Origin: a virus
Reading direction: 5' to 3' (one strand)
IMG/VR virus record: IMGVR_UViG_3300044491_003860
Location: 1 to 39,122 of that record
DNA length: 39,122 nt
Shown here: piece by piece, positions 1 to 39,122 of the stretch
Position numbering within the stretch: the first letter of the stretch is position 1
How the letters are laid out: every line of letters starts with the position of its first letter
Program-made: the position numbers and the translations under genes
Notes under the pieces: generated by a model
The model's input: the letters and a program-made list of their open reading frames with translations, nothing else
The model's database searches: none
Told to the model about the DNA's origin: nothing

Positions 1-32
1 AGACTGTAAACAAATTGAGAGAGAAGTTCACA

Positions 33-1349
33 ATGAAAAACCTAGACAGTAGAGTAGAAGATGCTTTCCCAATCATAAACAAAATAATGAGCGAATTCGA
101 AGCAACCAAAGAGCAAGAACAAGTGAACGAATTAGAACCAGATGCAGAGCCTATTGATGCACCTGTACAAGCACCGGTAGATCACGGAGCGGTAGTACAA
201 AGTTTCCTTAATGATCCGGACAGCAAATTAGTTCTAAGGAAAGACGATTCAGCAGACAAGATGTTGAAAGTTACAAAATTCACAAACAAGAACACCATGT
301 TGAGTTCTATACTGTCAGACATCGCATCAAGGTTGTTGACTAAAACAGGTGAGGAAGACAGGGTGGCAAACTTCGCTAGCAGAGTTGCAGATGAGATGGA
401 ACAAGAAAATTCAGCAACATTCAAACCAACACCAGACTACATCAAGAACAAGAAGATTGCAGTGCAGTTAGCCAAGAGGTACATCGACGACTACAAGAAA
501 ATGCAATCAGAGCCAGGATACACGGACCAAGTGAGAATGGATCCAGCGGATTTCAATCCCAAGAAAGATCTAAAAGGCAAAGCAAAAGAGACAGAAGCGT
601 TTGAAGGTTGGGTTGACTCTATAGTTGACGAAGGTGGTATCAAACCTTACGTGTCAATGAGCAGAGGTGAAGATAACGGCAAGATGAGGTACAACGTCTT
701 AGACAGAAATGAAAAAACAATCTTCTCATCCGTAGATCAAGAAGAGGCACAAGATTTCTTAAGGCAGAACTATGACAAGTTGAGAGCAGGCGAAATGGAA
801 GTTGCATCAGGCGGCGTGGACACTGTGGATGTTGACGAATATGCAAAGATGGGAGATTACCCAAGAGATAAAGAAATAGAAAAAAAGGACAAAGAGAACG
901 CTACGAAACTTGATGTGACAAAAGCAGACAAGATGATGAACACTACCGCATATAAAAAAATGAAAGCGGGTGATCCCAAGTATGCAGATAAAACAGAAGG
1001 CATGGGCGACAAGATAGCGGACATGGCTCAGAGCATGAGCAAAGACGAGTTTATGAGCAAGGCAGACGAACTAGGACTTACACCAGAAGAGGCCGCGGAA
1101 CACTACGAGAAGATGCAGGGCGGTGCACACGCAGGCAAGTTTGAGGGCAACCAATTCGCACAGGCAGTACAGAAAGCCAAAGCGGCGGGCATGAAATCAG
1201 GCGACAAGTTCAAGGTAGGTGACCAAGAATACACGCTGAAAGATGCCATAGAGTTGGCAGGACTACAGTTAGAAGACTTCTACTCAGAAGAAGAACAAGC
1301 GTACGATTCACAGATCGACCGTATCAAAAACCTGGCATTCTACCAATAA
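33..1349 (+). CDS. Long acidic protein of unknown function
   Basis: A 438-residue, highly charged protein rich in Glu, Asp, Lys and Gln, with few hydrophobic stretches. The open frame continues upstream to a TTG at 15, but the ATG at 33 is preferred because the purine-rich stretch GAGAGAGAAG lies just before it. No catalytic motif is visible. Residues about 300-380 are helical and rich in Met, Lys and Ala, and the C-terminus is acidic and ends in Tyr-Gln. It precedes gp32. Composition would suit a scaffold, core or nucleoid-type protein, but this is only a guess. The 5' flank is cut by the window edge, so operon context is unknown. Confidence 0.75.
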   Translation: MKNLDSRVEDAFPIINKIMSEFEATKEQEQVNELEPDAEPIDAPVQAPVDHGAVVQSFLNDPDSKLVLRKDDSADKMLKVTKFTNKNTMLSSILSDIASRLLTKTGEEDRVANFASRVADEMEQENSATFKPTPDYIKNKKIAVQLAKRYIDDYKKMQSEPGYTDQVRMDPADFNPKKDLKGKAKETEAFEGWVDSIVDEGGIKPYVSMSRGEDNGKMRYNVLDRNEKTIFSSVDQEEAQDFLRQNYDKLRAGEMEVASGGVDTVDVDEYAKMGDYPRDKEIEKKDKENATKLDVTKADKMMNTTAYKKMKAGDPKYADKTEGMGDKIADMAQSMSKDEFMSKADELGLTPEEAAEHYEKMQGGAHAGKFEGNQFAQAVQKAKAAGMKSGDKFKVGDQEYTLKDAIELAGLQLEDFYSEEEQAYDSQIDRIKNLAFYQ

Positions 1350-1389
1350 AAAAAATTAAATATATTACCAATAATAGTAGTAGACATTA

Positions 1390-1397
1390 GATAAATA
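1390..1397 (+). promoter_or_regulatory. T4-type late promoter octamer upstream of gp32
   Basis: GATAAATA matches the T4 late consensus TATAAATA at seven of eight positions. A second TAAATA sits at 1358-1363. Both lie in the 128-nt gap before gp32 and about 80-120 nt upstream of its start, leaving room for a normal leader with its strong Shine-Dalgarno site. Confidence 0.45.
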
Positions 1398-1477
1398 ACA
1401 CTGTATATTATTCAGTATATGTCTAATATACATTTAGGCAAACAACAAACACAGGCACAATAAAGGAGGCTTACATT

Positions 1478-2458
1478 ATGGCATCATTGGCTGAAATAAG
1501 AGCGAAGTTAAAATCTCAAGAAGTGAATCGCTCCACTTCCAACACAGGCGGAGACAACGCCATCTACCCACACTGGAACATAGCAGAAGGATCAGAAGCA
1601 GTGGTCAGGTTCTTACCAGACAAGGACGAGACCAACACATTCTTCTGGACTGAGAGGAACATGATCAAGTTACCATTCGCAGGTATCAAAGGTCAGACTG
1701 ACAGTAGACCAGTGACAGTGCAAGTACCGTGCATGGAAATGTATGGGAAGACTTGTCCAGTACTCACAGAGGTGAGACCGTGGTTCAAAGACAAGAGCAT
1801 GGAAGACATGGGCAGAAAATACTGGAAAAAGAAAAGTTACATTTTCCAAGGTTTTGTCACAACAAATCCACTAGCAGAAGACTCAACACCTGAGAATCCA
1901 ATCAGAAGATTTATCATTGGACCTCAGATCTTCAACATAATCAGAGGAGCACTTATGGATCCAGAAATGGAAGAAATGCCAACTGATTACTTGAAAGGTG
2001 TGGACTTCAGGATCACTAAAACAACTAAAGGTGGTTATGCTGACTACTCAACATCAAAATGGTCAAGAAGAGAAAGACCGTTGGACGAGGCAGAGAGAGC
2101 CGCAATCGACACACATGGGTTACACAACCTAGGTGACTTCAGACCAAAAGAGCCAACAGAAGCAGAGGTTAAAATAATCGCAGAACTATTTGCGAAATCT
2201 GTGGAAGGTGAGGCTTATGATCTCGAGCAGTATGGACAGTACTTCAGACCAGCGGGCGTGGCTTACCAAGGTAAACCACAGGTGGCAGTACCAACAGCAT
2301 CGTCTCCGGCGGCGACACCAGTAACAGAAGCGGCTACAACAGCGGCACCTGTAACTGAGAGTGCACCAGCACCACAACCAGAGGCGGCTCCGGCGGGCGA
2401 CAGTGCCAAGAGAGCAGAAGACATCTTGAAGTTGATTAGATCAAGACAAGCAAAATAA
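1478..2458 (+). CDS. gp32: Single-stranded DNA-binding protein, gp32-like
   Basis: Coats and protects single-stranded DNA during T4-type replication, recombination and repair, and recruits UvsX/UvsY and the replisome. The 326-residue protein has a short basic N-terminus (residues 1-15, the usual cooperativity segment), an OB-fold region with AVVRFLPDKDE (about 41-51) and a conserved aromatic-rich core (SYIFQGFV, YADYSTSKW). The C-terminal tail is low-complexity Ala/Pro/Thr, then a charged end. T4 gp32 has a zinc site with the sequence CPVC; here the corresponding segment reads TCPVL, so the last cysteine is absent. The start is fixed by AAAGGAGG about 10 nt upstream. It sits directly before uvsX. 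Confidence 0.93.
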   Translation: MASLAEIRAKLKSQEVNRSTSNTGGDNAIYPHWNIAEGSEAVVRFLPDKDETNTFFWTERNMIKLPFAGIKGQTDSRPVTVQVPCMEMYGKTCPVLTEVRPWFKDKSMEDMGRKYWKKKSYIFQGFVTTNPLAEDSTPENPIRRFIIGPQIFNIIRGALMDPEMEEMPTDYLKGVDFRITKTTKGGYADYSTSKWSRRERPLDEAERAAIDTHGLHNLGDFRPKEPTEAEVKIIAELFAKSVEGEAYDLEQYGQYFRPAGVAYQGKPQVAVPTASSPAATPVTEAATTAAPVTESAPAPQPEAAPAGDSAKRAEDILKLIRSRQAK

Positions 2459-2470
2459 TCTGACATTTAC

Positions 2471-2501
2471 CAAGGCCTTGATATTGACTATCAGGGCCTT
2501 G
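2471..2501 (+). terminator. Strong hairpin after gp32
   Basis: A 13-bp stem (2471-2483 against 2489-2501, with one G-T wobble) closes a 5-nt loop, 12 nt after the gp32 stop. No long U-run follows, so it may be a partial terminator, an mRNA 3'-end stabiliser or a processing site separating gp32 from uvsX. Confidence 0.6.
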
Positions 2502-2518
2502 TGTAGTAATATAATAAC

Positions 2519-2617
2519 ATGAAAAAGAAAATACAAAAGGCTGTTGAATGGATATTGTACAAACAGATACCTGCGTGGATGTTGATTGTGGCAATTATCT
2601 TTTGGATAGTATTATAA
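2519..2617 (+). CDS. Small single-pass membrane protein (32 aa)
   Basis: An ATG-started frame of 32 residues: basic N-terminus (MKKKIQK), amphipathic middle, then a hydrophobic segment at about residues 17-32 (PAWMLIVAIIFWIVL). The size and shape suit a one-helix inner-membrane peptide. It ends 10 nt before the uvsX start, and the uvsX Shine-Dalgarno AAGGA overlaps its stop region. No clear ribosome site precedes it. Function unknown; it could be a chance frame. Confidence 0.4.
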   Translation: MKKKIQKAVEWILYKQIPAWMLIVAIIFWIVL

Positions 2618-2627
2618 GGAAAACAAA

Positions 2628-3719
2628 ATGACAAAAGTGTTTGACGCAACAAAATTTAGAAAGAGTATCACAAAATCAATACAAGGTTTAGGTATTGGAT
2701 TCAGCGATCCCACAGACTGGATCAGCACAGGAAATTACGCATTGAACTATTTGATGACCAGTGATTTTAACAAGGGAATTCCACTAGGCAAGGTTACAGT
2801 ACTTGCGGGTGAATCAGGTGCAGGTAAGAGTTACATAGCATCTGGAAACATAATCAAGAACGCACAAGAGCAAGGCATTTTCGTTATCCTAATTGACACA
2901 GAAAACGCACTTGATGAACAATGGCTACAAGCATTAAAAGTAGATACATCAGAAGACAAACTGCTAAAATTAAGTATGTCAATGGTGGACGATGTAGCAA
3001 AGACCATATCGGAATTCATGAAAGGTTACAGAGAGCAACACGCGGACAACAAGGAGGGTGCACCAAAAGTACTATTCGTTATAGACAGTTTAGGTATGAT
3101 GCTTACACCAACAGATGTCAACCAGTTTGAAGCAGGTGACATGAAAGGTGACCTAGGTAGAAAACCCAAAGCATTGACGGCACTTGTGAGGAACTGTGTG
3201 AACATGTTTGGAAGTTGGAACGTGGGACTCGTAGCGACCAACCACACATACGCATCACAGGACATGTTTGATCCAGATGACAAAATATCAGGCGGACAAG
3301 GATTCATCTACGCAAGTTCTATCGTTATCGCGATGAAGAAACTGAAATTGAAAGAAGACGAGAAAGGCAACAAGATCTCAGAAGTGAGAGGTATCAGGGC
3401 CGCTTGTAAGGTAATGAAGACAAGGTACGCTAAACCATTTGAAGGTGTACAGGTCAAGATTCCTTATGACACAGGCATGGATCCGTACAGTGGACTTGTG
3501 GACTTGTTTGAGAAAAAAGGTCTGTTGGTCCAAACAGGAAACAGACTGAAGTACATCGATTCCAAAGGCAAGGAACACATTGACTTCAGGAAAGCATGGA
3601 CAGGTGATAAATTAGATATGCTAATGGCAGATTGGAAAGAGAAAGAGATCGCGGAAGAGAAAGCGGATCAGGCCAAGACCAAAGAAACAGAAACAACTGA
3701 AGAGGAAACGGAAGAATAA
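2628..3719 (+). CDS. uvsX: RecA-like recombinase UvsX
   Basis: Catalyses ATP-dependent strand invasion for recombination-dependent replication and repair. At 363 residues it is close to T4 UvsX in length. Walker A GESGAGKS is at 61-68 and the Walker B strand VLFVID at 148-153. The RecA-type glutamate region is at 90-96 (DTENALD) and a loop-2-like segment NHTYASQDMFDP follows near 205. The acidic Glu/Thr-rich tail resembles other UvsX C-termini. Start ATG has AAGGA upstream. It lies between gp32 and the UvsY candidate, the expected functional neighbourhood. Confidence 0.93.
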   Translation: MTKVFDATKFRKSITKSIQGLGIGFSDPTDWISTGNYALNYLMTSDFNKGIPLGKVTVLAGESGAGKSYIASGNIIKNAQEQGIFVILIDTENALDEQWLQALKVDTSEDKLLKLSMSMVDDVAKTISEFMKGYREQHADNKEGAPKVLFVIDSLGMMLTPTDVNQFEAGDMKGDLGRKPKALTALVRNCVNMFGSWNVGLVATNHTYASQDMFDPDDKISGGQGFIYASSIVIAMKKLKLKEDEKGNKISEVRGIRAACKVMKTRYAKPFEGVQVKIPYDTGMDPYSGLVDLFEKKGLLVQTGNRLKYIDSKGKEHIDFRKAWTGDKLDMLMADWKEKEIAEEKADQAKTKETETTEEETEE

Positions 3720-3965
3720 ATGATTGATTTCACACACGAAGACATCGAGCGTTTATGGAACTCCATATCACACTACGTGCCTGAAAGATCCAGACTGGAC
3801 GCGGCCATCGACTTCATCAAGAGCCTGGACGACATAGGCGTTGAACATGACGAGATAAAAGCATCTGGCGAGTTTGATCCCAAACTGGAAGAAGCGATCA
3901 ACACGGTGTTCGAGGAAGAGGAAGACCTAGACGAATCATACGACGACGGCTACAGCGAGGACTAA
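3720..3965 (+). CDS. Small acidic protein of unknown function
   Basis: An 81-residue protein that starts on the base after the uvsX stop and overlaps the next gene by one base, so translation is probably coupled. The N-terminal half looks helical. The C-terminal third is almost entirely Glu, Asp and Tyr. No recognised domain. Its position inside the uvsX-uvsY unit suggests a recombination or DNA-mimic role, which is inference only. Confidence 0.75.
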   Translation: MIDFTHEDIERLWNSISHYVPERSRLDAAIDFIKSLDDIGVEHDEIKASGEFDPKLEEAINTVFEEEEDLDESYDDGYSED

Positions 3966-4426
3966 TGATCAACTGGTACAGTGAAGTAAGCAGGAGTTTG
4001 GCGAAGATACCTGATTGCGTGGCGTACTTCGACAAAGAACTTCTAGAGGCCAGGAAGCAGTGCAAGATATACGGCAACCTGGAACGAGCATCCGCGGCCT
4101 TGCCCGGCATAGTGGAGGAGAGATTCAGCCAACTACAGCAGTTGGAGGCCATACTGGAATACCTAAACATAGAACTGAGAAGACTGAGATCAAAGACATT
4201 CAGGAAGTTCCTGGAAAACTACAACAGGGCATTGTCAAGCAGAGACGCTGAGAAGTACGTGGACGGTGAGGATGATGTAGTGGACCTGACCAAGATAGTG
4301 AACGACTTCGCACTAATCAGAAATCAATGGTTGGGCATAACCAAAGGACTGGATCAGAAACAATGGCAGATCACAAACATTGTCAAACTGAGGGTTGCGG
4401 GAATGGAAGATGCCGACATCAAATAG
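3965..4426 (+). CDS. uvsY: Probable UvsY-like recombination mediator
   Basis: UvsY loads UvsX onto gp32-covered single-stranded DNA. This 153-residue, mostly helical protein is slightly longer than T4 UvsY (137 aa). Its C-terminal third resembles the T4 UvsY C-terminus in pattern: an aromatic helix, then a helix ending in an NIVKLR-type segment. The middle contains a basic helix (LRRLRSKTFRKF) suited to DNA contact. Placement two genes after uvsX supports the call. Sequence similarity is weak by eye, so a conserved hypothetical gene is the alternative. Confidence 0.5.
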   Translation: MINWYSEVSRSLAKIPDCVAYFDKELLEARKQCKIYGNLERASAALPGIVEERFSQLQQLEAILEYLNIELRRLRSKTFRKFLENYNRALSSRDAEKYVDGEDDVVDLTKIVNDFALIRNQWLGITKGLDQKQWQITNIVKLRVAGMEDADIK

Positions 4427-5036
4427 GATTATACTCACAGACGTAGACGGTGTGCTGTTGGAGTGGGAACATCACTTCACCAAATGGATGTTGCAGAAAA
4501 CACTGTTTGACGAGAGAGGTGCAAGATATCATCCACACAGACTATTACCAGACAAACAGAATACATACGAGATGGCAGATCGTTTTGGTGTGACGAAAGA
4601 CGAGATTAGGAAGCATATAAGAGAGTTCAACAGGAGTGCTTGGATGGGAACACAGAGACCGATGCTGGAATCACAGACTTGGGTAAAACTGTTGGCGGCC
4701 GAAGGGTGGACATTCATACCAATAACATCGCAGACATCAGATATACCAGCACAGCAGTTGCGTAAAAGAAGACTAGGAGAACTATTTGGGGATCAGGTGT
4801 TCACAAATTACCACATACTAGGCACGGGTGCTGACAAAGACAGTGCTTTAGCCGAGTTTCACAATACCGGGCTGTATTGGGTCGAGGACAAGCCAAACAA
4901 CGCTGTAGCCGGGCTCAAATACGGTTTAAAGCCTATATTAATAGACCATCTATACAATAAAGATTTCGATCATCCTGATGTAATACGTGTGAATAATTGG
5001 AAAGAAATACACCAAATAGTTTCAGGAAGAAAATAA
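4410..5036 (+). CDS. HAD-superfamily hydrolase, nucleotidase or phosphatase type
   Basis: A phosphohydrolase of the haloacid dehalogenase fold. With the ATG at 4410 the protein is 208 residues and the motif I aspartates fall in LTDVDGVLLEW (D11 and D13). The motif II threonine or serine is in FIPITSQTSD (about 105-113), and motif III-type acidic residues are in YWVEDKPNN. The substrate cannot be read; phage HADs include 5'-nucleotidases and polynucleotide-kinase phosphatase domains. The frame also allows a TTG at 4395. It overlaps the UvsY candidate by 17 nt and ends 4 nt before a convergent methyltransferase gene, marking the left border of the glycan island. Confidence 0.75.
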   Translation: MPTSNRIILTDVDGVLLEWEHHFTKWMLQKTLFDERGARYHPHRLLPDKQNTYEMADRFGVTKDEIRKHIREFNRSAWMGTQRPMLESQTWVKLLAAEGWTFIPITSQTSDIPAQQLRKRRLGELFGDQVFTNYHILGTGADKDSALAEFHNTGLYWVEDKPNNAVAGLKYGLKPILIDHLYNKDFDHPDVIRVNNWKEIHQIVSGRK

Positions 5037-5040
5037 CAAT

Positions 5041-5733
5041 CTAAATATTTTTAGTAAAGATGAGTTCGATGTTGTGTTTTTTACCAATTCTGTTTGTCCA
5101 AATCTTATATCCACTGGTTTGATATTTTTCCACTATCTCGTCTAATCTATTAAAATTTACGTCTGTGTTGCCTATATCCATTTCGCATTCACATAGTATC
5201 ACTTTTGCCGGCAAAGACAAATCCAGTATTTCATTCAGCATCTCATACCATCGTCCTTCCACATCTAATTTTATAATATCCACTTCAGGGCCGTGCTGAT
5301 CAGCAATCTCTTTTAAATTTGTTGTTTGTACTTCTATCACATTCTCATATTTCTCCGGCTCATCTAATTGAAAACATTTGCCATCGCCAGCGATGTCGTA
5401 AAACTTCATTGTCTGCCCTGCAACTGTGTCATAGGCTTTGCTAGTATGAATAATGTTATAATCACCTCTATTGGCACTGTCTGTGGTCTGTTTTGATAGC
5501 GGAGTTGGATCAAAGGTCAAAATCTTTGCTGTGCGATTATCTTTCCTGCAATTGACTTCGTATCTAATCTCTCTCGATACACCAAAGTTCCAAAACATCT
5601 TTGCATTTTTCCTCACATGATCGGGTGTGCTGTACTGTTTGTACCGTGTCCACCCCTGTTGATTCACTGCACCACCACTGGGTGACAGAGTAAACCTGCT
5701 TTCGTACTCTCGGCAACGTTGTGAAATCTCCAT
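5041..5733 (-). CDS. FkbM-family SAM-dependent methyltransferase
   Basis: Transfers methyl from S-adenosylmethionine, in this family usually to a sugar or lipid-linked glycan hydroxyl. 230 residues from the ATG at 5733; a longer open frame to 5799 would run through the divergent promoter and overlap the opposite gene, so it was rejected. VDIIKLDVEGRW (about 151-162) is the FkbM signature, and residues 47-56 (FWNFGVSREI) plus FDPTP form the SAM-binding region. A late-promoter octamer ends 7 nt before the start and no Shine-Dalgarno is seen. It is divergent from the glycosyltransferase-like gene at 5762. Confidence 0.8.
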   Translation of the reverse strand: MEISQRCREYESRFTLSPSGGAVNQQGWTRYKQYSTPDHVRKNAKMFWNFGVSREIRYEVNCRKDNRTAKILTFDPTPLSKQTTDSANRGDYNIIHTSKAYDTVAGQTMKFYDIAGDGKCFQLDEPEKYENVIEVQTTNLKEIADQHGPEVDIIKLDVEGRWYEMLNEILDLSLPAKVILCECEMDIGNTDVNFNRLDEIVEKYQTSGYKIWTNRIGKKHNIELIFTKNI

Positions 5734-5740
5734 ACGGAAA

Positions 5741-5748
5741 TATTTATA
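5741..5748 (-). promoter_or_regulatory. Late promoter octamer, leaderless arrangement (FkbM gene)
   Basis: On the minus strand this reads TATAAATA, an exact T4 late consensus. Its last base is 7 nt from the ATG at 5733. T4 late promoters start transcription about six bases downstream of the octamer, so the message would begin at or just before the start codon. Confidence 0.6.
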
Positions 5749-5756
5749 GTTAAATA
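5749..5756 (+). promoter_or_regulatory. Late promoter octamer, leaderless arrangement (GT-like gene)
   Basis: GTTAAATA ends 5 nt before the GTG start at 5762. It is back-to-back with the minus-strand octamer, forming a compact divergent late promoter pair in a 28-nt gap. Confidence 0.55.
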
Positions 5757-5761
5757 TTCGT

Positions 5762-6436
5762 GTGAAAATATACGTGGGACACGACAGCAGAGAAGACATT
5801 GCTTACCAAGTCTGTGAGCATTCTATAAAAAGAAGAGATCCGTCAGCGGAAGTCATCCCCCTCAAACAAAAACAGATGCGAGACCAAGGTCTGTACACCA
5901 GACCTGTGGACAAGTTGGCATCAACCGAGTTCACATTCACTAGGTTCTTCGTGCCATACATGAATGACTTCAAGGGATGGGCAGTATTCTGTGACTGTGA
6001 TTTCCTATGGAAGATTCCAAGCCACGAACTTGAGAAATACTGTGATCCAAGCAAGGCTGTTGTTGTGGTGCAACATGATTACACGCCAAAAGAAACAACA
6101 AAAATGGATGGGCAGGTGCAGACATCATATCCCAGAAAGAACTGGTCCAGCATGGTGCTTTGGAACTGTGAACACCCCAAGAACAAAATACTAACACCAG
6201 AACTATTGAACGAAGAATCAGCAAAGTTCCTACACAGGTTTAGTTGGTTAGAAGATAGTGATATAGGTTCAATGCCCGCCGAGTACAACTGGTTGGTCGG
6301 TTGGTACAAGGAACCAAACGACGGCACACCCAAGATCCTGCATTACACCGAAGGCGGTCCATGGTTTGATGGTTATCGTCACTGTGAATATGCAGATGAT
6401 TGGAAAAAAGAACTTGTAAAGCTCTTTAGTTCTTAA
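5762..6436 (+). CDS. Glycosyltransferase-like protein with DxD motif
   Basis: A 224-residue GT-A-like protein. N-terminal MKIYVGHDSR resembles the first strand of GT8-type enzymes that read nucleotide-sugars. AVFCDCDFLW (about 74-83) carries the DxD metal-binding motif at 78-80. KILHYTEGGPWF near 199-210 is the C-terminal His/Gly motif typical of these folds. Start is GTG 5762, supported by the late promoter 5 nt upstream; there is no Shine-Dalgarno. Its stop overlaps that of the convergent FkbM gene at 6433. Donor and acceptor are unknown. Confidence 0.7.
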   Translation: MKIYVGHDSREDIAYQVCEHSIKRRDPSAEVIPLKQKQMRDQGLYTRPVDKLASTEFTFTRFFVPYMNDFKGWAVFCDCDFLWKIPSHELEKYCDPSKAVVVVQHDYTPKETTKMDGQVQTSYPRKNWSSMVLWNCEHPKNKILTPELLNEESAKFLHRFSWLEDSDIGSMPAEYNWLVGWYKEPNDGTPKILHYTEGGPWFDGYRHCEYADDWKKELVKLFSS

Positions 6437-7062
6437 ATTGGTTTGAAAATAACTTCGTTAACAATTTTCCTTACTTGTTGATATCCTAACTTTATTATTT
6501 TTTTAGTTAAAGTTTTTTTATCAGTATTGAACTCTTTTAAAGAAGAATTTTTCATCTCGAGGTGTAGGATTGGTTTTTGAGACACTATTAGTTCTTTGGC
6601 ACCGTTTATTATTTGCTCTTCCATACCTTGGCAATCTAACTTTATATAATCAATATCTTGTAATTTCAATTCATCCAATGGACAGGCAAGACAAGTCACA
6701 TTACCCAAGATACTAGGTTGACTTGCACCGCTTTGATTAAAGTCATATTTGAATTTTAATTTTTCTTTTTTGCTAGAAAGTGCTAAATTATATAAGGTGT
6801 AATTTTTTTCTAAAATATTTTTTTTAAAACAGTTGGCAACTTCTATTATCGGCTCGAAAGCATGTACCCACTGGAACCTTTTCACTAAATCTACACTCCA
6901 TGTGCCAACGTGAGCACCTCCATCAACACAATGTCTAAACTTACAGCCAATTTTATCTAAAGTTTCTAACACTGCTTTCCTAGTTTCGTATTGGTATGAA
7001 TCGTTTCTGATTCCCGCAAGAAAATTATCGTTCATAGATGGAAATACAAATTTCGTTGTCAT
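6433..7062 (-). CDS. FkbM-family methyltransferase (AT-rich)
   Basis: A second SAM-dependent FkbM methyltransferase of 209 residues. HCVDGGAHVGTWS (44-56) is SAM motif I, HAFEP (68-72) follows, and DYIKLDCQGMEEQ (139-151) is the family signature. It starts 4 nt before the stop of the GT-B-like gene upstream on the same strand, so the two are coupled. Base composition is visibly more AT-rich than its neighbours, with many Lys, Asn and Ile codons ending in A or T, suggesting separate recent acquisition. Confidence 0.8.
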   Translation of the reverse strand: MTTKFVFPSMNDNFLAGIRNDSYQYETRKAVLETLDKIGCKFRHCVDGGAHVGTWSVDLVKRFQWVHAFEPIIEVANCFKKNILEKNYTLYNLALSSKKEKLKFKYDFNQSGASQPSILGNVTCLACPLDELKLQDIDYIKLDCQGMEEQIINGAKELIVSQKPILHLEMKNSSLKEFNTDKKTLTKKIIKLGYQQVRKIVNEVIFKPI

Positions 7063-7871
7063 AAAATTCCTTTGTCAATTAATATCTCAACAGCAGTGCC
7101 ATTTGCTAATTCTTCCGGCGTAAACTGTTGGTAGGCTAGGCTGTACAACCAAGGCTCTGGTCCTCCATAGTACGGATTCTCAATGTCAGATAGTTCCACG
7201 TTGCCAACATCTACTGCAAAACTAATATCATCACAGAACACAGGTATGCCCTCACACATGGCCTCCACTGCCGCAATACTACAACTGGTTACCACACACC
7301 ACGCCTCTTTGAGATCCTCGGATAGGGGTACCTTTGCCTCACTAGGTCCTGATGTACCCCTGCCCCTAGGCTTGTGTCGAAGTTTGATAGGTCTATCCGT
7401 GTATCTCTTAATCTGTTCAATTGTCTCGTTTGTCCAATTGGGCCTATTTAAATATTGGTGTATTCCTGTGGAACTAGGACAAACCAAGACGTGTTTACCT
7501 GCAAAGTTGGGTGCCTTTATCTTAAGTCCAAATTTTTCAAATCTATCGGACTTACAATCTTTCAAGTAAGGCACGTGTATTCTATTTTTACAAATACGCC
7601 AGTAGTGATTGTCCGGCTTTAGGTCATTGTTGTCAAATCTTCCAAAGTATGGTGTGTCTGTAAACCAGTAGTTGTGATTACGTGCTTCCAACTTCTTGAC
7701 CATCTCCCTGTTGTTGCCGACGAATCCCCAGAACATGCTGTTGCTAACGGGATCCGTTTCTACAGCATTGTCTAACTTCGTAATCTGGTCTGGCCACGAC
7801 TTCTCGACACCGTTGAACACCTCCCATGCCTTGCTTTTCTTATTTCTAAATGGTGCGTAGATCGTTAGCAT
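7059..7871 (-). CDS. GT-B-like capsule-type protein, paralogue A
   Basis: One of five related proteins in the window (7059, 10375, 11174, 13077, 26831). 270 residues. Shared layout: an N-terminal Rossmann-like half, a strand ending in a TDRPI-type turn (about 158-162), a basic RHKPRGRG segment, a small-residue turn TSCSIAAVEA, GIPVFCD (about 213-219), then DIENP and a C-terminal LAYQQFTPEELANGTA block. This resembles the C-terminal half of KpsS/CDP-glycerol-transferase-like GT-B enzymes of capsule assembly. In A the RPHP motif is replaced by RHKP. It lies between FkbM and SGNH genes, overlapping both. Enzymatic role is inferred. Confidence 0.65.
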   Translation of the reverse strand: MLTIYAPFRNKKSKAWEVFNGVEKSWPDQITKLDNAVETDPVSNSMFWGFVGNNREMVKKLEARNHNYWFTDTPYFGRFDNNDLKPDNHYWRICKNRIHVPYLKDCKSDRFEKFGLKIKAPNFAGKHVLVCPSSTGIHQYLNRPNWTNETIEQIKRYTDRPIKLRHKPRGRGTSGPSEAKVPLSEDLKEAWCVVTSCSIAAVEAMCEGIPVFCDDISFAVDVGNVELSDIENPYYGGPEPWLYSLAYQQFTPEELANGTAVEILIDKGIL

Positions 7872-8508
7872 CTATAAATTCCGTTAGTTGTGTTGCCCAT
7901 TGTTGGTGTCCTTCTGCCGATGGATGTGGATCATTTGGACTCACTATCAAGTTATTGTCCATTACGAATTCTAAATGACTAACTGTTGGGCTGAAGAATC
8001 TATCCATGTTTATCGCGTTCCTGATGATTTCAAAGTCTGCTGTGCCGTTGCCAAAGTCGTTGGGCAGTGAGTTATACATCACATAAGGTATTTGTTTACG
8101 TTCAAAATAATTTTGCAGGTCAAAAACATTTTCTAAAAAATTCATTGCTAAATTATTTTCAATATCCCACCCTTTGTGACTCCTGATAAAACTAACATTG
8201 TCCAATGTCTTCCAAGTACGCCAAGTGAGATCTGTACCTGGTACGCGACCTTTCTTCCATCCGTCGTCGGTGACATAATCATTCCTGACTGCACTTGACC
8301 ATCCTATGACAGCGAACACATCCTTGTCCTTGTTCTGTTCGAGCCAAACCTTTGATGAGAAACTTATCCTTGTATTTCCCCGGCCTCCCATTGCTATGTT
8401 GGCAAGTTCCATGCCATACTTTTCAGCGATAATTTTACTGGTAAAAGTGTCCACACCGTCCTTGGGCCTGGGAGTTAGGAAACTGCAACCGTTTGAGAAT
8501 AATATCAT
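7846..8508 (-). CDS. SGNH/GDSL-type hydrolase, paralogue 1
   Basis: Probable esterase or acyl-hydrolase of the SGNH fold, a group that often deacetylates glycans. 220 residues. Block I is SNGCSF (5-10, candidate nucleophile Ser9), the glycine block is GGRGNTR (about 41-47), the asparagine block is SLPNDFG near 140, and the Asp-His block is DPHPSAEGH (about 193-201). First gene of a leftward three-gene unit (SGNH, GT-B-like, FkbM) with overlapping ends. A TATAAT hexamer lies about 9 nt upstream of the start on the minus strand; no Shine-Dalgarno is visible. Confidence 0.75.
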   Translation of the reverse strand: MILFSNGCSFLTPRPKDGVDTFTSKIIAEKYGMELANIAMGGRGNTRISFSSKVWLEQNKDKDVFAVIGWSSAVRNDYVTDDGWKKGRVPGTDLTWRTWKTLDNVSFIRSHKGWDIENNLAMNFLENVFDLQNYFERKQIPYVMYNSLPNDFGNGTADFEIIRNAINMDRFFSPTVSHLEFVMDNNLIVSPNDPHPSAEGHQQWATQLTEFIDANDLRTI

Positions 8509-8540
8509 AATAAGTGTATTATAACATAATTATTAATTAA

Positions 8541-9629
8541 ATGCCAGTAAAAAACATTAGCTCACTGAAGTATTTCCTCGACCGTTGGGAGACGGTGGAC
8601 CCGGAATACAATTACACTGTGCCCTATCATGACTCAATCGATCCAAACTTTTCAAGTTTACCAACCTTTGTTGCCGAATTCCACAACTGTAAAATACACA
8701 CCTGCCCATTGTTGCTGACTAGGGAAAACAAACTGATTACGGAACACGTATGGAAACTGACTCACAAGCGTAGACACAAACCTCAGCAGAGTCATGGCCT
8801 GTGGGAAGATTGGGACACCGAGATGGATATTACACTACCACCAGTCACAGAATCTTTCAATGAGACCAACACCTACGTGTGGTTGCCGGTGGATGATGAG
8901 AGCAAGGCAAACCCTTGGCACATCTGGATAGACGTCATCTCGAAGTTCAGATTGTTAGAGAAGAGATGGTCCACAAACTTTTCAAGATACTGTTTTATAT
9001 TAGCCAATCACAGTCCTTACTTTGAGAAAGTGTGCAAGGAACTTTTTCCCGATGTGAAAATTATTGTGATGCCTAAAGGATCAACTTGGCAGTTCAAACA
9101 TCTCATAGTGCCAAGCATGAGCAATTCTCATGATGGTGTGATAGTGCCTCCAATGGCGCCATGGCTGAGACATTTCAAAGGATTGAAAAATTTGAAAGGT
9201 GTAAAACCACACAGGAAGATAGTTGTTTTGAGGCCTGGGGCCAAAACCAGGAGAATGATTAACTCAGACGAATTATTGTTGAAACTCAAAGGCTGGGAAA
9301 CTGTGGCTCTGGAGAATCTAAGTATAAAGGACCAAATGAAGACCTTTGCTGAGGCATCACATGTACTTGCGGCACACGGAGCAGGCATGGTCAATCTATT
9401 GTGGTGCCAGCCCGGAACAAAAGTTATTGAGGTCCAGGACAGAAACATGCTACACAAGAAAGTGTATCCATTGTTGTCGCACAATTTAAATCTAGAACAC
9501 AAATTATATCTAGCAGACGTAGTGCCAATACCCAGAGAAAACGGAGCAAAGGTACACGGTGTCAAAAGATTCAGTGACATGATAAACTTCAAGATTAACA
9601 TTCCAGAGATAATGGAGCATCTAGAATGA
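8541..9629 (+). CDS. GT61 (DUF563) glycosyltransferase
   Basis: A 362-residue protein with the hallmarks of glycosyltransferase family 61: VLRPGAKTRRMIN (229-241, conserved Arg and Asn), then the LENLSIKDQMKTFAEA segment (258-272), then LAAHGAGMVNLLW (276-288, His279-Gly-Ala-Gly) and a KVIEVQD strand. GT61 enzymes usually add xylose, GlcNAc or related sugars. It heads a rightward seven-gene unit (8541-14698) in which every junction overlaps. No Shine-Dalgarno precedes the ATG; an AT-rich TATTATAAC element lies in the 32-nt divergent gap. Confidence 0.85.
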   Translation: MPVKNISSLKYFLDRWETVDPEYNYTVPYHDSIDPNFSSLPTFVAEFHNCKIHTCPLLLTRENKLITEHVWKLTHKRRHKPQQSHGLWEDWDTEMDITLPPVTESFNETNTYVWLPVDDESKANPWHIWIDVISKFRLLEKRWSTNFSRYCFILANHSPYFEKVCKELFPDVKIIVMPKGSTWQFKHLIVPSMSNSHDGVIVPPMAPWLRHFKGLKNLKGVKPHRKIVVLRPGAKTRRMINSDELLLKLKGWETVALENLSIKDQMKTFAEASHVLAAHGAGMVNLLWCQPGTKVIEVQDRNMLHKKVYPLLSHNLNLEHKLYLADVVPIPRENGAKVHGVKRFSDMINFKINIPEIMEHLE

Positions 9630-10375
9630 ACCTTTCGATATTACAGAAAAGGCCTGAACTTGTACTAGAGCCTTATCCACATTTTGTGATCGAAGATGCA
9701 CTACCCCAGGAAGTGTACGAACAATTAGAGAAGGAATGGCCCAAGGAACAACTGCTGTCTACAAAACCATTTGATTCAGGTATATGTTATAGGTTAAAAG
9801 CAGACGAGATGTTGAAACCTAAAAAAGTTTCCAGTCTATGGAAAGAATTTACCGAGTACCACACATCAATGGAGTTTTACAAACAAATGACCAAGGTGTT
9901 TGGAGAATTGGTCCCTCACGTCGAAGACTTAACATTAAGTCCAAGAGGCTGGGACACAGGCCAGGACAAGATAGGAACCGATTGTCAGACAGTGATGCAC
10001 AAGCCCATAGACTACAGTTCGAGGACTGCACATATAGACAATCCTAGAGAGATATACGCGGCCTTACTTTACATGCCATACAAAGAGGATCGAAGTACAG
10101 GTGGAGGATTCCAGATACACGAAACACATGATACCATTTCAGAAGTGAATAAAAACGGCGGTAGAGAAGTAAAAGAGAAGGCGGGCAAAATTGTGAAAAC
10201 AATCCCCTACAAAGCAAACACACTGGTTGTATTCTGTAACAATTCAACAAGGTGTGTACACAGCGTATCCGCTAGGAAAAATGCCGTGCTACACAGGAGG
10301 AGTGTGAACATAATTGCAGAATTCAATAGGGCGGCCGGACGTAAGATGTTTGAAGTGAAGGAAAACAGAAAATAA
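9626..10375 (+). CDS. 2-oxoglutarate/Fe(II)-dependent oxygenase
   Basis: Hydroxylase of the prolyl-4-hydroxylase-like double-stranded beta-helix type, 249 residues. Iron ligands are visible as His136 and Asp138 in AHIDNP and His212 in CVHSVSA. Arg224 or Arg225 (VLHRRSVN) would hold 2-oxoglutarate. GGGFQIHE (159-166) is the strand that closes the active site. It overlaps the GT61 stop by 4 nt (ATGA), so it is coupled to it. Phage enzymes of this family are common, but this one sits inside a glycan cluster, so a sugar, lipid or virion-protein substrate is possible. Confidence 0.85.
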   Translation: MNLSILQKRPELVLEPYPHFVIEDALPQEVYEQLEKEWPKEQLLSTKPFDSGICYRLKADEMLKPKKVSSLWKEFTEYHTSMEFYKQMTKVFGELVPHVEDLTLSPRGWDTGQDKIGTDCQTVMHKPIDYSSRTAHIDNPREIYAALLYMPYKEDRSTGGGFQIHETHDTISEVNKNGGREVKEKAGKIVKTIPYKANTLVVFCNNSTRCVHSVSARKNAVLHRRSVNIIAEFNRAAGRKMFEVKENRK

Positions 10376-11184
10376 TGTTGTCAGGAATACACACGACCAA
10401 ACCACGGACACAGCGTTATGTGGATGCTTTCGTTCGTGGATCTGGTCAGGGCAGGATATACCAGTTTAGAGAGTTGAAATCATTACCTGAGGAGAATCTT
10501 ACCATGTACGGCATACTGGCAGGTTCTGGTGAAGTTTACAAATGGTGTGAGAGGGAGAACAGAGATTTCTATTTCATGGATCACGGGTACTTCACCAATG
10601 CTCATGACAGTCCACACTGGTTACGTATAACCAAAAACAATCACTGCCAGAACATACTTCAACAGAGGCCAACAGATAGATATGAGAAATATTTCAAACA
10701 GGACATCAAACCATGGAACAAGGGCAAGAAAATTCTTGTACTACCGCCAACAAACGCAATAGCGAACTTCTTTGATACAACCGACTGGTTAGACAACACA
10801 TTGAAAATTCTTAAACAGCACACCGATAGACAAATAGACGTAAGGGAAAAACCTTACAACCCAACAATCGAAATTGATCACGTGGGTGCCACTGTAAAGG
10901 TTGATAGGCCTACTGTCCACAAGGGCAATATCGACTGGAGCGATTACCATGCAACAGTGACCTATAACTCCAACACAATGGTAGCCAGTCTAACCAACGG
11001 TGTTCCTGTGTTCTGTGATCCCAACAACAGTGCGGCCGCTCCAATATCTGAGACGGATTTAAGCAAGATAGAAACACCTAAATACGGAGACAGGATTGCA
11101 TTGTTCAGCAGTCTAGCGTATAATAACTGGACACTACAAGAAATGGCCAATGGCACAGCGTGGGAGATGTTGAATGAAAGTTGA
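10375..11184 (+). CDS. GT-B-like capsule-type protein, paralogue B
   Basis: 269 residues of the same family as 7059. Shared features are HTDRQIDVREKP (about 143-154), TYNSNTMVASLTNGVPVFCDP (about 199-219) and IETPKYGDR, then LAYNNWTLQEMANGTAWEML at the C-terminus. The two closest relatives by eye are A and B, which share the N-terminal FWG/AGSG-type turn and the PHWLRI/HYWRI segment. It starts within the oxygenase stop (TAATG) and overlaps paralogue C by 11 nt. The basic pair of the RPHP motif is reduced to REKP. Confidence 0.65.
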   Translation: MLSGIHTTKPRTQRYVDAFVRGSGQGRIYQFRELKSLPEENLTMYGILAGSGEVYKWCERENRDFYFMDHGYFTNAHDSPHWLRITKNNHCQNILQQRPTDRYEKYFKQDIKPWNKGKKILVLPPTNAIANFFDTTDWLDNTLKILKQHTDRQIDVREKPYNPTIEIDHVGATVKVDRPTVHKGNIDWSDYHATVTYNSNTMVASLTNGVPVFCDPNNSAAAPISETDLSKIETPKYGDRIALFSSLAYNNWTLQEMANGTAWEMLNES

Positions 11185-12157
11185 GATATTCAGGAGGACG
11201 GTAAAGGACCGTAAACGTGGCAACAGTTATGAGTTACTTTATCATCTCAAGGAAGGCATAGAGGCCGCGGGCGATGAAGCGGTGATAGTCAATGAGAACC
11301 GGTCTGGACCAACCGTAGAAGGTGAAATGACACCCACTGCACCCATGGCGGCCATGTTTGGATACGGTGGTGACAGACAGATGCATCACACCAAAGGTAG
11401 ACGTAGAGAACTTGCAAATAATTGTAGAGACAAAAAGATTCCGCTGATAACATTTGATGGAGGACTACTATCCAGTTTTGGTAATGTGTCAACATCACCT
11501 GATCATCATTTCAGGGTTTCGTTGTACACCCCTATGAACGACGGTGACTTCCTTTCTGACAACAGTCCAAGCGATCGTTGGGAGATGATGGTGAAGAAAT
11601 TCAAGGTCAAGTACGAACCATGGCGTAAGTCAAACCAAGATGATCCCATAATATTTGTACTGCAACCCAAAGACAATTGGAGCATGAACGAGTTAGATCC
11701 CATAGAATGGTTCAATGGGGTTTATGAAAAATTAAGACCTGCAACAGACAGGAAGTTCATAGTACGTCCACACCCAAACCATGTGGCATCTATAGTGGCA
11801 CGTAAAGGAGACTTTCCAGAGGATGTGGAACTGCAATACACACAGAAACACTTTGCAGGAGATGAAAAGAAGTTTTACAGATTCCATTTCCAGGAAGCGA
11901 TAGCAAATGCACACGCCGTGGTCACACACAATTCAACCGCCAGTGTTGACAGTTGTATCAGAGGCATACCAACGTTTTGCACGTCAGATCTTGCACTGTG
12001 TTGGGACGTGTGTAACAAGAATCTCAATGATATAGAAACACCAAAGACACCCGACAGGACACAGTGGGTAAATGATCTGGGTTACAAATTATGGAGCATA
12101 CAAGAAATAAGGGACGGCACAGTGTACAAAAGATTCAAACAGAGGCTAGGCTTATAA
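11174..12157 (+). CDS. GT-B-like capsule-type protein, paralogue C
   Basis: 327 residues, the longest of the five paralogues. It keeps the classical RPHPNH motif (about 196-201), after an ATDRKFIV strand, and VVTHNSTASVDSCIRGIPTFC (about 251-271), the His-Asn-Ser nucleotide-sugar turn. DIETPKTPDRTQW and LGYKLWSIQEIRDGT follow at the C-terminus. It is transcribed with B and the next DxD glycosyltransferase, sharing a base at the TAATG junction. Confidence 0.65.
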   Translation: MKVEIFRRTVKDRKRGNSYELLYHLKEGIEAAGDEAVIVNENRSGPTVEGEMTPTAPMAAMFGYGGDRQMHHTKGRRRELANNCRDKKIPLITFDGGLLSSFGNVSTSPDHHFRVSLYTPMNDGDFLSDNSPSDRWEMMVKKFKVKYEPWRKSNQDDPIIFVLQPKDNWSMNELDPIEWFNGVYEKLRPATDRKFIVRPHPNHVASIVARKGDFPEDVELQYTQKHFAGDEKKFYRFHFQEAIANAHAVVTHNSTASVDSCIRGIPTFCTSDLALCWDVCNKNLNDIETPKTPDRTQWVNDLGYKLWSIQEIRDGTVYKRFKQRLGL

Positions 12158-13077
12158 TGACATCATTATCTGTTGTTACGACCTTCCCACCAAACAGATG
12201 GACAGCCTATGCTAAAAGAATGTTGGAGAGCCATATTCAATTCTGGCCCGACGATGTTATCCTGTATGCATATCATGAAGGCGAGAAACCAACCCTGGAA
12301 CATCCAAAGATCAAATTTATCAACATAGAAGATGCCTGTCCTGAACTGTTAAAATTCAAGCAGAGACACAAGGACGATCCTGTGGCCAATGGCGAAGTGG
12401 ACGAAGTACCAGGTGGTGTGAGACGAGATCCCAACGCAGGGAAAAATGACAGGGGTAAAGGATCTTACCTATGGGACGCTGTGAGATTCGCACACAAGAC
12501 CTTTGCAGTGGATCATGCGATAAAAACAATCAACACAGATTATGTTCTGTGGTTAGATGCCGACACATACACATTTAGACCAATCACAACGGAATTTGTT
12601 ACCGGGCTACTACCCCAAGACAAGCTCGTGAACTTCCTGGGTAGGGGTGAAAAATATCCAGAATGTGGGTGGGTGTGCTACAACAGGAAGCATCCAAAGA
12701 TTAAAGAGTTCATGCAGTACTGGACAAACATGTACATAACAGATTCAATATTCAAAGAGTTGGAATGGCACGACAGTTACCTGTTCTGGCAGTGTGTCAA
12801 ACGTGTGGCACCCAACGACGGGGTGGACATAGGCAAAGGTGCAGGTGCCAAAGGACATCATGTGTTCATCAACAGTGTGCTGGGGTCCTACGTAGATCAC
12901 ATGAAAGGCAAGAGAAAAGTACAAGGCAAAAGTAGCAAGAGTGACCTGCGTGGAGACAGGAACGAGGACTATTGGAAGAACGTGGAGAACTACGATCCGT
13001 TTGGTGGTGTGAAGTTTGATCCAAAACAGGCAGACGACATAGTGAGCAAGGTGGCCAAAGGAAAGCAGGGCAACTGA
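12157..13077 (+). CDS. DxD glycosyltransferase-like protein
   Basis: 306 residues from the ATG at 12157; the open frame extends upstream into the preceding gene, but the TAATG overlap supports this start. VLWLDADTYTF (130-140) gives the DAD metal motif at 134-136. The N-terminal SVVTTFPPNRWTAYAKRM reads like the first nucleotide-binding strand and helix of a GT-A fold. The C-terminal 60 residues are Lys/Gly/Asp-rich and look disordered. Probable sugar transferase; donor unknown. Confidence 0.7.
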   Translation: MTSLSVVTTFPPNRWTAYAKRMLESHIQFWPDDVILYAYHEGEKPTLEHPKIKFINIEDACPELLKFKQRHKDDPVANGEVDEVPGGVRRDPNAGKNDRGKGSYLWDAVRFAHKTFAVDHAIKTINTDYVLWLDADTYTFRPITTEFVTGLLPQDKLVNFLGRGEKYPECGWVCYNRKHPKIKEFMQYWTNMYITDSIFKELEWHDSYLFWQCVKRVAPNDGVDIGKGAGAKGHHVFINSVLGSYVDHMKGKRKVQGKSSKSDLRGDRNEDYWKNVENYDPFGGVKFDPKQADDIVSKVAKGKQGN

Positions 13078-13946
13078 TGAGGATAGAAGCGTGGCCCATG
13101 CATGGCCCATTGAACAGCAAAGACATCTTTGCGAAATTCATAAAATCAATGCAGGAAACCGGCAACGAAGTGCATGTGAACAAAGAGACCAACGGTGACG
13201 TTGCGGTCATATGGAGTGTGTTATGGCGTGGCAGGATGCAGAATTACAAAAAGATATGGGATCGTTATAGGAGCCAGGGCAAACCTGTTATCGTTATTGA
13301 GGTGGGAGGACTGCGTAGGAATCTCAGTTTCAAGATTGGAATAAACGGAATAAACAGAGATGCCGATTTCGCCAACCAAACGTTTGATGAGGAACGATGG
13401 CCTTTGTTCAAACATGAATTGCGACCATGGAATCCAACCGGAGACTTAATTATCATATGTGGTCAGCATGATACCTCAGAGCAATGGAGAGGACTTCCGA
13501 GGATGTCAAACTGGATTGAACAACAGATAAATGAAATACGTAAGTACACAACGAGACCAATTTTAGTGAGGCCACACCCCAGGAACATAATCACATTTGA
13601 TGAGAACAAATTTCGGAATGTGAAAGTGAGATTGCCAAAAAGAGATTACAGGACATACGACGACACAGATTTCAAGCAAACGTTAGAAAGGACCTGGGCA
13701 GTTGTAAATCATTCCAGCAACCCTGCCATGGAGGCGGTGATCAAAGGCATACCTGTGTTCGTATCTGAATCGAGCCTGTGCTATGACGTTGGTAACATAA
13801 AGTTAGCAGACATCAACACCCCAGCCATGCCCAATAGACTGACCTGGGCAAATAAATTAGCATACACAGAATGGTTCGAGGACGAGATAGAACAAGGACT
13901 ACCATGGACTAGAATTCAAGCAAGATTAAAGGAGAAATATATATAA
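13077..13946 (+). CDS. GT-B-like capsule-type protein, paralogue D
   Basis: 289 residues. N-terminal half carries MHGPLNSKDIFAKF and a VIWSVLWRGR strand comparable to VIFGSYKKERG in paralogue E; D and E also share an INGINR/VNGFLW segment. RPHPRN (about 162-167) follows YTTRPILV. VNHSSNPAMEAVIKGIPVFV (about 207-226) is the His-Ser-Ser turn, then DINTPAMPNRLTW and KLAYTEWFEDEIEQG. Starts within the stop of the upstream gene (TGATG). Together with C and E it has the most intact candidate active site. Confidence 0.65.
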   Translation: MRIEAWPMHGPLNSKDIFAKFIKSMQETGNEVHVNKETNGDVAVIWSVLWRGRMQNYKKIWDRYRSQGKPVIVIEVGGLRRNLSFKIGINGINRDADFANQTFDEERWPLFKHELRPWNPTGDLIIICGQHDTSEQWRGLPRMSNWIEQQINEIRKYTTRPILVRPHPRNIITFDENKFRNVKVRLPKRDYRTYDDTDFKQTLERTWAVVNHSSNPAMEAVIKGIPVFVSESSLCYDVGNIKLADINTPAMPNRLTWANKLAYTEWFEDEIEQGLPWTRIQARLKEKYI

Positions 13947-14698
13947 TGCAAACTATTAACATTGGTAAAAAAGAAATTGAACCAATTGAATGGAAAAAAT
14001 ACGAGGGCGAAGATGTATGCGTGAATACTACAATCAAGCAAGGCAAACGTTTCCGAGACATCAGATTTTATGAAGACAAAGTCAAAGCGGTACCTCGAGG
14101 CAACGCTTATGTTATAGGCAATGGTCCTTCACGTAAGGGATTTGACCTTACGAAACTAAAAGCCACAGGACAGACTTATGGGTGTAATGCACTTTACAGG
14201 GATTTCATGCCGGACTTCATATTCTCAGTGGACACCAAGATGTCTATGCAGATGGTGGAAGACGAAGTGGGTTTGAAGACCGTACACTATGGCCCGGCCT
14301 TGGAGGTCAACAGGAAACAGAGCAAGGGCATGATAAATCTCATACCAAACAACCCGCACTGGATATCGGGCAACGCCGCTTTCTGGACAGCGGGTGTTCA
14401 TGGACACAAGAACATCTATCTATTGGGTTTTGACTTCAGGGAATACGGCAAGGGCGAACTTAACAACATGTACCAAGGAACAGATTGTTATGGTGAACGA
14501 GACGATGACAAAATATTCGAAGGATGGTTGAAACAGTTCAGGGACATGCTGAAGATGAGGCCTTACGTGAACTACACCGTAGTACATGACAATCCACCAG
14601 AGTACCTTAACCATCTACAGACAGGAACCGATCTTGGCAACAGTCGAGTTATCAGTTATGCTGAATTTGAAAAGATACTAGCACCTAGTAAGACCTAG
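13946..14698 (+). CDS. DUF115/GT42-like protein (sialyltransferase-like fold)
   Basis: 250 residues. AYVIGNGPSRKGFDL (54-68) with GNGPS at 58-62, then TYGCNALYRDFMPDF, is the signature shared by DUF115 proteins (MptE-like) and GT42 sialyltransferase-fold enzymes, which use CMP-sugars or handle motility-protein glycans. ISGNAAFWTAGVHGHKNIYL later gives the second nucleotide-contact region, and LLGFDF follows. It is the last gene of the rightward island unit and overlaps the convergent SprT-like gene by 21 nt. Confidence 0.65.
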   Translation: MQTINIGKKEIEPIEWKKYEGEDVCVNTTIKQGKRFRDIRFYEDKVKAVPRGNAYVIGNGPSRKGFDLTKLKATGQTYGCNALYRDFMPDFIFSVDTKMSMQMVEDEVGLKTVHYGPALEVNRKQSKGMINLIPNNPHWISGNAAFWTAGVHGHKNIYLLGFDFREYGKGELNNMYQGTDCYGERDDDKIFEGWLKQFRDMLKMRPYVNYTVVHDNPPEYLNHLQTGTDLGNSRVISYAEFEKILAPSKT

Positions 14699-15154
14699 AC
14701 CTGCAATCTTAAACTTGTTTCTCCAGGCAAAGAAATTCGCATTGTGATTTGCGTAAGGATCTTGCACCCAAGTCATTTGGTAAAGGTGCACCATTTCATG
14801 TGCCAGAGTCTCTATGAAGTCTTTCCATTTTGGAAACTTACAGTGTAATTCTATATAGAATTCAACGTCTATGTGGTAAGGTATTCTACGCTGATCAAAT
14901 TTGCCTTTGGGTGTTTTCCTATTGTCCCAGTTGGCCACGCACCTACCCCAGTCCTTGTGCAGTTTCTTGATTTGTATCTCAACTATTGGTAATCTACTGT
15001 TGAACAATGCCCTGTTGATATATCTGAACCATTGATATGCCTGTTGCTGTGTTGGCCTGAAGCCTTTGGCGTTCTTGTATCTGGTCGCAGTATTTTCCAA
15101 CTTGACTTTCAGTTGTTTTTTTACATTTACCGCTTTGTTCTTTGTTTTTTTCAT
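14678..15154 (-). CDS. SprT-like zinc metallopeptidase
   Basis: 158 residues with ETLAHEMVHLYQ (115-126), the HExxH zinc-binding helix, and a third ligand candidate His137 in NHNANFFAW. SprT/Spartan-family proteins clip DNA-bound proteins, fitting a role near replication genes, but the phage member's substrate is unknown. The N-terminus is very basic (Lys-rich residues 1-20), consistent with DNA or RNA contact. Transcribed leftward from a gap shared with a rightward sigma70-like promoter. Confidence 0.8.
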   Translation of the reverse strand: MKKTKNKAVNVKKQLKVKLENTATRYKNAKGFRPTQQQAYQWFRYINRALFNSRLPIVEIQIKKLHKDWGRCVANWDNRKTPKGKFDQRRIPYHIDVEFYIELHCKFPKWKDFIETLAHEMVHLYQMTWVQDPYANHNANFFAWRNKFKIAGLGLTRC

Positions 15155-15156
15155 GG

Positions 15157-15184
15157 TTGACTATATTACCAAGTATGCTATAAT
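15157..15184 (+). promoter_or_regulatory. Sigma70-type promoter for the uvsW unit
   Basis: TTGACT (15157-15162) and TATAAT (15179-15184) are separated by 16 nt. The predicted start is about 15191, some 18 nt upstream of the ATG at 15209. This is the best host-type (early or middle) promoter in the window, contrasting with the late TAAATA elements. Confidence 0.6.
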
Positions 15185-15208
15185 ATACTAATAATTACCT
15201 AAAATATC

Positions 15209-16567
15209 ATGGATAAAATGCACACAGATTTGCCAAAAACAATTAACGAAGCACTTAAAATACTAGCATATAACGATTATTTCTGGGCAAATCCTTCAAT
15301 GATAGGAAATACAGCCGTAATCAAGCCACACCCCAAAGACTACGAAACTGTGAGATCACTGGCAGAGTCGCAATACGCATGGACCGAAAAGCAGGCCAGA
15401 CTGGCACTTGTGATACTGAAAAGGTATCTAACTAAATTCCAGGCTTATGGCATGGACATCAAGAAGTTGTTGGACGACCCTGTGTATGAGGACGACTTCC
15501 GTGTGATCAGTTTTGACAAGGTCATAGAGAAGTACACGGACGATGACAACGTTGACAGGATAGAGATGAGATTCCCATACCACAAGAAAGTGATACAACT
15601 GATACGTTGCATGAAAGACAAACGTGGCCTGCCAGGAATGTATGCCTTGTATGACGGGGAGAAGAAGAAGTGGACATTCCAACACAGTGACGTCACTGCC
15701 TACTACCTGACCTTGATCGCTGTGAGATATGATTTCAAGTTCACGGACGACAGTCTACTCAACGACTACGAGGAGATCAAAAAACAAGTGATAGGACATC
15801 GTAAACCCACAGCACGATTGATCGCAGGTGAAGTTGTTTTAGACAACGCACCTGAATCATTGCAAGAATACTGGAGTGAAAATCTTAAGGACAAACCAGC
15901 GTTAACACAAGTTGATTCCTTAAAGAACTTTGACATATCAACAAACGGAATAGAAGTTACAGCAGAAACCATGATAGGTCACAAGATAGCACACAACAAT
16001 TACCACAAGTTATGGATTGATTCAAAGGGTTTCTCCAAGAACGAGGTAGTCAAAGGTCTCATCGAATTAGACTGTTTTCCAATGATCATGCCAGTGAGTG
16101 GTGACATACACATGGAGGATGATGTTAAAGATTTCTGGGAATGGATGAATGCGTTCAAGGCACACGGTGTTGATCTATTGAATGAATGCAGTTGGGGATT
16201 TGATGTCAAGGAACCAATCTACAAGAAGGACCTAGACCGTTTCAACAGTGAGAGGACTTATCTTTTAGATAATCAAAAATCAGAAGAGTTCTTTGAGAAC
16301 CTATACGAGTTGCATCAAATGAGCAAACAGTTCAAGTTGATCAACGAACAAACGAAGATCATATTCGTCAGGAACAGAATACCAAGGGCGTTGATCAAGA
16401 GTAAAGTTAAACCAAAAGCATCACTGGTCGGAATAGGCGGTGGTTACTACGCCACGGGCACGGACAACCTAAAAAGAATGCTTGAAAATCTTCCAAAAAA
16501 GTTGTATTATAGTGATCACCAACCGAGTAGTTGGGATTGGCATGATCATATAATAGTAAAACTTTAG
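15209..16567 (+). CDS. Conserved-type protein of unknown function upstream of uvsW
   Basis: 452 residues, soluble and helix-rich, with no family recognised. Visible points: a basic/aromatic N-terminus, a repeated acidic stretch at about 115-125, a KQFKLINEQTKIIFVRNRIPRA strand-helix near 375-395, and a Gly-rich turn VGIGGGYY near 408. It ends 1 nt before uvsW and shares its promoter, so a role alongside the helicase (annealing or remodelling of recombination intermediates) is plausible but only inferred from position. Confidence 0.8.
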   Translation: MDKMHTDLPKTINEALKILAYNDYFWANPSMIGNTAVIKPHPKDYETVRSLAESQYAWTEKQARLALVILKRYLTKFQAYGMDIKKLLDDPVYEDDFRVISFDKVIEKYTDDDNVDRIEMRFPYHKKVIQLIRCMKDKRGLPGMYALYDGEKKKWTFQHSDVTAYYLTLIAVRYDFKFTDDSLLNDYEEIKKQVIGHRKPTARLIAGEVVLDNAPESLQEYWSENLKDKPALTQVDSLKNFDISTNGIEVTAETMIGHKIAHNNYHKLWIDSKGFSKNEVVKGLIELDCFPMIMPVSGDIHMEDDVKDFWEWMNAFKAHGVDLLNECSWGFDVKEPIYKKDLDRFNSERTYLLDNQKSEEFFENLYELHQMSKQFKLINEQTKIIFVRNRIPRALIKSKVKPKASLVGIGGGYYATGTDNLKRMLENLPKKLYYSDHQPSSWDWHDHIIVKL

Positions 16568-16568
16568 A

Positions 16569-18035
16569 ATGAGCAGTTGTAAACTAGTAATAAAAGATGA
16601 AGTAAACGTGAAGTTCGAGAACCTAAGCCTCGAATGGAGGAAACGATTATCCAACAAATTCAAATACGAAATACCATATGCTAGACATCTACCAGCAGTG
16701 AAGTTAGGCAGGTGGGACGGTAAGGTAAGTTTCTTCGGCCTGGGTGGCACAACCTACCTGAACCTAGTTGACCAGATACTTCCCATACTGGACGAGGGTG
16801 GTGTGTACATCGATGTTGAGGATAGGAGAGAGCAACACAACTTTGAATTCAAACAAGTAGATAAGAATTACCTATCACACATCACATGGCCAGAGAACCA
16901 TCCGGCGGCAGGACAACCAATAGAGTTGAGAGACTATCAAGTGGAAACTATAAACAAGTTTATTGAACATCCACAAAGCATACAAGAGATCGCCACTGGC
17001 GCAGGTAAGACCATAATCACAGCGGCACTATGCCAACTGGTCGAACCATACGGTCGTACACTGACGATAGTTCCAAACAAGAGCCTCGTCACACAGACAG
17101 AGGAGGACTTCCTTGCATGTAACTTGGACGTAGGTGTGTACTACGGCGACAGGAAAGAACTAGGAAGGTTCAATACAATAGCCACTTGGCAGTCATTGAA
17201 CGTGCTTGAAAAGAAGAGCAAGGACGAACACACAACAGAGTTCTTAGAAGCCATACAAGGCATTAACACAGTGATAATAGATGAGGTGCATATGGCCAAA
17301 GCAGACGTGTTGAAGAGATTACTGACAGGACCGTTTGCACACTGTGGCATACGTTGGGGTCTGACCGGAACTGTACCAAAAGCAGATTATGAATTCATGG
17401 GATTGAAATGTAGCATAGGTGATGTATCCAACAGGATACAGGCCAGTGAACTGCAAGACAAGGGTGTGTTGGCAAATTGTCATGTGAATGTCCTACAGAC
17501 ACAGGATTATCCGCAGTTCAAAACTTATGGAGAGGAATTGAAATGGCTCACAACAGACAAGACCAGGATGAAATGGGTGGCCAACACGATCAAGGACATA
17601 TCAAGTTCAGGAAACACACTGATACTGGTAGACAGGATATCCGCGGGAGAAATATTAGAAGAACAGATCGAGGATGCGGTATTCGTGTCTGGATCAACCA
17701 AAAACACAGACAGGAAGGAACAATATGATGAAATATCTACTGCAACAAATAAAGTTATTATCGCCACTTATGGAGTGGCCGCTGTTGGTATTAATATTCC
17801 TAGGATTTTTAATCTTGTTCTCATAGAGCCAGGCAAGTCGTTCGTGAGGGTGATACAGAGCATAGGACGTGGTATCAGGAAAGCAGAAGACAAGGACAGT
17901 GTGCAGATCTGGGACATCACCAGCAGTTGCAAGTTTGCAAAAAGACACTTGGGGGCAAGGAAAAAGTTTTACAAAGAGGCCAATTACCCGTATAATATAG
18001 AAAAGATAAATTATGAAAATCCTTACACTGGATAA
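16569..18035 (+). CDS. uvsW: UvsW-like SF2 DNA helicase
   Basis: Unwinds branched recombination and replication intermediates, including R-loops. 488 residues. Q-motif-like ELRDYQVETI (119-128), Walker A ATGAGKT (142-148), DEVH box (238-241), TGTVPKA (motif III region) and the C-terminal motif VI QSIGRGIRKAED are all present. An N-terminal domain of about 115 residues (KYEIPYARHLPAVKLGRWDG) is the DNA-recognition part seen in T4 UvsW. The 3' end overlaps the next gene by 23 nt. Confidence 0.93.
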   Translation: MSSCKLVIKDEVNVKFENLSLEWRKRLSNKFKYEIPYARHLPAVKLGRWDGKVSFFGLGGTTYLNLVDQILPILDEGGVYIDVEDRREQHNFEFKQVDKNYLSHITWPENHPAAGQPIELRDYQVETINKFIEHPQSIQEIATGAGKTIITAALCQLVEPYGRTLTIVPNKSLVTQTEEDFLACNLDVGVYYGDRKELGRFNTIATWQSLNVLEKKSKDEHTTEFLEAIQGINTVIIDEVHMAKADVLKRLLTGPFAHCGIRWGLTGTVPKADYEFMGLKCSIGDVSNRIQASELQDKGVLANCHVNVLQTQDYPQFKTYGEELKWLTTDKTRMKWVANTIKDISSSGNTLILVDRISAGEILEEQIEDAVFVSGSTKNTDRKEQYDEISTATNKVIIATYGVAAVGINIPRIFNLVLIEPGKSFVRVIQSIGRGIRKAEDKDSVQIWDITSSCKFAKRHLGARKKFYKEANYPYNIEKINYENPYTG

Positions 18036-18516
18036 CAGAACATACACATTAGAGAAGATACCTGAATGGGTTGATGAGAAACTTAGATTCGCAGTGCTTG
18101 ACAATTCAGATCCAGCAAATCCTGATTTCTTTTACATACCTTTAATCTTCTTGGAGAGTTTTAATGCTCCAGCGGCGGTACTAGAGATCGGACCACACAA
18201 GATAAAAATGCCTTTAGATTGGAAGATGCTGATAGGCGAGGCCGGGCAATCTGAGATGCATGTGTTACCAATCACAAGTCTCAACGACAGAGGGTTTGAT
18301 GCATTCACATTCAACCCGTTATCAAGTTCCAAACCGGATTTCTATCCCATAGACGTGGTGGACATATACACAGAAGTTAAATGGTATTTCCCAAAGATCA
18401 AATCTGGACAGATGTTGGCCGTGCCATTGAACAATGGTACTAAACCCATGTGTGCCTACTTCGTCAAGGACATCTCGAGACAATGTGAACAGGTGGACTA
18501 TGGCTCCGTCTGGTAG
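18013..18516 (+). CDS. Protein of unknown function (167 aa)
   Basis: A soluble beta-rich protein containing IYTEVKWYFPKIKSGQMLAVP and YFVKDISRQCEQVDYGSVW at its C-terminus. No domain recognised. It overlaps uvsW at its start and the next small gene at its end (17 nt), consistent with a tightly coupled replication operon. Confidence 0.8.
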   Translation: MKILTLDNRTYTLEKIPEWVDEKLRFAVLDNSDPANPDFFYIPLIFLESFNAPAAVLEIGPHKIKMPLDWKMLIGEAGQSEMHVLPITSLNDRGFDAFTFNPLSSSKPDFYPIDVVDIYTEVKWYFPKIKSGQMLAVPLNNGTKPMCAYFVKDISRQCEQVDYGSVW

Positions 18517-18733
18517 AAAATCAATCACAATAGACGCACCGATCCTGATAACCAGCAACAAGATCGCTGTGTGGATGGATGAAGATTGGATGCACAATTT
18601 CTTTGACTTCATGCGGAAACACAAATTCCAATTTTCAGGTTTACAACACAAAAACAAGAAACTAAAATTAACATTTGTAACAGCGAAAGATTGTACGATG
18701 TTCGCACTAAAATATGCCAGCAGAAAAAAATAG
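18500..18733 (+). CDS. Small protein of unknown function (77 aa)
   Basis: The ATG at 18500 is chosen because GGTGGA lies just upstream; the same frame is open further upstream but buried in the preceding gene. The protein is basic at the C-terminus (KKLKLTF, ASRKK) with an aromatic middle (WMHNFFDFMRKHKFQF). A short beta-alpha-beta layout is likely. Both ends overlap neighbours. Confidence 0.65.
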   Translation: MAPSGRKSITIDAPILITSNKIAVWMDEDWMHNFFDFMRKHKFQFSGLQHKNKKLKLTFVTAKDCTMFALKYASRKK

Positions 18734-19166
18734 AAAATTTTTTGATCTAAGGAACGGACTGAAAGCAGTAGACTTCAGGAACAAGGACTACTTTGACAGG
18801 ATCGATGACAAGGAGAAGTCGTTGTACTCTCCCTACATGCTGATGAGATACGTTTCCAATGTGTCATCCAAAGATCCATTCTACGTGGAGCACTACATTG
18901 AAATGGTCAACGAGTGTGTGAACAAACACTGCTTCACACTGGGCAAACACAAGAAACTGTTATGGATACTGACCGCCATGTGTGGTGCAGAGACACAGCA
19001 GTTCCATCCATGGTTGAAACCCATGAAGCGTGTGGCGAACAAGAGTTTGAAGAAATTGCAGGCCATATACCCCACGTGGAAGGAAGCAGACCTAGAGACA
19101 CTAGACAAAGTGATAACAGACAGAGAACTAGAGGAATTGATAGAAGCACATGGCCTCGACAAATAA
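18714..19166 (+). CDS. gp62: Probable clamp-loader small subunit gp62
   Basis: gp62 with gp44 loads the gp45 sliding clamp. This 150-residue helical protein has the pattern seen in marine T4-like gp62 proteins: SPYMLMRYVSN (about 39-49), an EMVN helix, HKKLLWILTAM (about 79-89), HPWLKPMKR (about 98-106), then the C-terminal YPTWKEADLETL and ITDRELEELIEAHG. No gp44 or gp45 gene is present in the window. The assignment rests on remembered family pattern and operon position. Confidence 0.5.
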   Translation: MPAEKNRKFFDLRNGLKAVDFRNKDYFDRIDDKEKSLYSPYMLMRYVSNVSSKDPFYVEHYIEMVNECVNKHCFTLGKHKKLLWILTAMCGAETQQFHPWLKPMKRVANKSLKKLQAIYPTWKEADLETLDKVITDRELEELIEAHGLDK

Positions 19167-19833
19167 ATGCACATACTGTGGCAAGGAGTTTGCCAAGGAA
19201 CGCACACTACAGGTGCACCTGTGTGAACCCAAGAGGAGATATCTACAACGTGATGAGAAGTGGGTGGTGAACGCATTCATGGTGTTCCAGAGATTCTATC
19301 AGATACACCAACACAATTCAAAAACTAAGACATATGACGATTTCGTCAAGAGTTCATACTACAACGCATTCGTCAAGTTTGGCAGATTCATCATGCACAT
19401 CAACCCGCTGTATCCAGACAAGTACATAGACTACGTGCTACAATCAAAGGTCAAACTGGATCACTGGGCTAGGGATGATCTCTATGAATTATATCTCATA
19501 GAAGCACTGAAGTCGGAACCGGTGGAGGCGGCGTTGCAAAGAAGCATAGCCACCATGATGGACTGGGCCACAGAACAGAACGCACAATGGCCTGACTACT
19601 TCAGACTGGTCAATGCCAACAGGGCAGTGCAACACATACAACAGGGCAAGATAAGTCCTTGGTTGCTGTTAGGTTGCAACGCAGGAAAAAGGATGTTAAA
19701 ATCATTCAACGACGAACAATTACAAATGATAGAAAAATTCATAAACACAAGTTTCTGGCCCAGCAAGTTGAAGAGCTATCCCGCTGATCACATGCTGGTA
19801 CAAGACACAGCAAGGGAGGCCAAGATTGTCTAA
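19150..19833 (+). CDS. Zinc-finger protein of unknown function
   Basis: 227 residues. The N-terminus is a compact finger, CTYCGKEFAKERTLQVHLC: Cys-x2-Cys-x12-His-x-Cys, a C2HC variation of a classical nucleic-acid-binding finger. The remainder is helical with many aromatics (FYQIHQHN, FVKFGRFIMHINPLYP). Starts inside the gp62 candidate and overlaps the next gene by 8 nt. Probably a DNA- or RNA-binding partner in replication or late gene control. Confidence 0.75.
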   Translation: MASTNKCTYCGKEFAKERTLQVHLCEPKRRYLQRDEKWVVNAFMVFQRFYQIHQHNSKTKTYDDFVKSSYYNAFVKFGRFIMHINPLYPDKYIDYVLQSKVKLDHWARDDLYELYLIEALKSEPVEAALQRSIATMMDWATEQNAQWPDYFRLVNANRAVQHIQQGKISPWLLLGCNAGKRMLKSFNDEQLQMIEKFINTSFWPSKLKSYPADHMLVQDTAREAKIV

Positions 19834-20059
19834 GATAGATCTAGAAGTGTCTGACAACTTGGAGTTTGATGAAGGAGACTGTGCTGTGATAATAAAAGAA
19901 GACGGATCCATAGGAAGAGTGATCATGCCAAAAGTCAACAAAGACATATTGAAAACAGAAGGATACAGGAAACTGCTTGACGTGTTGGAGGTGTTACAAC
20001 CAGGCTCACGTGATAAGATGATACAACACGCAGAGAAAGACAAAGGGAGTGTACACTAA
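19826..20059 (+). CDS. Small protein of unknown function with TTG start
   Basis: 77 residues. The TTG at 19826 is supported by GGGAGG at 19814-19819, 6 nt upstream. Acidic N-terminus and a mixed helix at 42-77. It ends in TAATG with the miniature DnaE-like gene, so the two are probably translated together. Confidence 0.65.
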   Translation: MSKIDLEVSDNLEFDEGDCAVIIKEDGSIGRVIMPKVNKDILKTEGYRKLLDVLEVLQPGSRDKMIQHAEKDKGSVH

Positions 20060-20649
20060 TGCCTGATGTGGACATAGATTTCTTTGACAGAGACGGGGTT
20101 CTCAAGTTGTTCAAACACACTCCGGCATCGATGATCAAAGATGGCAAGAGTGAGAAACACAAGACGGGAGTGTACTTCCATGCTGTACCTGAACATCCTG
20201 TGACTGGACACGCAAGTTTAGATTACAAACAGGCAGAGGACAGGGGTTACTTCAAGATAGACTGCCTTAACGTGAACATCTACAAGGATGTTAAATCAGA
20301 ACAGGAACTGGTTGAACTGATGATACAGGAACCCGATTGGGACATGTTGAAGGATCCAAAGATAGTAGAAAACCTTTTCCACCTGAATGGCCATTTCAAC
20401 ATCGTGTCCAAGTTGGAACCTAGGAACATAGAACAACTTGCGGCGGTGCTAGCCATCATACGTCCGGCCAAACGACAACTGATGTACAAGGACTGGGTGG
20501 ACATCATGAAGGAAGTTTGGGTGAGGCCCACAGACGGCAGTTACTTCTTCAAGAAATCACACGCTGTGGCATATGCACAGGCCATCGTGGTACAGATGAA
20601 TCTGATAGCCAGGGATAAATATAATTTTAGTGTACAACAGGAAAACTAA
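20059..20649 (+). CDS. Miniature DnaE-like (C-family polymerase) core protein
   Basis: 196 residues collinear with the catalytic core of bacterial DNA polymerase III alpha. PDVDIDF (2-8) matches PDFDVDF of DnaE and gives two catalytic aspartates (Asp5, Asp7). HPVTGHASLDY then GYFKIDCLNV (63-72) matches [24 protein letters not shown]-type sequence, with Asp68 as the third. NLFHLNG, EQLAAVLAIIRPAK (125-138) and YFFKKSHAVAYA (162-173) match later DnaE motifs in the correct order. PHP, fingers insertion, helix-hairpin-helix, clamp-binding and OB domains are all missing; cellular DnaE exceeds 1,000 residues. A polymerase, a primer-handling enzyme or a decayed regulatory fold are all possible. Confidence 0.7.
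   Translation: MPDVDIDFFDRDGVLKLFKHTPASMIKDGKSEKHKTGVYFHAVPEHPVTGHASLDYKQAEDRGYFKIDCLNVNIYKDVKSEQELVELMIQEPDWDMLKDPKIVENLFHLNGHFNIVSKLEPRNIEQLAAVLAIIRPAKRQLMYKDWVDIMKEVWVRPTDGSYFFKKSHAVAYAQAIVVQMNLIARDKYNFSVQQEN
20614..20621 (+). promoter_or_regulatory. Possible late promoter octamer inside the DnaE-like 3' end
   Basis: GATAAATA lies 8 nt before a GTG that opens a 45-codon Lys-rich frame. Similar to the leaderless late-gene arrangement, but it is inside a coding region. Confidence 0.3.
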
Positions 20650-20767
20650 AAAACTCACTAAAAAAACTAAGAAAAAAACTCCTATCAATCGCTCCAAAAA
20701 TGATACGTTCCAACCCAATAGCCCGTTGACTGTGTATTTTTTGAAATTGATAGAGAAGAAATCTTAA
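20630..20767 (+). CDS. Short Lys-rich basic peptide (45 aa)
   Basis: GTG-started frame overlapping the last 20 nt of the DnaE-like gene. The first 20 residues are Lys/Thr-rich (KTKKLTKKTKKKTP), then a more ordinary LTVYFLKLIEKKS tail. Composition suits a nucleic-acid-binding peptide. It ends 2 nt before the convergent stop at 20770. The frame covers the only real gap in this area, which slightly favours it being real. Confidence 0.35.
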   Translation: MYNRKTKKLTKKTKKKTPINRSKNDTFQPNSPLTVYFLKLIEKKS

Positions 20768-20769
20768 GT

Positions 20770-21144
20770 TTAAACTGGACGTCGGACTAATTGTATTGTC
20801 CTTCTTTTCACCCGTTTCTTTGAAATATCTGACAGTCGCACAGTTGGCCCATGCACAATCTCCACATCTTTGGAATTGAGAGTCACCAATGTTGAACGGA
20901 AATATCTGAATTCCCCCTTGAGGAATATGTTGATTGGTAATTTACGATTGGATTCGTGCCACCAAGTCTCCCCACATTTAAGGAACTTCATCTTGTCCTG
21001 TGGCATCATCAGCCTGCCGTAATCATAGAAACTGATGACATTGACATCTTCGTTCTGCACTATGCCCACGTACTCCAAATCGCCCTTTCTGATCAGGCTT
21101 AGGAATGGGAACTTGTCCCTTAAAGTGTTAAAAATTTCGTTCAT
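20770..21144 (-). CDS. Protein of unknown function (124 aa)
   Basis: A basic protein with GDLEYVGIVQNEDVNVISFYDY (about 21-42), a beta-strand-rich core and a very basic tail (KKRVKRRTIQLVRRP). No family recognised. It is the only leftward gene between uvsW and gp41, facing the late promoter of the adjacent virion-type gene; its own start has no Shine-Dalgarno. Confidence 0.65.
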   Translation of the reverse strand: MNEIFNTLRDKFPFLSLIRKGDLEYVGIVQNEDVNVISFYDYGRLMMPQDKMKFLKCGETWWHESNRKLPINIFLKGEFRYFRSTLVTLNSKDVEIVHGPTVRLSDISKKRVKRRTIQLVRRPV

Positions 21145-21152
21145 TCTATATC

Positions 21153-21170
21153 TATAAATACTGTTAAATA
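21153..21170 (+). promoter_or_regulatory. Tandem late promoter octamers
   Basis: TATAAATA at 21153-21160 followed by CTG is a near-perfect T4 late promoter (TATAAATACT). A second copy, GTTAAATA at 21163-21170, ends 6 nt before the ATG at 21177. The pair could give one short-leader and one leaderless message. Confidence 0.65.
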
Positions 21171-21176
21171 TGTATT

Positions 21177-21983
21177 ATGCAAACAGTACAAAGGTATTTA
21201 ATAAATCAATTGGTAATTGTTTACCAAAGTGGTTATCACGGGAGGAACTCAAAAGTGTACGATAGACGCCTAACACTGCACAGGGGAGTCAGAAACCCCC
21301 TCACTTTTACGTTCAAGAATGAGGATCAGAAGGCACAGGATGTGTCTGCAAAGACTGTTGACAGCGGAAATTATTATCAATTAGAAGTGATAGACACAGA
21401 ATTAAAGCAATCAGTTATAACAAAAACACTTACTCCGATAGACGACGGAAGCACTATTTCAACAAAAGGACAGGCAAGGTGTGAGATAACAGACGGCGAT
21501 CTATTAAGATTGGATGCAAAGTTCTACAATTATTCTATCAAAGAAATCAAGTCAGATGGTAGCACACTAGTGACCTATGCAGATACAGGATATGTGGCAT
21601 CAGGCACTATAGAAGTTCTGGATGGAGCATACGCTCAATTCTTACCAAGCACAGAGATATCAAGTTTCACAGCAGGTGGAGGATTGAGATCATTAGCCTA
21701 TACCTCAAGTAAAATACCTGCAAAGCCTGGCTTCAACAATAATAAAGCATTACACACCATCGCTGTGTATCCAAAGAACTTCTCAGGTGCCTTGAGAGTG
21801 CAAGGAACAATGTCAACTAATCCTCAGGACGAAGACTATTTTGAAGTAGCATCTACAACATTTTCAAACTCTTCTACACCAAGCACTTTAAACTTCACTG
21901 GTGTTTACCAGTACGTAAGATTCACATGGGGCAACGACAGTGGCAACACTGGCGTGATTGACAAAATCCTATATAGACAGTAA
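21177..21983 (+). CDS. Putative virion structural protein, late-expressed
   Basis: 268 residues, Ser/Thr/Gly-rich and beta-dominated, with few Cys. The first 65 residues (TLHRGVRNPLTFTFKNEDQK) resemble phage baseplate or head-decoration N-terminal beta domains. The last 80 (IAVYPKNFSGALRVQGTMS to YQYVRFTWGNDSG) look like a discoidin- or jelly-roll-type beta domain, as in tail and fibre proteins. A strong late promoter directly upstream supports a virion role. Exact component unknown. Confidence 0.7.
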   Translation: MQTVQRYLINQLVIVYQSGYHGRNSKVYDRRLTLHRGVRNPLTFTFKNEDQKAQDVSAKTVDSGNYYQLEVIDTELKQSVITKTLTPIDDGSTISTKGQARCEITDGDLLRLDAKFYNYSIKEIKSDGSTLVTYADTGYVASGTIEVLDGAYAQFLPSTEISSFTAGGGLRSLAYTSSKIPAKPGFNNNKALHTIAVYPKNFSGALRVQGTMSTNPQDEDYFEVASTTFSNSSTPSTLNFTGVYQYVRFTWGNDSGNTGVIDKILYRQ

Positions 21984-21996
21984 AATAGTATAGATT

Positions 21997-23010
21997 ATGA
22001 ATCTTATACAGAATACAATTCTGACTGGCCTGCCTGCGAACAGAAAGAAAACTCCAAGCGGATGGATCAGTTTCAACGCACCCTGTTGTGTGTACAATGG
22101 AGAGACTGCTGACAAGAAGAAACGTGGCGGACTGATGACCAGTGCGGACGGCACTGTGAGTTACCATTGTTTCAATTGCGGCTTCAAGGCCAGTTATGTG
22201 ATAGGACGTAAACTGACCTACAAGATGAGACAGTTCATGAGTTACATTGGGATACCAGAGGACACCATACGTAAGTTGGCCATAGAAGCCATGCGTGAGG
22301 AAGAGGGCGACGTGAAATATGAGAAGAAGAAATTCGTGTCATTCAAGAACAAGACACTGCCCAAGAACACACACAAACTGGACGTGTGGCTGGAGAAGTA
22401 TGTGGCTAATGATCTCACGGAACCACAATGGAAGAAGATAGACGGCTTACTGAAATATCTCGAGAGCAGAGGCATAGGTGCCGACTGGTATGACTTCATG
22501 TACTCACCTGATAAGGTATGGGACGTCCATCAGAGATTGCTGATACCTTTCTACTGGCGTGGTGATGTTGTTGGATTCACAGGTAGGATGTTTGAAGAGT
22601 CCGAGGGAGTGAAGTATTACACAGATGTATGGCCTGGGTACGTGTTCAACATGGACGCACAGGACTGGACAAGGAAGTTCGTGATTGTCACGGAAGGACC
22701 ATTTGATGCCATAGCCGTATCTGGCGTGAGCATACTGGGTTCAGAGATAAATGAAACGCAAAAGGAGTTAATAGACGGACTTGGTAGACAGGTTATCGTT
22801 GTGCCAGACAGAGATGCCCCAGGACAGAAATTGGTAGATCAAGCGACGGAGTTTGGATGGAGTGTGGCATTTCCAGAATGGGAGGATGGCGTCAACGATA
22901 TAGCAGATGCAGTACAGAAATATGGTAGACTGTTCACAATTCAATCAATATTAAAAACAACAGAGACTAGTAAATTAAAGATTGATTTAAAGAGAAAGAT
23001 GTATGGTTAG
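21997..23010 (+). CDS. gp61: DNA primase gp61-like (DnaG/TOPRIM type)
   Basis: Makes RNA primers for lagging-strand synthesis with the gp41 helicase. 337 residues. Zinc ribbon cysteines are Cys30-Cys31 and Cys58/Cys61 (HCFNCGF). The TOPRIM fold shows Glu233 in VTEGPFDAIA and Asp271/Asp273 in VPDRDAPG. Overlaps the radical SAM gene by 8 nt, which separates it from gp41. Confidence 0.9.
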   Translation: MNLIQNTILTGLPANRKKTPSGWISFNAPCCVYNGETADKKKRGGLMTSADGTVSYHCFNCGFKASYVIGRKLTYKMRQFMSYIGIPEDTIRKLAIEAMREEEGDVKYEKKKFVSFKNKTLPKNTHKLDVWLEKYVANDLTEPQWKKIDGLLKYLESRGIGADWYDFMYSPDKVWDVHQRLLIPFYWRGDVVGFTGRMFEESEGVKYYTDVWPGYVFNMDAQDWTRKFVIVTEGPFDAIAVSGVSILGSEINETQKELIDGLGRQVIVVPDRDAPGQKLVDQATEFGWSVAFPEWEDGVNDIADAVQKYGRLFTIQSILKTTETSKLKIDLKRKMYG

Positions 23011-23911
23011 TTTTCACATAGAGCCCACAAGTAAATGTACCTTGGAGTGTCCATTGTGTGATAGAACTTGGTTCTATGAAACCTTTAAAAGTAGGAACTT
23101 GCATGAAATCAACATAGAGCATGTTGTTAATTTTGTAGGTGTCAATGCAGATATTCGTATCTGCGGCAACAATGGAGATCCTATATACCATTCCAAGTTC
23201 CATAAACTATGCCAAAGGCTTAAAGAAAATAATTGCAAGATTAGTATAATAACAAATGGTTCTGGAAAGACCAAAGCATGGTGGGAAAAATTAAATGATA
23301 TACTCAACGAAAACGATACTTTAATTTTTTCTATAGACGGACTAGAAGATACCAATCACTTGTATCGTAAAAACGCAAAATGGAAATCTATTATAGGAGC
23401 CGTAGAGGTTTTCGCAGAACGTAAATGCAAACTGATATGGAAATATATTATTTTTAAACACAACCAAAATCAAGTCAAAGATGCTAAAGAACTATCTGTA
23501 AAATTAAAATTTGATCACTTCCAAATAGAACACAGCGACAGATGGTTAGGGGAAAAAGAACTTATGCCAGACAGAGAGTTTGTTAATACATATTACCAAC
23601 AGCAACAAAAAGTATTAATAGATCAAGATTTCAAAGCCGATATGCGACCTATATGTCTTGTTAATGACGAGCCAAGTAACTGGTTGTATATAGATGCAGA
23701 AGGAGACTTCTATCCCTGCTGTTGGATGGGTACTTACAGATACAGATATAAATCAGTATTTTCTCCAAAACAAAAACAATTCAATATAAAAGATAACACA
23801 TTATCTAATATGTTGGAAAACAAAAGTGTAAAAGAGTTCTTTGAGTCAACAAAACAATTTACTTCTGCCCATGAATGTTGTAAAATACAGTGTGGGGTAA
23901 AACATGACTAA
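23003..23911 (+). CDS. Radical SAM/SPASM-type protein (AT-rich)
   Basis: 302 residues. CTLECPLC (12-19) is the Cys-x3-Cys-x2-Cys site for the [4Fe-4S] cluster that cleaves S-adenosylmethionine. GNNGDPIY then TNGSG and FSIDGLED follow in the usual barrel order. C-terminal cysteines (RPICLVND, YPCCWMG, ECCKIQCGV) suggest an auxiliary SPASM cluster, seen in peptide-modifying maturases. It is wedged between primase and helicase with 8-nt overlaps at both ends and is visibly more AT-rich than either. Substrate unknown; no obvious precursor peptide is adjacent. Confidence 0.85.
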   Translation: MVSFHIEPTSKCTLECPLCDRTWFYETFKSRNLHEINIEHVVNFVGVNADIRICGNNGDPIYHSKFHKLCQRLKENNCKISIITNGSGKTKAWWEKLNDILNENDTLIFSIDGLEDTNHLYRKNAKWKSIIGAVEVFAERKCKLIWKYIIFKHNQNQVKDAKELSVKLKFDHFQIEHSDRWLGEKELMPDREFVNTYYQQQQKVLIDQDFKADMRPICLVNDEPSNWLYIDAEGDFYPCCWMGTYRYRYKSVFSPKQKQFNIKDNTLSNMLENKSVKEFFESTKQFTSAHECCKIQCGVKHD

Positions 23912-25379
23912 TTACGATAACAACGAACAACACCAGGCTAAGAACTACTCATTTGATGTGCAGAAGTTGTACATCGAGATGTTGTTGGCCGATGCTGAAT
24001 CTTTCGCTAGGGCACAGAACATATTCAATCCCAAATCATTTGATCGTAAACTACAACCAATAGCCAAGTTCGTCAAGGACTACATGGACGAGTACAAGGT
24101 CATGCCGGAGGTGGAGATAGTGAATGCATCTCATGACATAAAATTAAAGACAGCAAAGGATCTGGATCCAAGCCACTTCAACTGGTTGTTGGACGAGTTC
24201 GAAACATTCGCCAGACACAAGGCACTGGAACAAGCAATACTTTCATCTGCTGATCTTCTCGAGAAAGGAGATTACGCTCCTGTGGAAGACATGGTCAAAG
24301 AAGCGGTCAGCGTTGGGCTGACACGTGATCTCGGAACAGACTACTTTGAGGATCCTCGAGGAAGGCTTGAAGCGTTAAAAGACAACAACGGACAGATCAG
24401 CACAGGTTGGCAGAATCTAGACAAGAAACTTTTTGGTGGATTCAACAGAGGAGAGCTCAACATTTTCGCAGGAGGATCGGGTGCGGGTAAGAGTTTGTTC
24501 CTACAGAATCTTGCGGTGAACTGGGCCACTGCTGGACTGAATGTGTGTTACATATCTTTTGAGTTGAGTGAGCAATTGACAGCTATGAGGCTGGATGCCA
24601 TGATGACCAACATACCTACACGTAAGGTATTTCCGGAGATAGACAATGTGGAAATGAAGGTCAAGATGATGGCAAAGAAGTCTGGACTACTACAGATCAA
24701 ATACTTGCCAAGTGGTAGCAACGTGCTGGACGTTAGAACTTATCTAAAAGAACTAGAACTGAAGAACAAGAAGAAAGTGGATTGCATACTGATCGACTAC
24801 TTGGATCTCATGATGCCAAAGAGTAAAAGGATAAGTCCAGCAGACTTGTTCATTAAAGACAAGTATGTGTCTGAAGAACTGAGAAACTTGGTCGTTGAGA
24901 AGCAGTGTGTGTTGGCAACAGCATCACAGTTGAATAGGGCATCTGTTGAAGAGATCGAATTTGATCACAGTCATATATCAGGCGGACTGTCCAAGATACA
25001 GACAGCAGACAACGTGATAGGTATATTCACAAGCCGAGCAATGAAGGAACGTGGTAGGTATCAGATACAGTTCATGAAGACTAGATCAAGTTCTGGTGTT
25101 GGACAGAAAGTGGATTTAGAGTTTGATGTAGACAGTTTGAGAATCAGAAGTCTGGATGAGGATGAATCACAGAGCTACAATCAACAGGGCAAGAACAAGA
25201 TTTACGATTCACTGAAACAAACATCTAAAGTTACAGGCGGAGATGCATACACAGATGTGAAACCGGAAGTGCCGGATCCACGCAAGGGTGATGCACTAGG
25301 GGTCAAGGTTAAAGCCACAGTGGAAGGTGGCAAATTGAGACAACTATTAAACGAACTACACTCAGACGAAGAACAATAG
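23904..25379 (+). CDS. gp41: Replicative DNA helicase gp41-like (DnaB fold)
   Basis: Hexameric 5'-3' helicase that unwinds the fork and partners with the primase. 491 residues: an N-terminal helical domain (about 1-150), then a RecA core with Walker A GGSGAGKS (190-197), CYISFELSE, Walker B DCILIDYLDL (293-302) and HISGGLSKIQTADNVIG. The C-terminus is charged. The order primase, then helicase is kept despite the inserted radical SAM gene. Confidence 0.93.
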   Translation: MTNYDNNEQHQAKNYSFDVQKLYIEMLLADAESFARAQNIFNPKSFDRKLQPIAKFVKDYMDEYKVMPEVEIVNASHDIKLKTAKDLDPSHFNWLLDEFETFARHKALEQAILSSADLLEKGDYAPVEDMVKEAVSVGLTRDLGTDYFEDPRGRLEALKDNNGQISTGWQNLDKKLFGGFNRGELNIFAGGSGAGKSLFLQNLAVNWATAGLNVCYISFELSEQLTAMRLDAMMTNIPTRKVFPEIDNVEMKVKMMAKKSGLLQIKYLPSGSNVLDVRTYLKELELKNKKKVDCILIDYLDLMMPKSKRISPADLFIKDKYVSEELRNLVVEKQCVLATASQLNRASVEEIEFDHSHISGGLSKIQTADNVIGIFTSRAMKERGRYQIQFMKTRSSSGVGQKVDLEFDVDSLRIRSLDEDESQSYNQQGKNKIYDSLKQTSKVTGGDAYTDVKPEVPDPRKGDALGVKVKATVEGGKLRQLLNELHSDEEQ

Positions 25380-25381
25380 AT

Positions 25382-26071
25382 GTGTCAAAAGCGATTAACA
25401 CAGTAAAATCCAAATCCCAACTACAATCCCTTTTATCAAAGATAAGCAAAGGAAAATCCTTACTGCAACAATGGATAGAGCTGGATCCCATATACGTTGG
25501 TGCGATAACCAAAGCAAATTATAGCGAAAGCATACACAAACAACTCATTGAATCTACAAAAAAAATATCCGTCGACGGACACTGGTGCGAGTTTGGAGTC
25601 AGAGAAGGCAGAAGTCTCAAATGGCTAATCGAAGAACATCCACAGCAGGTGATTCATGCTTTTGATTCTTGGCAAGGACTTCCAGAAGATTGGGATCACG
25701 GCACAGGTAAAGTAAACGATATGAGTTGCGATCCTCCCACAGTACCTGATCACATCCAACTACACAAGGGTTGGTTCAAAGACACGCTACCTAATTGGAA
25801 GCAGAACAACAAAGGACCGATCGCATTCTTGCACATGGATGCAGATATCTATTCATCCACCAAAGAAGTGTTAACAGCATTGAATGATCAGATCGTGGCA
25901 GGAACGGTGATCACGTTCGACGAGTTCTGTAACTTTCGACTGAGTGGCAAGATGAGCAAATGGCAGGATCACGAGTTCCTGGCATTGATCGAGTGGCTGG
26001 ATGAATGTGAAAGAAAAGTTAAGCCGGTGAATAGGAACTGGGCCTATCAAGCAAGTTGTGTTGTTGTATAA
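25382..26071 (+). CDS. TylF/macrocin-O-methyltransferase-like protein
   Basis: 229 residues from a GTG start 2 nt after the gp41 stop. WCEFGVREGRS (68-78) is SAM motif I, HAFDSWQGLPEDW (92-104) and FLHMDADIYSSTKE (149-162) are characteristic of the TylF family, whose members O-methylate sugars. Metal-binding Asp153/Asp155 are kept, then VITFDEFCNF. It opens a second small glycan-type block with the SGNH and GT-B-like genes, with which it converges over 53 nt. Confidence 0.8.
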   Translation: MSKAINTVKSKSQLQSLLSKISKGKSLLQQWIELDPIYVGAITKANYSESIHKQLIESTKKISVDGHWCEFGVREGRSLKWLIEEHPQQVIHAFDSWQGLPEDWDHGTGKVNDMSCDPPTVPDHIQLHKGWFKDTLPNWKQNNKGPIAFLHMDADIYSSTKEVLTALNDQIVAGTVITFDEFCNFRLSGKMSKWQDHEFLALIEWLDECERKVKPVNRNWAYQASCVVV

Positions 26072-26834
26072 ATTTATGTAATTCGTCTGCCCATGCATGA
26101 TGTCCTCGCTCATTAGGGTGTCCATCGTTTGCAGATTTTGTCCAACCGTTCTTTGCACAGAATTCAAAATGGCTCTGAACATAATCTTTGTTGGGCACAA
26201 TTACTTTGTGTTGTGCAGATGCTCTGTTATCCTTTTGCATTTGTATATTTTCTTTTACAAACTCGCTGGTCTCGAAATTATAAAAGTGCTTTCTGTCTAT
26301 TTGATCTTTGAGTAATTTTAAATCAGGTCTTTGTTTTCCGTTCACTTCTGTTTCGGGTAGATCGTTTGTGAGTGCATGATAGAACACATACGGTATGTTG
26401 TGGTACTTTAGGAAGTATTGCAAGGACAGTATGTTGGTGTACAGTTTCACAGCACTCGATAGTTCGAGATCCATGTCCTTGTCACGCATGAAGAAATCGT
26501 GTTGCCAAAGTTGCCAAGTGCTCCATTGGTAATCAAATTTCAACAGTTCACCTTTTATTCCGCCTTCTTTTTCCTTTGGAGTCACGTAGTTGCTCACGTA
26601 GTCCCACCTGTATCCTGTGGTCCACCCTATGCTTACGAATGTGTCTTTTATCTTATCAGGGTTCTTGAAGAACCAATGCATTGTGGTATTGACTATCCTA
26701 TCGTTGCCCCTGCCTCCCTTTGCCATGCTAATCGTGGGCTCGTCTATGTTCAGCAGTGTACCTAACTGCTGATGACAACTGTTGAACTTCTTCCTTGTAC
26801 TGAAACTACAGCCGTTGCTTAGATGATATTTCAT
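26019..26834 (-). CDS. SGNH/GDSL-type hydrolase, paralogue 2
   Basis: 271 residues, clearly related to the 7846 protein: YHLSNGCSF (3-11), KGGRGNDR (about 39-46), VSIGWTTGYRWDYV (about 67-80) against VIGWSSAVRNDYV, YVFYHALTND, and a C-terminal NDGHPNERGHHAWADEL with the Asp-His dyad. Starts 4 nt before the stop of paralogue E, so the two are coupled in a leftward unit. Its C-terminus overlaps the methyltransferase gene. Confidence 0.75.
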   Translation of the reverse strand: MKYHLSNGCSFSTRKKFNSCHQQLGTLLNIDEPTISMAKGGRGNDRIVNTTMHWFFKNPDKIKDTFVSIGWTTGYRWDYVSNYVTPKEKEGGIKGELLKFDYQWSTWQLWQHDFFMRDKDMDLELSSAVKLYTNILSLQYFLKYHNIPYVFYHALTNDLPETEVNGKQRPDLKLLKDQIDRKHFYNFETSEFVKENIQMQKDNRASAQHKVIVPNKDYVQSHFEFCAKNGWTKSANDGHPNERGHHAWADELHKFIQQHNLLDRPSSYSPA

Positions 26835-27733
26835 ATGCTCTTACTCACGTGTTCCCAACATTCTCCGGACTCAAATTCTGCTATGCTCCACTGGCAGTGT
26901 GCAATCTTATTTGTCCATTCTTTCTTGTCTCCTCTGAACGGATTTTCAACTTCCGAAAGTTTTTTACTGCTGACGTTATACACCATGCTACCGGAGTCAC
27001 ATGCCACGTTAGGCACTCCGTTTATCACAGCATCAATTCCTGTACCTGAACTGTAGGTAACTGTGCACCATGCATTTTGTAATTGCTCTTGTATAGGTAC
27101 AAATCCTTTTTGGGCGACATCGGCTTCTTGCCATTCCACGTTGAAATATTCACAAACTGTTTCTTTACATTTTGCGTGTTGTGTTTTTCTCCTATACAAC
27201 GGATGAGGCCTTACGATTATTTGTCTTTCCGTGTGTTGCCTTATTTCCTTTACAGTTTGCTCTGTCCAAGTGAAAATGTCAGCACCTCGCAGACTGGCGT
27301 CACCCACTTTCTGCATACACAGTAAGATGTAATCGCCATCAGTTTTCCATGGTAACTCGGGATTATAACCGTTACGTTCAAATACCTTTTTGGATCTGTC
27401 GGTGTGTATGTGTTCAAAACCCCACTTGGCATCATCCCAAAGGAAACCGTTGACCCCCACTCTGAACTCGGTATGGAACGCTGTGTCTATGGGCCTACCA
27501 ATCAACTGCGTTTCGAGTTGTACGTATGGAATACCACTTTCTATGATTTTACCTTTGCCTTGATGTGCTGGCTTGCCCCGTTCCTTCTTGTAACTGCCAA
27601 ATATCACAGCACAGTCATATTCTTTGGTATTACTACTATTGGTAATTTCACCTCCACACCCTTTGGCAAATGATTGCAGGACATCTCTGAACTGTGGGTA
27701 GTTGGCTGTATCTTCTACTACTGCGACTCGCAT
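26831..27733 (-). CDS. GT-B-like capsule-type protein, paralogue E
   Basis: 300 residues, the only family member outside the main island. IIVRPHPLYRR (about 190-200) follows a HTERQ turn, TYSSGTGIDAVINGVPNVACD (about 246-266) replaces the His-Asn-Ser turn, then VENPFRGDKKEW and a variant C-terminus IAHCQWSIAEFESGECW. N-terminal AVIFGSYKKERGKPAHQGKG resembles D. It is paired with an SGNH hydrolase exactly as paralogue A is. A late promoter element ends 5 nt before the ATG. Confidence 0.65.
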   Translation of the reverse strand: MRVAVVEDTANYPQFRDVLQSFAKGCGGEITNSSNTKEYDCAVIFGSYKKERGKPAHQGKGKIIESGIPYVQLETQLIGRPIDTAFHTEFRVGVNGFLWDDAKWGFEHIHTDRSKKVFERNGYNPELPWKTDGDYILLCMQKVGDASLRGADIFTWTEQTVKEIRQHTERQIIVRPHPLYRRKTQHAKCKETVCEYFNVEWQEADVAQKGFVPIQEQLQNAWCTVTYSSGTGIDAVINGVPNVACDSGSMVYNVSSKKLSEVENPFRGDKKEWTNKIAHCQWSIAEFESGECWEHVSKSI

Positions 27734-27738
27734 AGGGA

Positions 27739-27746
27739 TATTTAAG
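27739..27746 (-). promoter_or_regulatory. Late promoter octamer, leaderless arrangement (paralogue E)
   Basis: Minus strand CTTAAATA, then five bases, then ATG. No Shine-Dalgarno intervenes. Confidence 0.5.
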
Positions 27747-27789
27747 GAGCGGAGCGAAAGCGTTAAATTTTAGGAAATGCGTTTTTTAG

Positions 27790-27815
27790 AAATAACGCGA
27801 AGCGTTAAAAAGCGT
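27790..27815 (-). terminator. Hairpin region after the porin gene
   Basis: Minus strand TAACGCTTCGCGTTA forms a 6-bp stem with a 3-nt loop, followed by an AT-rich tract ATTTCTAAAAAA. The 133-nt gap 27734-27866 carries several more AGCG/GCGTT copies that can pair alternatively, and otherwise nothing coding. It probably ends porin transcription before paralogue E. Confidence 0.45.
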
Positions 27816-27866
27816 AAAGCCGGCCTTGACCTTTTGGATCTAGACCGACTCCACAGTGTTTAGGAA

Positions 27867-28805
27867 CTAGAATGTGAACTTGATTCCAGCCGCCATGTCT
27901 GCTGTGTCTGTGCCTGACACCACGTCAGTCATTTCATAGCCAGCGTACATGCTGAAGTTGTCACCGATCTTCTTCTCGGCACCAACTGTTGTGTAGGCAG
28001 TCCCACTCTTGACTTTACCGTAACCCACTGAGAACGTCGTGTCTCCCACTGTGTGTGAGGCAACGTACTCGTTGGCTTTGGTGTCAAGATTGGTTGATTC
28101 CACTGTCTTGATCGTGTGGTTGTAACCGATCGTTGTGGCATCTGTGATGTCAAATGATGCACCAACACCTTTGTACTCGATGTTGTTCACCTTGTCATCC
28201 GTGTAGGCGATACCCACGTTTAGGCCGTCGCTGATGTCCATAGAGGCCGCAGTCTCGTAGACGTCAACACCTGATTTACCAGTTGTGCCGTCAACTTTTA
28301 CCAAGTTGTCGAACTGGATCGCACCAATGCTGTTAGAGTAGATCACTGTGTGTGAATCTCTGCTGAACAGTACCTGTGCGGCACTGGCGCCGTATTCTGG
28401 GAACACATCTGTCTTAGACGTCACAGCACCCTTGAACACAGAGTTCTGTCTTCCTGCTGATAGCACACCTGCGCCACCCATGTCAATGCCGGCGAAGGCC
28501 AGTTTTGAATCGAAGGGTGTAGAACCAGAGTCATCCGCGTCGATCGCCACTTCTAACTTGGCGAAGCCATCGATGCCCTCTGCGATGTTGCTTGTGAAGT
28601 CAACACCAATAGCGGAACCGTTGTTCTCTGCTTTTGCTGTTGACACGCCGTTAGCGTCTTCGTTGTTTGACAGCATGTAGTTCAGTGAACCATACACCTT
28701 CATCTCCGTCGCTTCGGCTGGGGCCGGTTTGAACACCGCCCATAAAACTATAAGTGCCACTACTATGGCCGCACCTATAGCCATCTTCTTGCTTGTTATC
28801 TTCAT
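27867..28805 (-). CDS. Gram-negative outer-membrane porin
   Basis: 312 residues. N-terminal signal: basic MKITSKK, hydrophobic 8-25, and a PAPAEA-type cleavage site near residue 32. The mature part alternates polar and hydrophobic residues as transmembrane beta strands, opens with MKVYGSLNYML, and ends IKFTF, the terminal aromatic needed for BAM insertion. This matches general diffusion porins of the Porin_4 type (about 300 residues). Start is supported by AGGAGA about 10 nt upstream, unlike the leaderless-type late genes. Likely roles are receptor replacement or altered uptake in the infected cell. Confidence 0.85.
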   Translation of the reverse strand: MKITSKKMAIGAAIVVALIVLWAVFKPAPAEATEMKVYGSLNYMLSNNEDANGVSTAKAENNGSAIGVDFTSNIAEGIDGFAKLEVAIDADDSGSTPFDSKLAFAGIDMGGAGVLSAGRQNSVFKGAVTSKTDVFPEYGASAAQVLFSRDSHTVIYSNSIGAIQFDNLVKVDGTTGKSGVDVYETAASMDISDGLNVGIAYTDDKVNNIEYKGVGASFDITDATTIGYNHTIKTVESTNLDTKANEYVASHTVGDTTFSVGYGKVKSGTAYTTVGAEKKIGDNFSMYAGYEMTDVVSGTDTADMAAGIKFTF

Positions 28806-28850
28806 TATAGATTGTCTCCTATATTTTTTCTCTATAAGGGTTATGTAAAT

Positions 28851-28873
28851 GCGATCACTGGCCTTGTGACCGC
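28851..28873. other. Hairpin in the porin upstream region
   Basis: GCGATCAC pairs with GTGACCGC around a 7-nt loop with one mismatch. A second hairpin, AGCAAC/GTTGCT with an 8-nt loop and a T-run, lies at 28903-28925. Between them is a minus-strand GATAAATA late element (28890-28897), 85 nt upstream of the porin ATG. Confidence 0.4.
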
Positions 28874-28889
28874 TTTGGATTGTAAGGCA

Positions 28890-28897
28890 TATTTATC
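28890..28897 (-). promoter_or_regulatory. Late promoter octamer for the porin gene
   Basis: Minus-strand GATAAATA; transcription from here would give an 80-nt leader carrying the GCGATCAC hairpin and the AGGAGA ribosome site. Confidence 0.4.
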
Positions 28898-28983
28898 AAA
28901 ATAGCAACACTTAATAGTTGCTTTTGGTAAACTTTTTCCGGGTGCTCAACGTTGAATAATTACAACGAACAGGAGGCGGAATC

Positions 28984-29151
28984 ATGGGCATACACTACGA
29001 CTACAAGAGCACCAGGGGTGCCAAGAAGATGGCCAAGCAACAGGAACGGGAACAGCGCAGGCGTAGGAGGAAGACAGAGGAATTGTCGAACGACAAAACA
29101 GACGAGAGCAAACCACTGACATTGGACATGATCACCGATCCCACGAAATGA
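28984..29151 (+). CDS. Small basic protein (55 aa) preceding a radical SAM gene
   Basis: ATG at 28984 has a perfect AGGAGG (28971-28976), 7 nt upstream. Residues 14-31 are Arg/Lys/Gln-rich (RRRRRK run at 25-30), the C-terminus ends MITDPTK. It overlaps the radical SAM gene by 4 nt (ATGA). It could be a nucleic-acid-binding peptide, or a substrate of the adjacent radical SAM enzyme; no Cys is present, so a thioether product is unlikely. Confidence 0.8.
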   Translation: MGIHYDYKSTRGAKKMAKQQEREQRRRRRKTEELSNDKTDESKPLTLDMITDPTK

Positions 29152-30143
29152 TAAACCAGAGACTGTTTGATCACTATGGGATTGACACGAACAAGGATCT
29201 AAAGATAAAAGATATTTGTCCCCGTCCTTTTGACACCTTGCTGATAGACAAGCAGGGGTCCTGCCACGCCTGTGAGTGTCAGTCTTGGTTACCGCAGAGC
29301 ATAGGCAATCTACAATTGAAATCACTGTCTGAGATCATTGGTAGTGGCATGCACAAACATCTGCAGAACTCGGTCACCGACGGCACGTATCGTTTCTGTA
29401 ACGAGAATCAGTGCCCGTACATCAAAAAAAATCGTGTGCTGTCAAATTACCATCCAGGTCCGGACGGCCTACGACACTTGAGACTTGCCATAGATGATAG
29501 TTGTAATCTTAGATGTCCCAGTTGCAGGAAAGGCATGATATTTCATAAGGAAGGATCTGCATACAATCTAGGAATACGACTCGCAGACAAGATAAACGAC
29601 TGGCTCCTCACGATACGCCATCCCCTGCAGGTGCACATCGGTTCAGACGGCGACCCATTCGCCTCTCACGTTTACAGGCACTTCATGAGACACACTCCAC
29701 AAAGAAACAACATCAACTATTCAATATTGACCAACGGACTCATGTTTCGAGAGTTCTGCGGCACTGTGCCACACGTCATCAACAACCTACAGAAGTTGGG
29801 CGTAAGCATAGACGGAGCCAGCAAGGAAACATATGAAAAGCTGAGACTGGGAGGCAAGTGGGAGAAGATATTGGAGGGCCTGGAATACATGGCAGAGCTT
29901 AAAAAGAAAAATCAATACCGTTTAGATCTACACATGGTGGTACAGCAGGAAAACTGGCATGAAATGGAAAACATGGTGGAGCTGGGTCACAAGTATGATG
30001 TTGACGGGATATACTTCAACAAGATTGAGGACTGGAACACTGGGATAGATTTCAAACTTCAGAACTTCACACAGCTAGAGGACTTTAAAAAAAGTATCTA
30101 CAAGGTCAATAAAGATCCCATAGCCTGGACAACAATGTTCTAG
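29148..30143 (+). CDS. Radical SAM protein with N-terminal SPASM-like cysteines
   Basis: 331 residues. The radical SAM site CNLRCPSC is at 119-126, unusually far from the N-terminus. It is followed by GSDGDPF, SILTNGLM and LGVSIDGASKETYEKLR in normal barrel order. Residues 20-90 carry six cysteines (24, 39, 42, 44, 84, 89) in a SPASM-like setting, FDTLLIDKQGSCHACECQSW and LSEI, which in ordinary enzymes lies after the barrel. The protein therefore looks circularly rearranged, or may be a fusion of a SPASM half-domain with a radical SAM domain. It converges with the SGNH gene over 4 nt. Confidence 0.8.
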   Translation: MINQRLFDHYGIDTNKDLKIKDICPRPFDTLLIDKQGSCHACECQSWLPQSIGNLQLKSLSEIIGSGMHKHLQNSVTDGTYRFCNENQCPYIKKNRVLSNYHPGPDGLRHLRLAIDDSCNLRCPSCRKGMIFHKEGSAYNLGIRLADKINDWLLTIRHPLQVHIGSDGDPFASHVYRHFMRHTPQRNNINYSILTNGLMFREFCGTVPHVINNLQKLGVSIDGASKETYEKLRLGGKWEKILEGLEYMAELKKKNQYRLDLHMVVQQENWHEMENMVELGHKYDVDGIYFNKIEDWNTGIDFKLQNFTQLEDFKKSIYKVNKDPIAWTTMF

Positions 30144-30862
30144 TGTAACTTATGCATAAATTTATCTAGAAATAATTTTGCGAAACGTTCATGATGTTCA
30201 ACACCGTAGTGTTCCCCGTCGGCGGCCATGCTTGGTTCTGTGTGTCTTTCTATTGATTCGAACCAGGACCAATGGGGCCAGCAGTTCTTTATGGTGTGGG
30301 TATCTAACACGTTACTAATCCCTTGTAGGTGTTCCGCATAATCATCCTGTGCAAAGCAATGGAATGTTTGACATTGATTCTTCTCCGCGAACTTCTCAAC
30401 AAAGAAAACGTTCTTAAGGAAATTGTTCTTGTCAGTCAACTCATCCTCAAATTTCAGTTCTTCTTGGTAACTCATCTGACTCTCGGCGTAGGTGTGCAAC
30501 TTCTCCCTACGACTCCAAAATGGCCAACACACAATTATTATACGTGGATGTATCACTTTCTCACAACCATACAGGATCCTGACAACCTTGTCGGCGCTGG
30601 CACCAGGTTGTCCAAGATTCCAATATCTTAGCCTCCCTGTGTTGTGCTGTGATAGGAAATGTACCCAGTGTTCGTTCTCGGCGTTTCCTTGCCCAAAGGT
30701 GTGTGAACACCCGAGCACTACCACATTCTTCTTGCCATCGGGCATCGGCGTCCACTCGGGACACCTGTATCCGTGTGCGTTGAGTTTGTAATCTTGCAGA
30801 TCTACCCCACCGGGTATGACTGCTTCTGGCATGGCACTGTCCGAGTAGTATCCAAATTTCAT
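30140..30862 (-). CDS. SGNH-type hydrolase, divergent paralogue 3
   Basis: 240 residues. VVVLGCSHTFGQGN (47-60) is block I with Ser53, WNLGQPGASADKV (about 80-92) block II, IIIVCWPFWSRRE block III, and DGEHYGVEHHERFA near the C-terminus carries the Asp/His pair. It is more distant from the other two SGNH proteins; the N-terminal 45 residues (LNAHGYRCPEW) are specific to it. Translationally coupled (ATGA) to the upstream 100-residue gene. Confidence 0.7.
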   Translation of the reverse strand: MKFGYYSDSAMPEAVIPGGVDLQDYKLNAHGYRCPEWTPMPDGKKNVVVLGCSHTFGQGNAENEHWVHFLSQHNTGRLRYWNLGQPGASADKVVRILYGCEKVIHPRIIIVCWPFWSRREKLHTYAESQMSYQEELKFEDELTDKNNFLKNVFFVEKFAEKNQCQTFHCFAQDDYAEHLQGISNVLDTHTIKNCWPHWSWFESIERHTEPSMAADGEHYGVEHHERFAKLFLDKFMHKLH

Positions 30863-31164
30863 TACGTGCTTCCTTTCGCGTTCATCATCCTCTGATTGAT
30901 TCTGTGTACTAGGTACAGTTCCATGAACCCCATCCTCTTCCGGTTGCCGAACATTGTGGGATATTTAAGTTTGCCCATCATGAGATACTTCTCATCAGCG
31001 TAGAGATCAAGTCTACCTTTGTGTTTTGGATACCTGAATTCCAAGGCCTTGTGTTTCCACAAGTACTTGACCAGTTTGGATTCATCCAGCAACATGGTTT
31101 CGGCCAGTGCGGGTGGTATGTTTTCCTTGAACTGTTTCAACTTTATGGAATAAAACTTCTTCAC
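30862..31164 (-). CDS. Protein of unknown function (100 aa)
   Basis: A basic, helical protein starting with GTG at 31164. Residues 38-78 include HKALEFRYPKHKGRLDLYADEKYLMMG. No motif recognised. It starts 20 nt downstream of tRNA-Arg, so the two probably share one transcript, and is coupled to the SGNH gene by an overlapping ATGA. Confidence 0.65.
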   Translation of the reverse strand: MKKFYSIKLKQFKENIPPALAETMLLDESKLVKYLWKHKALEFRYPKHKGRLDLYADEKYLMMGKLKYPTMFGNRKRMGFMELYLVHRINQRMMNAKGST

Positions 31165-31184
31165 ACAAGTAATTATTTTGTTTT

Positions 31185-31261
31185 TGGTGCACCCTCCAGG
31201 ATTCGAACCTGGGACTTTTCGTTTAGGAAACGAATGCTCTATCCAACTGAACTAAGGGTGC
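31185..31261 (-). tRNA. tRNA-Arg(CCT)
   Basis: A 77-nt cloverleaf with encoded CCA. Acceptor GCACCCT/AGGGTGC, D-arm GTTC-AGTTGGATA-GAGC, anticodon stem TTCGT/ACGAA with loop TTCCTAA (anticodon CCT), T-arm CCAGG-TTCGAAT-CCTGG. It reads AGG, which is frequent in this phage's genes. Confidence 0.95.
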
Positions 31262-31271
31262 GTGTAACTCT

Positions 31272-31340
31272 ATCACACAGAAGAACCTTGTGTTCTAACC
31301 AATAGTGTGAGATACTTTTTTACCATTGGTAAAAAAAGTG
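31272..31340. other. Nested inverted repeats next to tRNA-Arg
   Basis: CACAC and GTGTG flank an inner AGAAC/GTTCT hairpin (31274-31310). Next to it is a near-palindrome, ACTTTTTTACC/GGTAAAAAAAGT (31314-31339), spanning the PRMT-like stop codon. This could end transcription from either side or separate the two transcripts. Confidence 0.4.
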
Positions 31341-32297
31341 GTTGATTTTTTGTAAAACTTTCCATTCTTCACGGGGTAGATGTTCATATTTAAAATTGTT
31401 ATAACTTAATTTATATGTTCCTGGGGCATCTAAATTAAACATCGGGGCGTTCTTCCATGGCATATAGGGTGCATCTTTAATATACAATGTATTAGATTCA
31501 AATGAAATCTTATTGACGACAGCAACAGATGAGGGTGAGTGTACATCAAAAATTAAGGAAATATCAAATTTATCTTCTATCTTCTTAGGTAGATTGTTCA
31601 TGCTGTATGAAATTTTGTCTGTGTAAAGAAGGTCGGGTTTGTTTTTTGAAATATTCATCAGATCATTAATCTCCACCCAATACATTTTTTTATGATCGTC
31701 TTCTTTGTTTATTTTTTTAAATGCTTCAAAAAAATTCCGATCTATGCACTCGTCCAATGACAACGTTTTTGCTTCGAGTGTTTTTTGCTCAAGGTCATTT
31801 AAAAAATCACTATCAAAAGGATTTTGCCAAATCCATAAATCGCAACTGAGTCTATCCGGAATACTAATAGCATCAGGGGACATATAAGATTTAATAAGAT
31901 CCCAAGTATGTATCATGCCTTGATCAAACAACCCAGGTCCCACCGTCTCGCTGACAAGTATATCAATTGGATCTTTAACCATAGGCAAATCTGCGCCTGC
32001 TGATGGTTCAACATGTTTGTTGATCACTGTGAATCTGGAGCTGTCAAAACTACTGTTCAATACCTTATATGCGATTGCACACATGCTTCTATCTTTCTCA
32101 ATGGCGTAAACATGCTTTGCTCCGGCCGATAATGCGTAAGAAGACAAGATGCCTGTGCCACAACCGAAATCTAACACCACCTTGTCTTTTGCGTGTTTAC
32201 GCAGAGCATCGTAAAAAAATTGATTTCGCCATTTATCTTTGATCATTTGCCAATAAGGATAAAAATCTTTATTTGTAATTGATATTTTTTCAGACAT
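31320..32297 (-). CDS. PRMT-like protein methyltransferase (AT-rich)
   Basis: 325 residues with a protein arginine methyltransferase layout. VVLDFGCGTGILS (40-52) followed by SAGAKHVYAIE (57-67) is the PRMT form of SAM motif I and post-I. ILVSETVGPGL (113-123) matches the first glutamate loop (Glu117), and SIPDRLSCDLW the threonine/proline-Asp-Arg segment. The second catalytic glutamate of the PRMT double-E loop is not evident (FDQG instead). A C-terminal beta-barrel-like half of about 150 residues follows. Base composition is strikingly AT-rich, unlike the flanking genes. It could methylate host or phage proteins, or be a non-arginine methyltransferase. Confidence 0.75.
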   Translation of the reverse strand: MSEKISITNKDFYPYWQMIKDKWRNQFFYDALRKHAKDKVVLDFGCGTGILSSYALSAGAKHVYAIEKDRSMCAIAYKVLNSSFDSSRFTVINKHVEPSAGADLPMVKDPIDILVSETVGPGLFDQGMIHTWDLIKSYMSPDAISIPDRLSCDLWIWQNPFDSDFLNDLEQKTLEAKTLSLDECIDRNFFEAFKKINKEDDHKKMYWVEINDLMNISKNKPDLLYTDKISYSMNNLPKKIEDKFDISLIFDVHSPSSVAVVNKISFESNTLYIKDAPYMPWKNAPMFNLDAPGTYKLSYNNFKYEHLPREEWKVLQKINHFFYQW

Positions 32298-32356
32298 CTT
32301 ATTTCTTTATGTTTATTTTTATTTTTATTTCAGACATTCGCTTCCTTATTATCATG

Positions 32357-32430
32357 TGGTGGAGGATAGGAGAGTCGAACTCCTGACTCATCCATGCCAT
32401 GGATGCGTGATCCCACTTCACCAATCCCCC
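32357..32430 (-). tRNA. tRNA-Ala(GGC)
   Basis: 74 nt with encoded CCA. Acceptor GGGGGAT/ATCCTCC has G3:U70, the alanine identity pair. D-arm GTGA-AGTGGGA-TCAC, anticodon stem CATCC/GGATG with loop ATGGCAT (anticodon GGC), T-arm AGGAG-TTCGACT-CTCCT. Confidence 0.88.
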
Positions 32431-32502
32431 AAACGAACCAATCACATGCGAGACCATTGACTTCTTTGGTGTATATGGTAATTCTGGCATGTTTGGTTCT
32501 TG

Positions 32503-32578
32503 TGGTGCCGCTTCACGGATTCGAACCGCGGACCTACTGATTACAAATCAGTTGCTCTACCGGCTGAGCTAAAGCGGC
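32503..32578 (-). tRNA. tRNA-Thr(TGT)
   Basis: 76 nt with encoded CCA. Acceptor GCCGCTT/AAGCGGC, D-arm GCTC-AGCCGGTA-GAGC, anticodon stem ACTGA/TCAGT with loop TTTGTAA (anticodon TGT, reading ACA), T-arm CGCGG-TTCGAAT-CCGTG with a G-T pair. Confidence 0.95.
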
Positions 32579-32748
32579 GTCACAGTTAAAATAGTACACT
32601 ACAAACCCCGTTATGTCTACCTGTTAAACGCACACAGACGCCTTTATACGCATGGTAAAACTGATCTTGGATCCGTTGTACATCTGCCCGTAATACACGC
32701 ACATAAAGGTAGGTATGTAATAATAGCATATCTGACCTGTTGACAACG

Positions 32749-32756
32749 CATAAATA
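32749..32756 (+). promoter_or_regulatory. Late promoter octamer
   Basis: CATAAATA, 18 nt before the ATG at 32775, leaving a short leader. The surrounding gap 32579-32774 shows nothing else convincing. Confidence 0.5.
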
Positions 32757-32774
32757 ATCTTATACAATAAAATT

Positions 32775-32957
32775 ATGAGAGACATAAAAACAATAACAGC
32801 ATACGCCCAAAAGATGATGCGTGAGGCCAAGGAGAAAGTGCTCTTCAGGAACCTGCGTAAAGAGGTAAACATGGGTGCCAACGGCACACAGGATTACGTG
32901 ATCAAGAATGGCGACAATGCTGGTAAACTGGCACTGAACGCCAACAAGTTCCAATAG
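32775..32957 (+). CDS. Small basic protein (60 aa)
   Basis: MRDIKTITAYAQKMM followed by a helical Lys/Arg-rich segment (KEKVLFRNLRKEV) and a polar tail with NGTQDYVIKNGDNAG. No domain recognised. A late promoter 18 nt upstream supports expression in the late phase. Confidence 0.65.
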   Translation: MRDIKTITAYAQKMMREAKEKVLFRNLRKEVNMGANGTQDYVIKNGDNAGKLALNANKFQ

Positions 32958-32991
32958 TATTTTCTATCCAGATCATCTATTCATTGACTGG

Positions 32992-32999
32992 TGTAAATA
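32992..32999 (+). promoter_or_regulatory. Late promoter octamer, leaderless arrangement
   Basis: TGTAAATA ends 6 nt before the ATG at 33006; the six bases ACCGGT carry no ribosome site. Confidence 0.55.
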
Positions 33000-33005
33000 A
33001 CCGGT

Positions 33006-33287
33006 ATGAATAAAAAACTAGAATGGCCGATAATCATCTTCATGTTGGTTATACTCGTGACATTGGGTTCACGTGATGCATCGGCCGATCACGTAGCACC
33101 ATATCAGACGGACGAGGAATACCAAGCGGAGATCACCCAGGAGATGGAAGTGATGGATGAAGAAGTTGCTGACAAGGGTGACAGCATATCAAACATGCAG
33201 GGCGTGGCCAACGGAGTGGTCTGTGTGTTCGCACCGGAGCAGTGCCAGGAGAGTGCAGTACTCACTCCTCCAAAAGAAAATCAATAA
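33006..33287 (+). CDS. Small exported acidic protein
   Basis: 93 residues. Basic MNKKLEW, hydrophobic segment 8-21 (PIIIFMLVILVTLG), then an ASADH-type signal peptidase site near 28. The mature portion is acidic (EEEYQAEITQEMEVMDEE) and has two cysteines (VVCVFAPEQCQ) that could pair in the periplasm. Possibly an envelope-directed or superinfection factor; unassigned. Confidence 0.7.
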   Translation: MNKKLEWPIIIFMLVILVTLGSRDASADHVAPYQTDEEYQAEITQEMEVMDEEVADKGDSISNMQGVANGVVCVFAPEQCQESAVLTPPKENQ

Positions 33288-33290
33288 ATA
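33283..33290 (+). promoter_or_regulatory. Late promoter octamer overlapping the 33006 gene's stop
   Basis: AATAAATA followed by CC. Its last base is 25 nt before the ATG at 33316, and the intervening leader contains GGGAG, so this is a leadered variant. Confidence 0.45.
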
Positions 33291-33315
33291 CCATTACCAA
33301 TAACAGGGAGACAAC

Positions 33316-33426
33316 ATGTTTTTAACAATTGGATTAGTAATCGGTTTCATAGCAGGCTGGTGGGTCAACGAGAAGTTCGAGGACATCGCCGAGGCCAGCA
33401 ACAAACTGAAGTTCTGGAAGAAGTAA
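33316..33426 (+). CDS. Tiny membrane protein (36 aa)
   Basis: MFLTIGLVIGFIAGWWVNEKF followed by a charged helix and KFWKK: one N-terminal transmembrane helix (2-16) with a short cytoplasmic tail. GGGAG lies 7 nt upstream of the ATG. Function unknown. Confidence 0.65.
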   Translation: MFLTIGLVIGFIAGWWVNEKFEDIAEASNKLKFWKK

Positions 33427-33448
33427 TCATAATGACGGAGGGTTCCTT

Positions 33449-33610
33449 ATGTTCAAACACATCAGAAGATGGCTCGATGCCTACAAGAAATTCTTATTGG
33501 AATCGTATGAGCTTCCGAAACCCACCGTCTACAAGATGGGCACCAAACGTTACATCAAAGTAAAGAAGTTGAGGACAACATCAAAAACAAAAGGTGTTCA
33601 CAACAAATAA
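33449..33610 (+). CDS. Small basic protein (53 aa)
   Basis: ATG at 33449 has GGAGGG (33437-33442) at ideal distance. Sequence begins MFKHIRRWLDAYKKFLLESY, an amphipathic helix, followed by PKPTVYKMGTKRYIKVKKLR and a Lys/Thr tail. Net charge is strongly positive. It may bind nucleic acid or membrane. Follows the tiny membrane gene by 22 nt. A short gap of 56 nt follows with nothing notable. Confidence 0.7.
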   Translation: MFKHIRRWLDAYKKFLLESYELPKPTVYKMGTKRYIKVKKLRTTSKTKGVHNK

Positions 33611-33666
33611 TCTAGGGATTGCACACATCACCCACAAGGTGTTCTGGTGGTTTAAGCATTTGGTCT

Positions 33667-34467
33667 TTAGTCTCTTATGCGCCTGGCTTTCATGTTCGCT
33701 TTGTGTATTCCCCTTACATTGTAAACTTCGTCCTCTGACAATGATTCTAGATCTCCGTTGTTGAGTTTGAAGTATGGTTGGTCCACATAAGCCGTGTCGG
33801 GGGTCTTCATCACGTAATCAGGTAATAAGTGAGTGTCAGGGACACCTACCACTTCTCCACCAACGTCCAGGTCTGCTATTTTATCTCTATCTGTACAATG
33901 CTGTACCACATCGCCATCTGTTCCAACGAACACTGCTAGATGCGGTATCACAGGAACGGTCTTGAAGACCTTTTTGAAATGTGATCCAAAAGTTCTGTTG
34001 AAACTCTTGGGTTTGTTCTGTATACAACCTGCGAAGCCAACGTTGTATCCAAGTTCCGTCATTGTCCTTGCATACTCATATGCTTGAAAATGTAGAAAAG
34101 TGTAGTAGGCTAGCATCAGATGAGTGCTAACTCCCAGATCGCAATGCCGGAACGCACTCGTGGGAATTGGTCGACCGAATCCATCCTTGTATTTCTCGTG
34201 TACATGAGCTTCCTCGGGAACCATGACCCATACTGCTATGTGTTTACAGTTCCTGATACCAGGACCCATGTTGAAATGTGTGTTATCCCTGAGCCAATCC
34301 CACCATTGTTCAGCCATCCCGGCTCTGTGGGGGAACCATATTCTCTGATGGAACCTTTCCACATTTGGTGTCCGGAGGCAGTTCTTTATTGCTAATTCTG
34401 TGTGCTCTTCTGTAGGAGCTTTTGATGTATCGCTAAAACTTACTGTTTGGTATATCAACGGGTTCAT
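33667..34467 (-). CDS. Nitroreductase-like protein, tentative
   Basis: 266 residues. Candidate FMN-fold features: a long helix DLGVSTHLMLAYYTFLHFQAYEYARTMTELGYNVGFAGC (about 115-153), comparable to the central helix and glycine turn of nitroreductases, and an N-terminal segment with paired arginines. The rest (VPVIPHLAVFVGTDGDVVQHC) does not clearly match. The fold call is weak. An Asn-Pro start, late promoter 7 nt upstream and no Shine-Dalgarno place it in the leaderless class. Confidence 0.6.
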   Translation of the reverse strand: MNPLIYQTVSFSDTSKAPTEEHTELAIKNCLRTPNVERFHQRIWFPHRAGMAEQWWDWLRDNTHFNMGPGIRNCKHIAVWVMVPEEAHVHEKYKDGFGRPIPTSAFRHCDLGVSTHLMLAYYTFLHFQAYEYARTMTELGYNVGFAGCIQNKPKSFNRTFGSHFKKVFKTVPVIPHLAVFVGTDGDVVQHCTDRDKIADLDVGGEVVGVPDTHLLPDYVMKTPDTAYVDQPYFKLNNGDLESLSEDEVYNVRGIHKANMKARRIRD

Positions 34468-34474
34468 ATAAATT

Positions 34475-34482
34475 TATTTATG
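34475..34482 (-). promoter_or_regulatory. Late promoter octamer, leaderless arrangement
   Basis: Minus-strand CATAAATA, 7 nt before the ATG at 34467. The 63-nt gap around it is otherwise AT-rich with an AAATTTATAAATTT palindrome at 34504-34517. Confidence 0.5.
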
Positions 34483-34530
34483 TGGGACTCTGTGCTGGTA
34501 AAACAAATTTATAAATTTTAAAAAATAATA

Positions 34531-34719
34531 CTAGTTAGCGAACCAGTGTTGGTAGGTCAGGTAGGGTACCAGGATGGGCCACACCGTGTGTTCTATGATC
34601 TCGTAGATAACGAACACGGTCAGCAACACCGCCCATAACTTGGAGGTCTTGGCCTTCATTGAGAGCCACGCGAAGAACCTGCTGTGGTATGATCCTATCT
34701 TTTTTATAAGTTCTGTCAT
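34531..34719 (-). CDS. Small membrane protein (62 aa)
   Basis: Residues 1-24 form an amphipathic helix (LIKKIGSYHSRFFAWLSMK). Residues 28-51 are a hydrophobic helix (LWAVLLTVFVIYEIIEHTVWPILV), and the tail LTYQHWFAN follows. Probable inner-membrane protein of unknown function. A 7-bp hairpin and a TATAAT-like sequence occupy the 59 nt upstream. Confidence 0.65.
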   Translation of the reverse strand: MTELIKKIGSYHSRFFAWLSMKAKTSKLWAVLLTVFVIYEIIEHTVWPILVPYLTYQHWFAN

Positions 34720-34733
34720 AATATCATTATACT

Positions 34734-34752
34734 GCGAATAATAACTATTCGC
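34734..34752. other. Perfect 7-bp hairpin between bL33 and a membrane-protein gene
   Basis: GCGAATA and TATTCGC flank a 5-nt loop. It lies 26 nt after the bL33 stop on the minus strand, just upstream of TATAAT and the ATG at 34719. It may be an operator or weak terminator. Confidence 0.4.
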
Positions 34753-34778
34753 AACTAATTATCTGTTGTTCTGGTAAT

Positions 34779-34994
34779 CTATTTGGAATGTGGTGGCAGT
34801 TTCTTCTCCACCCACCAGATGTGCTTCTGTGTGATGGGGTCGAACTTGCGCATTCTTAGTTTCTGATTCTGTTTCTCTCCCTTGCCGGGCTTTGTAGCGT
34901 AGTAATAGAATGCATGGTCCTTCATGCTTGGATCCTCCGGGACCAGTCTAACTTTTACGTAGGGTTTTTTTGACTTGGGCTTTTTTGCGGCCAT
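34779..34994 (-). CDS. rpmG: Ribosomal protein bL33
   Basis: 71 residues. The core matches bacterial L33: KVRLVPED then HAFYYYATK (about 27-35), a basic KQNQKLRMRKFDPITQKH (41-58) and WWVEKKL, aligning with the KLELKKFDPVVRQH block of E. coli L33 (55 aa). There is a basic N-terminal extension (MAAKKPKSKKPY) and a small insertion (DPSMKDH). The Cys pairs of zinc-type L33 are absent. The protein would join the host large subunit near the E-site. Located downstream of ClpP on the same strand. Confidence 0.88.
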   Translation of the reverse strand: MAAKKPKSKKPYVKVRLVPEDPSMKDHAFYYYATKPGKGEKQNQKLRMRKFDPITQKHIWWVEKKLPPHSK

Positions 34995-35064
34995 GTAGGT
35001 ATCCTAGTTGGTATGCCACCGCTATGAAAGTGGCGATTATTAGTGTGTGCCAGATGTAAAACAT
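34948..35064 (-). CDS. Tiny membrane protein overlapping bL33
   Basis: 38 residues: MFYIWHTLIIATFIAVAYQL, one transmembrane helix, followed by GYLHGRKKAQVKKTLRKS. The last 47 nt overlap the beginning of bL33 in another frame, and the ATG is 7 nt after the ClpP stop. It fits the run of one-helix peptides in this genome, but only composition supports it. Confidence 0.5.
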   Translation of the reverse strand: MFYIWHTLIIATFIAVAYQLGYLHGRKKAQVKKTLRKS

Positions 35065-35070
35065 ATACTG

Positions 35071-35673
35071 TTAATTAGTCTGATCGTCATCGGCCCTGCT
35101 GGTGATCACCCGGTCCACTAGCCCGTACGCCACGGCTTCCTCGGCATTCATGAACTTGTCACGCTCCATGTCCGCCTTGAGCTTCTCTAGTGGCTGTCCC
35201 GTTGTCTTCTGATATATCTCTGTTAGTTCTCGTTTCCAACGCAGTAGTTCGTTTGCTCTGATCTCAACATCAGTGGCCTGTCCACTCGCCCCGCCTAGTG
35301 GTTGATGTATCATGTGTCGTGCGTGTGGCAACATCATACGTTTGCCTTTGGTTCCCGCACTTGCTAGGAGTGAGCCCATGCTACATGCCTGGCCCACCAC
35401 TATTGTTTGTATGTCTGATCTCACATACTGCATGGTGTCGTATATCGCCATGCCTGCCGTTACCAGTCCGCCTGGCGAATTGATATAAAGTGTTATATCC
35501 TTCGAGGCATCTTGTGATTCCAAGAATAACAGTTGAGCACACAACACTGATGCGGTGTGTTCCTCTATCGGTCCTTCCAACATGATTATCCTGTCCTTTA
35601 GAAGCCTACTGAAAATGTCGTAACTTCTCTCGCCTTTGGATGTCTGTTCTATCACTATTGGTGTAAGTGGCAT
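35071..35673 (-). CDS. clpP: ClpP-like serine protease
   Basis: Tetradecameric protease subunit acting with an AAA+ unfoldase. 200 residues, the usual length. Catalytic triad is visible: Ser98 in GQACSMGSL, His123 in HMIHQPLGG, Asp172 in MERDKFM. INSPGG (65-70) is the substrate-binding strand. Head and handle helices are full, so it should be active. Whether it uses the host ClpX/ClpA or matures virions cannot be told. Upstream TATTATAAC overlaps the start region; it heads the leftward unit clpP, tiny membrane peptide, bL33. Confidence 0.93.
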
Positions 35674-35748
35674 ATACAGTTATAATACATTATAACCGTG
35701 GATAGGTCAACCTATTAGATGTGGTGTTTTAATGGCATGGGTGTCATG

Positions 35749-35805
35749 TGCAATGGCGTTGGGTGACTTCCACTCTCGCATCCAGTCACCCATGGTTGCC
35801 ATGCA
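35749..35805 (+). ncRNA. Candidate structured RNA in the clpP-pyruvate kinase gap
   Basis: Outer helix TGCAATGGC/GCCATGCA (one bulge) encloses inner helix GGGTGAC (35761-35767)/GTCACCC (35785-35791). Another small hairpin, GATAGG/CCTATT, lies at 35701-35716. The 192-nt gap 35674-35865 holds no gene. Could be an RNA gene, a leader element or a transcription terminator lacking a U-run. Confidence 0.4.
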
Positions 35806-35851
35806 TCTGATACAGGATCATTGTAACATTTAATCCGTGCTTGGTCAAACA

Positions 35852-35859
35852 TTTAAATA
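35852..35859 (+). promoter_or_regulatory. Late promoter octamer, leaderless arrangement
   Basis: TTTAAATA ends 6 nt before the ATG at 35866, with no Shine-Dalgarno in between. Confidence 0.55.
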
Positions 35860-35865
35860 GCACAG

Positions 35866-36822
35866 ATGCCACAACTTTTCACAACGCTAGGTCCCAGCAC
35901 ACTCACACCAGAATTCCTGGGCCACCTGGATGGTCAAGTGGACCTACTGCGTTTGAACATGAGCCACATGACTGTCGCCGGCATGGTGGATGCCATAGAT
36001 GAGATAAGACGGCACACCGACGTGCCCATATGTGTGGACACCGAAGGTGCACAGATCAGGACTGCAAACGTGGACGAACGTGACTACAACATGGACGACA
36101 CGTTGGTGTTCGGAACGGAACAGATCACGCCCACGGAGGCATGGGATCAGATACGGCCCGGCGACACCATGATCATAGGATTCGATGGACTCCAGGTCCG
36201 GGTCGTGGAGGCGGACACCTACGCCATGACCTGCCGATGCACACAGTCGGGCAGGCTGTCTCCCAACAAGGGAGTGCATGTGGCGGAGCACCAGGTGACG
36301 TTGCCCGCGTTGTCGAGCAAGGACCACCAGGCCATCACGACAGCACGTGCAATGGGCATAGAAACCTTCGCCCTGAGTTTCACACAGAACGCACAGTCGA
36401 TCGAGCAATTCGAACGTCTGTTGCCGGGACACAGGCTGATATACAAAATAGAGACCAGGAGTGCCATGGCGGACCTTGAGAACATGTTCCGCTCGGGCAG
36501 GCAGTTCCTGATAGATCGCGGGGATCTGGGCAAGGAGATCGGTGCCGAACAGGTGCCGGTGGCCCAACGCAGGGTCATGCGCCAACGCGACCTCACACCA
36601 GGCACACAGGTGTACATGGCCACCAACTTCCTGGAGAGCATGATAACCCGATCGGAGCCGACCCGGGCCGAGATATCGGACGTGTACACCGCACTGGAGC
36701 AGGGTGCGGATGGTCTTGTGCTGGCGGCGGAGACCGCCATAGGCCAGCACCCAATGGAGTGCGTGAGGCAGGTGCATCGCATATTTGAAGTGTTCCAGCA
36801 GAACGGCGGGACGGCCACGTGA
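35866..36822 (+). CDS. Pyruvate-kinase-like enzyme lacking the C-terminal domain
   Basis: 318 residues against about 470 for bacterial pyruvate kinase. TTLGPST (6-12), LRLNMSH (28-34: Arg29, Asn31, Ser33, His34), CVDTEGAQIRT (56-66), LSPNKGV, LPALSSKDH, ALSFTQN, IYKIET (192-197: Lys194, Glu196), DRGDLG (217-222) and MATNFLESM (251-259: Thr253) are all in order, followed by PTRAEISDV and AAETAIG. Thus the A and B domains and the phosphoryl-transfer and metal residues are present. The allosteric C domain is missing, and DTKGPE is changed to DTEGAQ. It may make ATP and pyruvate, or use another phosphoenol substrate, for example in sugar decoration. The region is GC-richer than its surroundings. 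Confidence 0.85.
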   Translation: MPQLFTTLGPSTLTPEFLGHLDGQVDLLRLNMSHMTVAGMVDAIDEIRRHTDVPICVDTEGAQIRTANVDERDYNMDDTLVFGTEQITPTEAWDQIRPGDTMIIGFDGLQVRVVEADTYAMTCRCTQSGRLSPNKGVHVAEHQVTLPALSSKDHQAITTARAMGIETFALSFTQNAQSIEQFERLLPGHRLIYKIETRSAMADLENMFRSGRQFLIDRGDLGKEIGAEQVPVAQRRVMRQRDLTPGTQVYMATNFLESMITRSEPTRAEISDVYTALEQGADGLVLAAETAIGQHPMECVRQVHRIFEVFQQNGGTAT

Positions 36823-37397
36823 ACAGCGACAGATGGCTGATAAAGTCAGCGGGTCGCACGGCGTCACACCTGCTGTTGGGCACGGTGGAACAGGCCGGCT
36901 ACGAGCTGTGTTGGACCGAACGGCACACCACCGACCGCCAGCGCCGGGACCAGTTGGCGAGACCTGGTGCACAGGTGTGGTATGATCACCAGAGGGGATG
37001 GCCGAATCCGGAAGTTGAATGGCGATGCGTGTTGATACGCAGGAGGGACTTCAGATCACAGGTGTTGAGCAAGATACTGAGCCAACGCACACAGGAGTTC
37101 GTTGTGTACTCGGATCGTGAGATGCAACGCTCCACGATCACCCGGGAGGAGTTCGACTGGACCGCCCAATTCGTCACAGACTGTGAGAGGGAGTGGATGA
37201 CCACGGCACCGGGCCCTGTCGAGGTGACCACACGTGAGGCGCTGATAGAGGACGTGCATGGGGTGGCCCGCACACTGGGATTCCGGGTGGATGAACGACA
37301 CCGCTCCAGGTTCCAGATCAATCCCAGGCCCCTGGAGACCTTATGTGAGAACTGGCGGCAGGTGCAGAGTTGGCCGTTGCCACCACGCGACATCTGA
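36819..37397 (+). CDS. Sulfotransferase-like protein (Stf0 type), tentative
   Basis: 192 residues from a GTG that overlaps the preceding stop by 4 nt. WLIKSAGRTASHLL (6-19) resembles the PAPS 5'-phosphosulfate loop, and CVLIRRRDFRSQVLSKIL (70-87) the 3'-phosphate-binding Arg...Ser helix of Stf0 sulfotransferases, which move sulfate from PAPS to sugars. Other parts are divergent. It is the coupled partner of the pyruvate-kinase-like gene and shares its GC-rich composition. Confidence 0.55.
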   Translation: MNSDRWLIKSAGRTASHLLLGTVEQAGYELCWTERHTTDRQRRDQLARPGAQVWYDHQRGWPNPEVEWRCVLIRRRDFRSQVLSKILSQRTQEFVVYSDREMQRSTITREEFDWTAQFVTDCEREWMTTAPGPVEVTTREALIEDVHGVARTLGFRVDERHRSRFQINPRPLETLCENWRQVQSWPLPPRDI

Positions 37398-37398
37398 C

Positions 37399-37422
37399 CG
37401 GGGTTATAACCCGCTATTTTTT
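37399..37422 (+). terminator. Intrinsic terminator after the pyruvate kinase-like unit
   Basis: CGGG/CCCG stem with a TTATAA-type loop just after the stop at 37397, followed by CTATTTTTT. It isolates the two-gene cassette from the FkbM gene. Confidence 0.65.
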
Positions 37423-37504
37423 CCCGTGCGTAAATTTTTTCAGAATGAGGTACAGATCCCGATGGGGTTTTTGACCCGCCCTGTATGATGATATCGACCC
37501 CAGA

Positions 37505-37512
37505 GGTAAATA
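37505..37512 (+). promoter_or_regulatory. Late promoter octamer, leaderless arrangement
   Basis: GGTAAATA ends 6 nt before the ATG at 37519, in the 96-nt gap after the terminator. Confidence 0.55.
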
Positions 37513-37518
37513 TCGATT

Positions 37519-38205
37519 ATGCGGGAATCCCTGTATCAAAATATTTTCCATCGTGACTGTGAAGATCCAAAAAAAACTTGGGCCAAGAATAGACACAATG
37601 TCACTTATGCTGTAGGCATGCTACTGCCGTTGCTCACGACAAAGACGTACTTCGACGTGGGTGCCAACATCGGTGTACATGCTTGGTTGTGTAATCAATT
37701 CGACGTGGATGTCTACTGTTTTGAACCGAATCCTGCCCTCAACAAGTACATCTGGTGGAATTCGAGACCCAAACAACTTTTCAATGTCGCGGTGGGTGAT
37801 TACAACGGCACAGCACATTTCACGACCAAAACACAATCGCCCGGGAATCATGTGATAAAAAACAAGAGTGCCGACAGCACGACGGTCAACATTAGAAAAA
37901 TCGACGACATGACATTGCCCCCGCCGGGCATGATGAAATTCGACGTCGAGGGGCACGAGACATCAGCCATCAAGGGAGCATCCGCCACAATCACTAAATT
38001 TCATCCATGGATAGTCGTGGAAGACAAATTCACCAGGGCAGAGGTCCACAAAGCCCTGACAGAACTGGACTACACAAAACACAGCCAATGGACCAAGGAT
38101 AGCATCTGGCACCACCACGACAATCCCATCACGGTGGAAACCATAGTGTTACCACCAATCGACAGGGATCTAAGAAAATTATCACCAAAAGATTGGCAAT
38201 GGTAG
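37519..38205 (+). CDS. FkbM-family methyltransferase, third copy
   Basis: 228 residues. TYFDVGANIGVHAW (43-56) is SAM motif I, VYCFEPNPALNKY follows at about 65, and MMKFDVEGHETSAIKGA (about 135-151) is the FkbM signature, nearer to consensus than in the two island copies. The C-terminus is Asp/Lys-rich with IWHHHDNP. It is probably transcribed alone as a late gene. Confidence 0.85.
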   Translation: MRESLYQNIFHRDCEDPKKTWAKNRHNVTYAVGMLLPLLTTKTYFDVGANIGVHAWLCNQFDVDVYCFEPNPALNKYIWWNSRPKQLFNVAVGDYNGTAHFTTKTQSPGNHVIKNKSADSTTVNIRKIDDMTLPPPGMMKFDVEGHETSAIKGASATITKFHPWIVVEDKFTRAEVHKALTELDYTKHSQWTKDSIWHHHDNPITVETIVLPPIDRDLRKLSPKDWQW

Positions 38206-38226
38206 CGCCACACCCCGGGCCTGGGT

Positions 38227-38490
38227 CTAGGGTAGCGGATGTTGGCTTTGATCGTGCTCAACAAGGAGATCCGTCACACGCTGTATCTCTGACTGTATGT
38301 GTTGGATGTCCGAGTACACCACCGGGCGTTGATCCGCCGTCACATACTCCAATTGATGTAGCAACTCCCACATGTTCATGTACAACATCTGCAACTCCTC
38401 CCTGAGTTCGAAAACAGCGAACGTGTTCTCATGGAAAGCGACTGCACACACAGTCATTGCGACATATAGGATGACCGTACGCACAAGCAT
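38227..38490 (-). CDS. Small membrane-anchored protein (87 aa)
   Basis: From the ATG at 38490: MLVRTVILYVAMTVCAVAF forms an N-terminal anchor or signal segment, then an acidic coiled-coil-like stretch (FELREELQMLYMNMWELLHQLE and IQHIQSEIQRVTDLLVEHD). This layout, a membrane anchor plus a helical bundle, is common in phage lysis-associated or superinfection-exclusion proteins, but no family is recognised. A longer frame to 38556 is less likely. Confidence 0.6.
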   Translation of the reverse strand: MLVRTVILYVAMTVCAVAFHENTFAVFELREELQMLYMNMWELLHQLEYVTADQRPVVYSDIQHIQSEIQRVTDLLVEHDQSQHPLP

Positions 38491-38495
38491 ACAAC

Positions 38496-38503
38496 TATTT
38501 AAG
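38496..38503 (-). promoter_or_regulatory. Late promoter octamer, leaderless arrangement
   Basis: Minus-strand CTTAAATA, five bases before the ATG at 38490. It overlaps the stop codon of the gene at 38499. Confidence 0.5.
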
Positions 38504-38780
38504 GTGCAGGTGCGATCACTAGTTCTGGGTCTATGTCTGCTTTTGTAACAGGACACACCTGCACCAGATCATAGCGTTGTTCCAATGAGTCGTGTAGTAC
38601 GTCTGCTGACGCTGGGTCCAATTGCACATAGCAACGATGCATAACAGAACCTTTTTGACACATAACGTAGTAGTACGGCATGTAGGTTATTATACGGTCT
38701 AGCGACACGGTTGTCAAACCTGGGTATACGAGGGTAATTTTTCTGCTGTTATTTTTTTTATATAGGGGGTATTTTATCAT
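38499..38780 (-). CDS. Protein of unknown function (93 aa)
   Basis: ATG at 38780 with a weak GGTAGGG upstream. A basic N-terminus (MIKYPLYKKNNSRK), then a beta-rich core with ITYMPYYYVMCQKGSVMHRCYVQLD, an acidic helix and a DPELVIAPAP tail. Two to three cysteines. No recognised fold. It ends 8 nt before the anchor-protein gene on the same strand. Confidence 0.5.
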   Translation of the reverse strand: MIKYPLYKKNNSRKITLVYPGLTTVSLDRIITYMPYYYVMCQKGSVMHRCYVQLDPASADVLHDSLEQRYDLVQVCPVTKADIDPELVIAPAP

Positions 38781-38801
38781 TGCCCTACCAGTTTTACCAC
38801 C

Positions 38802-38969
38802 ATGCTCACTAACGGCTATGCGACCGTGACCAATCTGGAAAAGATTTTCTTCGCCGGACCGGCCACCCTCCCGACCACCCCTGATCGGGTCAAGTGTAAT
38901 CCCGGCCGGATCATTACACGGGCTGGGCCAGTAGACGGCCCGCCGTTATGTGCTATTATAAAAGCATAA
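38802..38969 (+). other. GC-rich structured segment, possibly a 55-codon ORF
   Basis: This stretch is GC-rich compared with most of the window. GTGTAAT (38894-38900)/ATTACAC (38913-38919) closes around CCGGCCGG, and GGGCC (38925-38929)/GGCCC (38937-38941) follows with a 7-nt loop. A frame of 55 codons runs through it, but without a ribosome site, and the hairpins account for the composition better. Either an RNA element preceding the next gene or a small unrecognised ORF. Confidence 0.35.
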
Positions 38970-38985
38970 CCAAGGAGTTGAATCT

Positions 38986-39122
38986 ATGCCCATGCTATCA
39001 CCACAAGCCTACCTAAACCTAAAAGCCTCAGTCGTGCGTCAGTCATACCGTGTGTATCGCAAACGCCACAAGCCCGTCGCATTCACGACATACAGCCAAG
39101 CCCGTGCCTACTGCATAAAACA
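38986..39122 (+). CDS. Partial ORF at the window end
   Basis: ATG at 38986 with AAGGAG (38972-38977) 8 nt upstream. The 45 visible residues are basic (RQSYRVYRKRHKP, then FTTYSQARAYC) and run off the window edge. Too short for assignment. Confidence 0.6.
   Translation, partial: MPMLSPQAYLNLKASVVRQSYRVYRKRHKPVAFTTYSQARAYCIK

Follow-up and report, generated by a model that had tools for sequence, protein, structure and literature searches.

In the textbook description PAPS is synthesised by two enzymes. The PAPS synthetases, such as those of Aquifex (2gks) and human (PAPSS), fuse these sulfate-activation steps, ATP sulfurylase (Sat) and APS kinase, in one polypeptide, and to our knowledge none of them carries a pyruvate kinase (PK) domain. 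Canonical PKs, exemplified by PykF of E. coli, combine the PK barrel (Pfam PF00224) with a C-terminal domain, PK_C; PKs without the latter are represented in NCBIfam by PRK06739 (352 positions). Here we describe a phage gene for a PK-like protein that probably helps to decorate molecules with sulfate rather than to run glycolysis. It lies in an IMG/VR virus record of 39,122 bases (the whole stretch of DNA analysed, hereafter the window), which bears homologues of gp32, UvsX/RecA, primase, DnaB and DNA polymerase; these markers identify it as part of the genome of a marine T4-like phage, 39 kb in length. The DnaB is closest to those of PA5oct-type jumbo phages (54% identity).

The open reading frame starts with ATG, encodes 318 amino acids and is intact and free of frameshifts (Table 1). 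Its product matched the Pfam PK barrel profile from position 7 to the last of its 328 positions, with an E-value of 4.4e-50. No PK_C or other Pfam match was found in the protein and the reading frame stops after the barrel, leaving the A and B domains only. A first-pass annotation of this DNA had read the gene as just such a barrel lacking the C-terminal domain and had proposed the Pfam PK profile search, which thus bore it out. The top matches among PDB sequences were all pyruvate kinases. An AF2 model built from 22 family members had a mean pLDDT of 91.6, and its top Foldseek matches in the PDB were PK crystal structures (6su1, E 3e-32), in agreement with the PK fold that the annotation had assigned while allowing that an unrelated fold might be predicted. 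In length and domain content the protein is like PRK06739, against which it scored 121.9 bits where the cut-off is 564. A second phage contig, independent of the first (L004; IMGVR_UViG_3300044491_002358), has an intact copy that is 79% identical. Comparison of the two genes gave dN 0.14 and dS 0.70, and the ratio of about 0.19 indicates purifying selection. Because of this second intact copy, these rates and the intact reading frame, the gene is judged real and functional, and the frameshift or contig artefact against which the annotation had cautioned can be dismissed.

Active-site residues were compared, in PykF numbering, between 84 rows of the family and 15 canonical PKs, of which one was PykF and 14 were drawn from the same genomes. 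R32, N34, S36, D66, R73, K220, E222, R244, G245, D246, T278 and E314 are kept in 84/84 family rows, as also is K156, a residue that 87% of the canonical set share. The window protein shares with canonical PKs the barrel and B domain, the K+-site Asp and Thr, the catalytic Lys (K194), the metal-binding Glu and Asp (E196 and D220), the Arg (R29) and the PEP-carboxylate Thr (T253). Lys194, Glu196, Asp220 and Thr253 had been picked out in the first-pass annotation and align with PykF K220, E222, D246 and T278.

Other positions set the family apart. The annotation had noted that canonical DTKGPE is replaced by DTEGAQ, and this is indeed so. All 84 family rows have Glu at PykF position 68 and Gln at position 71, a combination unlike either of the pairs seen in canonical PKs (K/E or Q/K), although DTEGAQ formed part of the search pattern and its fixation is therefore partly by construction. 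A243 is replaced by Asp in 84/84 rows (Ala in 15/15 canonical PKs), S312 by Ala in 83/84 (Ser in 15/15) and the B-domain D127 by Phe in 82/84 (invariant Asp across 15/15), and the window protein itself has Asp, Ala and Phe at these positions. M310V and G248S are further changes around the active site seen across many phyla. These five columns lie outside the search patterns, so that their fixation is independent of the search. The family signature (D[TS]EGAQ, IDRGD, ATN, AAET) is complete in the window protein, and residues 222 and 271 are its sole differences from the 90% consensus. Position 279 was not used as an argument because the Gln there varies among PKs at large, being Ala in 7ueh. 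In Cryptosporidium PK, Ser362, the equivalent of S312, touches the active-site ligand, and PK active sites can be occupied by sulfate (PMC3467265). The annotation's suggestion of an enzyme altered for a different substrate is encouraged by these several fixed changes. Taken with the small size of copies without PK_C, such changes might also point to an inactive scaffold or regulator that binds only ADP/PEP or partner enzymes, but the phosphoryl-transfer Lys, Glu, Asp, Arg and Thr are conserved in 84/84 rows and the phage copies are under purifying selection, and this we consider extremely improbable.

Table 1. Coordinates of features in the window and in related loci.
Feature	Positions	Strand	Remarks
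PK-like barrel protein, D[TS]EGAQ family member	35866..36822	+	PF00224, AF2/Foldseek, tree
DTEGAQ, residues 58-63, monovalent-cation/phosphate loop	36037..36054	+	canonical DTKGPE or DLQGPK
K194-I-E196, catalytic Lys and metal-binding Glu (PykF K220/E222)	36445..36453	+	invariant in family and canonical PKs
IDRGDL, residues 216-221	36511..36528	+	canonical VARGDL; Ala to Asp at 217; metal-binding D220 kept
ATNFLESM, residues 252-259	36619..36642	+	canonical ATQMLESM; T253 kept
LAAETAIG, residues 286-293	36721..36744	+	canonical LSxETAxG; active-site Ser to Ala at 287
Second cassette gene, candidate sulfotransferase-like	36819..37397	+	192 aa, GTG start overlapping PK stop
RTAS, residues 13-16 of second gene, possible 5'-phosphosulfate-binding loop	36855..36866	+	inferred; weak hhalign alignment to GRTGS of neighbouring sulfotransferases
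ClpP-like protease, window	35071-35673	-	PF00574, E 1e-82
ClpP-like protease, L004	L004:2384-2986	+
Gram-negative porin match, window	27867-28805	-	PF00267, E 8.6e-9
FkbM methyltransferase, window	5041-5799	-
FkbM methyltransferase, window	6433-7062	-
FkbM methyltransferase, window	37519-38205	+
GT61 glycosyltransferase, window	8541-9629	+
TctA permease-like and TctC binding protein-like genes	L004:6661-8061; L004:8346-9218		by eye
apr operon and small nucleotidyltransferase	L019:1257-6077; L136:2582-6214; L137:2660-6295; L138:2576-6200
Phages with small nucleotidyltransferase relative	INPHARED MZ326855, OR548257, OR797045, OR820514, KU682439
Woesearchaeota three-domain chain	L081:7983-10784
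Divergent PK-like ORF (DTHGKK)	L114:501-1238

Relatives were retrieved by alignment-based scans; single-protein scans of viral and genome collections with over-specific peptide patterns returned none. The closest non-phage matches were unannotated genes on rhizobial megaplasmids (36-37% identity to the window protein), each encoding a single protein made up of PK, PUA_2 and ATP-sulfurylase domains, with the DTEGAQ motif and no PK_C. An APS kinase gene comes next and the region includes an O-antigen ligase-like gene; this domain order, followed by APS kinase, is that of L002. A genome scan with the family alignment gave 222 relatives. Genome loci were located by the patterns C[LV]DTEGAQ or ATN[LF]LESM, so that these two motifs are to some extent fixed by the search itself. 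The best 80 of the 222, which were retained, belong to archaea and to bacteria (Pelagibacteraceae, marine gamma- and alphaproteobacteria, rhizobia, Omnitrophota, Elusimicrobiota, Myxococcota, Acidobacteriota, Actinomycetota, Verrucomicrobiota, Chloroflexota and Nitrospinota) from the sea, soil and groundwater. ATP sulfurylase is fused in about 40 of 82 non-viral members; other members of the family, the SAR11 and phage copies among them, are standalone. One Woesearchaeota member joins PK-like, ATP sulfurylase and APS kinase domains in a single chain of 933 amino acids (Table 1).

In the tree the family is monophyletic and separate from the canonical PKs with support of 100/100. The window and L004 copies are nested, on a long branch, in a clade of Pelagibacteraceae (26 rows, 100/92). 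A further phage copy, on contig L112, also falls within the SAR11 group and that of phage contig L113 groups with marine alphaproteobacteria, which implies two or more separate acquisitions by phages. The annotation had called for a survey of related phage contigs, and L004, L112 and L113 are such contigs. INPHARED contains PK genes at 26-47% identity, mostly in unannotated fecal or short records, none of them close to that of the window. A divergent PK-like reading frame was also seen on an IMG/VR contig (L114) with sugar/polysaccharide-type genes, and is possibly of a different PK-like subfamily, or the contig possibly misclassified. The absence of PK_C and the DTEGAQ motif are features ancestral to the whole bacterial and archaeal clade. 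The annotation was thus right that a phage encodes a PK-fold protein without the C-terminal regulatory domain, but the gene is not a glycolytic enzyme truncated specifically in a phage.

The gene context of the family is one of sulfate activation and sulfation, not of glycolysis. Across 86 PK-like loci, with a neighbourhood of 8 kb, Sat or a small HxGH nucleotidyltransferase was present at 51, an APS-kinase-like gene also at 51 (within 200 bp at 41 of these) and a sulfotransferase at 49, the last an approximate count since the profiles were seeded by four proteins matching Pfam Sulfotransfer families. At least one of the three was found at 80/86 loci; the window and L004 are among the six that lack them. 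By comparison, no Sat, small nucleotidyltransferase or sulfotransferase was seen at any of 18 canonical PK loci of the same genomes, which together gave a single weak APS-kinase (P-loop) match (E 1e-5). Linkage extends to phages. On L112 the genes for a sulfotransferase, the PK-like protein and the small nucleotidyltransferase follow one another head to tail with overlapping ends, and on L113 kinase and nucleotidyltransferase genes lie about 1.7 kb upstream of the PK-like gene. The phage partner kinase and nucleotidyltransferase match phrog_10255 ('kinase'), one half each.

These data bear on whether the window gene is simply an auxiliary metabolic gene of the usual kind, encoding a deregulated pyruvate kinase to raise ATP and pyruvate in the infected cell. 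The PK fold, the catalytic residues and the existence of C-terminal-domain-less PKs in NCBIfam would all suit such a role, but the window protein scores too low for the curated PK models of NCBIfam (214.7 bits, where the TIGR01064 equivalog cut-off is 306.4) and is nested in a sulfation-linked clade, while canonical PKs of the same genomes have no such linkage. We regard this explanation as improbable.

The fused Sats have a peculiarity of their own. Wherever readable they have FH[TSG]RN; the residue corresponding to the His is Gln in the displayed ATP sulfurylases of the PDB and also in ten separate Sats encoded by the same genomes. The equivalent Gln of Allochromatium Sat contacts the sulfate of APS (PMC3779200). 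His in place of this residue could mean a different substrate. With the PK pocket remodelled and Gln changed to His in the fused Sat, the oxyanion chemistry is therefore likely to be special in both halves of the fusion.

The SAR11 sample comprised 24 genomes with a standalone PK-like gene; these are incomplete single-cell or metagenome assemblies, so that absences are statistical. Sat was found in 0/24 and CysD in one, while the small nucleotidyltransferase is present in 20/24, the CysD genome being among the four without. In four genomes (4/10 of those bearing AprA) this HxGH protein of about 125 amino acids is encoded directly in the aprM-aprB-aprA operon (Table 1), the product of which is APS. 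Because it sits in the apr operon and is absent from the CysD genome, the data suggest that the small nucleotidyltransferase is a compact replacement for ATP sulfurylase and that APS is the thread common to all partners. It is also a candidate for the missing ATP sulfurylase in SAR11 sulfite oxidation. Two other ideas were abandoned: AprA as a general source of APS for PK-like genomes, AprA being over the cut-off in only 10/24 SAR11 genomes, and standalone members without any adenylyltransferase, dropped for SAR11 in view of the 20/24 genomes above. Relatives of the small nucleotidyltransferase (39-44% identity) occur in isolated phages of Stenotrophomonas, Xanthomonas and Clavibacter.

HxGH nucleotidyltransferases usually act on phosphomonoesters, and the Campylobacter phosphoramidate pathway activates its group via a 3'-phospho-adenylyl donor. 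In a look-alike pathway of this kind the PK-like protein would make a phospho group, the Sat-like or HxGH protein would adenylylate it, the APS-kinase-like protein would add the 3'-phosphate and a sulfotransferase-fold protein would transfer the product. The altered PK pocket and the His of the fused Sat could be accommodated, but the fused Sat of L034 exceeds curated sulfate adenylyltransferase cut-offs, true Sulfotransfer_1/3 matches are among the neighbours in family loci, and the small nucleotidyltransferase stands in the apr operon and is replaced by CysD in one SAR11 genome. Activation of a group other than sulfate is thus decidedly improbable.

We infer that the family is a PK-type phosphotransferase dedicated to a PAPS-making (sulfation) module. 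Membership in the module is very likely, because of the separate clade, the Sat fusions, the linkage at 80/86 loci set against the 18-locus control, the L112 and L113 phages and the retained catalytic residues. The exact chemistry, PEP + ADP -> ATP + pyruvate with removal of the ADP left by APS kinase, can be proposed only tentatively. Opinion is evenly balanced on the combined statement, that the window gene is a phage copy of a PK-like family serving PAPS synthesis most likely by recycling ADP to ATP. Unchanged PK chemistry is opposed by A243D, S312A and D127F at positions invariant in the canonical set. Counting against the combined statement, a separate full-length canonical PK is already encoded in many host-side genomes, the window shows no recognisable Sat, small nucleotidyltransferase, APS kinase or sulfotransferase, the second gene described below has no significant family match, and the His of the fused Sats could mean a different substrate.

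The same substitutions favour a new reaction in sulfate activation, in which the energy of PEP (or ATP) would be coupled directly to APS or PAPS formation, or an APS- or sulfate-containing ligand would occupy the remodelled PEP pocket; the 'different phosphoenol substrate' of the first-pass annotation is one form of this. The concerted changes at five search-independent columns across many phyla, the consistent replacement of the sulfate-binding Gln by His in the fused Sat and the sulfate reported in PK active sites (PMC3467265) all point this way, as do three alphaproteobacterial MAGs with the PK-like gene and APS kinase in which no APS-forming enzyme was found. However, all phosphoryl-transfer residues are kept and are compatible with ordinary PK chemistry, and the MAGs are incomplete; a new reaction is possible but doubtful. 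In its strongest form, a third core sulfate-activation enzyme whose reaction is not PEP:ADP phosphotransfer and through which phages control host sulfation, the proposal is likewise somewhat unlikely.

In the window the PK-like gene overlaps the next gene by four bases, and L004 has the same overlapping pair with a second gene 75% identical to that of the window. Both window genes are GC-rich (GC 0.59 and 0.60, GC3 0.73 and 0.74) compared with 0.43 for the rest of the contig, as are those of L004 (0.62 and 0.58 compared with 0.44). The two look like one acquired cassette, and its high GC does not look like recent transfer from AT-rich SAR11. GRTAS and RRRDFRSQ stretches of the second product resemble sulfotransferase motifs by eye, and it is possibly a sulfotransferase. 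Searches of Pfam (including Sulfotransfer), NCBIfam and the PDB (phmmer), run along with PHROGs, returned no match from the first three; hhalign against sulfotransferases gave a probability of at most 2% and the AF2 model a pLDDT of 38.

A full-length ClpP-like protease gene adjoins the cassette in both contigs, in opposite relative orientation, as if either had moved. The window also has a match to Gram-negative porins, and L004 two genes resembling a tripartite carboxylate transporter (Table 1). Three FkbM methyltransferases and a GT61 glycosyltransferase in the window are consistent with glycan modification by this phage.

Under the preferred reading, PAPS synthesis aided by recycling of ADP, the protein, which retains what PKs need for Mg-dependent phosphoryl transfer, would still use phosphoenolpyruvate and an adenine nucleotide. 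ADP from APS kinase would be turned back to ATP where PAPS is made, and the unfavourable APS and PAPS steps would be pulled forward, free of allosteric control. During infection the phage gene would be expressed with the overlapping downstream gene, possibly for a sulfotransferase, and a surface glycan or other molecule might be sulfated, the APS-making enzymes being supplied by the host or by some region of the phage genome that lies beyond the fragment.

If this is correct, a missing component of bacterial sulfation has been identified, a compact sulfate-activation set is suggested for SAR11, the most abundant bacteria of the ocean, and phages have a route to altering host or virion surfaces. 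No description of a PK-ATP sulfurylase fusion or of the PK-like family was found in the open-access literature, which was the scope of the search, as distinct from subscription papers and preprints. The fold is known and the family is widespread but, as far as found, undescribed; new chemistry, if proven, would add more. PHROG 25828 (unknown function), matched by the window protein at 8.9e-40, and PHROG 10255 are annotated without a sulfate-activation assignment. From canonical PKs the window protein differs in having no PK_C, in a DTEGAQ loop of neither the DTKGPE nor the DLQGPK type and in its active-site substitutions. Like the PAPS synthetases, its relatives have Sat fused and APS kinase adjoining or fused, with FH[TSG]RN rather than the FQTRN of the known synthetases. 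To the two enzymes of the textbook pathway is added a third, PK-like protein; in many phyla it is either encoded next to them or fused with them, and at least three phage contigs besides the window carry it.
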